Below, one piece after another: positions 1-54,236 of a DNA stretch of 54,236 nucleotides. This DNA is from Flavobacteriales bacterium. GTDB lineage: Bacteria; Bacteroidota; Bacteroidia; Flavobacteriales_D; Sanyastnellaceae. The stretch's first letter is position 1, and each line of letters starts with the position of its first letter. The notes under the pieces are model-generated. The model had not been told where the DNA came from, did not search any database, and was given only the letters and a program-made list of their open reading frames with translations. The position numbers were made by a program, and so were the translations under genes. The DNA lies in assembly GCA_947462725.1 (NCBI GenBank), contig CANHPZ010000003.1:1-54236 (forward strand), in the 5' to 3' direction.

Positions 1-1731
1 AGCTACGGTGATGGCTATGTGAATGCTGACAACGCCAACCCAGACCGCATCTTCATTAACGATGGTGGTAATAACAATTGGGTTAGCTTCGACTTGGAAG
101 GTATCATCAGCAACAAAGACGCTGTAGGTGCTGTTGTAGAAATCACCGGATCATTCGGTACACAAGTGCGTGAAATTCGTGGTGGTGAAAGCTATGGCAT
201 CACCAATACGTTCTACTGTCACTTCGGTTTGGGTACAGCTACATCAGTAGATCAAGTAACCATCGAATGGCCTTCTGGTATTGAAACAGTAATCAACAAT
301 CCTGAAATCAACACCTGGCACAGCATCGCTGAAAGTCCATGCTACTTAGCTTCTCCATCAATTACAGCCGTTGGTAGCACACAATTCTGCCAAGGTGGAT
401 CTGTTACCCTCCAAGCCGGCACAAACGGTTTGACTTACGCTTGGAACAATGGTCAAAGCGGACAATCCATTACAGTTACACAGCCAGGCAACTACTTTGC
501 TACTGCAACAAGCGCTGAAGGATGTATCGCCATTTCACAATCTATTGCGGTGACTTATGTTGCTGACCAGCCTGCAGGCATTATGGCTTCAGGTGATACT
601 CACATCTGCGACAATTCAAGCACTACCCTTGTTGCTACTCAAGGAACAGCTTATTTGTGGAGCAACGGTGAAACAACACCAACCATCGAGGCAAGTGTTG
701 CTGGTGACTATACTGTGCAAGTTACCGGTCAGTGTGGTACTACTACTTCAGAACCAATTACCATTGAAGTTTCAGCGTCTCCAACTCCTGCAGTTACTAG
801 CGTTGAAATTCAAGCCGGAACTTCTGCTACCTTCACCGTGAATGGTGGTTCTAACGTTAGCTGGTACGACTCTGCAAATGGAACTACACCAATCGCAACA
901 GGCAACACCTATACTACACCAACACTGAACGCATCTGCTTCTTATTGGGTTGAAGATGTGGCTGTATATCCTGGTGATGTTGCAGCAGGTGGTAAGACAG
1001 AGCAAACCATCAACAACGAAGGCCAGTACCAGTCAAACACGACGTACTTCCTATTGTTTGATGCTATGGAAGATGTTATCATCAACACCGTAAAAGTTTA
1101 TGCTGCCGGTGCTGCTGATCGCACGATTGCTGTTGTGGATGCTGCCGGTAACACGATTGCTACAGGAACATTCACTATTCCTGATGGTGAATCAATTGTT
1201 ACGTTGAACTTCTTTGTTCCTGCTGGTACAGGCTACGGCTTGCGCTTGGTGGGTAACAATCCGCAAATGTGGCGTGATAAAGATTCTGCATCTCCATTTG
1301 CATACCCATTCAATATCGGTAACCTGGTATCTATTACCAATACCAACGTGAGTGGTGCCAATACCTACAACTATTACTACTACTTCTATGATTGGAACGT
1401 TCAAGCTCCTGATTTCACTTGCACCAGCGATCGCGTTGAAGTACAAGCGACAATCATCAGCGTTGACGAAATCAGCAACGTGTCTAACATGCAATTGTAC
1501 CCAAATCCAGCCAAGGATCTGGTGAACATCACATTTGGAAGCCTTGTATCTTCAACATTGCAGGTGCAGGTGATTGACCAAGCTGGTCGCATTGTATTGT
1601 CACAACAGTACAACTGCAACACAGGTGCAAACACTCACCAAATGCATGTTGCTAATTTGGCTTCAGGAATTTATCAATTGCAATTGAATATGGGCAACCA
1701 AACGGCGACCCGTAAGATTGTAGTTGAATAA
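1..1731 (+). CDS. T9SS-exported ASPIC/UnbV (CRTAC1-type) protein, 3' part
   Basis: The reading frame is open from the first base of the window, so this is the C-terminal part of a longer gene; the GTG at 19 is internal. The first roughly 100 residues carry an ASPIC/UnbV domain (WPSG, FGLG and the GGESYG segment), which in CRTAC1-like proteins follows FG-GAP/VCBS propeller repeats that would lie upstream of the window. Then come Ig/PKD-like modules, a jelly-roll-like segment, and a C-terminal type A sorting domain (YPNPAKDLV to KIVVE, last ~80 residues). That tail directs export through the type IX secretion system and attachment to the surface or release. A strong terminator follows the stop. 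The substrate is unknown; adhesion or glycan binding is only a guess. Confidence 0.85.
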   Translation, partial: SYGDGYVNADNANPDRIFINDGGNNNWVSFDLEGIISNKDAVGAVVEITGSFGTQVREIRGGESYGITNTFYCHFGLGTATSVDQVTIEWPSGIETVINNPEINTWHSIAESPCYLASPSITAVGSTQFCQGGSVTLQAGTNGLTYAWNNGQSGQSITVTQPGNYFATATSAEGCIAISQSIAVTYVADQPAGIMASGDTHICDNSSTTLVATQGTAYLWSNGETTPTIEASVAGDYTVQVTGQCGTTTSEPITIEVSASPTPAVTSVEIQAGTSATFTVNGGSNVSWYDSANGTTPIATGNTYTTPTLNASASYWVEDVAVYPGDVAAGGKTEQTINNEGQYQSNTTYFLLFDAMEDVIINTVKVYAAGAADRTIAVVDAAGNTIATGTFTIPDGESIVTLNFFVPAGTGYGLRLVGNNPQMWRDKDSASPFAYPFNIGNLVSITNTNVSGANTYNYYYYFYDWNVQAPDFTCTSDRVEVQATIISVDEISNVSNMQLYPNPAKDLVNITFGSLVSSTLQVQVIDQAGRIVLSQQYNCNTGANTHQMHVANLASGIYQLQLNMGNQTATRKIVVE

Positions 1732-1741
1732 GAAACTCATT

Positions 1742-1781
1742 CAAAAAAAAAAGCCACCGAAGTTTCGGTGGCTTTTTTTTT
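1742..1781. terminator. Bidirectional intrinsic terminator
   Basis: A perfect stem GCCACCGA / TCGGTGGC with an AGTT loop is flanked by an A-run on the left and a T-run on the right. It lies between two convergent genes (stops at 1731 and 1795) and can end transcription on both strands. Confidence 0.9.
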
Positions 1782-1794
1782 ATCCGTATGCGAA

Positions 1795-2391
1795 TTATCT
1801 CATTCGTCGGATACGCACCTCTGTGGCTCCATATCCGTAGTGCGAATACGGGGCATCCATAAATTCACAATGCGGATAATATTGATTGAGCATTTTACGA
1901 ATCTCGGCGCGAAGCACTCCTTGACCAATACCATGAATGTACACTACCCTGCTCAGTTTTCTATTCTCAGCAATGCGCAACGTGCGCTCAAAATGTTCGA
2001 GTTGAATCGCGATAATTTCGCTGTTCGACATACGCGCATGGTTGTCGAGTAATTCATGGATATGTAAATCCACTTCCATTACCTCTCCCTTGCGCTTTTG
2101 ACTGTTGGCGTCTTTGTTTTTATAGAGGAGCTTAAACTGCTCCTGAGCCTTCTTGGCAAAGTTCTTATCGATGTTTCGCTCAACAACATCAACGATATCA
2201 GGCTGCGTTGTATCGTACTTCTCCTCTTCCTTGCGGCGGTTTCCCACCAATACCAACTCCTCTATTCTATGCTCATAGGTAAAGCCCTCACGGTCCTCAA
2301 CCAGAACATAATCCTTGGAAGGAAAAGCCACTACAATGCCTTCTCCCTCGTCGTTGAGAAACTTTACGCGATCACCACGCTTGAAATCCAT
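1795..2391 (-). CDS. Smr-domain protein with N-terminal DUF2027-like barrel
   Basis: A 198-residue protein. The N-terminal 50 residues (FKRGDRVKFLNDEGEGIV) look like the small barrel seen in DUF2027 proteins. The C-terminal ~95 residues are an Smr domain, with the VDLHIHEL segment and the HGIGQGVL loop. Smr domains are nucleic-acid binding or nicking modules known from MutS2. Bacteroidota DUF2027-Smr proteins I know of are commonly over 300 residues, so this is a compact version that lacks most of the middle region. It sits alone between rpoD and a convergent T9SS gene. The role in RNA or DNA metabolism is inferred. Confidence 0.85.
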   Translation of the reverse strand: MDFKRGDRVKFLNDEGEGIVVAFPSKDYVLVEDREGFTYEHRIEELVLVGNRRKEEEKYDTTQPDIVDVVERNIDKNFAKKAQEQFKLLYKNKDANSQKRKGEVMEVDLHIHELLDNHARMSNSEIIAIQLEHFERTLRIAENRKLSRVVYIHGIGQGVLRAEIRKMLNQYYPHCEFMDAPYSHYGYGATEVRIRRMR

Positions 2392-2396
2392 AGCTG

Positions 2397-2404
2397 CAAA
2401 TTTA
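2397..2404 (-). promoter_or_regulatory. Putative -7 box (TAAATTTG) of the Smr gene
   Basis: Read on the minus strand the bases are TAAATTTG, an exact TAnnTTTG match. Only five bases separate the box from the ATG, so a transcript made from it would be nearly leaderless. No -33 TTG is visible at the usual distance. Confidence 0.4.
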
Positions 2405-2451
2405 TTCGGGATTAGGCTCGATGCCTTGCCCCTATGACATACACATATACC

Positions 2452-2487
2452 AAAAAAAATGAAAGCCCCGCATTACGGGGCTTTCAT
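2452..2487 (-). terminator. Intrinsic terminator of rpoD
   Basis: A 12-bp perfect stem (2459-2470 with 2476-2487, GAAAGCCCCG core, loop CATTA) is followed on the minus strand by eight U (A-run at 2452-2459). It lies about 50 bp past the rpoD stop. Confidence 0.9.
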
Positions 2488-2539
2488 GATGTTTAACCCA
2501 TGGGCAATGAACAAAATGCCTATGGTTTTATTGAAATTT

Positions 2540-3409
2540 TTATCCGAGGTAGGATTTCAAAATCTTACTTCTGCTGGTGTGCTTGAGGCGACGAATTGCC
2601 TTCTCTTTGATTTGGCGCACACGTTCACGAGTCAAATCGAAGCGTTCACCAATTTCCTCCAAGGTAAGCGGATGCTCTCCGTTCAACCCAAAGTATAAAC
2701 GCACTACATCTGCCTCGCGGCTTGTGAGTGTGCGCAATGAACGCTCAATTTCTTTGCGCAGCGACTCATGCAAAAGGTCTGTATCCGGCGAAGGCGTGTC
2801 GTTGGTTTGCAAAACGTCATACATCGTGCTGCTGCTATCGTCACCATCTTTCAAGGGTGCGTCCATCGACACGTGACGACCGCTATTGCGCATTGACTGC
2901 TTCACTTCATCCAAGGTCATTTCCAAAACCTCAGCCAATTCACCAGGTGTTGGCGGACGCTCAAACTCTTGCTCCAACTTAGCGAATGCCTTGTTGATTT
3001 TGTTGATTGAGCCAATCTTATTGAGAGGAAGGCGAACAATACGTGACTGTTCAGCCAATGCCTGCAATATCGATTGACGAATCCACCAAACTGCGTAAGA
3101 AATGAACTTAAAACCACGCGTTTCATCAAAACGTTGAGCAGCTTTAATCAAACCAAGGTTTCCCTCGTTGATCAAGTCGGGCAAACTCAACCCTTGATTC
3201 TGGTACTGTTTCGATACAGAAACCACAAAACGGAGATTGGCTTTAGTCAATTTCTCCAAAGCAACTTGATCGCCGGCCTTGATGCGCTTGGCCAACTCCA
3301 CTTCCTCTTCTGCAGTAATCAGGTCGACACGACCAATCTCCTGCAGGTATTTGTCCAACGAAGCGGTTTCCCGGTTCGTTACCTGTTTAGTGATTTTTAA
3401 TTGCCTCAT
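2540..3409 (-). CDS. rpoD: Primary sigma factor RpoD (short Bacteroidota type)
   Basis: A 289-residue sigma-70 protein that directs core RNA polymerase to housekeeping promoters. Visible parts are region 1.2 ([18 protein letters not shown]), region 2 ([45 protein letters not shown]), region 3, and region 4 ([28 protein letters not shown]). It lacks the long region 1.1 and non-conserved insert of proteobacterial RpoD, as expected in this phylum, where it recognises TTG(n~20)TAnnTTTG promoters. Those are the promoters called elsewhere in this window. It has its own terminator downstream and is separated by about 100 bp from pnp. Confidence 0.97.
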
Positions 3410-3505
3410 GTATTGTTTTCAATTGTTGGGGATACCCCCGTTTAAGCATTATTGGTTCAAGCAAGATGGCTAAAAAGACAGGTTTAGAACCTATCCAAAA
3501 TCAGC

Positions 3506-5650
3506 TTAGTTCGACTGAGCCTCAGGCTTTGGCAACAAAACCTTGCGCGACAACTTGTACTTGCCGTTCTTGGGGTCTTTGCCAATAACTTGAACTTTAA
3601 TCTTATCACCTTCCTTGAGCACATCGCGCACATCTTCTATGCGCTTCCAATCTATTTCCGATACGTGCAAAAGCGCATCTTGTTTCGGTAGGATCTCGAC
3701 GAACGCACCGAAAGCCTGGATATTCTTGACTACGCCCTCATAAATTTCTCCAACTTCAATTTGCGGAGGGAAAACTATGCTGCGCACACGCTTAAGCGCT
3801 GCATCCAGATTTTCCTTATTGGCTGAAGCAATCTCAACAACACCTTTATTGTCAACCTCGGTAATAGTAACAATGGTGCTTGTGCTCTTTTGAATCTCCT
3901 GAATGATTTTACCTCCGGGGCCGATTACGGCGCCAATCATATCATTTGGAATTTCCAATGAAACAATGCGCGGAGCATGTGGCTTGTAATCATCTGCCGG
4001 CTTATCCATCGTCTTGAGCATTTCTCCCAAGATGTGAAGGCGACCCTGACGGGCTTGTTCCAAGGCGTTCTTAACCATGTCCATGCTCAAGCCTTTGATC
4101 TTGATATCCATCTGACAAGCTGTAATTCCTTTGGATGTTCCGGTAACTTTGAAGTCCATATCGCCGAGGTGATCCTCGTCGCCCAAGATATCCGAAAGTA
4201 TCTGGTACTTCGAGTTGTCCTCGTTGGTGATCATACCCATGGCAATTCCGGAAACAGGAGCAGAAATCTGCACACCGCCATCCATAAGAGCCAATGTACC
4301 CGCACAAACAGTAGCCATTGAAGACGAACCATTCGACTCCAAAATATCTGACACAATGCGGATAGCATATGGACAAACGCTTTGTGGTGGAATAACAGGC
4401 TTCAATGCACGCAAAGCCAAGTTTCCGTGACCAATTTCACGGCGACTTGTAGCACGGATTGGACGAGCCTCACCGGTGCTGTATGGTGGGAAGTTGTAGT
4501 GCAACAAGAAGCGATCTTCGCGAGGCATAACCGCGCTGTCGATCATCTGCTGGTCGAGTTTAGTTCCCAAAGTTAAAGTTGTCAGCGATTGTGTTTCACC
4601 GCGGGTGAACACACTAGATCCGTGAGCACCGGGCAAATACCCTACTTCACTCCAAATCGGACGAATTTGAGTCGTGCTGCGACCATCTAAGCGAATGCCT
4701 TCATTGAGGATCATGTTCCTCATCGCATCCTTCAAACAGTCGTGGTGATATTTATTGAGCAAGAAGCGTTTAGACGCTTTTTCTTCATCTGATATTTGAG
4801 CTTCGAAAGCCTCTTGAATGGCATGAAATGCATCCGAACGAGTAGTCTTGTCAGAAGGAGTCTTAGCTGTCGTGTAATAATTCTCGTAACACTCGCTCCA
4901 AACACGCTTCTTCAACTCTTCATCCTTAGGTTCGTGGTCGTAGCTGCGTTTTGGGCTTGACTTACCAACCTTTGAGGCCATTTCTTGTTGAGCACGGCAT
5001 TGGGCCTTGATGGCTTCGTGAGCAATCTCGAGAGCATGGATCATTTCTGCTTCAGAAACTTCCTTCATCTCCCCTTCTACCATCACGATGCTGTCTAAAG
5101 TACCGGCAACCATCAACTCCAAGTCGGATGTAGCTAGTTGAGCCCAGGTTGGGTTCACTACAATTTGACCATTGATGCGAGCTACACGAACCTCAGAAAT
5201 TGGTCCGTTGAATGGAATGTCAGATACAGCAAGAGCAGCAGAAGCTGCCAAACCAGCAAGACTATCAGACATATTCTCCTTATCGGCAGAAATCAAGTTC
5301 ACTACAACTTGAACCTCTGCGTGAAAATCATCTGGAAACATCGGACGCAATGCGCGATCGATGAGGCGGGCAACAAGAATTTCGTCATCATACGGACGAG
5401 CTTCACGCTTGAAGTAACCGCCGGGGAAGCGGCCTGCTGCCGCATATTTTTCGCGATATTCAACCGTGAGCGGCAGAAAATCGACACCTTCTTTAGCTTG
5501 TGTGCTAGCTACAACCGCAGCCAACAACATTGTATCTCCTTGTCTTACCACAACAGAGCCGTTGGCTTGTTTGGCGAGTTTGCCGGTTTCAATTGTGACC
5601 GGACGACCATCTCCCAAGTCTATGGTTTGGGTTACCAATTCGTAGTTCAT
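3506..5650 (-). CDS. pnp: Polyribonucleotide nucleotidyltransferase (PNPase)
   Basis: At 714 residues this is full family length. PNPase degrades RNA 3' to 5' by phosphorolysis and works in mRNA turnover. The protein has two RNase PH domains joined by a helical linker, then a KH domain ([15 protein letters not shown], near residue 575) and a C-terminal S1 domain ([29 protein letters not shown], from ~625). It lies directly downstream of rpsO on the same strand, the same order as in many bacteria, and a hairpin lies between the two genes. In E. coli that intergenic region carries an RNase III site used for autoregulation; whether this holds here is unknown. Confidence 0.97.
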
Positions 5651-5680
5651 TTCTTATTTTTTCGGATAAAAACGTCGGTT

Positions 5681-5723
5681 AAAAAAAACGCGAAAAGGCA
5701 ATTGTGTTCAATTGCCCTTTCGC
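5681..5723 (-). terminator. Hairpin with U-tract between rpsO and pnp
   Basis: GCGAAAAGGCAATT (5690-5703) pairs with AATTGCCCTTTCGC (5710-5723) with one mismatch. On the minus strand it is followed by eight U. It is either a full rpsO terminator or an attenuator that lets part of transcription pass into pnp. Confidence 0.75.
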
Positions 5724-5744
5724 TAGCGCAGTTTGCGCAATGTG

Positions 5745-6014
5745 TTATTTGCGGAGATCAAGCTCTTTAACAATAGCACGGTAACGGGCGATGTCTGTCT
5801 TCTGAAGATAGTCAAGCAAGCTGCGACGCTTACCTACCAGTCGAATGAGACTGCGTTGTGTGCCAAAGTCTTTCTTGTTCACCTTCAAGTGTTCTGTAAG
5901 GTGGCTGATGCGGAAAGAGAACAGGGCAATCTGACCTTCAGATGTTCCTGTGTCTTTCTCAGATTTTCCGTGTTTCTTGAAAATCTCTTGTTTTTTCTCT
6001 GTAGTAAGGTACAT
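5745..6014 (-). CDS. rpsO: 30S ribosomal protein S15
   Basis: An 89-residue protein of exact family length, with the usual N-terminal MYLTTEKKQEIFKKHGKS, the GQIALFSFRISHLTEHLK segment, and the LVGKRRSLLDYLQ motif that contacts 16S rRNA helix 22 in the platform of the small subunit. The gene is upstream of pnp on the same strand and has a good promoter match at 6089-6096. Confidence 0.98.
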   Translation of the reverse strand: MYLTTEKKQEIFKKHGKSEKDTGTSEGQIALFSFRISHLTEHLKVNKKDFGTQRSLIRLVGKRRSLLDYLQKTDIARYRAIVKELDLRK

Positions 6015-6088
6015 GCTAATACTTGTGTAAGTTATTGTTATGCTAATCCCTGTAGATTACCGACGAATCGGTCTTCCTTTAAGGGCGG

Positions 6089-6122
6089 CAAATGTAGTTC
6101 ATACTTGTCTGTGGTTCACCAA
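6089..6122 (-). promoter_or_regulatory. Promoter of rpsO
   Basis: The minus strand shows TACATTTG at 6096-6089, an exact -7 consensus, with TTG at 6122-6120 as a possible -33 element. The spacing of 23 is slightly long. It implies a leader of about 70 nt. Confidence 0.6.
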
Positions 6123-6171
6123 AGTTTGTGAACTTTTTTTCGAGCCCGCCGCAGATTTCAATTCCCATGCA

Positions 6172-6179
6172 TACTTTCG
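6172..6179 (+). promoter_or_regulatory. Putative -7 box of the FKBP gene
   Basis: TACTTTCG followed by CACCC is one base from TAnnTTTG and lies 33 bp before the ATG. No clear -33 TTG is seen. Confidence 0.45.
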
Positions 6180-6212
6180 CACCCTCAATATTCTTTTAAT
6201 TCAAAATCTACC

Positions 6213-6905
6213 ATGAAAAAACTCATCCTCTCCCTGATAGCTTGCGGAAGCATGCTTAGCAGCTGTGAACAAAGCAAAGTTAGCAATGTGAAAATGAAAG
6301 ATCAACGCGACAGCCTTAGCTACACCATTGGTTTGAGCATTGGAAACAGCTTCATGCAAAGCGAACTCACAGATCTAAATTACGAATTGCTGATCAAGGG
6401 TTTGAAAGATCAAAAAGACAGTATTGGAGCTATGGAACTTCAGGAAGCTGAGGCATTCATTCAAGAAGTAATGATGAAAAAGCAAGAAGCTAAGGCAGCT
6501 GTCGACAAGGAAGCAGGTGTGAAATTTCTGGCTGAAAACAAAAGCAAGCCTGGTGTAATGACTACGGCAAGCGGTCTGCAGTACCAAGTTATTTCAGAAG
6601 GCACAGGTCAGAAACCTCAGGCAACGGATAAAGTAACCGTTCACTACCATGGCACAACCGTAGACGGTACGGTGTTCGATAGTTCTGTTGATCGCGGTGA
6701 GCCAGCTTCATTCGGCTTGAATCAAGTTATTCCAGGATGGACCGAAGGAGTTCAATTGATGAATGTTGGTAGCAAATACAAGTTCTTCATTCCTCAAGAG
6801 CTTGCCTATGGCGAACAATCTCCTAGCCCGGTTATCAAGCCTTATTCTACCTTGGTATTCGAAGTTGAGTTGATTAGCATCGACTCAGCTGCAACAGGCA
6901 AATAA
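6213..6905 (+). CDS. FKBP-type peptidyl-prolyl isomerase, lipoprotein (FkpA/Mip-like)
   Basis: A 230-residue protein. A short lipoprotein signal ends in LSSC, so it is expected to be membrane-anchored on the periplasmic side or at the cell surface. Residues ~30-105 form the helical FKBP N-terminal dimerisation region (DSLSYTIGLSIGNSF). Residues ~120-225 are the FKBP catalytic domain (VTVHYHGTTVDGTVFDSS, FGLNQVIPGWTEGVQLM, YGEQSPSPVI, LVFEVELISI). It catalyses proline cis-trans isomerisation during envelope protein folding. It is transcribed away from rpsO and is probably monocistronic. Confidence 0.92.
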   Translation: MKKLILSLIACGSMLSSCEQSKVSNVKMKDQRDSLSYTIGLSIGNSFMQSELTDLNYELLIKGLKDQKDSIGAMELQEAEAFIQEVMMKKQEAKAAVDKEAGVKFLAENKSKPGVMTTASGLQYQVISEGTGQKPQATDKVTVHYHGTTVDGTVFDSSVDRGEPASFGLNQVIPGWTEGVQLMNVGSKYKFFIPQELAYGEQSPSPVIKPYSTLVFEVELISIDSAATGK

Positions 6906-6936
6906 TAGTTTGGTTTCGTTGTTAGCAAAATTTCAT

Positions 6937-6975
6937 GCTACAACCTAAACCTCAAATTAATTTTGTAGCCTGTTT
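6937..6975 (+). terminator. Weak candidate terminator after the FKBP gene
   Basis: GCTACAA (6937-6943) can pair with TTGTAGC (6963-6969) around a 19-nt loop, followed by CTGTTTTTA. The right arm overlaps a TAATTTTG promoter match, so terminator and promoter readings compete. Confidence 0.35.
6958..6965 (+). promoter_or_regulatory. Putative -7 box of trxA
   Basis: TAATTTTG matches TAnnTTTG exactly and is about 100 bp before the chosen trxA start. No -33 TTG lies at the right distance. Confidence 0.35.
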
Positions 6976-7066
6976 TTATTAAGCAGAAAATTTGGCAGAA
7001 AACTGCATTCAGGTCTGCTCATTGTTAAGAGCAATTCAGCAATCGAAAATTAAAATATCAATACAA

Positions 7067-7384
7067 ATGGCAACACAAATCACGGACGCTAACTTCACAG
7101 AATTGGTTCAAAACAGCGATAAGCCTGTAATGATCGACTTCTGGGCTGAATGGTGTGGCCCTTGCCGCATGGTAGGTCCAATCGTTGATGAAATCGCGAC
7201 CGACTACGACGGCAAAGCTGTAGTAGGTAAAGTAAACGTAGATGAAAACCCTGAGATCAGCTCACGTTTCGGTATCAGAAACATCCCAACCATCATCTTC
7301 CTCAAAGGAGGCGAAGTGAAGGACAGAAGTGTAGGTATCGTTCCTAAAAATGTACTTACAGAAAAAATGGATGCATTGCTGTAA
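7067..7384 (+). CDS. trxA: Thioredoxin
   Basis: Starting at the ATG at 7067 gives 105 residues, the normal thioredoxin length and N-terminus (MATQITDANFTELV). The frame is open further upstream but that extension is unlike the family. The active site WCGPC sits at residues 29-33, the cis-proline loop is RNIPTIIFLKGG, and the domain ends normally. It reduces disulfides in cytoplasmic proteins using thioredoxin reductase, which is not in the window. A clear terminator follows, so it is probably monocistronic. Confidence 0.96.
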   Translation: MATQITDANFTELVQNSDKPVMIDFWAEWCGPCRMVGPIVDEIATDYDGKAVVGKVNVDENPEISSRFGIRNIPTIIFLKGGEVKDRSVGIVPKNVLTEKMDALL

Positions 7385-7403
7385 CAGACAATGCTATAAA
7401 TTG

Positions 7404-7433
7404 AAAAGCTGTCAGTCAATGACAGCTTTTTTT
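7404..7433 (+). terminator. Intrinsic terminator of trxA
   Basis: An 11-bp stem AAAAGCTGTCA / TGACAGCTTTT with loop GTCAA runs into a T-tract, 20 bp past the trxA stop. Confidence 0.9.
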
Positions 7434-7483
7434 GTGTATCACTCCATCTAGCAATCCGCAATTGTAAACAGTAATTTTACCCC

Positions 7484-7996
7484 ATGGATACTCGTATCAT
7501 TAAAGCCATTCTTGCAGCAGCAGCCATCGCCTTCAACACCTACCTATTCTTCTTGGGTCGCTGGGGATGGGGAATCACACTGTTGCTGGTTACCGCGGTG
7601 CTCGTTCTGATTGTTTTTCGCAGTACACGCCTCATCATGGTATTCTACCATATGCGCATGCAGAAGATGGATAAGGCCAAGCAATGGCTCAACCGTATTA
7701 ATCCAAGTCATCTTTGGACCAAACAAAAAGGGTATTACTACTTTTTGTTGGGATCAGCCGAAATTCAAACCAACAGTCTTTCGCAAAGTGAAAAGAACTT
7801 TAGAATGGCTTTGCAGCATGGCCTGCGCCTCGATCATGATAAAGCAGCAGCTTATCTGAACTTGGCAGTCATTTCGGCAAACCGTCGCAAAAAACGTGAA
7901 GCCATCACCTTACTCAATGAAGCCAAAAAATATGATTCGAAAGGATACCTGAAGAATGATATCAAGCAAGTGAGCAAAATGGTGAATAGTATTTAG
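7484..7996 (+). CDS. Two-TM membrane protein with C-terminal TPR-like domain
   Basis: A 170-residue protein. Two hydrophobic helices (about residues 5-23 and 28-52) form a hairpin, followed by a basic linker and TPR-like helical pairs (YYYFLLGSAEIQTNSLSQSEKNFRMAL; AAYLNLAVISANRRKKREAITLLNEAKKYD). The TPR part probably faces the cytoplasm and binds a partner. I do not recognise a named family. The gene follows the trxA terminator and is followed by about 100 bp with short repeats. Confidence 0.75.
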   Translation: MDTRIIKAILAAAAIAFNTYLFFLGRWGWGITLLLVTAVLVLIVFRSTRLIMVFYHMRMQKMDKAKQWLNRINPSHLWTKQKGYYYFLLGSAEIQTNSLSQSEKNFRMALQHGLRLDHDKAAAYLNLAVISANRRKKREAITLLNEAKKYDSKGYLKNDIKQVSKMVNSI

Positions 7997-8031
7997 TGAC
8001 TAGCGACTAGTGAGTAATGACTATTGACTAA
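7996..8031. repeat. Short imperfect tandem repeat (TGACTAGYGAC type)
   Basis: The gap after the TPR gene repeats variants of GTGACTAG, GCGACTAG, TGAGTAATGAC and TATTGACTA head to tail. The unit is 7-10 bp and imperfect. Comparable arrays occur at 22213, 30760 and 32446. Confidence 0.5.
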
Positions 8032-8100
8032 GGTAAGGATATTTGGAGGTTAGTGGCGCTAGGTTATGCGTTGTAACGGAAATAAGAAAAGACTGCAATT

Positions 8101-8694
8101 ATGGCAAAGAAACTTACGAACGTAAACATCTTTAAGTTCCGTGTCATTGTTGACACAGAGCAGGATGTGTTTCGTGATATAGAAATTGAAACCGATGCCT
8201 CATTTGAAAAAATGCACGAGGCCATACTCGACGCATTCGACTTCGAACACGGTGAAATGGCCAGTTTCTACATGAGTAACGAAGCATGGGAGAAGGGATT
8301 AGAAATTCCACTAATGGATATGGCCGGTGATGCCGCTCTGAGCATGAAAAGCACTACACTGGCTGAAATGGTCAACAAGCCATCAGATAAAGTGCTCTAC
8401 ATATACGACTTCATGCGCATGTGGATCTTTTATGTTGAACTCATGGAAGTGAAAAAGGATCAGCCAAGCACAATCTATCCTAGAGTTGCCCTTGTTTATG
8501 GCGATGCCCCATCCCAAGATTCAAAAGAAATGGATTTGTTTGGTTCTGAATTCAGTGAAGAAGAATTCAATGAAATCCATGGTGAAGTGAAAGAAGGCGA
8601 CGAAGAAGATGACGACGAAATGTTTGATGCGGATGAAGATTTTTTCGATGAAAGCGAATTCAACGGATCTTACGGTAGCTATGACGACAATTGA
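8101..8694 (+). CDS. pRiA4b ORF-3-like protein with acidic tail
   Basis: A 197-residue protein. The first ~150 residues resemble the plasmid pRiA4b ORF-3 / IS1096 passenger fold (NIFKFRVIVDTEQDVFRDIEIE, FEKMHEAILDAFDFEHGEMASFY, VLYIYDFMRMWIFYVELM). These proteins are common on Bacteroidota chromosomes and the family name does not imply a mobile element. The last ~45 residues are almost all Asp and Glu. The biochemical function is unknown. The stop overlaps the start of the next gene by 14 bp, so the two are probably co-translated. Confidence 0.8.
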   Translation: MAKKLTNVNIFKFRVIVDTEQDVFRDIEIETDASFEKMHEAILDAFDFEHGEMASFYMSNEAWEKGLEIPLMDMAGDAALSMKSTTLAEMVNKPSDKVLYIYDFMRMWIFYVELMEVKKDQPSTIYPRVALVYGDAPSQDSKEMDLFGSEFSEEEFNEIHGEVKEGDEEDDDEMFDADEDFFDESEFNGSYGSYDDN

Positions 8695-9184
8695 TCGAGT
8701 CCGAATTATTATCGTCTTGGGCTTCTGCCTAGCATTAGCCGCGTGCAAAAGCGATGACCGGCAAATCACCTCAGACATGATTCACTTTCCTTCTGCAGAC
8801 GGTAGCAATGAAAACGCTCCGATGATTGCATTCGACTCCGCTATTTGTCGCTTTGGAACATTAGCCATCGGCGAGAAATACACGCATACATTTCACTTTA
8901 CCAATACAGGCAAATCACCTTTACTCATTACACAAGTGAATCCCTCATGCGGATGCACTACTCCTAAGGACTGGCCCCAACAGCCCATTGCGCCTGGCGA
9001 AGAAGGTCACATCACCGTGGAGTTCAATAGCAACGGCAATTCCGGACAAGTCGATAAAAGCGTTTCAGTGCTCACCAATAGCGTACCCAGCGTATGGGTG
9101 CTGCGCTTGCAAGGCACAGTGATAGGAACCGATGTAGCTACAGAGGCTAAGCATCCGGTTCAAATGGAAATGGAAATACCTTAA
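8681..9184 (+). CDS. DUF1573 lipoprotein
   Basis: The ATG at 8681 is chosen because it begins a lipoprotein signal (hydrophobic run ending LALAAC, Cys22); the upstream part of the open frame is a shadow of the previous gene. This gives 167 residues. The mature part is a DUF1573 immunoglobulin-like domain ([47 protein letters not shown]). It is a common Bacteroidota envelope domain of unknown role, perhaps structural. It overlaps the upstream gene by 14 bp and is followed closely by yajC. Confidence 0.88.
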
Positions 9185-9194
9185 ATTAATTCAT

Positions 9195-9503
9195 ATGACA
9201 ATTACAATTCTTCAAGCCCAAGGACAAGATGGCGGTATGGGCACGCTCCTCTTTATGGTTGGATTTTTCGCCATTTTCTACTTCTTCATGATTCGACCAC
9301 AAATGAAGAAAGCAAAAGATCAACGTAAATTCCAGGAGGCGGCAAAGATTGGCGACCGCGTAATGACCATCGGTGGCATTCATGGTGAAATCATCGAAAC
9401 CGATGAAACTACCGTTGTGATTAAGCTTGACCAGGGCCGCATGCGCATTGAGAAGGCTGCATTGAGCCCTAGCAAGCAAGTGAGCGAAGGACAAGACAAG
9501 TAA
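9195..9503 (+). CDS. yajC: YajC, SecDF-associated preprotein translocase subunit
   Basis: A 102-residue protein with a short N-terminus, one membrane helix (about residues 14-34, [20 protein letters not shown]) and the diagnostic [13 protein letters not shown] segment after it. A small cytoplasmic domain follows ([15 protein letters not shown]). YajC associates with SecD and SecF at the Sec translocon. Here it lies 10 bp after the DUF1573 lipoprotein gene, so they probably form one transcript. Confidence 0.95.
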
Positions 9504-9538
9504 CCTTTGGTGTATACCTTTGATTCAAAATTCAACAC

Positions 9539-10141
9539 ATGAAAAACATCATCCTCTTTTCATTGACAGCTATGCTCATGGGCGGTTGTGATCACAACCA
9601 CGCACCGGCAAATGCTACAGGCGGTGAACTAACACAGGAATTCTACGGAGATTCATTTGATATCACCAGCTCTATTCCTGTTTCAGCAATGTCGGCCCAA
9701 CTTGAAGGCAAAGACACCTTGTTTGCGACTATCGATGGCATTATTGATCAGACTTGCCCCAATGCAGGCTGCTGGCTCAATATGCGCATGGACAGCTCAG
9801 TGCAAAAAATCACGACCGATCACGTCTTCTTCGTGCCACTAGAAGGCTGCGAAGGCCTCAAGGCGAAAGCCAAGGGCAAGGCTTACTTTGATGAAATCAG
9901 TGTCGAAATGCTCAAGCATTACGCACAAGAAGAAGGAAAGTCGGAAGCAGAAATTGCAGCTATTACGGAACCCAAAAAGGTTCTCAATTTCGTGGCTACA
10001 GGCGTTATGATTGAAGGCTACAAAGAGCCCGAAGGCGGAGCCAAGCAAGGCTCATGCACACATGACCATGGCGATGGCGAGCAACATGATCATGAACATG
10101 ATCACGAAGGTGAACAACATCAAGAAGAGGGTGGTCATTGA
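9539..10141 (+). CDS. DUF4920 lipoprotein with His-rich C-terminal tail
   Basis: A 200-residue protein. The signal ends in a lipobox (MGGC), predicting an envelope lipoprotein. Residues ~35-160 match the DUF4920 pattern (ATIDGIIDQTCPNAGCWLNM, VFFVPLEGCEG, FVATGVMIEGY), including a conserved C-x4-C pair. The last ~25 residues are dominated by His, Asp and Glu (THDHGDGEQHDHEHDHEGE), a sequence expected to bind divalent metals such as zinc, copper or nickel. The core resembles small-molecule or redox-carrier folds, but the function is not established. It may share a transcript with yajC. Confidence 0.85.
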   Translation: MKNIILFSLTAMLMGGCDHNHAPANATGGELTQEFYGDSFDITSSIPVSAMSAQLEGKDTLFATIDGIIDQTCPNAGCWLNMRMDSSVQKITTDHVFFVPLEGCEGLKAKAKGKAYFDEISVEMLKHYAQEEGKSEAEIAAITEPKKVLNFVATGVMIEGYKEPEGGAKQGSCTHDHGDGEQHDHEHDHEGEQHQEEGGH

Positions 10142-10174
10142 CCCCCTTTTCTTTTTTTTCAGTGCTAAGGTCTG

Positions 10175-10870
10175 ATGGAAAAGTATCGTATTCTAGTAGT
10201 CGAAGATGAGGAAAGTCTCATTACAGCACTTTCTATTAACTTAGAAATGGAGGGGTATCATGTGGTGGTTGCGCGTGATGGACATGCTGCGCTTGATAAA
10301 TTCAGAAACCAGCATTTCGACTTGGCTATTCTTGATGTGATGCTCCCCCTACTCGATGGTTTTTCCGTTTGCCAAACTATTCGACTCGAAGGAAACACCA
10401 CGCCTGTTCTCTTCCTTTCTGCCAAAGGTACCGGTAAGGATCGCGTAGAAGGCTTGAAAATCGGAGGCGATGATTATCTCACTAAGCCTTTCGATTTAGA
10501 GGAGTTGATGCTGCGTGTTCAAAAGCTTATTCGTCGTCATGAAAGCACCGCTACACTTGCCGACCTGCATGAGTTTACCTTTGGGAATTGTTATGTCAAC
10601 TTCCTGAATTTTACCATTCGCAGCGTCGATGGCCAAGAAAGTGTGATTACAAAGAAAGAAATCATGCTCCTCAAACTGCTTATTCAGCGCAAAGGCGAAG
10701 TCGTGAGCAGAGAGGAAATTCTCGAGAAAATATGGGGCTACGATGTTTTCCCGAGCACCCGCACAATTGACAATTACATATTAGCTTTTCGCAAATACTT
10801 TGAAGTGGATTCGCGCCGTCCGCTGCACTTCCACTCCGTTCGTGGTGTGGGCTATCGATTTACAGACTAA
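10175..10870 (+). CDS. OmpR-family response regulator (orphan)
   Basis: A 231-residue protein. The receiver domain has VVEDEE, the phosphoacceptor Asp54 in LAILDVMLP, and a conserved Lys in DYLTKPFD. The C-terminal winged helix (about residues 130-231) includes IMLLKLLIQRKGEVVSREEIL, TRTIDNYILAFRKYFE and SVRGVGYRF. It would bind DNA when phosphorylated by a histidine kinase, but no kinase is adjacent, so its partner lies elsewhere. The stop overlaps the stop of a convergent minus-strand gene by a few bases. Confidence 0.93.
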   Translation: MEKYRILVVEDEESLITALSINLEMEGYHVVVARDGHAALDKFRNQHFDLAILDVMLPLLDGFSVCQTIRLEGNTTPVLFLSAKGTGKDRVEGLKIGGDDYLTKPFDLEELMLRVQKLIRRHESTATLADLHEFTFGNCYVNFLNFTIRSVDGQESVITKKEIMLLKLLIQRKGEVVSREEILEKIWGYDVFPSTRTIDNYILAFRKYFEVDSRRPLHFHSVRGVGYRFTD

Positions 10871-11484
10871 TCCAATTTAACTAAGGCATTCACCGCGGCC
10901 TCAACGCCATCCGGAGTGTGATTCGACTTTTCCTTTTGCTGTTGCAAATAGTTTTTCCATGCAATGGATTCAGCCATTTGGCCCAGGGTTTTTACATTGA
11001 AATTATTGGCTGTTTTACCCAGAATAAATATCAGTGTTAAACAAACCAACATGCAAACTCCGCTGAAAAACCAATCCATTCCAATTCCCAATGGAATACA
11101 GACAAAAAACAAGAATATCAATATTCCATAAAGTACTCTGTTGGGCTTGAGTATATCCAACTCGATACCGGCTTCAATCGACCATTGCTTCACACGTGCT
11201 CTTCTGCCCTGACGAGGAATCAATTGATCTAATGAAGATTCCATATGCACCATGTCCGATTGCAAGCCTAGTTTCAACAAGGCATCTTTCAAAATAACAT
11301 AGGCCTTTTCGGTTGTCCATTCACCTGACAGCTCATCTCCAATACGCTGCACGAGAATATCGCGCAGACTCGATGCCGAATAATCCGAATTCTTGAATTC
11401 TTCCGCAAGCAAGGCGATGTTGAACTTCTTGTTCAATTCTGAAATGATTCCTTCGATTTGATGTTTGGTATATTCCTTTGACAT
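10867..11484 (-). CDS. Hypothetical two-TM membrane protein
   Basis: A 205-residue protein. The N-terminal ~110 residues are soluble and helical, with a LDQLIPRQGRRARVKQW segment. Two membrane helices follow (about residues 118-135 and 138-158), then a polar tail. I recognise similar proteins in Bacteroidota but no functional name. The gene is convergent with the orphan response regulator. A TATTTTTG promoter match lies 18 bp upstream of the start. Confidence 0.7.
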   Translation of the reverse strand: MSKEYTKHQIEGIISELNKKFNIALLAEEFKNSDYSASSLRDILVQRIGDELSGEWTTEKAYVILKDALLKLGLQSDMVHMESSLDQLIPRQGRRARVKQWSIEAGIELDILKPNRVLYGILIFLFFVCIPLGIGMDWFFSGVCMLVCLTLIFILGKTANNFNVKTLGQMAESIAWKNYLQQQKEKSNHTPDGVEAAVNALVKLD

Positions 11485-11501
11485 AGCTCTTATTGGGGCG
11501 G

Positions 11502-11509
11502 CAAAAATA
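11502..11509 (-). promoter_or_regulatory. Putative -7 box of the two-TM protein gene
   Basis: The minus strand reads TATTTTTG, an exact TAnnTTTG, 18 bp before the ATG at 11484. No -33 TTG is evident. Confidence 0.45.
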
Positions 11510-11529
11510 GACGAGCCCTATGGCTATTG

Positions 11530-11762
11530 GCGTTAATTCTGTTCGTTAAGAAGCAACTTTTACCAATTCAGCTAATGCATAACACAGAGAACACAATCTC
11601 TGAATTTCAGCACTTTAATCGTCTGATGCCAAGACATAGGCAACCATCCCTTAACAGTTTCGTCATATAGATGGTAACGCAGTTTTTCCAGGACTGTGTT
11701 GGTTTCAAAATTTTCCTTGCAGGTTTACAAAAAGGGGTTCGACGTGAATCCCTTTTTTGTTT
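11530..11762 (+). ncRNA. Candidate structured small RNA ending in a strong terminator
   Basis: The 363-bp gap between two minus-strand genes has no convincing ORF but several plus-strand helices: CAGAGA/TCTCTG (11585-11602), ACCATC/GATGGT (11643-11675), AACGCAGT/ACTGTGTT (11676-11700), and a 12-bp terminator stem ending in a T-run (11729-11758). No plus-strand protein gene nearby needs that terminator, because the last one ends at 10870 and is followed by an antisense gene. The 5' end is a guess. No known RNA family was recognised. The helices could also be chance, and the last hairpin could serve the minus strand. Confidence 0.35.
11729..11762 (+). terminator. Strong intrinsic terminator without a plus-strand gene
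   Basis: AAAAAGGGGTTC pairs with GAATCCCTTTTT (one G-T wobble) around the loop GACGT and runs into a T-rich tail. The left A-run makes it usable on the minus strand too. Confidence 0.7.
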
Positions 11763-11770
11763 TCTATATA

Positions 11771-11803
11771 AAAAGAAAGCGCCGCAAGGTTCTGCGGCGC
11801 TTC
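11771..11803 (-). terminator. Terminator of the SPFH gene
   Basis: A 10-bp GC-rich stem AAGCGCCGCA / TGCGGCGCTT (11777-11786 with 11793-11802). On the minus strand a U-rich stretch follows. It is 45 bp past the SPFH stop. A very similar hairpin lies at 22102-22125. Confidence 0.75.
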
Positions 11804-11847
11804 TAAGGATATACGTTTGGCTTGGAAAAATCAGAAAGCCATAGCTT

Positions 11848-12777
11848 CTATTTCCTATTCATCATTTGATTCATTCCCATCATCTGCTTCATCACCTTAT
11901 CCATTCCATCGGGTGAGCCATCGAGGAATATGACATTTCCTTTTCCATATTCAGCAAAGTTCTTAATGGCTTCCGTCCACATGCTAAACATGATTACGGA
12001 AGTATCCAGATTCGCTTGCTGCATTTCGCGTGCAGCGTTTTGCATACCGCGTGCAACTTCCTCGCGGAATAATGCTACTCCCTGACCGCGCATTTGAGCG
12101 GCTTCACGCTCGGCCTGAGCTGCAATCTTAATAGCATTACCTTCAGCTTCTGCTGCCTTTGTCTTGGTAATCAGCAACGCCTGACCTTCATTTTCAGCGG
12201 CAGCCTTGAGGTTGTTGGATGCCACAACTTGCGCCATGGATTTGATGATTGCTTCATCAAAAGTGATGTCGTTGATCTGCAAATCTTGCAAATGATACCC
12301 CCAATCTTCAAGACGATTGTCGATCTCTGCTTTCACGTGCTCAACAATTTCGTTGCGCAATCCAAGCACTTCTGCTTGTCTCTTAGTAGCTACGAAAGCG
12401 CGAATGGTTCCCTCAATAGTGCGCACGAGTGCCTGCATCAAGCTGCGTTCATCAATGAACTTGAAGGCCACACGTTTGATGACTTCCTCTTCTCCGCTCA
12501 TGACAGAATACAACAACATCGACTTGAAATACACATTGGCCTGGTCGAAGGTTACGGCCTGAAACTCCATCTCGACACTGCGATTCTGGGTACTGATTTT
12601 TTTGAATACAACTTCAATAAACGGAATGGTAAAATTGAGTCCCGGCGAAAGAACGCGTCGATACTTTCCAAATACAGTAACAACTCCCATCATACCTTGC
12701 TGAACAACGACAAATGATTTCAGTAGTAGAAGTATAATAATGATTGCGCCAATCAGATTGCCTGTAAGAAATTCCAT
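11848..12777 (-). CDS. SPFH/Band 7 (stomatin-like) membrane protein
   Basis: A 309-residue protein. An N-terminal membrane helix (about residues 8-27) is followed by the SPFH domain (FVVVQQGMMGVVTVFGKYRRVLSPGLNFTIPFI), then a long Ala/Glu-rich coiled coil (KTKAAEAEGNAIKIAAQAEREA) and a Met-rich tail. SPFH proteins such as stomatin, QmcA and HflC form membrane-bound oligomeric cages or microdomains and often modulate proteases. No NfeD-type partner is adjacent. It has its own promoter match and terminator, so it is probably separate from the upstream rdgB operon. Confidence 0.92.
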   Translation of the reverse strand: MEFLTGNLIGAIIIILLLLKSFVVVQQGMMGVVTVFGKYRRVLSPGLNFTIPFIEVVFKKISTQNRSVEMEFQAVTFDQANVYFKSMLLYSVMSGEEEVIKRVAFKFIDERSLMQALVRTIEGTIRAFVATKRQAEVLGLRNEIVEHVKAEIDNRLEDWGYHLQDLQINDITFDEAIIKSMAQVVASNNLKAAAENEGQALLITKTKAAEAEGNAIKIAAQAEREAAQMRGQGVALFREEVARGMQNAAREMQQANLDTSVIMFSMWTEAIKNFAEYGKGNVIFLDGSPDGMDKVMKQMMGMNQMMNRK

Positions 12778-12801
12778 TGGATTTGATATTTAGTTTGAGA
12801 A

Positions 12802-12809
12802 CGAAGATA
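12802..12809 (-). promoter_or_regulatory. Putative -7 box of the SPFH gene
   Basis: The minus strand reads TATCTTCG, one base from TAnnTTTG, 24 bp before the start codon. Confidence 0.4.
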
Positions 12810-12828
12810 GATGCACATCAAGCACTCT

Positions 12829-13404
12829 TTAAAAACATTGAAGAAAATCTGCTAATTGCTGTATGGCCTTACCACGATGACTAATCCGGTTTTTTTCATC
12901 CATCTGCATTTCGGCAAACGTGATGGCGTATCCCTGCGGCTGAAACAAAGGATCGTAGCCAAAACCTTCATTTCCTCGAGGCTGTTCCAAAATTTCACCT
13001 TCAACTATTCCTTCGAAAAGATGCTCCACTCCGTCGATGATTAAGCAAATGACTGTTCGAAATCGCGCCTTGCGCACGTCCATGCCCTTTAAGCGTTCAA
13101 GCAACAGTGCCATATTGTCGGCCGAGTTTTTCTGCGCACCGGCATATCGCGCCGAAAGGACCCCGGGCTCCATGTTCAGTGCTTCTACCTCGAGCCCGGT
13201 ATCATCGGCAAAACAATTCACCTTGTAATTGTCCCACACATACCAAGCCTTTTGACGTGCATTCCCTTCCAACGTGTCGCTGGTTTCGGGAATATCAGTA
13301 GTACATCCGATATCGGACAAGCCTTTTAAGGGGAACGCTCCACCCATCTTGCTCTCTACCTCTTTTACTTTGTTTGCGTTGCCGCTGGCAAATACCAATT
13401 CCAT
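12829..13404 (-). CDS. rdgB: Non-canonical purine NTP pyrophosphatase (RdgB/HAM1)
   Basis: The ATG at 13404 is preferred over the TTG nine bases upstream; it gives 191 residues, the usual family length. It hydrolyses dITP, ITP and XTP to monophosphates and keeps deaminated purines out of nucleic acids. Visible motifs are FASGNANKVKEV at the N-terminus (substrate binding), FADDTGLEVEALNMEPGVLSARYAG in the middle (metal-binding Asp), and GFGYDPLFQP near the end. The start lies 10 bp after the menE stop, so it is the distal gene of a packed minus-strand operon. Confidence 0.95.
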   Translation of the reverse strand: MELVFASGNANKVKEVESKMGGAFPLKGLSDIGCTTDIPETSDTLEGNARQKAWYVWDNYKVNCFADDTGLEVEALNMEPGVLSARYAGAQKNSADNMALLLERLKGMDVRKARFRTVICLIIDGVEHLFEGIVEGEILEQPRGNEGFGYDPLFQPQGYAITFAEMQMDEKNRISHRGKAIQQLADFLQCF

Positions 13405-13414
13405 ATTGTTCAAC

Positions 13415-14458
13415 TTATTTATTGCGAATAATCTTTCCTGATGATGTTCTTTCGAATTGTGCTTTGGTATAAACGGCTTTCGGAAATTCCATGCGCTCTA
13501 GCAATCCATCCCACTGCTTTCTGCAAGCATCCAGATTTAGTTGACTTGTTGTTTCAACATAAAGAACTACACGCTGTCCAAGCACCTCATCGGGCTCAGC
13601 GGCGATATAAAATGGATGGTCTATTATACTCGCCAATTTTCGCTCAATGACTTCAGGGAACAATTTGACGCCGCCACTGTTGATCATCTGATCGTACCTA
13701 CCTCGAAAATAGAAATGCCTATCATCAATGAGTTCTACGACATCCTGTGATTGTAAAATTGAATCACTTATATGCGTGGCCTGAATAAGCAATCGTGATT
13801 TCTCATCCACTGAAAATCGAACTCCGTCCAAAGCCACAAATGGTTCTTCCGACTGCATTATCCTTCGCAATGCCACATGACTCAGCGTTTCAGCCATGCC
13901 ATAGGTCTCAAAAATTCTATTGCTGCACATAGCCAGTTGCACACGGAGCGTATTTGACACGGCTGCCCCGCCAACAATGACCTGCGCAATAGACTCAAGT
14001 CTTTTTTGCTCTTCAGCGGTCATGCCTGCCAGTTGCATTGGGGTAAATGCCGCAAAATCCATTTGCCCAAAAGCGATGCTCAATGGTTTAGATACAGGCG
14101 CTATGGCATGTAAGTCCCATCCTAAAACCATAGCGCGCACCAGCATCATTTTCCCTGCGATATACGTTGAGGGAAGACAGAGCAGCGCACGAGTGCCATC
14201 AAAACAATTGAAAAAATTAGCCGTAAGCCTTGCACTATTCGCTAACAGCTCCTTACGTACACTCCACTCCTTCGGCTGACCTGTTGATCCGGATGTATTC
14301 ACGGCTATTTCTGACTCGTCATTCAACCAATCCATAATGAATTGGACATGCTCCTTCTCCCATGATTCACCTGTTTGTGCGATTGCCTGAATAAACCCCT
14401 CAAAGCCTGCTTCGTTGCTTTTCCGGCCATTGTATCGAAATGATGGGTGGAGCATCAT
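13415..14458 (-). CDS. menE: o-Succinylbenzoate-CoA ligase (MenE-like)
   Basis: A 347-residue AMP-forming acyl-CoA synthetase with the P-loop TSGSTGQPK (residues 55-63), the ETYGMAET motif, the FRGRYDQMINSGGVKLFPEVIE hinge, and the catalytic Lys in RTSSGKIIRNK at the C-terminus. It is short for the ANL superfamily, as Bacteroidota MenE proteins usually are. It activates o-succinylbenzoate for menaquinone synthesis. The call is supported by the menC gene immediately upstream, which overlaps it by 4 bp. The other men genes are not in the window. Confidence 0.9.
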   Translation of the reverse strand: MMLHPSFRYNGRKSNEAGFEGFIQAIAQTGESWEKEHVQFIMDWLNDESEIAVNTSGSTGQPKEWSVRKELLANSARLTANFFNCFDGTRALLCLPSTYIAGKMMLVRAMVLGWDLHAIAPVSKPLSIAFGQMDFAAFTPMQLAGMTAEEQKRLESIAQVIVGGAAVSNTLRVQLAMCSNRIFETYGMAETLSHVALRRIMQSEEPFVALDGVRFSVDEKSRLLIQATHISDSILQSQDVVELIDDRHFYFRGRYDQMINSGGVKLFPEVIERKLASIIDHPFYIAAEPDEVLGQRVVLYVETTSQLNLDACRKQWDGLLERMEFPKAVYTKAQFERTSSGKIIRNK

Positions 14459-15492
14459 ACGCTTATGGGCTTAAGGTTCCATTTCAAATTCGCATCGTAT
14501 TTAAGCTGACCGTTTGCAACAACCCAGGGCGATGCGATATTGTTTGAGAAAAGTCCTCCTGTACCCAAGCCTTGCGGCAATGTCACATTTTTAGTCAACA
14601 CCCATTGGGCAATGGCATTGAGCCCAACATTCGATTCCAAAGCCGACGTTGCCCACCAACCAATTGATCGCTCTTCGGCCAAAGCAATCCATTCATCTGA
14701 TCCGGAAAATCCGCCATGCAGGGTTGGTTTTAACACCAAGTAATTCGGATTAATGGTATCCAACAAGTTTTTTTTCTGTGCAATTTCATGCACGCCAATA
14801 AGCTCTTCATCAAGAGCAATGGGGATGGGCGAACGACTGCATATTTCTGTGAGTGCTTGCCATTGGCCTGCTCTTATGGGCTGCTCAATGGAATGCGGAT
14901 ACAGCATCGACAACCGATCCAACTTCTCCAAACATTCAGTCACACCAAATGCACCATTGGCATCCAGTCGAATCTCAAGATCATCGTTATTGTATTCTCG
15001 ACGCACCTGCTTGAGCATGTCGAGCTCTTCTTGAAAATCGTGTGAGCCTATCTTGAATTTGACTGTGGTAAACCCCTGTTCAATTTTACTTCGACACTCC
15101 CCCAGCATCGTTTTTATATCGGCCATCCACACCAAACCATTGATTGGAATTGGTTTGGTGAGATCTTCAGAAAAGGGTTTCATGATTCCGCCATTGGCCA
15201 AGTCATACAGGGCTGTTTCCAGCGCGAATCGCAATGAGGGAATCTTCAGCATGATGCTACGCAACTCAATTGGATTTTTCACCAATTGATCGAAATCGGC
15301 AATGGCGCGCTCCACCTCTGCTTTCGACTCTGTGCTCAATCCCCAAATCGGTGCACATTCACCAAAACCAAATACCAATGAATCTTCTGAGGTGGCTCGC
15401 AAATAATACACATCGCGTGTTTCCAGCACATCACGTGAGGTCTTGGCCGGGCGATTGAAATGCAGTATATGATGCTGGAATCGAAAGCTCAT
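14455..15492 (-). CDS. menC: o-Succinylbenzoate synthase (MenC)
   Basis: A 345-residue enolase-superfamily enzyme. The capping domain is N-terminal. The barrel has the VKFKIG pair (Lys145, Lys147), the metal ligands Asp177 (RLDANG), Glu203 (SIEQP) and Asp228 (ALDEE), and Lys255 (LVLKP), the standard OSBS set. It dehydrates SHCHC to o-succinylbenzoate in menaquinone synthesis. It overlaps menE and the upstream acyltransferase-like gene by 4 bp each, so translation is probably coupled. Confidence 0.93.
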   Translation of the reverse strand: MSFRFQHHILHFNRPAKTSRDVLETRDVYYLRATSEDSLVFGFGECAPIWGLSTESKAEVERAIADFDQLVKNPIELRSIMLKIPSLRFALETALYDLANGGIMKPFSEDLTKPIPINGLVWMADIKTMLGECRSKIEQGFTTVKFKIGSHDFQEELDMLKQVRREYNNDDLEIRLDANGAFGVTECLEKLDRLSMLYPHSIEQPIRAGQWQALTEICSRSPIPIALDEELIGVHEIAQKKNLLDTINPNYLVLKPTLHGGFSGSDEWIALAEERSIGWWATSALESNVGLNAIAQWVLTKNVTLPQGLGTGGLFSNNIASPWVVANGQLKYDANLKWNLKPISV

Positions 15493-16556
15493 TTCTTGGC
15501 TGAGCCTGAAATACGCTTGATGATAAACTCCATTGGCCCCTTTTCGCTAACCTTCTTGCGCCAAAGAAAAGGCAGATAAAATGTCAAGCCGGTTGAGACC
15601 AACACATACAGCGTCAAGGAAACAGGTTTACTGAAAAACTCAATATTCGTTGCAAGAACTGTAACTGTTCCGATTATGGTGTAGAAGAGAATTACACTAT
15701 ACTTCATGGAAGAAATCGTTTGAATAAATCGCAAAAAAACTGTGTTTGTCAAATTGCGAAAGAAGTAAATGAAGCCATTCATCGCAATTAAGCACACACC
15801 TACTCCGTAAACACAAAATGCAGGAAATAGCAAGCGAACATTAAAAATCCTGATATCGAATCGTCGCAATAGCAGGGCATCAGTATCCAGTATTTGCACG
15901 AATTTATTGATCCAATAGCTCGCGATGATCATAACGAAACCGATAATACTGGACGGAGGTAACCAACCTTTGGGCCTGATCTCGGATCGGCCAAAAATGA
16001 GACCTGCAAAAAAGAAAATCATCCAAGGCAAAGGCGAGAAATAGCCATTGAACAACAAGAAACCCATGCCATTGTAAATTTCCCCTCCTTCCAAAGAAGG
16101 CACCATGTAAATCGCGCTTGTAGGCACATCCAAATAAAGCATGGCAATTCCAAAAACCACAGATAACAGCATGATTACTCGAATCAGGATATTATTCCAT
16201 TGAGCCACAAATGGGGTAATCATAATCATCAAACCTGACGCGAGCAGCAAATTCATTGGCCAAATGGCACAAAAGATAAGTCCAGTGACCAACAGCACAG
16301 AGCCTCTCTTTCCTGAATATGACAGAAGCTTGCGACTGCTAATTCGCCTATCGCGCATGGTTAGCGTTACAGTAAACCCATTCAGAAAAAAGAACAGGGC
16401 CGGGAAACAATCCAATATGAACCCAAATTTTGTGTGGGTTAAGGAGCTAAGGACTAAATCTCCTATGGTAAAAGTAAAGCCGTAAATCACGCAGCCTATT
16501 AATGCTACTGTATAGGCTACGTCAATTCCTATGAGTCGGTTCGATGATTGGGGCAT
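15489..16556 (-). CDS. Polytopic acyltransferase-like membrane protein (YeiB/HGSNAT-like)
   Basis: A 355-residue protein with about ten hydrophobic helices. The N-terminus (RLIGIDVAYTVALIGCVIYGF) resembles the start of DUF418/DUF1624 (YeiB, HGSNAT-type) acyltransferase-like proteins, with a conserved RLxGID-type motif and a FPALFFFLNGFTVTLTMRDRR loop. Family members are thought to move acetyl groups across membranes, but few are characterised. It lies downstream of the MBOAT and SGNH-like genes and overlaps menC by 4 bp. A role in envelope O-acylation is inferred from that context; a menaquinone role is not supported by sequence. Confidence 0.7.
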   Translation of the reverse strand: MPQSSNRLIGIDVAYTVALIGCVIYGFTFTIGDLVLSSLTHTKFGFILDCFPALFFFLNGFTVTLTMRDRRISSRKLLSYSGKRGSVLLVTGLIFCAIWPMNLLLASGLMIMITPFVAQWNNILIRVIMLLSVVFGIAMLYLDVPTSAIYMVPSLEGGEIYNGMGFLLFNGYFSPLPWMIFFFAGLIFGRSEIRPKGWLPPSSIIGFVMIIASYWINKFVQILDTDALLLRRFDIRIFNVRLLFPAFCVYGVGVCLIAMNGFIYFFRNLTNTVFLRFIQTISSMKYSVILFYTIIGTVTVLATNIEFFSKPVSLTLYVLVSTGLTFYLPFLWRKKVSEKGPMEFIIKRISGSAKK

Positions 16557-16601
16557 TCTTGTATGTGATCGTTGGCGAATATACTGCCGTCAATGACTAC
16601 T

Positions 16602-17621
16602 TCACTGTTTTGAATGATGATAAATCGAGTCCAGAATGGCCTTGGCAACATGAGGTCTATAATGCGAACGCTCATAATAATTCGTATAAGAGCTAGTGAA
16701 CTCATTGACTCCTGAAAAGTCAAAAATGCGATGCTCACCAAAAACAGATCGAAGCTGGCGAATATCATCATCGGAAAATGACCGCTGGTCATATAATGGA
16801 CTGATGATGATATAGAAATCCGTTTTATGCCTTTTGAATACCTCAGCAATTGCCGACAATTTCAGTGAATCACTCGCATCTATTGCCTTTCTTGATTTGT
16901 TTTCGATAGCTGATCTATCGTAAAACGATTGCATTCGAATTGGGGTATAGTATTTACCGCTATCCATCTGATGCTCGAAAAACTCAAATCTCAGTTCATT
17001 ACTTATTGGATCATAAACAAATGGCCGATTGTCAAGCACCATATTTTCGGTCATATACGGCCTTGCCTCGCCATTGAAACGATAATCTAAATAGGCGCGC
17101 AAAAACTTTCTATTGAGGAACGCCAAAAAATGAGCACTTTGAAACTCAATTGCATTCCTATATGCACATAAACGAGGATCTTCGAGATACAAGTGATCGT
17201 TCAGCAATTGTCTGGGCAAAAAGGTAGACTCATCCAAAATCAGCAGTGCGTGTCTGATTTCGCAACCCTGCTGATCTATAAAATCAACCTTATGCGTAAT
17301 CCCCTCAATGGTCTCTGAAGATGCATCAAAATGAAAGCAGCTAGCTTCATTGCCTATGTGTGTCTTCCAATCTGACACCTCATAGAACATAGATCTAGAG
17401 CTTCCCAAAATGAAGGCATTGTAATGCTCCGTTGGGTTGTAAAACAAAAATGTCGCTGTGCTTACATGATCTTGATTGAGTGGAACAGATAGTTCGCCGC
17501 TATGCGCCTTGTAATTTGAATATGTTCGGATTACTTTAAAAGGATCAAACAATACATAGACAGCCACCATAACCCATAAAGGCAAACTAAAAAGCAGTAT
17601 GTAAAGGGTGAATTTCCGCAT
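16602..17621 (-). CDS. SGNH/AlgJ-like partner of MBOAT acyltransferase
   Basis: The ATG at 17621 is chosen: it begins a signal-anchor (MRKFTLYILLFSLPLWVM) and lies directly after the MBOAT stop; the upstream part of the open frame overlaps the MBOAT gene. This gives 339 residues. The extracytoplasmic part has a GSSRSMF motif (Ser74 or Ser75) in the position of the SGNH block I serine, and SHYRPH near the C-terminus in the place of the catalytic His block. Proteins of this kind next to MBOATs (AlgJ, AlgX, DltD-like) transfer acyl groups to polymers outside the membrane. The substrate is unknown. Confidence 0.72.
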   Translation of the reverse strand: MRKFTLYILLFSLPLWVMVAVYVLFDPFKVIRTYSNYKAHSGELSVPLNQDHVSTATFLFYNPTEHYNAFILGSSRSMFYEVSDWKTHIGNEASCFHFDASSETIEGITHKVDFIDQQGCEIRHALLILDESTFLPRQLLNDHLYLEDPRLCAYRNAIEFQSAHFLAFLNRKFLRAYLDYRFNGEARPYMTENMVLDNRPFVYDPISNELRFEFFEHQMDSGKYYTPIRMQSFYDRSAIENKSRKAIDASDSLKLSAIAEVFKRHKTDFYIIISPLYDQRSFSDDDIRQLRSVFGEHRIFDFSGVNEFTSSYTNYYERSHYRPHVAKAILDSIYHHSKQ

Positions 17622-17623
17622 GT

Positions 17624-19057
17624 TCAGAATTGAAAGTATATGAATTGCTGTTCTTTGCCGCCAAACCAAAGCACACACAACAACAAGGCATAATAAAACA
17701 TCCAACGCGCAGGCCTACTCCATCGATTTGGAATATCCCGAATGGCATACGTTTCATGGCGCCCTAACCACTCTATCACGACAAAAAACACTATGAATAA
17801 AATCGTTTTCTGCTCGCCAAGCATGCGATCAAATTGTGGGGCATCCAATAACGAGGAATCACATATTCCACTCAAATATATCCATGCCTTGCTTATGGTT
17901 TCCGATCGAAAGAAAACCCATGCGATGGTAACGAGAGCGAAGGTTTGAATCATCCTTCGCAGCGTTCTTAGCGAAAGGACATCACTATCCGAATTGGTAA
18001 CTTGTTGTGGCCAATGCATTATTGGCAGAAAGAAAATTGCATTCAGGGTGCCCCACCAAATGAATGTCCAATTGGCTCCATGCCAAAAGCCACTTAGAAG
18101 AAATATAATAAACGTATTGCGTATGACCTTGGCGCGTGTTGTGCGGCTTCCTCCCAAAGGGATGTAAACATAATCGCGAAACCACGAGGTCAATGAAATA
18201 TGCCAGCGACGAAAAAACTCTGCGATGTTTTGAGCAAAATATGGATATGAGAAATTTCGCACGAGATCAATTCCGAAAAGTTTGGCAATACCAATGGCCA
18301 TATCCGTATAGCCGGAAAAGTCGCCATAGATCTGAAAACTGAAAAGCACTGCCCCAAGCAATAGGCTGCTACCATTGAATGAGCCGGGAGAAGCGAAAAT
18401 TTCATTTGTAATCAACGCACAGTTATCGGCAATAACCATTTTCTTGAATACACCCCAAAGCAGTTGACGCATGCCATCAACGGCCATCGCTCGATCGAAA
18501 ACCCTAGCGCGCTTGAGTTGAGGCAATAAATGCGTTGCACGCTCAATTGGACCCGCCACCAGCAGCGGAAAGAAACTGACGAACAAACTGTAATCAACAA
18601 GATTGCGGTCGGCTTGTATCCGTTTGTGATAAATGTCCAATACGTATGACAAACCATGAAAGGTATAAAATGAAATTCCTACCGGTAAAATGAGATGAAG
18701 CAGATAAGGTTGGGTCTCCATCCCCAATTGCGTCATTAGATGGGACATCGACTCGGAGAAGAAATCAAAATACTTGTATACGCCGAGTAATCCTACATTG
18801 ATGGAGATGCTAATCCATAACCACATCTTGCGCCTGCCGTTACTATCAGACCGCTCTATCTGCATTCCCGTGAAATAATCAAGCAAGGTTGAAAATGCCA
18901 ATAGCCCAACAAATCGCCAATCCCAGCAACTATAAAAAAAATAGCTGACGAGCAAGAGCCATGTGTTTTGTCGACGAACGGCATTTCTTCCCAACCACCA
19001 GTGAATGGCAAAGACGACAATTAGAAATAGCCAAAAAGCAGAGGTATGAAACAGCAT
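17624..19057 (-). CDS. MBOAT-family O-acyltransferase (AlgI/DltB-like)
   Basis: The ATG at 19057 gives the typical AlgI-type N-terminus (MLFHTSAFWLFLIVVFAIHWWL) and 477 residues. It has about ten membrane helices. Diagnostic segments are LILPVGISFYTFHGLSYVLDIY, FFPLLVAGPIERA, RRWHISLTSWFRDYVYIPLGGSR, and the catalytic His in SGFWHGANW (about residue 326). It would pass acetyl or similar groups from a cytoplasmic donor to an extracytoplasmic acceptor, working with the following SGNH-like protein. It is the first gene of the minus-strand run and faces uvrA across a short divergent gap. Confidence 0.92.
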   Translation of the reverse strand: MLFHTSAFWLFLIVVFAIHWWLGRNAVRRQNTWLLLVSYFFYSCWDWRFVGLLAFSTLLDYFTGMQIERSDSNGRRKMWLWISISINVGLLGVYKYFDFFSESMSHLMTQLGMETQPYLLHLILPVGISFYTFHGLSYVLDIYHKRIQADRNLVDYSLFVSFFPLLVAGPIERATHLLPQLKRARVFDRAMAVDGMRQLLWGVFKKMVIADNCALITNEIFASPGSFNGSSLLLGAVLFSFQIYGDFSGYTDMAIGIAKLFGIDLVRNFSYPYFAQNIAEFFRRWHISLTSWFRDYVYIPLGGSRTTRAKVIRNTFIIFLLSGFWHGANWTFIWWGTLNAIFFLPIMHWPQQVTNSDSDVLSLRTLRRMIQTFALVTIAWVFFRSETISKAWIYLSGICDSSLLDAPQFDRMLGEQKTILFIVFFVVIEWLGRHETYAIRDIPNRWSRPARWMFYYALLLCVLWFGGKEQQFIYFQF

Positions 19058-19140
19058 GGTGAAAGTCTTCGCCTCAAACATAAAGAGGGAATGACAACCA
19101 TTGGGCATTCTCTTTAGAATACATATGTGAACAACTGTGC

Positions 19141-19171
19141 TTGTGAGCTGTTCAAGTGGTAATCATCTTTG
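19141..19171 (+). promoter_or_regulatory. Promoter of uvrA (leaderless)
   Basis: TTG at 19141-19143, 20 bp, then CATCTTTG at 19164-19171: a near-consensus -33/-7 pair with one mismatch. The ATG begins only four bases after the box, so transcription should begin at or next to the start codon. Confidence 0.55.
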
Positions 19172-19175
19172 TAAC

Positions 19176-22076
19176 ATGCAAATTGCAGAAGAGCAAATAG
19201 AAATTATCGGTGCCCGTGAGCACAATCTCAAGGATATTAGTGTCAACATACCCCGCAATAAACTGGTTGTGATCACCGGTTTGAGTGGCAGTGGTAAATC
19301 TTCATTGGCTTTCGATACGATTTACGCAGAAGGACAGCGCCGCTATATTGAAACCTTTGGCGCCTATGCGCGTCAGTTCATTGGAGAGATGGAGCGCCCC
19401 GATGTAGACAAGATCAATGGTTTGTCGCCGGTAATATCCATTGAGCAAAAAACAGTGAGCAAGAATCCGCGCTCAACCGTTGGTACGATAACCGAGATCT
19501 ACGACTTCCTCCGCCTGCTTTATGCACGCGCATCCGATGCCTTTTCGTATGCGACAGGCGAACGCATGGTTCGGTATACCGATGATCAGATTATTCAACT
19601 GATTCGCGAAACGTACGCTGAACAAAAAATCATAGTGCTGGCTCCGCTCGTGAAAGGACGTAAAGGGCACTACCGCGAATTATTCGAGTCCATTATGAAG
19701 CAAGGCTACTTGCGTGCTCGCATCGATGGCGAAATTGTAGAGCTTACCAAAGGACATAAAGTAGATCGCTATAAAATTCACGATATCGAAGTTGTTGTTG
19801 ACCGATTGGCAATCGGCGCCGTTATGGCCAAAACAAAAGCGTCCGCACCCGACCCGGAGTTAAGCCGCATACGACAAACGGTTAACGCTGCGCTCAAAAT
19901 GGGCAAAGGCACGCTCATGGTTATTCCTCACTCCGAAGAATCGCCAAAATCCAAAAAGACAAAGAGCAGTGCGGCAATTGTGCAGCATTTCAGCCGTCAC
20001 TTGATGTGCCCTACCACCGGTATTTCATATGCCGAGCCAGAGCCGAATTTGTTTTCATTCAACTCGCCATACGGCGCATGCCCGCACTGCAATGGATTAG
20101 GCGAAGTAGCTGAAATCGATATGGAGAAAATTATTCCTGACCCCAAGCGCTCCATAAAGAAAGGTGGCATTGTTCCGCTGGGTGAAGGAAAAAACAACTG
20201 GTCGTTTCAACAGGTTGAGGCGGTTGTCAAACATTACGGCTTTGATTTAAACACGGCCATTGAAGACATCAACGAAGAGGTAATCAACACGTTACTATAT
20301 GGTTCGGAAGAACTATTCGACGTCACAACCGGAGGCAACGTCACCTATCAAATGCGTTACGATGGCATCATTGCTCAAATTGAAAAGCAAATCGATGAGG
20401 ATAGCTCCCCTGCCCTTCGCCGTTGGGCCGAGAGCTTCATGAATAAAATGCCCTGTCCGGAATGCGGTGGCTCACGACTAAAAAAGGAAGCTCAGTTCTT
20501 TCGATTAGGCGATAAAAACATAGCCGAACTTGCATCGATGGGCCTTCGTGACCTCGCCTCTTGGCTCGAGGGTGTGGAGTATAAAATGTCGCAGCGCCAA
20601 CTCACTATAGCTCAGGAGTCGTTGAAGGAAGTCCGCAATCGACTTGGATTCCTTATCGATGTTGGACTGGACTATCTCACATTGCATAGAAGTGCACGCA
20701 CGCTAAGCGGCGGCGAAGCGCAACGTATTCGTTTAGCCACACAAATTGGATCGCAACTCGTTGGTGTGCTCTACATATTGGATGAGCCCAGCATTGGATT
20801 GCATCAGCGCGACAACCACAAGCTCATTGCTTCTCTGCAGTCGCTGCGCGATGGAGGCAACAGCGTGATTGTGGTCGAACATGACCGCGACATGATGCTG
20901 CAAAGTGACCACCTTATAGATATCGGACCCGGCGCCGGTATTCACGGGGGGCGCATTATGACGCAAGGCAACCCGCAGCAGCTTAAAAATGAAAATAGCA
21001 TCACAGCGCAATACCTGCGTGGAGAGCTCAAAATTGAAGTGCCGGAGGAAAGACGAAAGGGTAACAAAAAATATCTTCAGGTTGATGGTGCCACTGGCCA
21101 CAACTTGAAAAACGTTGATCTGAAAATTCCGCTTGGCATGTTTGTGTGTGTCACAGGCGTGAGTGGCAGCGGCAAATCATCGCTCATCGAGCATACGTTA
21201 TATCCAATTTTGAATCACCATTTTTTCAACGGAGTCAAAAAACCCCTACCCTACAAGCGTATCAAAGGTTTGGAGAATCTCGATAAGGTGATTGAAATTG
21301 ACCAAAGTCCAATCGGACGCACACCGCGCAGCAATCCGAGCACCTACACCGGCATATTTACCGACATCAGAAACCTGTATGCCTCCTCACCTGAAGCAAA
21401 GATTCGCGGGTATCAACCGGGGCGCTTCTCTTTCAATGTAAGCGGCGGCAGATGCGAAACATGCAAGGGCGCCGGTGTAAAAACGATTGAGATGAACTTC
21501 CTTCCCGACGTGATGGTGGAGTGTGAAATCTGCTCAGGCAAGAGATACAATCGGGAAACGCTAGAGATACGATACAAAGGGAAGAGCATTGCCGATGTTT
21601 TGGATATGACCGTAGATCAAGCCGTTGAGTTTTTTGATGCACACCCCAAAATCAAGCATGTTGTAAAAACACTGCAGGATGTCGGTTTAGGATACATCAC
21701 TCTTGGCCAGCATTCCACCACTCTTAGCGGCGGCGAGGCACAGCGTGTCAAGCTCTCCACCGAGCTGGGTAAACGTGATACCGGCAACACGATGTATATA
21801 TTGGATGAACCTACTACAGGACTTCATTTCCAAGATGTTCAAATGCTCATTAATGTGCTCAACCGATTAGTTAACCGAGGCAATTCGGTTCTGGTCATTG
21901 AGCACAACATGGATATGATTAAAGTAGCCGATTACCTCATCGATGTTGGTCCGGAAGGTGGCCAGGGTGGCGGAGAAATCATTGCGCAAGGAACGCCCGA
22001 AGAGGTGGTCAAAGTGAAAGGCAGCTGGACGGGTAAGTACTTGAAAGACGAGCTTCGACTGCGCTCAGCTACATAG
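19176..22076 (+). CDS. uvrA: Excinuclease ABC subunit A
   Basis: The ATG at 19176 ([21 protein letters not shown]) is the family start; the in-frame extension to 19137 is unlike UvrA. This gives 966 residues. Two ABC ATPase modules are present: the first Walker A is GLSGSGKSS (Lys41), the second GVSGSGKSS, each with an LSGGEAQR signature and a Walker B followed by DEPS or DEPT. Three Cys-rich zinc modules are visible ([24 protein letters not shown] with CEICSGKR). UvrA finds bulky DNA lesions and loads UvrB in nucleotide excision repair. It appears monocistronic; LexA-type control is not evident. Confidence 0.98.
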
Positions 22077-22085
22077 CTTCGACAA

Positions 22086-22130
22086 CGCTAGGATATTTCC
22101 TAGCGCCGCAAAGCAGCGCGGCGCTTCCTT
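22086..22130 (+). terminator. Overlapping hairpins after uvrA
   Basis: CGCTAGGA/TCCTAGCG (22086-22105) and AGCGCCGC/GCGGCGCT (22102-22125) share four bases and cannot form together in full. The second is followed by TTCCTTTAAT, a weak U-tract. Together they probably end the uvrA transcript. Confidence 0.6.
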
Positions 22131-22212
22131 TAATGTTAATGAGGTTTTCACCATTTTTTCACGACGCTGCACAACATAATGGCGCTGCCTTGACTTTTCA
22201 TGAGGTTCTCCC

Positions 22213-22253
22213 CATTCACTATTTCACCATTTCACTATTTCACTATTTCACTA
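22213..22253. repeat. Tandem ATTTCACY octamer array
   Basis: Four to five head-to-tail copies of ATTTCACT (one copy ATTTCACC) lie in the gap after uvrA, next to an imperfect longer repeat (ATGAGGTTTTCACCATT at ~22139 and ATGAGGTTCTCCCCATT at ~22200). There are no spacers, so it is not a CRISPR. Confidence 0.7.
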
Positions 22254-22322
22254 AAAAATTCTTCGTTGTAAATCCATTACAATCACGAGTGCATCCTTTG
22301 CGTCATCAATCACGTAAAATCG

Positions 22323-22577
22323 ATGCAAGTCATGAACACATTACCGGAAGCAAAAAGATATGTAGATAGCTTCGCACGTCCCGAGGGCTATAACAACTAC
22401 GCATGGGATGTCACAAAGAAATTGGCATTGGAAGCTTGGGAGAGTTATCTCGAAAAGCGTCCGTTCCGAAGACAAATCAACTACATGTGCAAAGAGTTCT
22501 ATGCCATGATCCGCCGCCCGGAGGATGGGGAATACATACTGCCGCGCAATAGTTTTCGCATGTTAGGAAACGTGTAA
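22323..22577 (+). CDS. Small hypothetical protein
   Basis: An 84-residue (or 81, from the ATG at 22332) basic, aromatic-rich protein with no membrane helix or signal peptide (PEGYNNYAWDVTKKLALEAWESYLEKRPFRRQINYMCKEFYAMIRR). It looks like a compact helical protein. I do not recognise a family. It stands alone, with short repeats upstream and a 315-bp gap downstream, and is retained because its amino-acid composition is protein-like. Confidence 0.55.
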   Translation: MQVMNTLPEAKRYVDSFARPEGYNNYAWDVTKKLALEAWESYLEKRPFRRQINYMCKEFYAMIRRPEDGEYILPRNSFRMLGNV

Positions 22578-22836
22578 TTGAAAATTCCGGAGCACATTTT
22601 TGAGGTGAATTCAACACCCTCGACTTACGCTTTAAACATGCATGACCATTCTAAACTGACTCTTGAAATCAACAACTCCTTGCCTCGAACGCACTTATTT
22701 CCTTTGATTTATAGGTCTTTTTGGAGGTGTTGACTTGTTGGTAGCATGTTGGTAAATCACGATTAATGAATTATGGTTATCCGGAAGAATCGGAGATTTC
22801 CATATATATTCGAATCAGAAACTTGTCGGAATTATT
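22578..22836. other. Gene-free stretch
   Basis: AT-rich gap before the SiaB-like gene. Apart from the promoter at its right end I see only short chance repeats (GTTGACTTGTTGGTAGCATGTTGG) and no ORF or strong hairpin. Confidence 0.5.
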
Positions 22837-22867
22837 TTGGAATTCGTCGTGACTTTTGATACATTTG
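22837..22867 (+). promoter_or_regulatory. Promoter of the SiaB-like kinase gene
   Basis: TTTTG ending at 22839, 20 bp, then TACATTTG at 22860-22867: the best full match to the Bacteroidota consensus in the window. It implies a leader of about 18 nt before the ATG at 22892. Confidence 0.75.
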
Positions 22868-22891
22868 TATCCTGTTTTTGACATTTCCCCG

Positions 22892-23524
22892 ATGAGCTCT
22901 AACCGTGCTATTCAAAATATAACCGCTTCACGATTCGGTATGACATCCATTACGGGTCAAAAACTTGATGCTCTTAAGGCCATTTACCATGACCTTGTCT
23001 CACGCGTTGTTTCGGGTGATGGAGACGGGACTCTTCTTTTTTCGCATTTCGGCGATTTTGATAATTCAAAAATTGAATCGACCATTAAGCTTATCGAAAG
23101 CACCGTCATTGAGTCCGGCGATAAGCGCTCAACGATGAAGCGTGTATGCGGTATGCTTATCGAATTGTTGCAAAACATTGCCATACACGGTTCACGCGAT
23201 CGAAGTGCTCATATGAATGCCTATTTGCTTGTAGCTAAATTCGATCATGAGTATGTGCTTTACTCGGGCAATTTAGTTCTACACGAAAGCATCAAACCGT
23301 TGCAGGAACGCATGGACTATTTGATGGATCTTGACCAAACTGCTCTGCGTAAATTGTATATCGAAATTCTCTGTAATGAAGAGTACAGTGCTCAAGGTGG
23401 CGCAGGTCTTGGCTTGGTAACTATCGTTAAGCGGGCTGAAAATCAAGTGAAATACGATGTGACCGAACTCGATGAACACTTCGGTTATTTCCAATTGGCC
23501 GTTCATGTGCCCATCCAACAGTAA
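22892..23524 (+). CDS. SiaB-family (DUF6272) protein kinase-like protein
   Basis: The ATG at 22892 lies just downstream of a strong promoter; the open frame extends into the promoter itself and is not used. This gives 210 residues. The protein has a minimal GHKL ATPase fold: an N-box-like MLIELLQNIAIHG (Glu91, Asn95) and a G-box QGGAGLGLVTI (about residues 166-176). In SiaABCD-type systems, SiaB phosphorylates a small STAS-like partner in a partner-switching pathway controlling aggregation. No SiaA phosphatase or SiaC homologue is nearby, so its partners are elsewhere. Confidence 0.85.
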   Translation: MSSNRAIQNITASRFGMTSITGQKLDALKAIYHDLVSRVVSGDGDGTLLFSHFGDFDNSKIESTIKLIESTVIESGDKRSTMKRVCGMLIELLQNIAIHGSRDRSAHMNAYLLVAKFDHEYVLYSGNLVLHESIKPLQERMDYLMDLDQTALRKLYIEILCNEEYSAQGGAGLGLVTIVKRAENQVKYDVTELDEHFGYFQLAVHVPIQQ

Positions 23525-23549
23525 TTCTTCAAACTAATTACCGCTAGCC

Positions 23550-23557
23550 TACTTTTG
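23550..23557 (+). promoter_or_regulatory. Putative -7 box of the HEAT-cyclophilin gene
   Basis: TACTTTTG matches TAnnTTTG exactly, 18 bp before the ATG at 23576. Confidence 0.45.
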
Positions 23558-23575
23558 AGACTCATTACACTACGT

Positions 23576-25543
23576 ATGATCTCACATTCTCTTCGCTTAT
23601 TCAATTTATTCTCATTAGTCGCTATTAGCGCTGTGCTTGTCGGTTGCCTCGACAAACCGGTTTCGAATAAATTCAAGAACAAAGACCTCATTCGAATAGC
23701 GGAATTCACCGATCACCGCCAAACGGACTCGCTCATGGCAGCTCTGCGCAGCAAGCAACCCTTGTTGCGCATTGAAGCCGCATACGGCTTGGCGAGTGTG
23801 CGCGATGAACGGTCAGTAGACGTTTTGCATAATGCCATCAACGATGCCGTTCCCGAAGTGCGCGAAGCCAGTGCCTATGCCCTAGGACAGATCTTACATC
23901 CAAGTTCTGTCCAGCCTTTAGCCTATAGTCTGCGCTACGAATCAAAACCCCAAGTTTACCTGGCAATTATGGAAGCTCTGGGTAAAATTGGCGGAGCCTT
24001 GCATGCCACAGGGCAAACACCCGACATGGTTGAAAATGCGGTTAACGCGTTGATCAATTTTGAAAAATCCGATTCCATAGGGATTAACGGCTTAGCCAAA
24101 GGAGCTTTTTGGTTGCACAATGCCGGCTGGGGTGAAACTCAACTTATGAATCGCCTACACGCTCTCTACTCTGAACAAGCCGCTACAAATCGACGAGCAA
24201 TTGCATACGCCGCTTCGCGATACAAGGGCGCTTGGTATGCGGATACGATTCAAGCCAATCAGTTTTTGGAAATGTTCAGCAATGAAGCAGACCCTTTGGC
24301 AAAAATGGCCGGCATAACCATAGCCCCAAGAATCAACAGCCAGTATGCAATCCAAACTATTGTAAAGCAGCTCCAGAATTCAAGTCAGCAACCGGAAGTA
24401 TTGATTTCCGCTTGTCGGGCCGCTTCTAAAATGGAAGGAATAACGAGCGAGAATCTTCTATTGCTTCTCAACCATGCCGATCGACATGTTGTCGAGGAAG
24501 CCCTTTTCGCTCTCATGAAAAAGGAGCTGGACGCAAGCGCCTGGCAGCAGATCGATGCTGCCGTCATTCATCAGAATGCCTACATTCAGTGCATCGCCAT
24601 GCGACTGCATGGTGCACACAACGATACTACAGCCTTGGCCGGATGGCTTCAAACCACAGCATCGGAGGGCGACACCTACGCTAAACTATCTCGCATTCGC
24701 GCCCTCGGTTCATTTCCATCGCAAGCCGCAAACTGCCTGGCGCACGTGCAGAATGAAAGCGATATACTGATAAAAAACGCCTACACCGAGGCATTCATCG
24801 AGTGTCACCAATCAGAAGCATTCCCGGCGACTATCCAATACGCAGAAGCACTGCTGAATATTTTCGCACTCAACGATATTGGGTTGAAGGCGTTAACAGC
24901 AGTTGAAATGCGAGGCCTTGCACTTTCCGATGAGCAAAAAAATCGTTTTAACCAAACGCTGAATGATGCATTGCATGCACTTCAGTTGCCCCGTGAAGTG
25001 GAAACGTACAATGAAATTGTAAAGACCATTAATGCTATTGGACTTCAGACTTTGGCGGAAATTGAACCCACATTTAATCATCCTATAGATTGGGAATTAA
25101 TCAAAACCATTTCGCGCAAACAACGTGTGCTTATAAACACATCGCAAGGACCTATTCAATTGGTATTGCATGTTGATGAAGCTCCGGGCAGTGTGGCGAA
25201 TTTTGTTCAATTGGTACATGATGGATTCTATAACGGTAAATATTTCCACCGCGTTATCCCAAACTTCGTAGCTCAAGGCGGATGCCCGCGCGGCGATGGT
25301 ATGGGAGGAACAGACTATACCATTCGCTCTGAATTCCGTTTGCATAGCTATGGCACAGGCACTGTTGGACTAGCCTCTGCCGGTCCGGATACAGAAAGTT
25401 GTCAGTGGTTTATTACCCACATTCCCACACCTCATTTGGAGGGACGTTACAGCATTTTCGCTCACGTTGCTGAAGGCATGGATGTCGTTCAACGCATCGG
25501 AATCGGCGATCGAATAGAAAGCATAACATTGGTTAATGATTAA
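23576..25543 (+). CDS. HEAT-repeat lipoprotein with C-terminal cyclophilin domain
   Basis: The ATG at 23576 is chosen because it begins a lipoprotein signal (hydrophobic run ending LVGC); the upstream TTG lies in the promoter. This gives 655 residues. About residues 40-500 are HEAT/Armadillo-like helical repeats (LLRIEAAYGLASVRDERSV, PEVREASAYALGQI, YLAIMEALGKIG). The last ~140 residues are a cyclophilin-type peptidyl-prolyl isomerase with FHRVIPNFVAQGG, SCQWFITH and YSIFAHVAEGMDVV. The protein is expected at the envelope, where a large scaffold delivers a folding enzyme to a client. The client is unknown. Confidence 0.9.
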   Translation: MISHSLRLFNLFSLVAISAVLVGCLDKPVSNKFKNKDLIRIAEFTDHRQTDSLMAALRSKQPLLRIEAAYGLASVRDERSVDVLHNAINDAVPEVREASAYALGQILHPSSVQPLAYSLRYESKPQVYLAIMEALGKIGGALHATGQTPDMVENAVNALINFEKSDSIGINGLAKGAFWLHNAGWGETQLMNRLHALYSEQAATNRRAIAYAASRYKGAWYADTIQANQFLEMFSNEADPLAKMAGITIAPRINSQYAIQTIVKQLQNSSQQPEVLISACRAASKMEGITSENLLLLLNHADRHVVEEALFALMKKELDASAWQQIDAAVIHQNAYIQCIAMRLHGAHNDTTALAGWLQTTASEGDTYAKLSRIRALGSFPSQAANCLAHVQNESDILIKNAYTEAFIECHQSEAFPATIQYAEALLNIFALNDIGLKALTAVEMRGLALSDEQKNRFNQTLNDALHALQLPREVETYNEIVKTINAIGLQTLAEIEPTFNHPIDWELIKTISRKQRVLINTSQGPIQLVLHVDEAPGSVANFVQLVHDGFYNGKYFHRVIPNFVAQGGCPRGDGMGGTDYTIRSEFRLHSYGTGTVGLASAGPDTESCQWFITHIPTPHLEGRYSIFAHVAEGMDVVQRIGIGDRIESITLVND

Positions 25544-25560
25544 CTGTCTTCTTTAAAGTC

Positions 25561-25593
25561 TTGCGGCTAAAGTCTTTATTATCCGTATATTCG
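25561..25593 (+). promoter_or_regulatory. Promoter of rhlE
   Basis: TTG at 25561-25563, 22 bp, TATATTCG at 25586-25593 (one mismatch from consensus). It implies a leader close to 100 nt, long for this window. Confidence 0.5.
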
Positions 25594-25599
25594 CCCTGA

Positions 25600-25696
25600 A
25601 TTTGATTTACGCTTATCAGGAGCGTCCGCTAAAGGACCATTTCCGTCACCTGATTGTTCGGATCATTTCGCGAACATATTTATACTTTTTATTCTA
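25600..25696 (+). promoter_or_regulatory. Structured 5' leader of rhlE
   Basis: ATCAGG (25615-25620) pairs with CCTGAT (25649-25654) and encloses GTCC/GGAC (25624-25637). A second hairpin TGTTCG/CGAACA (25655-25676) follows, then an A/T-only stretch before the ATG. Cold-shock helicase mRNAs often have such leaders; regulation here is inferred. Confidence 0.4.
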
Positions 25697-27136
25697 ATGA
25701 ATTTTGAATCATTGGGTCTCATTGAGCCCATACTTAAAGCCTTGCAAAAAGAAGGCTACGAAAAACCCACGCCCATACAGGAGCAAGCTATTCCGATTGT
25801 ACTCAACGGACGCGACTTGCTGGGCTGTGCGCAAACTGGTACCGGTAAAACGGCTGCTTTCGCGCTACCTGTTATTCAACTTATGCATCAAAAGCACAAT
25901 CCACAGAATGGCAAGCGCGCCATTCAAACCCTTGTGCTCACTCCTACTCGTGAACTCGCCATTCAGATTGAAGAAAGCTTCAAAGCATACGGCAATTTCA
26001 CTCGCCTACAGTATCTAGTCATCTTCGGAGGTGTTGGCCAATTCCCGCAAACCCAAGCGCTAAAGCGCGGTGTGGATGTGCTTATTGCCACACCCGGACG
26101 ATTACTTGACTTGATGAACCAAGGGTTCGTTGACTTGCGCAACTTGGAAATATTCATTTTGGATGAAGCCGACCGCATGCTCGACATGGGTTTCATTCAC
26201 GATGTAAAAAAGGTGATTGCCAAGCTTCCTCAAAAGCGTCAGTCTTTGTTTTTCAGCGCAACGATGCCTCCTGAAATACAGAAGTTGAGCTCTACCATTC
26301 TCACCAACCCGATGAAGGTGGAAGTAACACCACCGGCAACCACGGCAGAGAAGATTAATCAGTCGATCTACTACCTCGACAAAGCTGAAAAGAAAAACAT
26401 GCTCCTTCATGTACTGAGCGATCATACCATTGAGAGAGCACTTGTTTTTACACGCACTAAGCACGGAGCCAACAAAGTTGTCAAAGACTTGCAAAGCAAG
26501 GGCATTACTGCTGAAGCCATTCACGGCAACAAGTCGCAGAATGCTCGTCAGCTTGCTTTGAAGAATTTCAAGAATAAATCTACACGTGTATTGGTTGCTA
26601 CGGACATTGCAGCGCGCGGCATCGATGTGGATGACCTCACTCACGTGATCAACTATGAAATCCCGAACGTTGCCGAAACCTACGTGCACCGCATTGGTCG
26701 AACAGGCCGCGCAGGTGCTTCGGGAATCGCCATTTCATTTTGCGAAGCAGAAGAAGTGTCGTACATCAAGGACATTCAGAAACTCACCGGCGTAATCATT
26801 CCGCAGGGAGAAGATCGCGGTCATTTGCCCAAGCCATCATTCGACATTACCAAGGGCGTACCTGCACCACCGGAACATAGTGGTCGTGGGCAGCGCCAAG
26901 GCCAAGGGCAGCGCAATGGAGCGCCCAGACAAGGTGGTGGTGGTGGCGGTGGCCGTAAGCCAAACCCGCACAGAGGCCAACATCCTCGAAGCAATGACAA
27001 TCGCCCGAAAAGCGACCAACGAACCGGCAACACAAGAAGTGAAAGTCCGAGTTCGGCAACTGGTTCAAGCAGCAGCAGTGGCGATAGCACACCTAAGACG
27101 AAAAGTTGGACGTCGTTTTTTAAACGATCGAAATAG
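25697..27136 (+). CDS. rhlE: DEAD-box RNA helicase RhlE-type
   Basis: A 479-residue protein. Visible motifs are the Q motif (KPTPIQEQAIP), motif I AQTGTGKT (Lys51), PTRELAIQ, DEAD followed by RMLDMGF, SAT, VATDIAARGIDVDDLTHVINYE and HRIGRTGRAG. The C-terminal ~90 residues are rich in Gly, Arg, Gln and Ser (RGQRQGQGQR, GGGGGGGRKP), a flexible RNA-binding tail typical of Bacteroidota RhlE. It unwinds RNA in ribosome assembly and mRNA decay, often needed at low temperature. The long structured leader upstream fits that. Confidence 0.95.
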   Translation: MNFESLGLIEPILKALQKEGYEKPTPIQEQAIPIVLNGRDLLGCAQTGTGKTAAFALPVIQLMHQKHNPQNGKRAIQTLVLTPTRELAIQIEESFKAYGNFTRLQYLVIFGGVGQFPQTQALKRGVDVLIATPGRLLDLMNQGFVDLRNLEIFILDEADRMLDMGFIHDVKKVIAKLPQKRQSLFFSATMPPEIQKLSSTILTNPMKVEVTPPATTAEKINQSIYYLDKAEKKNMLLHVLSDHTIERALVFTRTKHGANKVVKDLQSKGITAEAIHGNKSQNARQLALKNFKNKSTRVLVATDIAARGIDVDDLTHVINYEIPNVAETYVHRIGRTGRAGASGIAISFCEAEEVSYIKDIQKLTGVIIPQGEDRGHLPKPSFDITKGVPAPPEHSGRGQRQGQGQRNGAPRQGGGGGGGRKPNPHRGQHPRSNDNRPKSDQRTGNTRSESPSSATGSSSSSGDSTPKTKSWTSFFKRSK

Positions 27137-27285
27137 TCGTATAATTTTTGGCCGCAAAGCCGCTGAGGATGCAGAGCAAAACTTAGCGCTTAAGCGAATT
27201 CGATAATGATGCTTCAGTCAAGCCCCTGTTTTGAGCACGACTTACTAGTGACATCACTTATCAACGCATCGGCATAATAACTCTT

Positions 27286-27320
27286 ACAACCCGTCCTAGC
27301 AGACGGGTTGTTCGTTTTTA
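27286..27320 (+). terminator. Intrinsic terminator downstream of rhlE
   Basis: A perfect 10-bp stem ACAACCCGTC / GACGGGTTGT with loop CTAGCA is followed by TCGTTTTT. It lies about 150 bp past the rhlE stop and 35 bp before the next gene. Confidence 0.85.
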
Positions 27321-27354
27321 CCTTAAGGCCCAATTGTTGACTACCCGGTAGACC

Positions 27355-29301
27355 ATGAAAAAACTATTGTTGCTTCTCTTGCTTTTGCCCGCAATCAATC
27401 TTGTTGCGCAACCCAATCGCACCTACACCATCAAGGATAAAAAAGCCATCAAATCATTTGAAGAAGCATTGACTGCTTACGATCAATTCGAATTTGAAAA
27501 GGCCCTTGAAATGCTGACAGCAGTAGTTAAAGAAAAGCCCGAGTTCATTGAAGCGCAGCTCATGCTGGCGCAACTCTACGATGAGTCGGGGCAAACCGAA
27601 AAGGCTATTGAGCCACTGAAGAAGGCCATATCAATCGACGAGAAATTTTATCCAGCCGCATGGATGATGTTGGCCGAATGCTACTTCTCCCAAGGCAATT
27701 ATGATGAAGCTGAAAAATCGATTTCGAAATTCATACCCTACCCCAAGCAAGACATGAAGCAAGAGAAACGCGCTCAACTCATTTTGAGCAGCTGCGTTTT
27801 TGCTAAACGTGCTTTGCAATATCCTGTACCGTTTGAGCCCATCAACCTGGGGCCGAACGTAAACACCGAATACAATGAATACTATCCGTGCATTACGGCC
27901 GACGAACAAACTTTGCTATTCACCCGACTTATACCCGATACAAAGATTGAAGGTCGCAAGCAGGAAGACTTCTATTTGAGCAAGAAAACCAAAGAAGGCT
28001 GGGGCGCTGCCCAGCCGGTGTTGGAAATCAATACCAACAAGAACGAGGGAGCGCCAACACTCAGCGCCGATGGCCAAATGCTCATCTTCACCGCATGCGA
28101 AGCGGCAGACGGCACATGGGGCGGAACACGCGAGGGAAAAGGCAGCTGTGACTTATTTTACTCGATGCGCACTGCCAATGGATGGACTCCAGCTGCCAAC
28201 ATGGGCGATGGCATCAACAGCGCCACTTGGGAGAGTCAACCGAGTTTTGCAGCCAATGGTCGTACACTCTATTTCGTACGTGGCAAGCGCACTGCAGCAG
28301 GAATCAAAGAACAAGACATCTTCTACAGCTATTTGCGCGACGACGGCTCATGGTCGGTTCCGGTGAAAGTTCCCGGTCGCATCAATACTGTTTTCGAAGA
28401 AGAGAGCGTGATGATTCACCCTGATGGTCACACCCTTTACTTCAGCAGCAATGGCCACTCCGGAATGGGTGGACTCGATATCTATATGAGTCGCTTGCTC
28501 CCTAGTGGCGATTGGGACGCACCGGTAAACTTGGGCTATCCAATCAACACGTTCAAAGACGAGAACTCCATTCAGGTAACAGCCAAAGGCGATGTCGCCC
28601 TGTTTGCCAGCGATCGTTTTGGTGGTCAAGGCGGTCTGGATTTGTATCAGTTCAATATGCCTGAACGCGCGCGGCCTTCATTGGTGACATACGTAACCGG
28701 TGTGGTTAGTGATAAACTCAGCTTTAAAAAACTGGAAGCGCATCTGGAACTCATCGATCTCGAAACAGGCAAGACAATCACGGAATCCTACAGCAATAAA
28801 GGCACGGGCGATTTTCTGCTCTGTATTCCCAGCGGTAAAGACTACGCGCTCAATGTGAACAAAGAAGGGTACTTGTTTCACTCCGAAAATTTCTCGCTGA
28901 AGAATTACAACAGCTACGAGCCCTATCGACTCGAAATTCAACTGCAGAAACTTCGACCTGGAGCTACCATTGTGTTAAACAATGTATTCTTCGAGACTAA
29001 TAAATTTGATTTGCTTCCATCATCTAAAATCGAACTCGATCGCCTAGTGTCATTGCTGCAAGCTAACCCCGACAAGAAAATTGAGATTGGCGGTCACACA
29101 GACAACGTAGGTAGCGATGAAACCAACCTCACATTATCTAACCAGCGCGCAACCAGCGTGGTTGCATATCTTACCTCCAAAGGAGTCGCTGCTGATCGTC
29201 TTAGTGCGAAGGGATACGGTGAAACAATGCCCATCGCCACCAACGACACGGATGCAGGCAGAGCGAAAAACCGTCGCACCGAGTTTAAGGTCATTCAATA
29301 A
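27355..29301 (+). CDS. PorE-like protein: TPR, propeller, CRD and OmpA domains
   Basis: A 648-residue protein. Signal peptide (poly-Leu, ending VAQ), TPR repeats (~30-140: EKALEMLTAVVKEKPEFIEAQ), a WD40/PD40 propeller (~155-440: repeated LFYS/DIY-type blades with TLYF motifs), a carboxypeptidase-regulatory-like fold (~450-535), and a C-terminal OmpA peptidoglycan-binding domain (IGGHTDNVGSDETNLTLS, NRRTEF). This exact domain order matches PorE of the Porphyromonas type IX secretion system, which anchors the machine to peptidoglycan. No other por or gld gene is in the window, so assignment rests on architecture; other OmpA-TPR proteins share it. Confidence 0.85.
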   Translation: MKKLLLLLLLLPAINLVAQPNRTYTIKDKKAIKSFEEALTAYDQFEFEKALEMLTAVVKEKPEFIEAQLMLAQLYDESGQTEKAIEPLKKAISIDEKFYPAAWMMLAECYFSQGNYDEAEKSISKFIPYPKQDMKQEKRAQLILSSCVFAKRALQYPVPFEPINLGPNVNTEYNEYYPCITADEQTLLFTRLIPDTKIEGRKQEDFYLSKKTKEGWGAAQPVLEINTNKNEGAPTLSADGQMLIFTACEAADGTWGGTREGKGSCDLFYSMRTANGWTPAANMGDGINSATWESQPSFAANGRTLYFVRGKRTAAGIKEQDIFYSYLRDDGSWSVPVKVPGRINTVFEEESVMIHPDGHTLYFSSNGHSGMGGLDIYMSRLLPSGDWDAPVNLGYPINTFKDENSIQVTAKGDVALFASDRFGGQGGLDLYQFNMPERARPSLVTYVTGVVSDKLSFKKLEAHLELIDLETGKTITESYSNKGTGDFLLCIPSGKDYALNVNKEGYLFHSENFSLKNYNSYEPYRLEIQLQKLRPGATIVLNNVFFETNKFDLLPSSKIELDRLVSLLQANPDKKIEIGGHTDNVGSDETNLTLSNQRATSVVAYLTSKGVAADRLSAKGYGETMPIATNDTDAGRAKNRRTEFKVIQ

Positions 29302-29337
29302 CATCGTTACTTTGCCGCACCGCTTTTCGTTTGCTCA

Positions 29338-30759
29338 GTGAAAATTATTCGTCCGCATCAAACCCTTCTTGTCCTTGTGATTCTAGGCGCCGTCTGCGCT
29401 TCAATCTCATTCCTTTTCCCGAAAGACGGCGTTCATATTGCTGGATTGAAGTTGCACTTTTCGCCTTGGTTTCAAGAGGCTGATTCAGCTCAATTCGCCG
29501 CCGCGGTGCCCGACATAGATGCTCACTTGGCGCAGCTCGACTCGCTTGCGTCTGCGCCAATTGATACTGCGGTGAATTACGCTCGCAAGGAAAGTATTGC
29601 TTCATTGCAATTTGCCAATGCCGACGCCTCATCGTTCCATCGCTTCTTTCGTGCGTTGGAAGAAGCTCAGGGCGGGCGACGAGTGCATGTGTTTCACTAC
29701 GGAGATTCTCAAATTGAAAGTGACCGCATGACCAACGTGATTCGTGAGAAACTACAATCGCGGTTTGGTGGCAGCGGATGCGGTTTGGTTTGTCCTATTC
29801 CAATCACAGGCTCGGGCAACATCATCCAAAGTCAGAGCAGCAATTGGAAGCGCTACACATCATATGGCTACGACGATGGTAAATGCAAGCACAACAACTA
29901 CGGCGTGCTCTGTGCCTTCGGACGATTCACTGCACCCGGCGCCACAACGGATACAACGGAAGCCTGGATTGAACTTCGCCCCTCCTCCATGGCTACCGGT
30001 TTATGCAAACGCTATCAGGAAATTGTCATGTATTTTGGCAACTACAGCCAACCTTTCACCATTGAAGTAACGGGCGATGACAACATCATTGCGCGCGAAA
30101 CAATAACTCCGCAGCAAGGTGTGCAATCGCGAACATGGCCTGTAATGGAATGCCCGAAACGCTTGCGCCTAAAATTCATTGGTGTTGAAAGTCCTGATGT
30201 TTATGGCATTAGTCTCAATAGCACACAAGGCGTAGGCGTAAGCAACATTGCTTTGCGCGGCAACGACGGTGGTGCATTTCGACGCGTAAATACAGGTTCG
30301 ATGCAGCCTGTGTTTGATCAATTGCAAGGAGAACTCTACATCCTTCAGTTTGGCGGAAACAGCGTGCCCTACCTCAGCGGACGCGAATCGGCATACAAGC
30401 ATGGCGAGTCCTTTCGCGAGCATATCCAGCGCTTCAAGCGCATGCGGCCGGAAGCGGCCATCGTGGTTATCGGGCCTTCAGACATGAGCACTTCAGTCGA
30501 TGGCGTGTATCAAACATGGCCTTATCTTGAGCAGTTGAACGATGGCATGAAAGCCGCTGCATTTGCCGAAGGCTGCGCCTACTGGGATATGTTCTCGGTG
30601 ATGGGCGGACGCAATTCGATGGTGAGCTGGGTGAATCACAACCCGCAATATGCCGGCCCCGACTACACCCACTTCACCCCTGCCGGTGCACGCAAGATGG
30701 CCGAGCTTTTCAGCAAAGCGCTGTTGGATGAGTATGAGGCGTGGAGTGGTAAGGATTAA
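29338..30759 (+). CDS. Membrane-anchored SGNH/GDSL hydrolase
   Basis: The frame begins with GTG at 29338 and encodes 473 residues. An N-terminal signal-anchor (LLVLVILGAVCASISFLF) is followed by an extracytoplasmic domain with the GDS nucleophile block HYGDSQIESDR (Ser124), oxyanion-type GGNSVPY, GPSDMS, and the C-terminal DYTHFTPAGA block (Asp442, His445). SGNH enzymes of this type remove or transfer acyl groups on cell-wall or exopolysaccharide. It lies 36 bp after the PorE-like gene, possibly on the same transcript. The substrate is unknown. Confidence 0.85.
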   Translation: MKIIRPHQTLLVLVILGAVCASISFLFPKDGVHIAGLKLHFSPWFQEADSAQFAAAVPDIDAHLAQLDSLASAPIDTAVNYARKESIASLQFANADASSFHRFFRALEEAQGGRRVHVFHYGDSQIESDRMTNVIREKLQSRFGGSGCGLVCPIPITGSGNIIQSQSSNWKRYTSYGYDDGKCKHNNYGVLCAFGRFTAPGATTDTTEAWIELRPSSMATGLCKRYQEIVMYFGNYSQPFTIEVTGDDNIIARETITPQQGVQSRTWPVMECPKRLRLKFIGVESPDVYGISLNSTQGVGVSNIALRGNDGGAFRRVNTGSMQPVFDQLQGELYILQFGGNSVPYLSGRESAYKHGESFREHIQRFKRMRPEAAIVVIGPSDMSTSVDGVYQTWPYLEQLNDGMKAAAFAEGCAYWDMFSVMGGRNSMVSWVNHNPQYAGPDYTHFTPAGARKMAELFSKALLDEYEAWSGKD

Positions 30760-30781
30760 GGGTGAAGGGTGAAGGGCGAAG
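30760..30781. repeat. GGGTGAA heptamer repeat
   Basis: Three head-to-tail copies of a heptamer (GGGTGAA, GGGTGAA, GGGCGAA) fill the gap between the convergent SGNH hydrolase and pruA stops. Confidence 0.6.
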
Positions 30782-30784
30782 TCA

Positions 30785-32413
30785 CTATCCCAAAAATGGG
30801 TACCTATAATCCACCGGCGACACAAACGTTTCCTTGATGGTGCGAGGCGAAACCCAGCGCAACAAGTTGAGGTAGCTACCGGCTTTGTCGTTGGTGCCGC
30901 TCGCGCGTGCACCGCCAAAGGGTTGCTGACCTACCACTGCGCCTGTCGGTTTGTCGTTGATGTATAAATTTCCGCAAGCACCTTCAAGCACTCGTGATGC
31001 CTGATCGATAGCGTAGCGATCATGCGAAAGCACTGCGCCGGTCAATGCGTATTCGCTCGTTTCATTGATGAGGTGCAAGGTCTCGGCCCATTGTGCATCG
31101 TCATAGACAAATAAAGTAAGCACCGGACCAAAGATCTCTTCGCACATGGTGCGGAACTTCGGATTGGTGGTTACCACAACAGTTGGCTCAATGAAATATC
31201 CCACGCTGTCGTCGCATGTACCGCCGGCAATAATTTCTGCATCGGGTTGCGTCTTGATGAAATCGATATAGCCTTTGATTTTATCGAAGGCACGCTTGTC
31301 GATGACCGCATTGATGAAGTTGCCCATATTCTCGGGCGAACCCATCTTCATGCTGGCTGAGTCGGCGAGTAAACGCTCTTTCACCGCAGGCCACAGTGAC
31401 TTGGCAATGTAGCCGCGACTGGCCGCACTGCACTTCTGACCCTGAAACTCGAATGCTCCACGCACAAGTGCCGTGGCCACTTCATGTGGGTGGGCCGATG
31501 GATGCGCAATCACGAAGTCCTTCCCTCCTGTTTCGCCCACAATGCGCGGATAAGTCTTATACTTCTCGATGTTGGTTCCAATCTCTTTCCACAAGTGCTT
31601 GAATACACCGGTAGATCCTGTGAAATGCAGACCTGCGAAATCGGGATGATTGAAAATGATATCGCCTGCGTCCTTCCCTTCTACCGTGATCATATTGATA
31701 ACGCCATCCGGCAATCCCGCTTCGCGGAAGAGCTCCATGATGACATGCGCACTGTATACTTGTGTGTCGGATGGTTTCCAAACAACGGTGTTGCCCATCA
31801 TAGCCGCGCTGGCGGGCAAGTTGGCTGCAATTGCCGTAAAGTTGAATGGCGTGATGGCGAATACAAATCCTTCGAGCGGACGGTATTCCAAGCGGTTCCA
31901 AACACCCGGTTGATTGCCCGGCTGGTCGCGGTAAATCTGCTGCATGAACGCCACATTGAAACGTAAGAAGTCGATAAGCTCACATGCTGCATCGATTTCA
32001 GCCTGAAACGCATTCTTGCTCTGTGCAAGCATGGTGGCTGCGTTCATGCGCATGCGGTATGGGCCGGCAAGTAAGTCAGCGGCACGCAAGAAAATGGCAG
32101 CGCGATGCTCCCATGCCATGGCCGACCAACGTCCCTTCGCTGCAAGCGCAGCATCTATGGCTTGTGACACGTGTGTCGTCGTTCCATAGTTGTAGTGCCC
32201 AAGTACCTTTTTGTGATCGTGTGGCGGCGACATCGTTCGCTTGTCGGATGTGCGCACCAATTCCGAACCGATGTACATCGGCACATCAATCGGGGTTTGG
32301 TCGTACATCGCTTTGTATTGACGAGCGAGATCTTCTCTGTCTTTCGTTCCTACTGCATAGCTGCGCACCGGTTCATTCACGGGCACTGGTACTTGGAAAA
32401 CTCCTTTGGGCAT
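30785..32413 (-). CDS. pruA: L-glutamate gamma-semialdehyde dehydrogenase
   Basis: A 542-residue protein of the eukaryote-like P5CDH family (usual length ~540). It oxidises glutamate semialdehyde to glutamate with NAD+ in proline catabolism. Visible are the N-terminal FQVPVPVNEPVRSYAVG, the NAD-binding FTGSTGVFKHLW, the ETGGKDFVI Glu motif, the catalytic Cys in FQGQKCSAASR (about residue 326), and EEIFGPVLTLFVY. The proline dehydrogenase gene is not adjacent. A TAAATTCG promoter match lies upstream at 32430-32437. Confidence 0.96.
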   Translation of the reverse strand: MPKGVFQVPVPVNEPVRSYAVGTKDREDLARQYKAMYDQTPIDVPMYIGSELVRTSDKRTMSPPHDHKKVLGHYNYGTTTHVSQAIDAALAAKGRWSAMAWEHRAAIFLRAADLLAGPYRMRMNAATMLAQSKNAFQAEIDAACELIDFLRFNVAFMQQIYRDQPGNQPGVWNRLEYRPLEGFVFAITPFNFTAIAANLPASAAMMGNTVVWKPSDTQVYSAHVIMELFREAGLPDGVINMITVEGKDAGDIIFNHPDFAGLHFTGSTGVFKHLWKEIGTNIEKYKTYPRIVGETGGKDFVIAHPSAHPHEVATALVRGAFEFQGQKCSAASRGYIAKSLWPAVKERLLADSASMKMGSPENMGNFINAVIDKRAFDKIKGYIDFIKTQPDAEIIAGGTCDDSVGYFIEPTVVVTTNPKFRTMCEEIFGPVLTLFVYDDAQWAETLHLINETSEYALTGAVLSHDRYAIDQASRVLEGACGNLYINDKPTGAVVGQQPFGGARASGTNDKAGSYLNLLRWVSPRTIKETFVSPVDYRYPFLG

Positions 32414-32429
32414 AATTTGGATTTTGGGG

Positions 32430-32437
32430 CGAATTTA
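32430..32437 (-). promoter_or_regulatory. Putative -7 box of pruA
   Basis: The minus strand reads TAAATTCG, one base off TAnnTTTG, 16 bp before the start codon. Confidence 0.35.
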
Positions 32438-32445
32438 AGTCAGAA

Positions 32446-32490
32446 GGGGTTAAGGGTTAGGGGTTAGGTATTATGGGTTAGGGGTTAGGT
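32446..32490. repeat. GGGTTAG tandem array
   Basis: GGGTTAAGGGTTAGGGGTTAGG, then a TATTAT spacer, then GGGTTAGGGGTTAGG. The 15-bp block GGGTTAGGGGTTAGG occurs twice. The array lies upstream of pruA between divergent genes. Confidence 0.75.
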
Positions 32491-32596
32491 TCTAGTTACC
32501 ATTCACTGATCATGGGCACATCATCAAATCACATTTCTTTTGGCATTGTAAATACCTTACAATCTGCCGTCGATTCTTTGCGCAAAACAAAGAACA

Positions 32597-33043
32597 ATGG
32601 CTATCATGAATCTCTCTTTCCTGCATGCGCCCAAGGCGGCGCCTGCCTTCTCAGCATCACAACAGCTGATGGACATGCTATATGCGCATGCATTTGTTGA
32701 ATTGCCTGCCATGGGCGGGCGCACCATGCATCCAAGCGATGCATACATTCCCGGGCGCAACTATTATTTCCGCAAGCGCGGTCAGTGCACCATCAACTTC
32801 CTCAAGGATGGTCGTGTGCATGTACTCAATGGACCGATTGCACTCTGGAATTTGCATGACCATCTCAGCCATCACGAACTGACGGTGCTCATGGCCTTTG
32901 CCTCCATGTGTGAAGAGCATCAGGAGTGTATGCGCAACTACATGGGTTCGCGCTGCACGCGTTATGCGGATGTGCTCGAACAACTCCCCCCCTTTCAAGT
33001 CGACTGGAAGCAAGCATTTGTCATCGCCATGAGTGGCCAATAA
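32597..33043 (+). CDS. Hypothetical soluble protein
   Basis: A 148-residue protein with no signal peptide or membrane helix. It is rich in His, Met and Cys (GGRTMHPSDAYIPGRNYYFRKRG; NLHDHLSHHELTVLMAFASMCEEHQECMRNYMG), with several His and Cys that could bind a metal. I do not recognise a family. A possible promoter (ATTCTTTGCGC around 32573) precedes it, and a long hairpin at 33103-33141 follows. A start at the ATG at 32606 is also possible. Confidence 0.6.
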   Translation: MAIMNLSFLHAPKAAPAFSASQQLMDMLYAHAFVELPAMGGRTMHPSDAYIPGRNYYFRKRGQCTINFLKDGRVHVLNGPIALWNLHDHLSHHELTVLMAFASMCEEHQECMRNYMGSRCTRYADVLEQLPPFQVDWKQAFVIAMSGQ

Positions 33044-33102
33044 CTTCAAGCCACCATCCATTATGATTTCGAACTAAGTTAAACTCGACTCGCTCTAATA
33101 AC

Positions 33103-33147
33103 GCATGCGCCTTTATCCTTTGATTAGGATTGGGCGCATGCCCATTT
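33103..33147 (+). terminator. Long hairpin, probable terminator
   Basis: GCATGCGCC pairs with GGCGCATGC (33103-33111, 33133-33141), with an inner ATCCT/AGGAT helix. The tail CCATTTTATG is a weak U-tract. It is about 60 bp after the preceding stop. Confidence 0.55.
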
Positions 33148-33241
33148 TATGACAAAAGATTTTGTGGCGATGCGGTGGTTTCAAATCCAAAAACACTTAA
33201 CATTGTAACGCATTTTTAGCATTCCATTAATTTCAACCGAC

Positions 33242-34189
33242 ATGAAGAGAAACCTACTCTTTGCATTTTCACTAGCTGCTGGCCTTGCAGCTCAAGCAAC
33301 AGATGTGAAACTCATCGTTCAGCAAATCGACAATCATGGCGCAGTTGCCGGCAACACTTACCGAGTATATGCGCAATTGCCCTCAGCACAGCATTCATTG
33401 CAGGTTGTTTACGGTGATGCTGCTCATCCATTGAACATTCAGTCGTCGGCCGGTTTTTACCAAAGCCCGATTGCGGGTTTCAGCGCTGCAGGCATTTCAC
33501 AAGCTGCAGAGCAAGCTGATGCAGGCGTTCGTTATGACTCGTGGATTACGGTTGGCTATACCAACAACGATAGCAACGACATGTGGGATATCGGTGTTGA
33601 CTTCGCCGGTTTCGATCAGGGTGGGCAAATCAGCACCACGAACGGTGGATGGTTTTTGGTTCCAACAGATACCAAGTGTGCTCCAAATGCGCAGGGTCTT
33701 GTGCTCATCGGACAGTTCACCTCTACCGGAATTGTTCAGGGTACCTTGAACCTGCAAGGCAAAACACCAAATGGTGAAATCTGGCGCGCCAACGATGTGC
33801 GCTTCATCACCAAGCAATCCGAAACCTTTGGCTGCACCGATCGCGCATCAAGCAACTACAATGCTCAGGCTACATTCAACGACGGCAGTTGCAACGGTCA
33901 GACACCGGCAATTACTTCAGCCACTGAGGCCGGTTCATGGGATGTGTTCCCGAATCCCTTGCGCAGCAACGTGCTCAACATTCAGCTCAACAGCATCAGC
34001 GTGAAAGCCGGTGCACGTGTTCAGATATATGATGTACAGGGAAAACTCACTGCTACGCATACCATCGGCAAAGACACCATGATCAGCGGCAACCGCATTG
34101 CGATTAATCAATCACTCACTGCAGGTACTTACCAAGTGGTGTTTTTGCAAGACGGTATGAAAGAAGCCAAAACCATCATTGTTCAATAA
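33242..34189 (+). CDS. T9SS-secreted protein with sorting domain
   Basis: A 315-residue protein. Signal peptide (MKRNLLFAFSLAAGLAAQA), a ~190-residue N-terminal domain of unknown function (LIVQQIDNHGAVAGNTYRVYAQL), a small GCTDRASSNYNAQATFNDGSC module common in secreted proteins of marine Bacteroidota, and a C-terminal type A sorting domain (FPNPLRSNVLNI to KTIIVQ). It should be exported by Sec and T9SS and end up outside the cell. The function of the N-terminal domain is unknown. A clean terminator follows. Confidence 0.88.
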   Translation: MKRNLLFAFSLAAGLAAQATDVKLIVQQIDNHGAVAGNTYRVYAQLPSAQHSLQVVYGDAAHPLNIQSSAGFYQSPIAGFSAAGISQAAEQADAGVRYDSWITVGYTNNDSNDMWDIGVDFAGFDQGGQISTTNGGWFLVPTDTKCAPNAQGLVLIGQFTSTGIVQGTLNLQGKTPNGEIWRANDVRFITKQSETFGCTDRASSNYNAQATFNDGSCNGQTPAITSATEAGSWDVFPNPLRSNVLNIQLNSISVKAGARVQIYDVQGKLTATHTIGKDTMISGNRIAINQSLTAGTYQVVFLQDGMKEAKTIIVQ

Positions 34190-34197
34190 ACGATTTC

Positions 34198-34220
34198 GGC
34201 TGTGCCCGCTAAGCACAGCC
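34198..34220 (+). terminator. First hairpin after the T9SS-secreted gene
   Basis: GGCTGTGC / GCACAGCC with loop CCGCTAA lies 8 bp past the stop and has no U-tract. It probably protects the 3' end ahead of the true terminator at 34243. Confidence 0.5.
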
Positions 34221-34242
34221 CGCCTCTTAACCTTAATCAACC

Positions 34243-34270
34243 AAAAAGAGCCGCAATTGCGGCTCTTTTT
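34243..34270 (+). terminator. Intrinsic terminator
   Basis: A perfect 12-bp stem AAAAAGAGCCGC / GCGGCTCTTTTT with loop AATT. It can act on either strand, but the downstream minus gene ends 120 bp away. Confidence 0.88.
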
Positions 34271-34391
34271 ATTATTGCTGAATCATTTCTATATACGCTC
34301 TTGAAATCTTGACATCGATTTAGCTCTGCGTCCAGATTATTAGTGAAAGAACACAGCCGCCTGAGCGAAGTCGAAGGCAGATTTTTAGCAC

Positions 34392-34691
34392 TTAGGCCAC
34401 TCTTCCACCGTGCCTTGGAATAGCATCAATGGCAGCGCCCATTACCTTGTATCCCTCCTCAATATCATAGTCGTCTTGCAGTCCCAACCAAAACTTGGCT
34501 GTCGTCCCAAAATATTGTGACAATCGCAAAGCCGTATCAGCCGTGATTCTTCGATTAGCCTTGATGATTTCTGATACGCGTGTTTGTGGTATGCCAATAT
34601 CTTTAGAAAGACGATATGCAGATATTTCAAGCGGAACAAGAAATTCCTCCTTTAGCACTTCACCCGGGTGTATGTTTTTGAGTTTTTTCAT
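34392..34691 (-). CDS. higA: HigA-type XRE antitoxin
   Basis: A 99-residue protein of the HigA / VapI addiction-module antidote family: N-terminal KLKNIHPGEVLKEEFLVPL, a helix-turn-helix (SAYRLSKDIGIPQTRVSEIIKANRRIT), and ADTALRLSQYFGTTAKFWLGLQDDYDIE. HigA neutralises the HigB mRNA interferase and represses its own operon. In the usual order higB lies just upstream with its stop touching higA; here only the last codons of higB remain (34693-34740), so this is an orphan antitoxin. It may still act as a repressor. Confidence 0.92.
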   Translation of the reverse strand: MKKLKNIHPGEVLKEEFLVPLEISAYRLSKDIGIPQTRVSEIIKANRRITADTALRLSQYFGTTAKFWLGLQDDYDIEEGYKVMGAAIDAIPRHGGRVA

Positions 34692-34692
34692 G

Positions 34693-34740
34693 TTAAGGAT
34701 AATCGATTACTTCAACTTCAGTGGCCTTGCCGCAATTCAA
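34693..34740 (-). pseudogene. higB: 3' remnant of a higB toxin gene
   Basis: Immediately upstream of higA the minus strand encodes LNCGKATEVEVIDYP and a stop, which matches the conserved C-terminal end of HigB toxins (GxATEVEVIDYH type). The stop lies one base from the higA ATG, as in intact higBA pairs. Upstream the frame is closed by a stop (34741-34743) and no other HigB sequence is seen, so most of the toxin is gone. The match covers only about 15 residues. Confidence 0.65.
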
Positions 34741-34793
34741 TTAAGAATAGATAGACCCTCTTGATATGAAATGCTCGAATAAAGTGCCTAGCC

Positions 34794-34976
34794 CTATGCT
34801 GTCACCTTCCTTTTCTTCTTGGAAATAACAGTCTTTTTAGGTGCATTCGGACGCATCTTACGTCCTGTCGCCTTGTAATAGGTGATAGCTTCATTGATGA
34901 GTTGAAGATCTTCCGCCGTCAAAGGCTTTGAATCAACATAGAAGTCAACTCCCTTCGGTTCTTTAATGTGTCCCAT
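34794..34976 (-). CDS. 60-residue basic protein, partner of the GNAT-like gene
   Basis: A short protein: an N-terminal GHIKEPKGVDFYVDSKPLTAEDLQLINEAITYYKATG segment with one helix, then a Lys/Arg-rich tail (KKTVISKKKRKV). There is no signal peptide or membrane helix. I recall similar small proteins in Bacteroidota next to larger genes but know no function. It begins 5 bp after the stop of the GNAT-like gene, so it is co-transcribed. Its size and charge fit an antitoxin or nucleic-acid-binding partner; this is inference. Confidence 0.7.
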   Translation of the reverse strand: MGHIKEPKGVDFYVDSKPLTAEDLQLINEAITYYKATGRKMRPNAPKKTVISKKKRKVTA

Positions 34977-34981
34977 AGCTT

Positions 34982-35515
34982 TTATTTTAATTCAGGATAA
35001 TATCGGTGAATGAGTTTAAGTGCATCTTGAGGATAGATTACCATTTTATTCCCTCCAACATGCGTTGCACCCAAACTCCTTTCATAGTGTTCTATCAATC
35101 GCGTTTTCGAAGCAAAAGATACAAAGCCTTGATAACCCTTATCCCAAGAGGTCTTGCAGGTGAAAGCGAATAAATTGCCAGGAACACCCTCGTACAATTT
35201 ATTCTTTCCTAAGTTGAATGGTGCGCTTTCAATCAGATGCAAGTAATAATGTGAGTCATTATCGCTAATACTGACAAGGCCTTGAATGATATCAGGGTTG
35301 TTATGAATCGTTAGTTTAAATACTTGACGTTCTCTAAGTTTGCGCTCCATTGACCAATTGAAAATCCATCCATTTTTAGAACTTACTAATTTTAATTCGG
35401 ACGAGGATAATGGATGAACTTCGGTCGGAAAACTATCACCTGAAATGGTGTTCACAATGCTGTTTGTTAGAGCATCAATGCGAATCCCAATCCGATTTCT
35501 AGCTTCACTTGCCAT
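34982..35515 (-). CDS. GNAT-like acetyltransferase-fold protein
   Basis: A 177-residue protein. The C-terminal half (GNLFAFTCKTSWDKGYQGFVSF, then KTRLIEHYERSLGATHVGGNKMVIY) reads like the GNAT core: strand, glycine-rich turn, helix, and the final HYERSLGA helix-strand. A clear R/Q-x-x-G-x-G/A acetyl-CoA loop is not obvious, so catalysis is uncertain. It is followed after 5 bp by a 60-residue basic protein. The pair sits next to a decayed higBA module in an AT-richer patch, which suggests an accessory island. A toxin-antitoxin role is possible. Confidence 0.6.
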   Translation of the reverse strand: MASEARNRIGIRIDALTNSIVNTISGDSFPTEVHPLSSSELKLVSSKNGWIFNWSMERKLRERQVFKLTIHNNPDIIQGLVSISDNDSHYYLHLIESAPFNLGKNKLYEGVPGNLFAFTCKTSWDKGYQGFVSFASKTRLIEHYERSLGATHVGGNKMVIYPQDALKLIHRYYPELK

Positions 35516-35586
35516 GCGCCTAAGTTACTAAAATGTATCCGCACTAACTACCCCGGATTGCGCCAATTTTCGAAAAGAAAAACAAA

Positions 35587-35616
35587 CAAAAAAAAACGCG
35601 CCTCTCAGCGCGTTTT
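35587..35616 (-). terminator. Terminator downstream of gap
   Basis: AAAACGCGC / GCGCGTTTT (35593-35601 with 35608-35616, loop CTCTCA) is followed on the minus strand by a U-run. It ends the gap transcript about 90 bp past its stop. A second GC-rich hairpin GGACGCG/CGCGTCC lies at 35634-35653. Confidence 0.8.
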
Positions 35617-35702
35617 AGATGTTAGAAGAAGGTGGACGCGCAGCGACGCGTCCGTACCTGGATATTTATGAGCGTGCAGTGTGGCGAGTTAAGGGCGCCC
35701 TT

Positions 35703-37166
35703 TTAATAGTAGATATTCCTGCGCACCTTGGCCACATACTTGGCCAGTCGAATCACTTGCTTGGTGTAGCCAAACTCATTGTCGTACCACACATACAGCA
35801 CCACGCCTTTGCCGTCGGGCGACACGATAGTGGCTTGTGAGTCGAACACCGAGCAACAGTCGTTGCCCACGATATCAGAGCTCACCAACTCTTCGCTGAT
35901 GCTGTAGTAGATCTGATTCACGAGGTCGCCTTCCAACGCGCTCTTGCGCACGGTGGCATTCACCGCGTCGAGCGTGGTGGGCTTGTCGAGGTAAACGTGT
36001 ATGATGGCCAACGACCCATTCGGTGTAGGTACACGAACGGCATTGGCGGTGAGCTTGTCCTTCAACTCGGGAATTACTTTGGTAACGGCCTTGCCTGCTC
36101 CGGTTTCGGTGATCACCATGTTCACCGCAGCGCTGCGTCCGCGACGACTCTTCTTGTGCATGTTGTCCAACAGATTCTGGTCGTTGGTGTAGGCGTGCAC
36201 GGTTTCGATGTGGCCTTTGTCGATGCCATACGCATCGTTCACGCTCTTCAACACCGGACAGATTGCATTGGTGGTGCAGCTCGCTGCAGAGAAGATGGTT
36301 TCGTTCTCGATGTCCAAGTCGCGGTGGTTGATGCCGTAAACAATATTGGGAACCTCTTTGCCTGGCGCCGTGAGAATCACCTTCTCCACACCCTTGGCCT
36401 TGAGATGTATGCTCAATGCATCGCGGTCTTTGAATACTCCCGTGTTGTCGATCAACAAAGCGTTCTGAATACCATAGGCTGTGTAATCAATCGCTCCGGG
36501 ATCCTTTGCACCAATCATGTGAATGCGCTGACCGTTTACGATCATGCACTTGTTTTCATAGTCCACATCCACGGTGCCTTTGAAGCGTCCGTGTACCGAA
36601 TCGTTTTCAAACAAAGCCGCGCGCTTCTTGATGCTCAAGTCATCGTCTTCGCGAGTAACAATAGCGCGAAGACGCAGCTGTTGACCTTTGCCGGCCTGCT
36701 TCACGAGTTCGCGTGCGGCCAATCGACCAATACGGCCGAAACCAAACAACACGACATCGCGTGGTTCAATGCTCGCGCCTTCTTCATGCATGAAGTTGCG
36801 CAGCTTCTCGTCTAAAAATTCCTTCTGATTTTTGAAATGATCGCGCTCGGCGAGCCACTCGCTGGCCAGTTTGCCGATGTCGATTTTGGCCGGAGCCAAC
36901 TCCATCTCGTAAAGTCCACGCGCCAAGTCGGCGGTATCGAAGATAGAAATGGATTTACCCACTACTTCTGCAGCGTATTTGTGCAGTCGCATGATTTCGG
37001 TGGCGCTTACATCCACCATGTGGTTGCGAAACAACACGAGCTCGATGCTCCTGTCGAATAACAATTTGCCCACACTGTTGAGCAGGTCTACTGCCGCTTT
37101 CTCTTGGTTCACATACACCTTCAGTTCATTGCTGTAAGTGTCGGATGCCATAACGTTTTGTGACAT
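35703..37166 (-). CDS. gap: Glyceraldehyde-3-phosphate dehydrogenase, long form
   Basis: A 487-residue protein. The ordinary GAPDH core starts near residue 138 (VVLFGFGRIGRLAAREL) and includes the catalytic Cys in SAASCTTNAICP (about residue 297), RRGRSAAVNMVITETGAGKA and WYDNEFGYTKQVIRL. About 135 residues precede the NAD-binding domain and are helical and acidic; this long form is found in Bacteroidota alongside the normal-length enzyme. It interconverts glyceraldehyde 3-phosphate and 1,3-bisphosphoglycerate. Whether the extension regulates activity or changes cofactor use is not known. Confidence 0.94.
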   Translation of the reverse strand: MSQNVMASDTYSNELKVYVNQEKAAVDLLNSVGKLLFDRSIELVLFRNHMVDVSATEIMRLHKYAAEVVGKSISIFDTADLARGLYEMELAPAKIDIGKLASEWLAERDHFKNQKEFLDEKLRNFMHEEGASIEPRDVVLFGFGRIGRLAARELVKQAGKGQQLRLRAIVTREDDDLSIKKRAALFENDSVHGRFKGTVDVDYENKCMIVNGQRIHMIGAKDPGAIDYTAYGIQNALLIDNTGVFKDRDALSIHLKAKGVEKVILTAPGKEVPNIVYGINHRDLDIENETIFSAASCTTNAICPVLKSVNDAYGIDKGHIETVHAYTNDQNLLDNMHKKSRRGRSAAVNMVITETGAGKAVTKVIPELKDKLTANAVRVPTPNGSLAIIHVYLDKPTTLDAVNATVRKSALEGDLVNQIYYSISEELVSSDIVGNDCCSVFDSQATIVSPDGKGVVLYVWYDNEFGYTKQVIRLAKYVAKVRRNIYY

Positions 37167-37226
37167 TGTGTAAAAAATTAAAGTTTAAAAGAACGATCCT
37201 CGGGGGTTCATTGACCCGAAGCGGCG

Positions 37227-37234
37227 CAAAGGTA
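37227..37234 (-). promoter_or_regulatory. Putative -7 box of gap
   Basis: The minus strand reads TACCTTTG followed by CGCCGC, an exact TAnnTTTG, giving a leader of about 55 nt. Confidence 0.55.
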
Positions 37235-37308
37235 ATGCGCAACTTTTATATAGAATAACAACTGCGGGTGTGAATTCAATGCCGCACTTGAGTTTTCTTT
37301 GCCACGCT

Positions 37309-37923
37309 ATGCGAAAGCTGATTTTCATATTGATGACCCACTGCCTTGTGCGCGGAGTAGCTGCTCAGTCTGCAGACAGCCTGAAGCGCACTGCTCCCGA
37401 CACGTCGCAGTTTCGCAGTGCATTCCGCAAGGAGTTCAGCGCGCGCTGGCATGTAGAGCCGCATTCGCCCTTCAAAGCAACGGCCTTGGCGCTGGCCTTT
37501 CCCGGCGCTGGACAGATCTACAATGGCATGGCTAAAGAGGGTTCTTTCTTTCGCAAGTATTGGAAGGTTCCTGTGGTGTGGGCCGGCGTGGGAACGTGTG
37601 TCGCCTTCATCGATTACAACGCGCGCAACTACCACTACTACAAACAGCAATATATCGCTGCAGTGGACTTAGATCAGAACACAAACCCAACAGATGCAAA
37701 TAGCATCACCTACCTCAACGATTCACAGGAGTATTTCCACAAGCTCATGGACGTGAGTTACATGAGTTTGGTGGGTGTGTATGTGTTGCAGGCCATCGAT
37801 GCTAATGTGGACGCGCATCTCTTCTACTACGACATCAGCAACGACCTCTCGCTGCGCTGGCATCCCTCCTACTTCATTGCCGGCAGCAAGCAGCATGGAC
37901 TGGGACTCACACTTCAATTTTAA
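37309..37923 (+). CDS. DUF5683 membrane protein
   Basis: The ATG at 37309 begins a signal peptide (MRKLIFILMTHCLVRGVAAQ); the longer open frame upstream is not used. This gives 204 residues. The DUF5683 core includes SPFKATALALAFPGAGQIYNG, YWKVPVVWAGVGTCVAFIDYN, and a second hydrophobic segment SYMSLVGVYVLQAIDANVDAHLF. In Bacteroidota this gene typically stands between parAB and dapB-lepB; here dapB and lepB follow but parAB is absent on the left. The function is unknown; an envelope or division-linked role is suggested only by synteny. Confidence 0.9.
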   Translation: MRKLIFILMTHCLVRGVAAQSADSLKRTAPDTSQFRSAFRKEFSARWHVEPHSPFKATALALAFPGAGQIYNGMAKEGSFFRKYWKVPVVWAGVGTCVAFIDYNARNYHYYKQQYIAAVDLDQNTNPTDANSITYLNDSQEYFHKLMDVSYMSLVGVYVLQAIDANVDAHLFYYDISNDLSLRWHPSYFIAGSKQHGLGLTLQF

Positions 37924-37934
37924 ACGCAAACACT

Positions 37935-38657
37935 ATGAACATCGCCATCATCGGATACGGAAAAATGGGTCAGGAAATTGAGCGCATCTTGCTCGAGAGA
38001 GGTCACCAAATTACCTTGCGTTCCACTCGTTCTACACCATTTACTGCCGCCGACCTGAGCGGCACCGATGTGGCCATTGAGTTCACTGAACCTCACTCCG
38101 CGGTTGACAATATCTTGAAATGTTTTGAAGCCCACGTGCCTGTAGTTGTTGGTACTACCGGCTGGTATACCCGCATGCCGGAAGTGCGCCAAGCATGCGC
38201 TCAACAGGAGGGCGGATTGTTCACCGCATCGAATTTCTCTATCGGGGTGAATGTCGTTTTCCAAATCAACAAAATGCTCGCACGCATCATGAGCGATTTG
38301 GATGAATACACGCCATCGATGGAAGAGATTCACCACACTGCCAAGCGCGATGCGCCCAGCGGCACAGCCATCACGCTCGCTGAAGGCATCCTGGAAAACT
38401 ATCCCAATCGCGATGGCTGGATCAACGAGGGCACCGATGATGCCCACAAGCTCGGCATCGTATCGCGCCGTGAAGGCGAAGTGCCGGGCACTCACGTCAT
38501 TCGATATACTTCTGCTGTGGATGAAATCCAACTCGTGCATCAAGCCTACAACCGCAAAGGTTTTGCGCTGGGCGCTGTGAAGGCCGCGGAGTTCATGCAC
38601 GGGAAGAAGGGTGTGTTTGGGATGACCGAACTTTTAAGGAAAATGGAGAAGGGATAA
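37935..38657 (+). CDS. dapB: 4-Hydroxy-tetrahydrodipicolinate reductase
   Basis: A 240-residue protein with the N-terminal Rossmann motif IAIIGYGKMGQEIE, GTTGWY, ASNFSIGVNVV, and the catalytic EIHHTAKRDAPSGTA segment (His133/134, Lys137). It reduces HTPA to tetrahydrodipicolinate in lysine and diaminopimelate synthesis. It begins 11 bp after the DUF5683 gene and about 95 bp before lepB, in the conserved block of the phylum. Confidence 0.97.
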   Translation: MNIAIIGYGKMGQEIERILLERGHQITLRSTRSTPFTAADLSGTDVAIEFTEPHSAVDNILKCFEAHVPVVVGTTGWYTRMPEVRQACAQQEGGLFTASNFSIGVNVVFQINKMLARIMSDLDEYTPSMEEIHHTAKRDAPSGTAITLAEGILENYPNRDGWINEGTDDAHKLGIVSRREGEVPGTHVIRYTSAVDEIQLVHQAYNRKGFALGAVKAAEFMHGKKGVFGMTELLRKMEKG

Positions 38658-38725
38658 TGAATGAGGTTGGGTAGTTAAGAATTTCTAATCTATAATCGGT
38701 AATCCATAATGCAATTGATCGACAT

Positions 38726-38733
38726 TACATTTG
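38726..38733 (+). promoter_or_regulatory. Putative -7 box before lepB
   Basis: TACATTTG is an exact consensus match 20 bp before the lepB ATG, so lepB may have its own promoter as well as read-through from dapB. Confidence 0.5.
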
Positions 38734-38752
38734 AGGCCCATAAACACTTTAT

Positions 38753-40408
38753 ATGATTGCCTGGATTCTTCTTATAGCTTTAGTACTTGTTTATAGTCTT
38801 ACGCTGCCGCCGCTGTTGAAGCGCGCTGGATTGAATGGAATTCTGGGCTACATCCCACTGGTGAATCTGGTGCTGATGCTGAAGATGATCAAGCGCCCAT
38901 GGTATTGGTTCTTCGTGATTCTGTGTCCGGGTATCAACCTGATGTTGCTCGTGGTGATGAACGTGGAAGCTGGAATTGCATTCGGAAAGCGCAGCACCAA
39001 GGACCAATGGATTTTTGGATTGCTACCCTGGTGGGGTTTCATACAACTGGCATTTAAAGAAAAAGAACTTCCGTATCTCGGTCCGCGCGACTGGACCGGC
39101 AAGAAAAAGTCCACGGCCCGTGAATGGTCGGAAGCGCTCATATTCGCCGTAATCGCCGCCTCTGCCATCCGCACATTCTTCTTCGAAGCATTTACTATTC
39201 CAACACCTTCGATGGAAAAGAGCATGCTGGTGGGCGACTATCTTTTTGTGAGCAAGCTGAGCTATGGTCCGAAAATTCCGCAGACTCCCCTATCCGTTCC
39301 GTTCCTGCACAATGCATTGCCCGGTGGCATGACCAACAGCTACGTGGAATGGATGAGCTTGCCTTACTACCGCCTGCCCGGCTTTGGTAACGTAGAGCGC
39401 CTCGATCCTGTGGTGTTCAACTTCCCGCATGGCGACACCATCATGGTTGATCCATTCTATGCCGGTCACGACTACTACAGCTACATCCGCAAAGAAGCTA
39501 TCGTATTGGCCAACGGATATGAGTTCTATGCTGCAAACCCGGAGCGCTTCGACCAAATGGCGCGTAACAATTTTGCCAATAAGAAGGTCTGTCAAGTCTG
39601 CGGCTATGAGCGCAACCAGCGTCAGCCGCGCGCATTGGCCATCGGCGGCGTTCGTTACCGCCCTATGGATAAGCGTGAGAACTATGTGAAGCGCTGCATC
39701 GGTTTGCCGGGCGACAACCTCAGCATCATCAACCGCCAGGTGCACATCAATGGTGTGCCTACCCAAGATCCGGATGGCGTTATGCAGAGCTACCGCTTTC
39801 AGGTGAAGAGTCCGGCTGCGCTGAAAAAGATTTACGCCGAGTATAAGGTCAACATCAACGACCGCAACAGCATGCTCTCGGCAGATAACGAGACCATCTA
39901 CCAATCGTCATTTACCGCCAGCGACTATGAAGCGTTAAAAGCTAGTTCAGATGTTACGGCAATTGAGGTCAACAACGACACCATTCCCGAGTCGTTCGAC
40001 CCGCAGGCATTGTTTCCTAACTCACCGCTGTATCCCTTCAACACGTGGACGCGCGACAACTACGGTCCGATTCACATTCCGGCCAAAGGAGAAACCGTTG
40101 CTCTCACTCCGGAGAATATTGCGACTTACCGTCGTGTGATCCAGAATTACGAGGGCAACACCTTGCAAGTGCGCGAGGGCAAGGCCATCATCAATGGCGC
40201 TCCGGCCGAGACGTATACCTTTAAGCAGAATTACTACTGGATGATGGGCGACAATCGCCACCAGAGTGCCGACTCGCGCTATTGGGGTTTTGTGCCTGAA
40301 GACCACATTGTGGGTAAGCCTGTGTTTACGTGGATGTCGAAGGAAGACCCGAGTTATCAGGAAACCGGTGAGTTGCGCTGGAAGCGCATGTTCCGTTTCG
40401 TGGATTGA
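38753..40408 (+). CDS. lepB: Signal peptidase I, Bacteroidota long form
   Basis: A 551-residue protein that cleaves Sec signal peptides. An N-terminal polytopic region (about residues 1-105, three or four helices, with a CPGINLMLLVVMNVEAG segment) precedes the catalytic part. The nucleophile is Ser153 in TIPTPSMEKSM and the general base Lys lies near residue 313 in KRCIGLPGDN; MMGDNRHQSADSRYWGFVP is box E. A long insert between boxes makes it roughly twice the size of the E. coli catalytic core, as usual in the phylum. It ends the DUF5683-dapB-lepB block; the WbqC gene often found next is absent. Confidence 0.96.
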   Translation: MIAWILLIALVLVYSLTLPPLLKRAGLNGILGYIPLVNLVLMLKMIKRPWYWFFVILCPGINLMLLVVMNVEAGIAFGKRSTKDQWIFGLLPWWGFIQLAFKEKELPYLGPRDWTGKKKSTAREWSEALIFAVIAASAIRTFFFEAFTIPTPSMEKSMLVGDYLFVSKLSYGPKIPQTPLSVPFLHNALPGGMTNSYVEWMSLPYYRLPGFGNVERLDPVVFNFPHGDTIMVDPFYAGHDYYSYIRKEAIVLANGYEFYAANPERFDQMARNNFANKKVCQVCGYERNQRQPRALAIGGVRYRPMDKRENYVKRCIGLPGDNLSIINRQVHINGVPTQDPDGVMQSYRFQVKSPAALKKIYAEYKVNINDRNSMLSADNETIYQSSFTASDYEALKASSDVTAIEVNNDTIPESFDPQALFPNSPLYPFNTWTRDNYGPIHIPAKGETVALTPENIATYRRVIQNYEGNTLQVREGKAIINGAPAETYTFKQNYYWMMGDNRHQSADSRYWGFVPEDHIVGKPVFTWMSKEDPSYQETGELRWKRMFRFVD

Positions 40409-40557
40409 GGTTGAGTTGTGCAGAGCTGTGAATACGAATTTATTTCACGCAAAGGCCGAAAAGACCAGCGCTAACAGCGCAATGCAACTCGCAACAGATT
40501 TGAATTCTTTGCGGAAATTCCCTTGGCGAACTTTGCGCGATACCCGCACTTTCGGGT

Positions 40558-41346
40558 TTATCGCGCCGCGCCATTCGACTTCGACCACTGCTGAAAGGCA
40601 TCCAGGAAGAGTGGCACGCGGCGCATGGAGATGGGCAAAACTGTTCCGTCGTTGAATGTGACCTCCACTCCATTTTCGCTTTGCCAACTTTTGATGTGAT
40701 GCAGGTTGATGATCTGCGTATGCTGTATGCGCACGAAGCCATAACCATCGAGTACCTCATCATAATGTTTGATGGGTTTGCACGTGAGCATGCTATCACC
40801 GTTGTGCAAAAATGCATGCGTATACGGACCGTCGCATTCGAGCCTTACCACGTGCTGCGGAGGCAATACGGTATATCCTTTCACATTGGGCAGCACCACC
40901 TCGCGCAATTTTTGTTTGCGCCAATTCGCCGCCAAATGATGGATGGCCGAGCAATAGGATTTCGAAAACGAAGGACTTTCCTCACGCATATGCCGGAGCT
41001 CTTGCAAACGAGCCTCAAGTTCGCGGCATTCGCGCATGGTGATGGGCAGGTGCAAATAATCCAGCGCACACGCGTTGATTTTCCGAACTGATATATGTTC
41101 ATTGGGAACCACAAAAACAACGAAGGGACAATTATCCGAGAGGCTTCCCAATAGTTGAGGGAGCGCTTCGTCGCTCATATCGAGTTGAGTGAAAATAACA
41201 TCAAACTGCCGGCTTAAGCCGCCGGCAGTTGCACTGTCGGTCCATTCGTAAACGTAATCAACATCAAACGTGTGGGAGCACTTATTCAGTTGTGTTTGAA
41301 TAGACTCTCCCAAGTCCCGATCGCGGGTCCATATTGCACAATTCAT
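40558..41346 (-). CDS. LytTR-type regulator with degenerate receiver domain
   Basis: A 262-residue protein. Residues ~1-120 have a CheY-like pattern, but the expected phosphoacceptor Asp is replaced: FDVIFTQLDMSD aligns Gln where the Asp should be, and the N-terminal acidic pair is RDRD. Residues ~155-255 are a LytTR DNA-binding domain (VVRLECDGPYTHAFLHNGDSMLTCKPIKHYDEVLDGYGFVRIQHTQIINLHHIKSW). It probably binds DNA without classical phosphorylation. It faces the duplicated cassette across a 336-bp gap that holds an 18-bp palindrome, so it may regulate that locus and itself. Confidence 0.85.
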   Translation of the reverse strand: MNCAIWTRDRDLGESIQTQLNKCSHTFDVDYVYEWTDSATAGGLSRQFDVIFTQLDMSDEALPQLLGSLSDNCPFVVFVVPNEHISVRKINACALDYLHLPITMRECRELEARLQELRHMREESPSFSKSYCSAIHHLAANWRKQKLREVVLPNVKGYTVLPPQHVVRLECDGPYTHAFLHNGDSMLTCKPIKHYDEVLDGYGFVRIQHTQIINLHHIKSWQSENGVEVTFNDGTVLPISMRRVPLFLDAFQQWSKSNGAAR

Positions 41347-41465
41347 TTTTCAGTTAGTTGTGGAATCAATGAGTGCGACAAAAATGAATCTCAAGATGAT
41401 GCGCCTTACTTATTGGAATCCTAATACTAAAAATACATTGGCAATCAGCTAGTTTCATTTTTCGC

Positions 41466-41483
41466 ATTAGTACATGTACTAAT
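41466..41483. promoter_or_regulatory. 18-bp perfect palindrome, candidate operator
   Basis: ATTAGTACATGTACTAAT is identical to its reverse complement over all 18 bases and has no loop, which suits a dimeric DNA-binding protein. It lies between the divergent LytTR gene and the cassette. The NarL-type regulator at 44623 or the LytTR protein are possible binders. Confidence 0.55.
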
Positions 41484-41649
41484 CAAAAATCGTCATCTGC
41501 TCGTTTTCAACTTTTCATTCGACGCAGTGAAATGCGTGCCATGCCTTGTCGGGTTTAGCGTTCATGGATAGTGAATCATCCTTGCACCGCGTCCATCGAA
41601 TGACTTCTAAAATATTACCACCGCACATGCAAACGCGTAATGAATCCAT

Positions 41650-41657
41650 TATGTTTG
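41650..41657 (+). promoter_or_regulatory. Putative -7 box of the duplicated cassette
   Basis: TATGTTTG is an exact TAnnTTTG match, 25 bp before the ATG at 41683. No -33 TTG is seen at the right spacing. Confidence 0.45.
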
Positions 41658-41682
41658 TTGCTCATCAAACTCAATCATCACC

Positions 41683-41997
41683 ATGTCATTCAACGGAAAC
41701 GAAGGCGCAGTCATTTCACTGGCCGATGCTGCAGACCTCACTGCCAATTACCGCGCAACCATTTCAACCGGCGACACCATTGCCATGTTTGTGGGGCGCA
41801 ACAAATTGCTCGATATTCTCAACCAACCCGGCTGCATGGGTGTACGTATCTACTATGGCTTGGACAGCAAAGGAGAAAAACGCATGGTACTCGTGGGCGC
41901 CGCCGCCAATGAGGATGATATGGAGAAGGGGGTGATTGTAGACGAATTAATTAGTTGTCCCAATGCTTGCAGCGCGGCCAATCTGCTTAATTCATAA
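41683..41997 (+). CDS. Small soluble protein of duplicated cassette, copy 1
   Basis: A 104-residue protein with no signal peptide or membrane helix. Visible features are MSFNGNEGAVISLADAADL, FVGRNKLLDILNQPGCMGVRIYYGLD, RMVLVGAAANEDDM and a C-terminal tail CPNACSAANLLNS with a C-x3-C pair. I recall similar small proteins of unknown function in Bacteroidota, recognisable by the GCMGxRIYYGL motif. It is followed after 11 bp by a polytopic membrane protein, and the pair is repeated downstream. This copy has what looks like the native N-terminus. Confidence 0.8.
   Translation: MSFNGNEGAVISLADAADLTANYRATISTGDTIAMFVGRNKLLDILNQPGCMGVRIYYGLDSKGEKRMVLVGAAANEDDMEKGVIVDELISCPNACSAANLLNS
41716..41948. 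repeat. Direct repeat R1a (233 bp), copy 1
   Basis: Aligned without gaps to 42728-42960 at an offset of 1012 bp; I count six mismatches. It spans most of the small cassette gene and begins with the 14-bp motif TCACTGGCCGATGC. Confidence 0.93.
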
Positions 41998-42008
41998 ATT
42001 AATATTGA

Positions 42009-42671
42009 GTGAAGGCAGATTATTTTTTCAATTTACTTTGTTGGATTACCATAATCGTTCAACTCATTAGCACAATTGTGGGTATTAAAGCTTGGCATCT
42101 CTTTAAGCACAAACCCGCATTTTGGCTGTCCATTTATTCCTGTATCGAATTCGTTAGAAGTTTAATCGGTTATTTGATGGCAGCATCCGGCATTAATAAT
42201 CATGGATTCTATTGGTATTCCAAGGATCTTTCTGCTTTAGCCATTTTCATTTTTGGGCTGTCCCTCATACAAGAAAAGAAATTACGCAAATACGTGTCAA
42301 TTGTATTTGCAATTTCATTGTTAATTTCTTTTACGCTTGCATTGCTGCAAACCTCTATTGAAATTAGAAATTTAATAAGACATCACCAATTATTACAGAT
42401 TTCGGTCAGTGCATTCATACTTCGAGATAAGGTAAAAAACAACAATGGACTTCCCTTTAAAAATGACCCCTGGACGATAATTGCCTTGGTAATTTTGGGA
42501 AGTCAATCAATATCTTTATTGTCTATTTATAGTCGTTACTTTTTTGTATCCATGCATAGTACGAACGTCGTCAACATTTTGATGAACTACATAAACTGCT
42601 TTGCCATTCTCTTCTGTTATCTCCTCATTACCATTCAACTCAAGAAATTGAAAAATCTCACGCTAACATGA
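42009..42671 (+). CDS. Polytopic membrane protein of duplicated cassette, copy 1
   Basis: A 220-residue protein with about six or seven hydrophobic helices (for example FFNLLCWITIIVQLISTIVGI, LSALAIFIFGLSLI, YVSIVFAISLLISFTLALL, IIALVILGSQSISLLSIY). Conserved with its paralogue are WLSIY..EF.RSL.G, EKK.R.Y.SI, LRD, DPW..IA..IL, and the identical C-terminus LITIQLKKLKNLTLT. I know no named family. The gene is visibly AT-richer than its neighbours. The stop overlaps the start of the second small gene by 4 bp, so translation is coupled. Confidence 0.75.
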   Translation: MKADYFFNLLCWITIIVQLISTIVGIKAWHLFKHKPAFWLSIYSCIEFVRSLIGYLMAASGINNHGFYWYSKDLSALAIFIFGLSLIQEKKLRKYVSIVFAISLLISFTLALLQTSIEIRNLIRHHQLLQISVSAFILRDKVKNNNGLPFKNDPWTIIALVILGSQSISLLSIYSRYFFVSMHSTNVVNILMNYINCFAILFCYLLITIQLKKLKNLTLT

Positions 42672-42741
42672 TGCTACTTCTCGCGCGTTTGGCGCTCATC
42701 CAAAAAATCCTTTGGTCGCCATTGCGCTCACTCGCCGATGC
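42622..42741. repeat. Direct repeat R2a (120 bp), copy 1
   Basis: Aligned without gaps to 43618-43737 at an offset of 996 bp, with about seven mismatches. It covers the 3' end of the membrane gene and the start of the following ORF. Confidence 0.93.
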
Positions 42742-43009
42742 TGCAGACCTCACTGCCAATTACCGCGCAACCATTTCAACCGGCGACACCATTGCCCTAT
42801 TTGTGGGGCGCAACAAATTGCTCGATATCCTCAACCAACCCGGCTGCATGGGTGTACGTATCTACTATGGCTTGGACAGCAAAGGCGAAAAACGCATGGT
42901 ACTCGTGGGCGCCGCCGCCAATGAGGATGATATGGAGAAGGGGGTGATTGTGGACGAATTGAATCCGTGTACACATGAATGTAGTTCCGCCAATTCGCTG
43001 AACTCCTAA
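42668..43009 (+). CDS. Small soluble protein of duplicated cassette, copy 2 (chimeric N-terminus)
   Basis: A 113-residue protein. From LADAADL onward it is nearly identical to copy 1, except for the tail NPCTHECSSANSLNS, which keeps the C-x3-C spacing but differs in nucleotide sequence. Its first 21 residues (MMLLLARLALIQKILWSPLRS) are unrelated to copy 1 and come from sequence that normally follows the membrane gene, as seen again at 43664. So the start was replaced at the duplication junction. The ATG overlaps the upstream stop. Whether the hydrophobic N-terminus changes localisation is unknown. Confidence 0.75.
   Translation: MMLLLARLALIQKILWSPLRSLADAADLTANYRATISTGDTIALFVGRNKLLDILNQPGCMGVRIYYGLDSKGEKRMVLVGAAANEDDMEKGVIVDELNPCTHECSSANSLNS
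42728..42960. repeat. Direct repeat R1b (233 bp), copy 2
   Basis: Partner of 41716-41948, six mismatches in 233 bases. It starts at the hybrid junction TCACTCGCCGATGC. Confidence 0.93.
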
Positions 43010-43013
43010 GTCC

Positions 43014-43667
43014 ATGTTGTTTTTACATCTATGTGTTTGGATTACCATTGCGTCTCAATTTATTTGCACCCTATATGGATTTAAAGTTTGGAAGCAACTC
43101 AATTTGACAAGTTTAATGTGGCTTTCGATTTATTTTACTTCCGAATTCATGAGAAGTCTAGTGGGGTTTGTGATGGCAAATTTGGCTATCCGAACTAGCT
43201 TATTCTACCACTACTCTGGACAGTTCTCTGAAACGTTATTATTCGTCTTTGCTCTCACAATTCTTAAAGAAAAGAAATTCCGAGTGTACATATCCATTGC
43301 TTATGGCCTTGCTTTATCGACTTTTGCAATACTTGAATTTCTGAATTTGCCAATCGCTGTAAAAGAGCTCATCAGGTATTCAGAATTTCTAGATATTATT
43401 ATTGGAATAGTTCTTCTTCGTGATCGGTTATTACATCAACAGTTTCTCAACTTTAAGCAAGACCCTTGGTCTGTAATTGCGATGATAATATTGGCAACTG
43501 CATCTGTTTCCTTAATTGCAGTTTGCTCTATGTTTTTTTCAACGGAAAATCGAAATCTAAATAGTGTTCATTATTTTTTCGTATATGTAAATTGTTTTTC
43601 AATTCTTATTCGTTACATCCTCATTACCATTCAACTCAAGAAATTGAAAAATCTCACACTAACATGA
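43014..43667 (+). CDS. Polytopic membrane protein of duplicated cassette, copy 2
   Basis: A 217-residue paralogue of the protein at 42009. By eye about 40% of residues are shared over the body, rising to complete identity in the last 15 residues. It has the same number and order of hydrophobic helices. It begins 4 bp after the second small gene and overlaps a short third-copy ORF by 4 bp. It is AT-rich. The strong divergence next to a nearly identical small gene is striking. The function is unknown. Confidence 0.75.
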   Translation: MLFLHLCVWITIASQFICTLYGFKVWKQLNLTSLMWLSIYFTSEFMRSLVGFVMANLAIRTSLFYHYSGQFSETLLFVFALTILKEKKFRVYISIAYGLALSTFAILEFLNLPIAVKELIRYSEFLDIIIGIVLLRDRLLHQQFLNFKQDPWSVIAMIILATASVSLIAVCSMFFSTENRNLNSVHYFFVYVNCFSILIRYILITIQLKKLKNLTLT

Positions 43668-43737
43668 TGCTACTTCTCGCGCGCTGGGCGCTAATACACA
43701 AAATCCTTTGGTCGCCATTGCGCTCACTGGCCGATGC
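43618..43737. repeat. Direct repeat R2b (120 bp), copy 2
   Basis: Partner of 42622-42741. It ends at TCACTGGCCGATGC, the same 14 bases that begin R1a. Confidence 0.93.
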
Positions 43738-43777
43738 CGAATGCATCTGCCGTCGATGCATATACAGCCTTGCTTGA
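43664..43777 (+). pseudogene. Short ORF at the end of the duplication (third, aborted copy start)
   Basis: A 37-residue frame whose first 25 residues parallel the start of small gene copy 2 (MMLLLARWALIHKILWSPLRSLADA) and which then leaves the family (ECICRRCIYSLA, stop). It is either the ancestral short ORF that followed the membrane gene or a truncated third small gene. It keeps a 4-bp overlap with the upstream stop. It probably has no independent function. Confidence 0.6.
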
Positions 43778-43790
43778 TTAATTTCACACC

Positions 43791-44630
43791 ATGGATATTG
43801 AAAGGTTATTCATCATCGGGAGTATCTCCATTCTGGTTTCGGTGATTGCACTCATCTGGATGTTCTACTCATCGCACGTGAGCAGCAGAACGCTGGTGTT
43901 GCAGCGCGATCAAATTCATAAGCTGGAAATCAAAAGTCTGGAGATGGAAAAGCTCAAATCCATTGCTACTGCAGAGGAAGAACAGATGCGACGCATAGGC
44001 CGATATCTGCACGATGAAGTTGGCGGCAACCTGCACGTGCTGTTGCATCTGCTGGAAAAAACGGATACCACTGCCGAAGCTATCGAAGAGAAACTGCTGC
44101 ACAAAGCCGCAGAAATTACGCGCAAGAGCATTCAATCGGTGCGCATCACTTCGCAAGAACTCGTGCCTTACTTCCTGATCAACTTCGGACTAGAGCGCAC
44201 ATTGCAATCCATGGTCGATGATGCCAATGAACTTCCCCGCATGCACGCCTCCTTCTCGGCTTCCTTGCAGTGGCCGTTGGCACAGCTGCCGCAAGAATCA
44301 GCCATACAACTCTACCGGCTCATGCAAGAGGTGTATTCAAACCTGTTGCGTCACGCCAAACCAACGGAGTTTTCCATGCATATCGCAACCAACAACCAGG
44401 GCTTGCAACTGCGCATCGTGCACAACGGCATGGGACTTTCACAACAGGATTATGAACGCATGCTGCATGCCGGCAAATCGCTAGGGCTGAAGAACATCGA
44501 TTACCGCAAACAACTGCTGAATGGTGCATTGACCTATGAGCGCCAACAAGACCGATCTTTGATTGAAATTGCGATTACAATGCCATCGCTACAATTGCAG
44601 CAAACGACAAACGAAAAAGCCATTGGATAA
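43791..44630 (+). CDS. Sensor histidine kinase (HisKA_3/NarX class) without sensory domain
   Basis: A 279-residue protein. One N-terminal membrane helix (about residues 7-26), a short coiled coil, and a HisKA_3 dimerisation helix with the phospho-acceptor His74 (GRYLHDEVGGNL). The ATPase domain has an N-box (LMQEVYSNLLRHAK, Glu180, Asn184) and a G1 box VHNGMGLS, where His211 replaces the usual Asp, then SLGLKNIDYRKQLL. There is no extracellular or PAS-type input domain. It lies 13 bp after the cassette and overlaps the response regulator, so it pairs with that. Input may come from the cassette membrane proteins. Confidence 0.9.
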   Translation: MDIERLFIIGSISILVSVIALIWMFYSSHVSSRTLVLQRDQIHKLEIKSLEMEKLKSIATAEEEQMRRIGRYLHDEVGGNLHVLLHLLEKTDTTAEAIEEKLLHKAAEITRKSIQSVRITSQELVPYFLINFGLERTLQSMVDDANELPRMHASFSASLQWPLAQLPQESAIQLYRLMQEVYSNLLRHAKPTEFSMHIATNNQGLQLRIVHNGMGLSQQDYERMLHAGKSLGLKNIDYRKQLLNGALTYERQQDRSLIEIAITMPSLQLQQTTNEKAIG

Positions 44631-45297
44631 ACGTAACACATCTATAAAAGTTGTGGTCGTTGACGACCATCCGCTGATGCGCGAAGGCATCGTGTCGCAG
44701 CTGCGCCGCGGCAACGGCATCAAGGTCGTGGGTGAAGCTGCGCATGGCCAAGAACTCTTGCAGCTCTTGGATAGCGTGGCAGTGGACGTGATACTGCTCG
44801 ATTTGCAAATGCCGGGAATGAACGGCCCGCAGTCGCTCATTCAACTCAAATCGAATTATCCAAAAATCAAAGTGCTTGTTTTCTCTATGTTCAACGAGCG
44901 GCGTATGATGCGCGAAATGTTGCGCATGGGAGCCAACGGCTACGTCACCAAAGACATCAGCACCGAACATCTTGTAGATGCCATATATAATTTGCAATTC
45001 CGCGGCTATCATGCACAAGACGATGCCATGCGCCAACTGATTGAGGAGGTCAACCAACAACAGCACAGCAGTGAGCCTGAAGTCTTGCAATACGAGAAAC
45101 TCAGTAAACGTGATTTTGAAGTGCTGAATCTCATTTGCGAAGGACTATCGAGCGACGAAATCGCTCCGCGCTTAAACCTATCCAAGCCAACCATTGACTT
45201 GGTTCGCTCAAGACTTATCGCTCACTTTAGAGCGCGCAATGTGGTGCATCTGGTGGCTGAAGCCATACGATTGGGCGTATTCATTCCCCGAGGCTGA
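44623..45297 (+). CDS. NarL/LuxR-type response regulator
   Basis: The TTG at 44623 is taken as start because it overlaps the kinase stop by 8 bp and gives a normal N-terminus (DKRNTSIKVVVVDDHPLMREG); the frame upstream runs through the kinase gene. This gives 224 residues. The receiver has VVVDDH, phosphoacceptor Asp60 in VILLDLQMPGMNG, and Lys in GYVTKD. The LuxR-type helix-turn-helix (LSKRDFEVLNLICEGLSSDEIAPRLNLSKPTIDLVRSRL) is C-terminal. It is the partner of the upstream kinase. The cassette upstream is a plausible target. Confidence 0.9.
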   Translation: MDKRNTSIKVVVVDDHPLMREGIVSQLRRGNGIKVVGEAAHGQELLQLLDSVAVDVILLDLQMPGMNGPQSLIQLKSNYPKIKVLVFSMFNERRMMREMLRMGANGYVTKDISTEHLVDAIYNLQFRGYHAQDDAMRQLIEEVNQQQHSSEPEVLQYEKLSKRDFEVLNLICEGLSSDEIAPRLNLSKPTIDLVRSRLIAHFRARNVVHLVAEAIRLGVFIPRG

Positions 45298-45366
45298 TCA
45301 ATGTAAGCCCCTGCGTTGGTGACCAACACGGCGCAGTTCCTATCTTGCCGAGCACAACACTACAGC

Positions 45367-47769
45367 ATGCTCAAACGAATTCTGCTCATCACCGTAGCCG
45401 CCTTGCTCTTGCTCATCGGCGGTGCTTATTTCTGGTTGAATCACTCGGCCCCACAGTACACCGGTGATATATCCTTACCTGCCTTGCAACAACCGGTAAC
45501 GGTGCACTTCGACGACTTCGGCATACCGCACATCACTGCAGAAAACAACCACGATCTCTTCATGGCCTTTGGCTATGTGCATGCGCAAGAGCGATTGTTT
45601 CAGATGGAAATGATGCGCAGGGCCGGCAGCGGCACATTGGCCGAGATCATTGGTCAGCCCATGATACAAGTCGACCGCACCTTCCTCACTTTGGGCATGA
45701 AGGAATATGCCGAAGCCTCGGCTGCGCGCCTGGAACAGCAACGTGGCACACCCATGTATTCCGCCATAGAAGACTACTTGGCGGGTGTCAATTATTATAT
45801 TGAGCATGGTCCTACTCCACCCGAGTTCAGCATCATTGGCATCACAAAACGCAAGTTTGAACCCGTCGACCTCTATTATATTACCGGTGCCATGGCTTTC
45901 AATTTTTCAATGGCGCAAAAGACAGAGCCCGCCGTGGATTACATCGCCAAACACTTCGGTGCCGACTACCTGAACCAATTGGGCCTTAAGCACGGTGCCG
46001 AATCATCGATTCCCACAACACCACACGACTCGGCTTATTTCTCGGGCATGCTTGGGTTGGCCCACGTGTTTGAAGCAACAGAATCGCTCTTGCCCTTTGC
46101 AACGCTCAATGGAAGCAATGCGTGGGTAATCAGCGGCAGCAAAACCAAGAGCGGCCAAGTCATCGTGAGCAACGACACGCACATCGGGTATATGGTGCCG
46201 CAGACGTGGTATGAGGCGCATTTGAAATCGCCCGAATTTGAAATGTACGGCCACTACCTGGCGGGTGTTCCGTTGGCCATGATTGGCCGCGACCGCCACA
46301 AGGCGTGGGGCATCACCATGTTGCTCAACGACGATATGGACTTCTATGCCGAGCACACATCAGCCGGCGACAGCACGTTGGTTTTGTATGAAAGTGAGTA
46401 CGAGCCTTGCACGCAAAAGCACTACACCATTCGCGTGAAGGGAGCCGAAGACACGGTGGTGAATGTGCGCGTAACGCGTCATGGCCCCATCATCAACGAC
46501 ATTTTCAAGAACATGCCCGCTGAAACTCCGGTGGCGGTGCAGTGGACCTATACCATGCTCGAGAATAACAACCTCGAAGGTTTGTGGGCGCTAAACACCT
46601 CTACCGACCTGGCATCGTTTGAAAGCGGCGTGAGTATGATTCATGCACCGGGCTTGAGTGTGAATTACGGCGATGCTGCGGGACATGTGGCGTGGTGGGC
46701 CTCTGCACGACTGGTAGAGCGCGGCGACAGCGTGAACAGTTGGACCGTGCTCGATGGCAGTGATGCCAACAACGATTGGAAATCCTTCTATCCATTTGCG
46801 ATGAACCCGCGCTGTATTGATCCCGAGCAAGGCTTCATTTACAGCGCCAACGATTGGCCTGGCAACTTACTTGCGCATGCGGGCGGGCGAGCCGACACGC
46901 TGATGTATCCCGGTTATTACAAGCCGCAGTATCGCGCCGATCGCATCCGTTCGCTCATTGAGCCCGAGAATGCATGGACGCTGGAGAAGATGAAATCGCT
47001 CATCAATGATTCACGCAGCACCGTAGACGCGGAAATTATGCAGCAATGGAATAGGCTACTTGCGCAATCGGAATTGGCGAACGATGAACGTTTCAAGCGC
47101 TTGCAATCCACCATGCAATGGAACGGTGAATATGCACCTGAGCTTGTGGCGCCTACACTCTTCAACCGCATGCTTTACCACACCATGCGTTTGGCGATGG
47201 TGGATGAAATGGGCAGCGAGCTGTTCAAGTTATTCCTCACCACGCATCAGTTTCAGCGCAGCATCAAAGCCATGCACGACTATCCTCAAGGGCCGTGGTG
47301 GGATAACATCAGCACAACAGCAAAAGAAACACAAGCCAACATCGTGTTGGCCGCTTTTGATGCCGCCTATTCCGAGTTGGAAGAAAGCTTTGGACACCGC
47401 CCAGAAGAATGGACTTGGGGAAGATCGGCATATGTAGAAATCAAGCATCCGCTTGGGGAAGTGGCGGCACTGAGTCCCTTGTTCAACATGACCAAGCGAC
47501 CAGTATATGGCGGCAATGAAACCATCCATCAATCCGGATTTTATTTGGACAGCACCAGCTATGCGAAGATCTTTTTCGGATCACAAATGCGCACCATGAT
47601 CGACTTTGCTGATGTAGAGCACGGGCTCAACATAACGCCTGTGGGCCAAAGTGGACACCTCTTAAGTCCACATTACGACGACCAAGCAGAGTTGTATGGC
47701 AAGCGAGAGTTTCGTGAGCAGAACCTAGTGGTGAACCCATCGTGGCGGGTGTTGCGCTTTAGTCGTTAG
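45367..47769 (+). CDS. Penicillin acylase / AHL acylase family Ntn-hydrolase
   Basis: The ATG at 45367 begins a signal-anchor (MLKRILLITVAALLLLIGGAYFWL); the upstream frame is not used. This gives 800 residues, the normal family length. The alpha-chain part has VHFDDFGIPHITAEN and MAFGYVHAQERLFQMEMMRR. The autocatalytic site precedes Ser250 in LNGSNAWVISGSKTKSG, which becomes the N-terminal nucleophile of the beta chain; NDTHIGYMVPQTWYEAHL follows. The enzyme acts in the periplasm or on the surface on amides such as N-acyl-homoserine lactones or beta-lactams; the true substrate cannot be told from sequence. Confidence 0.93.
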   Translation: MLKRILLITVAALLLLIGGAYFWLNHSAPQYTGDISLPALQQPVTVHFDDFGIPHITAENNHDLFMAFGYVHAQERLFQMEMMRRAGSGTLAEIIGQPMIQVDRTFLTLGMKEYAEASAARLEQQRGTPMYSAIEDYLAGVNYYIEHGPTPPEFSIIGITKRKFEPVDLYYITGAMAFNFSMAQKTEPAVDYIAKHFGADYLNQLGLKHGAESSIPTTPHDSAYFSGMLGLAHVFEATESLLPFATLNGSNAWVISGSKTKSGQVIVSNDTHIGYMVPQTWYEAHLKSPEFEMYGHYLAGVPLAMIGRDRHKAWGITMLLNDDMDFYAEHTSAGDSTLVLYESEYEPCTQKHYTIRVKGAEDTVVNVRVTRHGPIINDIFKNMPAETPVAVQWTYTMLENNNLEGLWALNTSTDLASFESGVSMIHAPGLSVNYGDAAGHVAWWASARLVERGDSVNSWTVLDGSDANNDWKSFYPFAMNPRCIDPEQGFIYSANDWPGNLLAHAGGRADTLMYPGYYKPQYRADRIRSLIEPENAWTLEKMKSLINDSRSTVDAEIMQQWNRLLAQSELANDERFKRLQSTMQWNGEYAPELVAPTLFNRMLYHTMRLAMVDEMGSELFKLFLTTHQFQRSIKAMHDYPQGPWWDNISTTAKETQANIVLAAFDAAYSELEESFGHRPEEWTWGRSAYVEIKHPLGEVAALSPLFNMTKRPVYGGNETIHQSGFYLDSTSYAKIFFGSQMRTMIDFADVEHGLNITPVGQSGHLLSPHYDDQAELYGKREFREQNLVVNPSWRVLRFSR

Positions 47770-47779
47770 GTGGATTAGC

Positions 47780-47848
47780 CACGAATTCACGAATAGATTA
47801 AGTGGATACGGATGAACGATTTGTTATTGTGGACACGAATTCACGAAT
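47780..47848. repeat. Direct repeat CACGAATTCACGAAT
   Basis: The 15-bp sequence occurs at 47780-47794 and again at 47834-47848 in the gap between convergent genes. Each copy is itself two overlapping ACGAAT units. Similar ACGAAT-rich repeats are common in intergenic DNA of this phylum, as far as I recall. Confidence 0.7.
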
Positions 47849-47939
47849 CAGTTTTCCGTGTACTAATCGATTTCCCGAATCTTCGACGGGCAGCAGTGCG
47901 GCGTTGCACGAATGCTCTTCGAATGCAAGTGTGACTCCG

Positions 47940-48776
47940 TTACTCGCCGGCCGGGCGAAGCAGCTTCATGAGGTGCTTGCTTTGCGAGAGTTTGCGCACA
48001 TCGGGATTGCGCTTTTTCTTCTTGGTGGCAATCACTTCGCGCTCGGCAGTGCTGCTGAGCGTTTCCTTCTTTTTACTATCCTTTGATGCAGCCGTGCCTT
48101 GTACCATGGCCGGCGCAGCTGCGGTCGATTCTTCCTTTGCTGTCATAGCTTTTTCGACCATCATGTCTTCTACTGCAGGCGCCTCGTTGTAATCAACGGG
48201 TGCTTCTACATCATCGCTTTCTTGGGCGGTGAGGATCACGCTCTTTACGGTTTCCTCGCGCTCATAGAGTTCGTATACCGCTTCGGGCGCTGGAGGTATT
48301 TCTGCAGGTTGCAGCGATGCGTAGAGTTGCTCCGCTTCCGATGGCATCACCACCGCAGCAGTATCGGGAACTACTGGCACAATCGGCGCGACGGTCGGTT
48401 GCGGTTCTTTCACCTCGGCTGTTTCGATGTTCTTCCAAAACGGAGCAAAGAAGATGGCTGCAAATCCAACCACTAGGGCAGCAATGGCCCAACCCATCCA
48501 TGGTGCAAACCGCGGACGATAGCCGCGCTCGCGCTCGGCATGTTCGGCAAACCCGTGCATCAACGCTGTATGCAACGACTCCGGCGGTTCTTGCATTTCA
48601 TTGTCAAACGACAGCTCATGCATCTGCAACAGCATTTCGCGCATGGAGGTATACTCAGCCTCATCCTGCACATGCTGCAAAATGAAAGACCGCTCCTCCG
48701 GGAGTAGCTCATCAAAGCGCTTGCTCATCAGCAAGGCTTCGATGTCTTCGTGACGATATGTATCGTTTTCGTTCAT
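47940..48776 (-). CDS. Probable membrane anti-sigma factor
   Basis: The ATG at 48776 overlaps the sigma gene stop by 4 bp; the longer frame lies inside the sigma gene. This gives 278 residues. The cytoplasmic N-terminus (~1-85) has a helical EDIEALLMSKRFDELLPEERSFILQHV segment, the usual place for sigma binding. One membrane helix (about residues 92-110) follows, then a Pro/Ala/Glu-rich linker and a basic C-terminal tail (KKKKRNPDVRKLSQ). The role is inferred from topology and from coupling to the ECF sigma gene. The usual anti-sigma zinc motif is not present. Confidence 0.78.
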   Translation of the reverse strand: MNENDTYRHEDIEALLMSKRFDELLPEERSFILQHVQDEAEYTSMREMLLQMHELSFDNEMQEPPESLHTALMHGFAEHAERERGYRPRFAPWMGWAIAALVVGFAAIFFAPFWKNIETAEVKEPQPTVAPIVPVVPDTAAVVMPSEAEQLYASLQPAEIPPAPEAVYELYEREETVKSVILTAQESDDVEAPVDYNEAPAVEDMMVEKAMTAKEESTAAAPAMVQGTAASKDSKKKETLSSTAEREVIATKKKKRNPDVRKLSQSKHLMKLLRPAGE

Positions 48777-49393
48777 GCCAGTGCGTCCAACATTAACAAA
48801 CAAGCCATCCAAATGGCAATGCCTTCGAATGCTTTCAATTTTGTGTTTAGTTCCTTCAACAAATAAAAGAGTCGTGACTTCACCGTTCCCTCACTCACGC
48901 TCATGATTTCACTTATTTCAATGATGCTTAATTCCTGCACAAATCGCAATTCAAACGTCTGACGTTTCACCTCATCGAGTTGTGATAAAACTCCGGCGAG
49001 CTTCTCCATGAATGTCTTACGATCCATATCCTTTTGCGCCACAGGCTTGGTGGTGTTGCTCACCGTTGCCTTCAACGTTTGCTGCGCTTCCTTGCGCACT
49101 TCCACTTTGGCGTATTCATTTTTGCACATGTTGTGTGCAATGCTGTAGAGCCATGTTTTGAACGGGCGTGATGGATCATACAGGTGTGGCTTCTGAAATA
49201 CCTTGGTAAAAAGTTCCTGCGTAAAGTCGCGCGCCTTCTCCTTGTCTTTCCACAGCATGCGCAAGAAATAGTTGAACATCAATTTTCCATAGCGACCATA
49301 CAATTCTTCAAACGCCCGCTGGTTGTGCTGGCCTACGAGCATCATCAGTTGCTCGTCGTGCTCATGCTGGTATGGACGTTTGCCGAGTATCAT
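48773..49393 (-). CDS. ECF-family RNA polymerase sigma factor
   Basis: A 206-residue sigma factor. Region 2 is FEELYGRYGKLMFNYFLRMLWKDKEKARDFTQELFTKVFQ with RPFKTWLYSIAHNMCKNEY; region 4 is LDEVKRQTFELRFVQELSIIEISEIMSVSEGTVKSRLFYLLKELN. After region 4 there is a hydrophobic end (IAIWMACLLMLDALA) that is unusual for a soluble sigma factor. It lies 5 bp after the secreted-protein gene and overlaps the anti-sigma gene. The regulon is unknown. Confidence 0.92.
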   Translation of the reverse strand: MILGKRPYQHEHDEQLMMLVGQHNQRAFEELYGRYGKLMFNYFLRMLWKDKEKARDFTQELFTKVFQKPHLYDPSRPFKTWLYSIAHNMCKNEYAKVEVRKEAQQTLKATVSNTTKPVAQKDMDRKTFMEKLAGVLSQLDEVKRQTFELRFVQELSIIEISEIMSVSEGTVKSRLFYLLKELNTKLKAFEGIAIWMACLLMLDALA

Positions 49394-49398
49394 GCGGT

Positions 49399-50154
49399 TT
49401 ACTTCATGCCGGGGATTTGTTCCTTCTCACCTATACTCTTCGCTATGGTGGCGTATTCTCGTTTGGTGTTTATTAAGAATACTGACTTCGGACTTGTTTC
49501 CGCGAGGTAGTTAGCGAGAAGTGCCAATGGCATCAGGTAATTCGCGTTGAGCGAATAACCGGAGTCGAGATGATTCTTTGAGCAGTTCTTCCACCAATTC
49601 GGATAAAGTCCCTTCACGTTGGCGATAGGATTTGGGCTGCACTTGAATGCCAGTCCCGTACAATAGAGCTGTTGCTCAAGCGCATCAATCATGATGGTAG
49701 GAGCAGCTAATGAAATGTATATGGGATAGGTAGCAGATAGCTGACGCACGATTTCCACCGGTGTACCTTGGACCTTGTATGCTTGCGATATCCACTGCAC
49801 AAAAGACGGGTCTTCCAACCAGGCGGCTTGAATCACCTGTATATCCGGACGAAAAGCACGCACTTGCTGCAGTGTTATCAACGGGTAAGTATCGCCCTTG
49901 CCTCCTGTGATGAGCAATGCGTTCTGCTCCACACTTTCCATCAGGTTCAATGCGTATTCGAGCATTTCGGGGCCATAGGCCGTGATGGAAGCGAGTTGCA
50001 CCGCGTGCTTACTCACATCGGCCGACTCATGGCGCAGGCAAGCCTCTTTGAGTTGTTGCTCCAACTTGGTGACATCGTTAGCAGCAGGCGCATGCTGGGC
50101 AAGGCCACTGCACGACATCCACAACCACACGACAAGAGCAATTTGTGATTTCAT
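49399..50154 (-). CDS. Secreted protein with a DUF2723-like motif
   Basis: The ATG at 50154 is preferred to the TTG at 50160; it gives 251 residues with a signal peptide (MKSQIALVVWLWMSCSGLAQ). The mature part has QNALLITGGKGDTYPLITLQQVRAFRPDIQVI, which resembles the NAIL(F)TxGDNDTYPLxYLQE motif that follows the membrane domain in DUF2723 proteins, here without any membrane domain. It is the first gene of the operon with the ECF sigma and anti-sigma genes. It may sense or bind an envelope glycan or lipid, but that is a guess. Confidence 0.72.
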   Translation of the reverse strand: MKSQIALVVWLWMSCSGLAQHAPAANDVTKLEQQLKEACLRHESADVSKHAVQLASITAYGPEMLEYALNLMESVEQNALLITGGKGDTYPLITLQQVRAFRPDIQVIQAAWLEDPSFVQWISQAYKVQGTPVEIVRQLSATYPIYISLAAPTIMIDALEQQLYCTGLAFKCSPNPIANVKGLYPNWWKNCSKNHLDSGYSLNANYLMPLALLANYLAETSPKSVFLINTKREYATIAKSIGEKEQIPGMK

Positions 50155-50217
50155 GTACAATCAAATTAACGACAAATCGTAAGGTGTTACAGATGACCTT
50201 CGTCGGGGTTCAAACAA

Positions 50218-50856
50218 TCAATTGTGAAAACCGAAAAGCGATCGAAATTCCTGCACCATGATAGCGGTGGCGCCCCAGAGTGTGTGGCCATTGATATCGA
50301 AGTAGCCACTTTCGAATTCGCGGTTGAATTTCTGCACGAAGATGTGCTTGCGGCGAACAATGTCGGGCTGCATGAGCAACTCGATCGGATATTCAATGAG
50401 CTCAACAACCTCATCCGGATTGGCTGCAAATTGCAGCTCATGCGATGTAAATGCAATGAAAGGCTGCACCACAAAATGGCTGGGCGGTATATACAATGTA
50501 GAAAGCTCGCCAATGATTTGCCATTGCTCTTTCCCTATACCCACCTCCTCTTCCGCCTCGCGCAAAGCAGCATGCACATGACTTTCGAAAGGTTCCAACT
50601 TTCCGCCGGGAAATGAAAGCTGGTCGCTATGCACGCCCTGACCACCCGGACGCTTCATAAAGAGCGTATGCCATTCTTCGTTTCGTTTGAACAAGGGGAA
50701 AAGCACAGCACTTTCCTTGGCGGGGGGTGTCATTGCGCGTGCTTCGGTAAATGAAGGACGCTCGTATCCGATAATGGTATTGGGCAGAGTTGAAAGCGAA
50801 TGCAGTTCACTCAGTCGCTGTTGGAGATCTTCGATGAACTGATTACCCGACATCAT
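50218..50856 (-). CDS. Nudix hydrolase, CoA pyrophosphatase type
   Basis: A 212-residue protein. The Nudix box GGKLEPFESHVHAALREAEEEVGI matches GX5EX7REUXEEXGU (Gly85, Glu91, Arg99, Glu103/104). The LSFPGG just before it and the PPSHFVVQPFIAF segment after it are typical of the NudL/CoA diphosphatase subgroup, which cleaves CoA into phosphopantetheine and ADP. The start overlaps the stop of the beta-helix lipoprotein gene by 4 bp. Confidence 0.88.
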   Translation of the reverse strand: MMSGNQFIEDLQQRLSELHSLSTLPNTIIGYERPSFTEARAMTPPAKESAVLFPLFKRNEEWHTLFMKRPGGQGVHSDQLSFPGGKLEPFESHVHAALREAEEEVGIGKEQWQIIGELSTLYIPPSHFVVQPFIAFTSHELQFAANPDEVVELIEYPIELLMQPDIVRRKHIFVQKFNREFESGYFDINGHTLWGATAIMVQEFRSLFGFHN

Positions 50857-52385
50857 TCACATGGAGTTCCTGAATCGAACGCGTAACAGCCCTTCCAAAT
50901 TTGCGATCCCCAGGAAATGCCGTCGATGTCTTCCGGCAGATTATTGGCCGACACCGCCGAGCCCGACATCAGCAGTCCGTCGTTTGACAACCGGAAATTT
51001 TCTTCTTCGGGATTACAGAGCGAAGGCGATTGGTTGTTGCTCATGCTGAAAAAATGAAGTCCATCGTCCTCCACACTTTCATCGGTATCCACCAAGCAGT
51101 AGCGGAAGGAGTAAACGGAAGGAGCAGCATCATCCAGGTCAATAACAAACTCGTTGAAGTCTGTCAGAAACGCATTGTTGCCAAACATGATGCAGTTGTT
51201 GAACTGGCTATCGTAGAGTTGGCGCGCTTGAATATTCTGGTTGATGTCTTCGTAGTAATTATTCAACACAAACGTTGGATACTGTCGACTGTTGTCGCTC
51301 CAGTAATTGGCAAAGGTGCAATTGTCCATGCGGTAGCGACCACCAATGCTGAAGCTCGCGCATTGCTGTCCGCAGTTGCCGATGAGCAGGTTTTGCCCCA
51401 GGATAGAAGCGCCTTGACCCAGCAGTCCAACGCCGGCCATGTTTACGATTTTCGTATTGCGGATTTCAACGGAATAGTTGACGCCGGTGTAGCTCACGCC
51501 GGTGGTGTCGACTTGAATGCCATTGTTTCCATTGCGCAATTCGGCGTATTCGATGCTCGAACCCGGGCTTTGAAAAATCCAAATGCCCCCTCGCACAATG
51601 CTCGCGATTTGCGGACCGATGCCCGTTTCATAAGGACAGTCGAGCTGAATGCCCCACTGTCCGGGGATATTATCGTAGTATGATTCCAGACGGTCGCCTT
51701 GGAATTTCACTTCTGCTCCCAGATCACCATCAATGACCAATGAACCTTTGTACACATAGATACCTGATTTGCCATGGCAATAGACTTGCGTGCCGGGATT
51801 GATGCGCAGTGTGGCCGCGGAGTCAACGGCTACGATTCCATAGATGACGTGAGGTTTGTCGTTGGTCCATACCTCCACCTGACCTGTTGGAATAATGTAG
51901 GAGAATGGATCATTGCATGAGTTCAACCCGCCATGGAAATACGCATCCTGCCCCCATGCCTGCAACTCCACAAACTGCTCGTTTCCGTTAAGTTCAAAGC
52001 GAATGCGATCTTCAACGATAAACGGTAAATCCTGGTTGCCCGGATCGATGGTCACTTCCACAAATATGAAGATGCTGTCGTTGGGGAGAATCTCGATGTC
52101 TTCTTGCAGCGGGCCATCCAGTCCGTCGATGTTGATTCGGAATTGGGAGTTATCGGATTCCAAGGCGATTCTCGAAATGCGCACACTTTTGTTGTAATTG
52201 TTTTTCACACGCAGATATTGTGTGGCGCTGCCAACCGTTGAGAATACGGTATCGAAAAAAATAGTATCCGATGAAAACTGGAGCTTGGCGGAAGCATCTT
52301 CCTGGTAGTGTTCCTTGCGGCAGCGAGTGAGCGCCAGCACAAGCGAAACACATAGCAAAGCAAAGAATAGCGAACGGATCTTCAT
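50853..52385 (-). CDS. Surface lipoprotein with right-handed beta-helix
   Basis: The ATG at 52385 is chosen because it begins a lipoprotein signal (hydrophobic run ending LALTRC); the frame upstream is not used. This gives 510 residues. Residues ~40-160 form an Ig-like region (SDTIFFDTVFSTVGSATQYLRVKNN), followed by parallel beta-helix repeats (GQWGIQLDC, IQVDTTGVSYTGVNYSVEIRNTKI, LLGQGASILGQNLLIGN) and a C-terminal cap. Such Bacteroidota lipoproteins are usually exposed at the cell surface. The ligand is unknown. It is translationally coupled to the Nudix gene. Confidence 0.85.
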   Translation of the reverse strand: MKIRSLFFALLCVSLVLALTRCRKEHYQEDASAKLQFSSDTIFFDTVFSTVGSATQYLRVKNNYNKSVRISRIALESDNSQFRINIDGLDGPLQEDIEILPNDSIFIFVEVTIDPGNQDLPFIVEDRIRFELNGNEQFVELQAWGQDAYFHGGLNSCNDPFSYIIPTGQVEVWTNDKPHVIYGIVAVDSAATLRINPGTQVYCHGKSGIYVYKGSLVIDGDLGAEVKFQGDRLESYYDNIPGQWGIQLDCPYETGIGPQIASIVRGGIWIFQSPGSSIEYAELRNGNNGIQVDTTGVSYTGVNYSVEIRNTKIVNMAGVGLLGQGASILGQNLLIGNCGQQCASFSIGGRYRMDNCTFANYWSDNSRQYPTFVLNNYYEDINQNIQARQLYDSQFNNCIMFGNNAFLTDFNEFVIDLDDAAPSVYSFRYCLVDTDESVEDDGLHFFSMSNNQSPSLCNPEEENFRLSNDGLLMSGSAVSANNLPEDIDGISWGSQIWKGCYAFDSGTPCE

Positions 52386-52540
52386 AAGAATTGTAGCAAA
52401 GATGGTGGAATGCGCGGGTTCGACGAACATTTTTTTCTGCCGGTTATTGCCTACCATTGTTGAATAATTGAGGTTATGCTCGCGACAAAGCAGCTAAAAA
52501 ACCATGTTCATTTGTAATATGCACAATCAATTGCATACCA

Positions 52541-53434
52541 TTGACCTTAGCTAATACAACATACAGCCTCTCGCTTTTGGCCTTTGGCCTTTGCTTGTTG
52601 TTGGCTTCCTGCAGTGAGCCGAATGTTTCGCAAAAGGATCACACGGGGATCGACACGACAGGAATTTCATCGACCGGGGCGATTATGCTTCAGGGGCAGA
52701 CCATCGTGATACCACCTCCGGCGCTTTTGTCGCGCGCAATGGAACAGCAAGCGATTCCATTCAAAGGAAGCATTGCTGCTCCGCAGCAGCAATCGGTGCG
52801 CTGGGTGGGTTCGTTGCAGAAGGCACTTAACCTGGGCGTCCTTGGCGCCGACCTCACCTACTTGGTCAATTATGGACAAACACCGCAAATACCTGCATGC
52901 TTTGCGTCGATTGGTGCCTTATCACACGATTTAGATTTGATGCAGGATGTTGACTCTTCCATAGTTGTAGCCATAGAAAATGGCATGGAAGACCCTGTGC
53001 AACTGCTTGGGTTACACAGCGAATTTTTTCGGAGCATGGAAAATTATCTGAAGAAAAATCAACGTGGAGATATTAGTGCCGGCATTCTCATTGGCGGATG
53101 GGTGGAGTCGCTTTACTTGATAGCATCACTTAGCGACAGCACCACCACACTAGATCCGTTGCTCGCTGAGCAACGGTATTCAGCACAAGGGGTGTTGCAG
53201 CTGGCCAAGGATATTCAAGATTCGACCATGATTGAAATACTTGGCGACCTTGAGCCATTGTGCGAAGCATTTGCTGACTTAGAACACAGCTATTCCTTTC
53301 GCGACCCAATGCACGACCGACGCGAGCACATTACATACTTGCGCAGCCAGAGCAAAGTTGAATTTGATATTGATCAAATCGAGCAATTGCATGCCCTCAT
53401 TCGTCAAACCCGTCAACGCATAATCACCCCATGA
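52541..53434 (+). CDS. Hypothetical lipoprotein
   Basis: The only sensible start is TTG at 52541; no ATG gives the signal. It encodes 297 residues with a lipoprotein signal ending LLASC (Cys24). The mature protein is helical with motifs ALNLGVLGADLTYLVNYGQTP, HSEFFRSMENYLKKNQRGDISAGILIGGWVESLYLI. I recall related Bacteroidota lipoproteins with an LGVxxxDLxY motif but no function. The stop overlaps the next gene by 4 bp. A TTCATTTG box lies about 28 bp upstream. Confidence 0.78.
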   Translation: MTLANTTYSLSLLAFGLCLLLASCSEPNVSQKDHTGIDTTGISSTGAIMLQGQTIVIPPPALLSRAMEQQAIPFKGSIAAPQQQSVRWVGSLQKALNLGVLGADLTYLVNYGQTPQIPACFASIGALSHDLDLMQDVDSSIVVAIENGMEDPVQLLGLHSEFFRSMENYLKKNQRGDISAGILIGGWVESLYLIASLSDSTTTLDPLLAEQRYSAQGVLQLAKDIQDSTMIEILGDLEPLCEAFADLEHSYSFRDPMHDRREHITYLRSQSKVEFDIDQIEQLHALIRQTRQRIITP

Positions 53435-53838
53435 CCAAAGCCTTGCTCATAGCTGCATTCAGCGTTGCCATCAGTTGTGCGCATGCCCAGTGTGACGTGC
53501 TTTCAGACGACTGCGCAAAAGCCATGGGCAAACAATTTATCGTGGATCCTAATTTCTTTCAGGCTGAATTAAACCCAAAAGATGAGGCATCCTTCCGTGC
53601 GGTTTGGCTTAAAGGAAATACGTATCGATTGAACGTTTGCAGCGCCGATGGCAGCGCATGTGCGGTCATGGTTTATGATGAAGAGGGAACCTTGCTGTAT
53701 GACAACCAACAATTTGAACAAGCCCAAACTTGGGATTTTTTTGCTGAAAGCACCATGCAGGTCAGTATCGCCATTCGCCTCCATGAGCAATCCAAGGCGA
53801 AGAGTTGCGTGAGTGCAATTACGGCTTTTAAAAAATAA
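53431..53838 (+). CDS. Small exported hypothetical protein
   Basis: A 135-residue protein. Signal peptide (MTKALLIAAFSVAISCAHAQ), then a ~115-residue beta-rich domain with four Cys (CDVLSDDCAK, CSADGSACAV) that may form disulfides. The segment YDEEGTLLYDNQ is typical of a C2-like or Ig-like strand pair. It is co-translated with the preceding lipoprotein gene. I recognise no named family. Confidence 0.75.
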   Translation: MTKALLIAAFSVAISCAHAQCDVLSDDCAKAMGKQFIVDPNFFQAELNPKDEASFRAVWLKGNTYRLNVCSADGSACAVMVYDEEGTLLYDNQQFEQAQTWDFFAESTMQVSIAIRLHEQSKAKSCVSAITAFKK

Positions 53839-53842
53839 TCAT

Positions 53843-53872
53843 AAAAAAATGGAACAACCCTGCGGGGTGTTC
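53843..53872. other. Hairpin with A-run on its left
   Basis: GAACAACCC pairs with GGGGTGTTC with one mismatch, and an A7 run lies on the left. On the plus strand it has no U-tract. It could only be a minus-strand terminator, but no minus gene lies beside it. Confidence 0.35.
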
Positions 53873-53886
53873 GTACACATCGCGCC

Positions 53887-54236
53887 ATGAGTGCAGGAAT
53901 TTTAAGAGCTCTAATGCAATTGTTCGCCATTATCAGCGGATCCGGACTAAAGTCGGGACGCGAGATTGTGGCCTTGTTTCTGCGCCAGCAACTCAACAAA
54001 GAGATGGTGGACACCTATCTCAAGTTGTATGAAGAGTTTGCCGAGAAATTCTACAACGTCAAGGAATCAGAGAAAAAAACGAGTATGGCCTCGGTTAAGG
54101 TGCTTCGCATCTGCAACCAGATTAACGAAGAACTTCAACAAAAGGAAAAATTCTTCGTCGTCGTTCGTCTGCTTGAGTTTTTGCGCGAGTATACCGAACA
54201 TGGTCCACAAGAACTTGAATTCGTAGAAACCGTTGC
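53887..54236 (+). CDS. N-terminal part of a TerB-like/ABC-family cytoplasmic protein
   Basis: The frame is open from the ATG at 53887 to the window edge (116 codons), so the gene is cut. The residues (SAGILRALMQLFAIISGSGLKSGREIVALFLRQQLN, then VKVLRICNQINEELQQKEKFFVVVRLLEFL) form a TerB-like helical domain. I recall this domain at the N-terminus of large Bacteroidota ABC-type ATPase/permease proteins. The catalytic part lies beyond the window, so the call is tentative. Confidence 0.65.
   Translation, partial: MSAGILRALMQLFAIISGSGLKSGREIVALFLRQQLNKEMVDTYLKLYEEFAEKFYNVKESEKKTSMASVKVLRICNQINEELQQKEKFFVVVRLLEFLREYTEHGPQELEFVETV

Follow-up and report, generated by a model that had tools for sequence, protein, structure and literature searches.

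A candidate polymorphic cell-cell signalling operon of Bacteroidota, with two allelic small-protein/7TM cassettes in tandem in a Flavobacteriales genome

In a 54,236-nucleotide stretch of the genome of a Flavobacteriales bacterium (GCA_947462725.1, contig CANHPZ010000003.1, positions 1 to 54,236; here called the window), we observed an operon that, judged from its sequence, carries two versions of a matched pair of genes, one for a small protein and one for a seven-helix membrane (7TM) protein, before a single histidine kinase and response regulator. Comparison of the two copies with each other and with operons of other genomes indicates that the C-terminal tail of the small protein and the core of the 7TM protein form an exchangeable allelic cassette, as in the agr and ComQXPA pherotypes. 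We consider it fairly probable that the locus is a polymorphic operon for cell-cell signalling of the self-recognition or quorum type, with the small protein as the signal and the 7TM protein as the receptor.

All genes of the operon lie on the forward strand in the order small1, mem1, small2, mem2, kinase, and LuxR-type regulator. The gene small1 (41683 to 41997) encodes a protein of 104 amino acids, soluble by the family alignment and an AF2 model and the candidate signal protein or precursor, and ends in a variable tail, ELISCPNACSAANLLNS (41944 to 41994). It is followed by mem1 (42009 to 42671), a 7TM protein by the model of a family member and candidate receptor allele A; by small2 (42668 to 43009), a frame of 113 amino acids with the tail ELNPCTHECSSANSLNS; and by mem2 (43014 to 43667), assigned by comparison with mem1 as a 7TM protein and candidate receptor allele B. 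The histidine kinase (43791 to 44630) has HisKA_3 and HATPase_c domains and a single transmembrane (TM) helix, and Pfam shows no sensor domain in it. The response regulator (44563 to 45297; start codon uncertain) combines REC and LuxR/GerE domains, and kinase and regulator, with ATPase domain, H-box, and REC domain all present in Pfam searches, form a two-component system. An earlier note on this DNA had described two adjacent units of a small and a membrane gene. Both are present as described and the pair is repeated, but the two-gene unit was incomplete, as the kinase and regulator (43791 to 45297) belong to it. No further copy of the small or 7TM gene was found elsewhere in the same genome. 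A divergent gene for a LytTR-domain regulator (40558 to 41346, reverse strand; Pfam LytTR, 2.6e-10) lies on the other side of small1 and is a possible second target rather than a core part. About 20 bp past the regulator, on the same strand, is a gene of the penicillin-amidase family (45316 to 47769; PF01804, E = 2.5e-190), a family that includes acylases that destroy homoserine-lactone signals. Elsewhere in the window, a 28-bp perfect palindrome, AAAAAGAGCCGCAATTGCGGCTCTTTTT (34243 to 34270), is probably a two-way terminator.

The two tandem copies differ very unevenly along their length. The small-gene segments at 41716 to 41948 and 42728 to 42960 differ at 6 of 233 bases, the count also given in the earlier note. 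The 120-bp ends at 42622 to 42741 and 43618 to 43737, which it had assigned to the membrane genes, do differ at 7 of 120 bases, but only 50 bp of them are genic and the other 70 bp lie after the gene. Between these segments, the 7TM proteins share 43% of their residues overall and 38% in the core, close to the earlier estimate of roughly 40%. The divergence had been placed in the membrane-gene core alone; in fact, the drop begins at 41949, within the last ~17 codons of the small gene. The proposed analysis by segment gave a dS of 0.09 and a dN of 0.009 for the body of the small gene (codons 12 to 87), saturated synonymous divergence for its tail (last 17 codons), a saturated dS of 1.66 (about 1.7) with a dN of 0.57 for the 7TM core, and a dS of 0.09 again for the final 16 codons of the 7TM gene. 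The small body has 4.5 synonymous differences over 53 sites and the 7TM core has 85 over 127 (Fisher P = 3e-14), a contrast that excludes a simple duplication, which would give even identity, as the earlier note had argued. Because neighboring stretches of one repeat are equally old, different alleles must have recombined.

The same contrast is present between closely related operons in other genomes. For L022 and L025, nucleotide identity is 85 to 98% (mostly 93 to 98%) from −300 to +300 of the small gene, 38 to 63% from +300 to +900, which covers the 7TM core, and 95 to 100% beyond, in the kinase. L011/L020 and L088/L100 have the same flank/core pattern, and L012/L034 is less clean. At least three pairs of close operons thus share the pattern of the window, with promoters and kinases that are mostly 85 to 100% identical. 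In L022/L025, L011/L020, and L088/L100, the left boundary falls at nucleotides 240 to 300 of the small gene, and 41949 in the window is nucleotide 267. Replacement of the core of the membrane gene by another allele, one of the explanations offered at the outset, is strongly supported, since single-copy operons elsewhere show just this replacement, with the left boundary in the same place. Diversifying selection on the membrane protein, another of these explanations, fits in part: among close operon pairs, the dN of the 7TM core and tail is several times that of the kinase, but dN/dS above 1 was not found in either the 7TM core or the tail.

Within groups of close operons, the tail follows the 7TM protein. 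In 6 of 6 pairs with 7TM proteins more than 90% identical, the tails are 94 to 100% identical; with 7TM identity below 75%, tail identity never exceeds 83%, and the ranges for the small body overlap. The association is significant in a within-group permutation (P = 0.0002), although the genomes used are related and shared ancestry is only partly removed. Mosaics of the reverse kind also occur (L015/L095 and L069/L124), with tails 100% identical, cores 92 to 94% identical, and bodies only 85% identical. The tail adjoins the 7TM gene, and physical linkage therefore partly explains the joint exchange. Linkage accounts for the co-exchange of tail and core but not for the high diversity of exactly that tract.

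The proposed search for the same pair in other Bacteroidota recovered a four-gene operon, in which the small gene is followed by the 7TM gene, a HisKA_3 histidine kinase, and a LuxR-type regulator. Of 396 sampled Bacteroidia genomes, 83 (from 52 of the 199 genera) encode a relative of the small protein; relatives also occur in 8 of the 100 genomes most closely related to the source genome (itself counted) and at 32 public loci. Among 88 operon loci, defined as distinct small genes with at least 1,300 bases downstream, a polytopic gene directly follows the small gene in all 88 (median gap, 1.5 nucleotides) and the kinase also follows in 82, with the regulator usually next where the sequence extends far enough. 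Distant members have the same gene order. The distribution is patchy, even within genera, and no copy was found in the viral contigs or plasmids searched; the small and 7TM proteins have no match in PADLOC (anti-phage) or PHROGs (phage). Related operons normally hold one pair of small and 7TM genes, whereas the window holds two. Two successive 7TM genes are present in L125, L138, L170, and L175, suggesting more than one receptor per kinase elsewhere, and 7TM-kinase-regulator operons without a small gene are present in L170, L175, and L128.

Some of these loci have doubtful labels or unusual neighbors. L045 (CP034120.1, a complete chromosome labeled Glaciecola amylolytica) is ~80% identical to and collinear with the Fluviicola loci L037 and L047 over 12 kb, and the gammaproteobacterial label is probably wrong for that sequence. 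L016, L018, L019, and L041 come from public MAGs titled Chryseobacterium gleum, but their operons differ strongly and apparently represent different lineages; the titles resemble default labels. Beside the operon in L184 (positions 36 to 4334; genome G068), several frames repeat the Rhs-like motif RYGFNGKE...YDFGARMY, in what resembles an array of Rhs C-terminal ends.

A confident model (AF2, pLDDT 90) shows the small protein as a compact alpha/beta domain followed by an extended tail, and the family is well conserved, with a median pairwise identity of 45% among 90 sequences. A typical tail reads ..CPPxC...NxLNS, and 82 of 88 tails are distinct; no two of the tails read from paralogous operons within one genome are the same. 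The two cysteines are present or absent together (C-x3-C in 86 tails, none in 4, another arrangement in 2). A signal peptide is absent from the usual small protein, the operon encodes no exporter or processing enzyme, and a folded protein of 104 amino acids is unlike a short prepeptide. Immediately 5' of the 7TM, kinase, and regulator genes in L131, however, is a two-domain variant with a hydrophobic, signal-peptide-like N terminus, which together with the paired cysteines hints that the small protein may act outside the cytoplasm. Two-domain small proteins with signal-peptide-like starts and CPxDCGG tails also form tandem pairs at L126 (2369 to 3770) and L142 (642 to 2129), with no recognized 7TM gene of the family adjoining.

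The earlier note had recognized no known family for the pair, and sequence searches of the small and 7TM proteins against Pfam, NCBIfam, PHROGs, PADLOC, and PDB likewise gave nothing beyond chance, as did Foldseek searches of both models (no match at E ≤ 0.001). The 7TM protein, modeled for the family member L022, is predicted to be a seven-helix bundle (pLDDT 91). It shares this overall form with microbial rhodopsins and GPCRs in the PDB (best TM-scores around 0.6, to rhodopsins), but identity is 8 to 18% and there is no sign of common origin. It is the least conserved part of the operon, with a median identity of 17% versus 25% for the kinase. No residue is invariant in the family, which favors a binding or sensing role over an enzymatic one, and we propose that the 7TM protein is a receptor rather than an enzyme, a reading that the operons with 7TM, kinase, and regulator genes but no small gene also favor. 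Its gene adjoins that of the kinase, often overlapping it.

A candidate operator, the 18-bp perfect palindrome ATTAGTACATGTACTAAT (41466 to 41483), lies 200 bp 5' of small1 and 120 bp from the divergent LytTR gene, and is one of three palindromes in the window with arms of at least 8. The sequence TAGTACATGTACTA occurs with up to two mismatches 136 to 215 bp 5' of 16 of 93 related small genes (0.1 expected) and with up to three mismatches 5' of 23 (1.85 expected), counts that come from related genomes and include a few near-duplicates among the 93 loci. It is degenerate or absent in most operons beyond the closer lineages. In its own genome, the operon palindrome is the only perfect match, and no second convincing intergenic target was found; of the near matches, one (C34) is inside a long open frame and one (C49) has no clear target. 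Relatives from another family of the order have extra sites, nearly always intergenic and 90 to 300 bp 5' of a gene, several of them paired at a distance of 21 to 22 bp. The palindrome there precedes genes with type IX secretion (T9SS) sorting domains (Por_Secre_tail or CHU_C; L168, L171, L175, L178, and the neighborhood of L170), an N-acetylmuramoyl-L-alanine amidase gene (Amidase_2; L167), and a second response regulator adjoining the operon (L168 and L169). It also precedes the 7TM-7TM-kinase-regulator operons of L170 (1240 to 4022) and L175 (293 to 3328), which could, if the signalling model is true, receive without producing a signal themselves. In the relatives G536 and G538, a regulator gene beside the operon has its own site. 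From the position of the palindrome, we infer that it is bound by the operon's own regulator.

The closest parallels are with known peptide-pheromone systems. As in ComQXPA of Bacillus (ComX-ComP-ComA), a candidate signal gene, a polytopic receptor, a HisKA_3/HATPase_c kinase (PF07730 and PF02518), and a LuxR-type regulator form one operon; these kinase and regulator domains were found by Pfam in both the window and L022. In comQXPA, the signal C terminus and the membrane domain of the receptor vary most, with kinase and regulator conserved (PMC4008528), and here too variability is concentrated in the small-protein C terminus and the 7TM core. On the other hand, receptor and kinase are separate proteins here, and the small protein is a folded domain of 104 amino acids without similarity to ComX (PF05952). 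Neither ComX nor a ComQ-like isoprenyl transferase was found by Pfam or among the operon genes, and the tails lack a conserved tryptophan such as that at the C terminus of ComX. A published census placed comQXPA-like loci in Firmicutes and no other phylum. The autoinducing agrBDCA system of staphylococci is likewise a four-gene operon, and its hypervariable tract spans parts of the processing protein, signal, and receptor between conserved flanks, which defines allelic groups (PMC10482373). Between closely related genomes, we observed just such an allelic tract between conserved flanks. In contrast to AgrB, with its conserved Cys/His catalytic dyad, the 7TM family has no invariant column and no Pfam match beyond chance, and AgrC is a fused receptor-kinase, whereas 7TM protein and kinase are separate here. 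AgrA is a LytTR-type regulator, whereas the regulator here is of the LuxR type. Kinase and regulator belong to the class of DesK/NarX-type HisKA_3 kinases with NarL/LuxR regulators, but this kinase, with one TM helix and no sensor domain, would leave sensing to the separate 7TM protein. Architecture and variability therefore match ComQXPA and agr, but only the generic kinase and regulator are homologous, making the locus pherotype-like and not a member of either system. Our searches of an open-access library found no peptide-based quorum or kin-recognition system for Bacteroidota, and to our knowledge none is established in this phylum.

In the model we favor, the small protein would be a secreted signal, or its precursor, acting through the variable tail as its specificity part, and the 7TM protein would be the matching receptor that binds this tail. 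The receptor would act on the neighboring one-TM kinase, which would phosphorylate the LuxR-type regulator; the regulator would then bind the TAGTACATGTACTA palindrome and raise expression of its own operon (self-induction), and in relatives also that of genes for exported proteins as the output. Tail and receptor core would be exchanged jointly between conserved flanks, and lineages with different cassettes should therefore not hear each other. The weakest link of this model is the export of the small protein. A possible but less likely alternative is that the 7TM protein senses the environment, with the small protein as a cytoplasmic partner whose tail docks to it and changes with it; diversity would then stem from changing external ligands or from phage or bacteriocin attack on the exposed 7TM protein, and no signal would pass between cells. 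This would agree with the lack of a signal peptide in most small proteins, with the presence of a small gene in nearly every operon, and with the linkage of tail and core. It sits less well with the signal-peptide-like variant in the same operon position, the paired tail cysteines, the 7TM-kinase-regulator operons that lack a small gene, and the restriction of variability in the small protein to a short, ligand-like end. We regard as improbable a toxin-immunity pair, in which the small protein would act as a toxin or bacteriocin, the 7TM protein would confer immunity to it, and the two would diversify together under a shared two-component regulator. A variable tail with a variable membrane partner, and the predicted co-regulation of exported proteins and an amidase in relatives, would suit such a pair, but 7TM genes lie beside the kinase gene, in many cases overlapping it, and accompany it even where the small gene is absent, and the conserved folded body has no toxin likeness in Pfam, NCBIfam, PADLOC, or PDB.

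The tandem in the window places two cassette alleles before one kinase and regulator. The 14-mer TCACTGGCCGATGC occurs at 41716 to 41729 (small1 codons 12 to 16) and, after mem2, at 43724 to 43737, and direct reading of the three sequences shows after-mem1 sequence fused to codon 12 of the second small gene at the corresponding site, TCACTCGCCGATGC (42728 to 42741). The second copy of the after-mem sequence (43665 to 43737, matching 42669 to 42741 with 6 differences in 73) ends at this microhomology. A 14-bp shared sequence at the junction is the expected trace of unequal recombination, which seems to have left its mark on small2 as well. This gene lacks the usual first 11 codons and has in their place MMLLLARLALIQKILWSPLR, derived from after-gene sequence, and it opens with 20 foreign, partly hydrophobic residues because recombination joined after-mem1 sequence to the small gene. 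Its start overlaps the mem1 stop, and translation may begin there or further in. An origin of this N terminus from an old kinase N terminus was rejected, because the kinase of the nearest relative, L016, aligns with that of the window from 43791 and the frame from 43664 ends before that position.

Two alleles may have recombined in one step, or a duplication may have been followed by exchange of one cassette; unequal recombination between two alleles would yield the flank/core pattern in a single step. A plain tandem duplication with later conversion of the flanks only, without allelic exchange, would give near-identical flanks around a divergent core but is very unlikely, because the same contrast separates single-copy operons of different genomes, beyond the reach of conversion between tandem copies; flank conversion alone, as first suggested, is unnecessary, since the flanks are conserved parts of the locus and joined alleles suffice. 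It is equally hard to credit that an assembly chimera collapsed the alleles of two strains into one contig: the genome is a draft of 238 contigs and such alleles do occur in nature, but joining haplotypes head to tail would need a real junction from cassette end to codon 12, where only 14 bp are common, the differences at 6 of 233 and 7 of 120 positions leave no very long exact repeat to mislead an assembler, and the copies differ throughout, with a junction base (42733) that matches neither parent.

Overall, we lean toward the view that these operons represent an undescribed and widespread pheromone family of Bacteroidota, in which a small, folded protein whose tail is specific to the allele would act on a stand-alone 7TM receptor, a conserved kinase and regulator would control their own operon and exported products, and exchange of the cassette would create new communication groups. 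If so, about a fifth of Bacteroidia genomes hold such a system, wholly unannotated, and the pheromone reading could be tested directly with the allele pairs, tails, receptors, and operator given above. With two cassettes recombined at a 14-bp microhomology, this cell may both signal and listen on two channels; its duplicated operon would serve as a natural two-channel receiver and offer a snapshot of communication groups as they arise.
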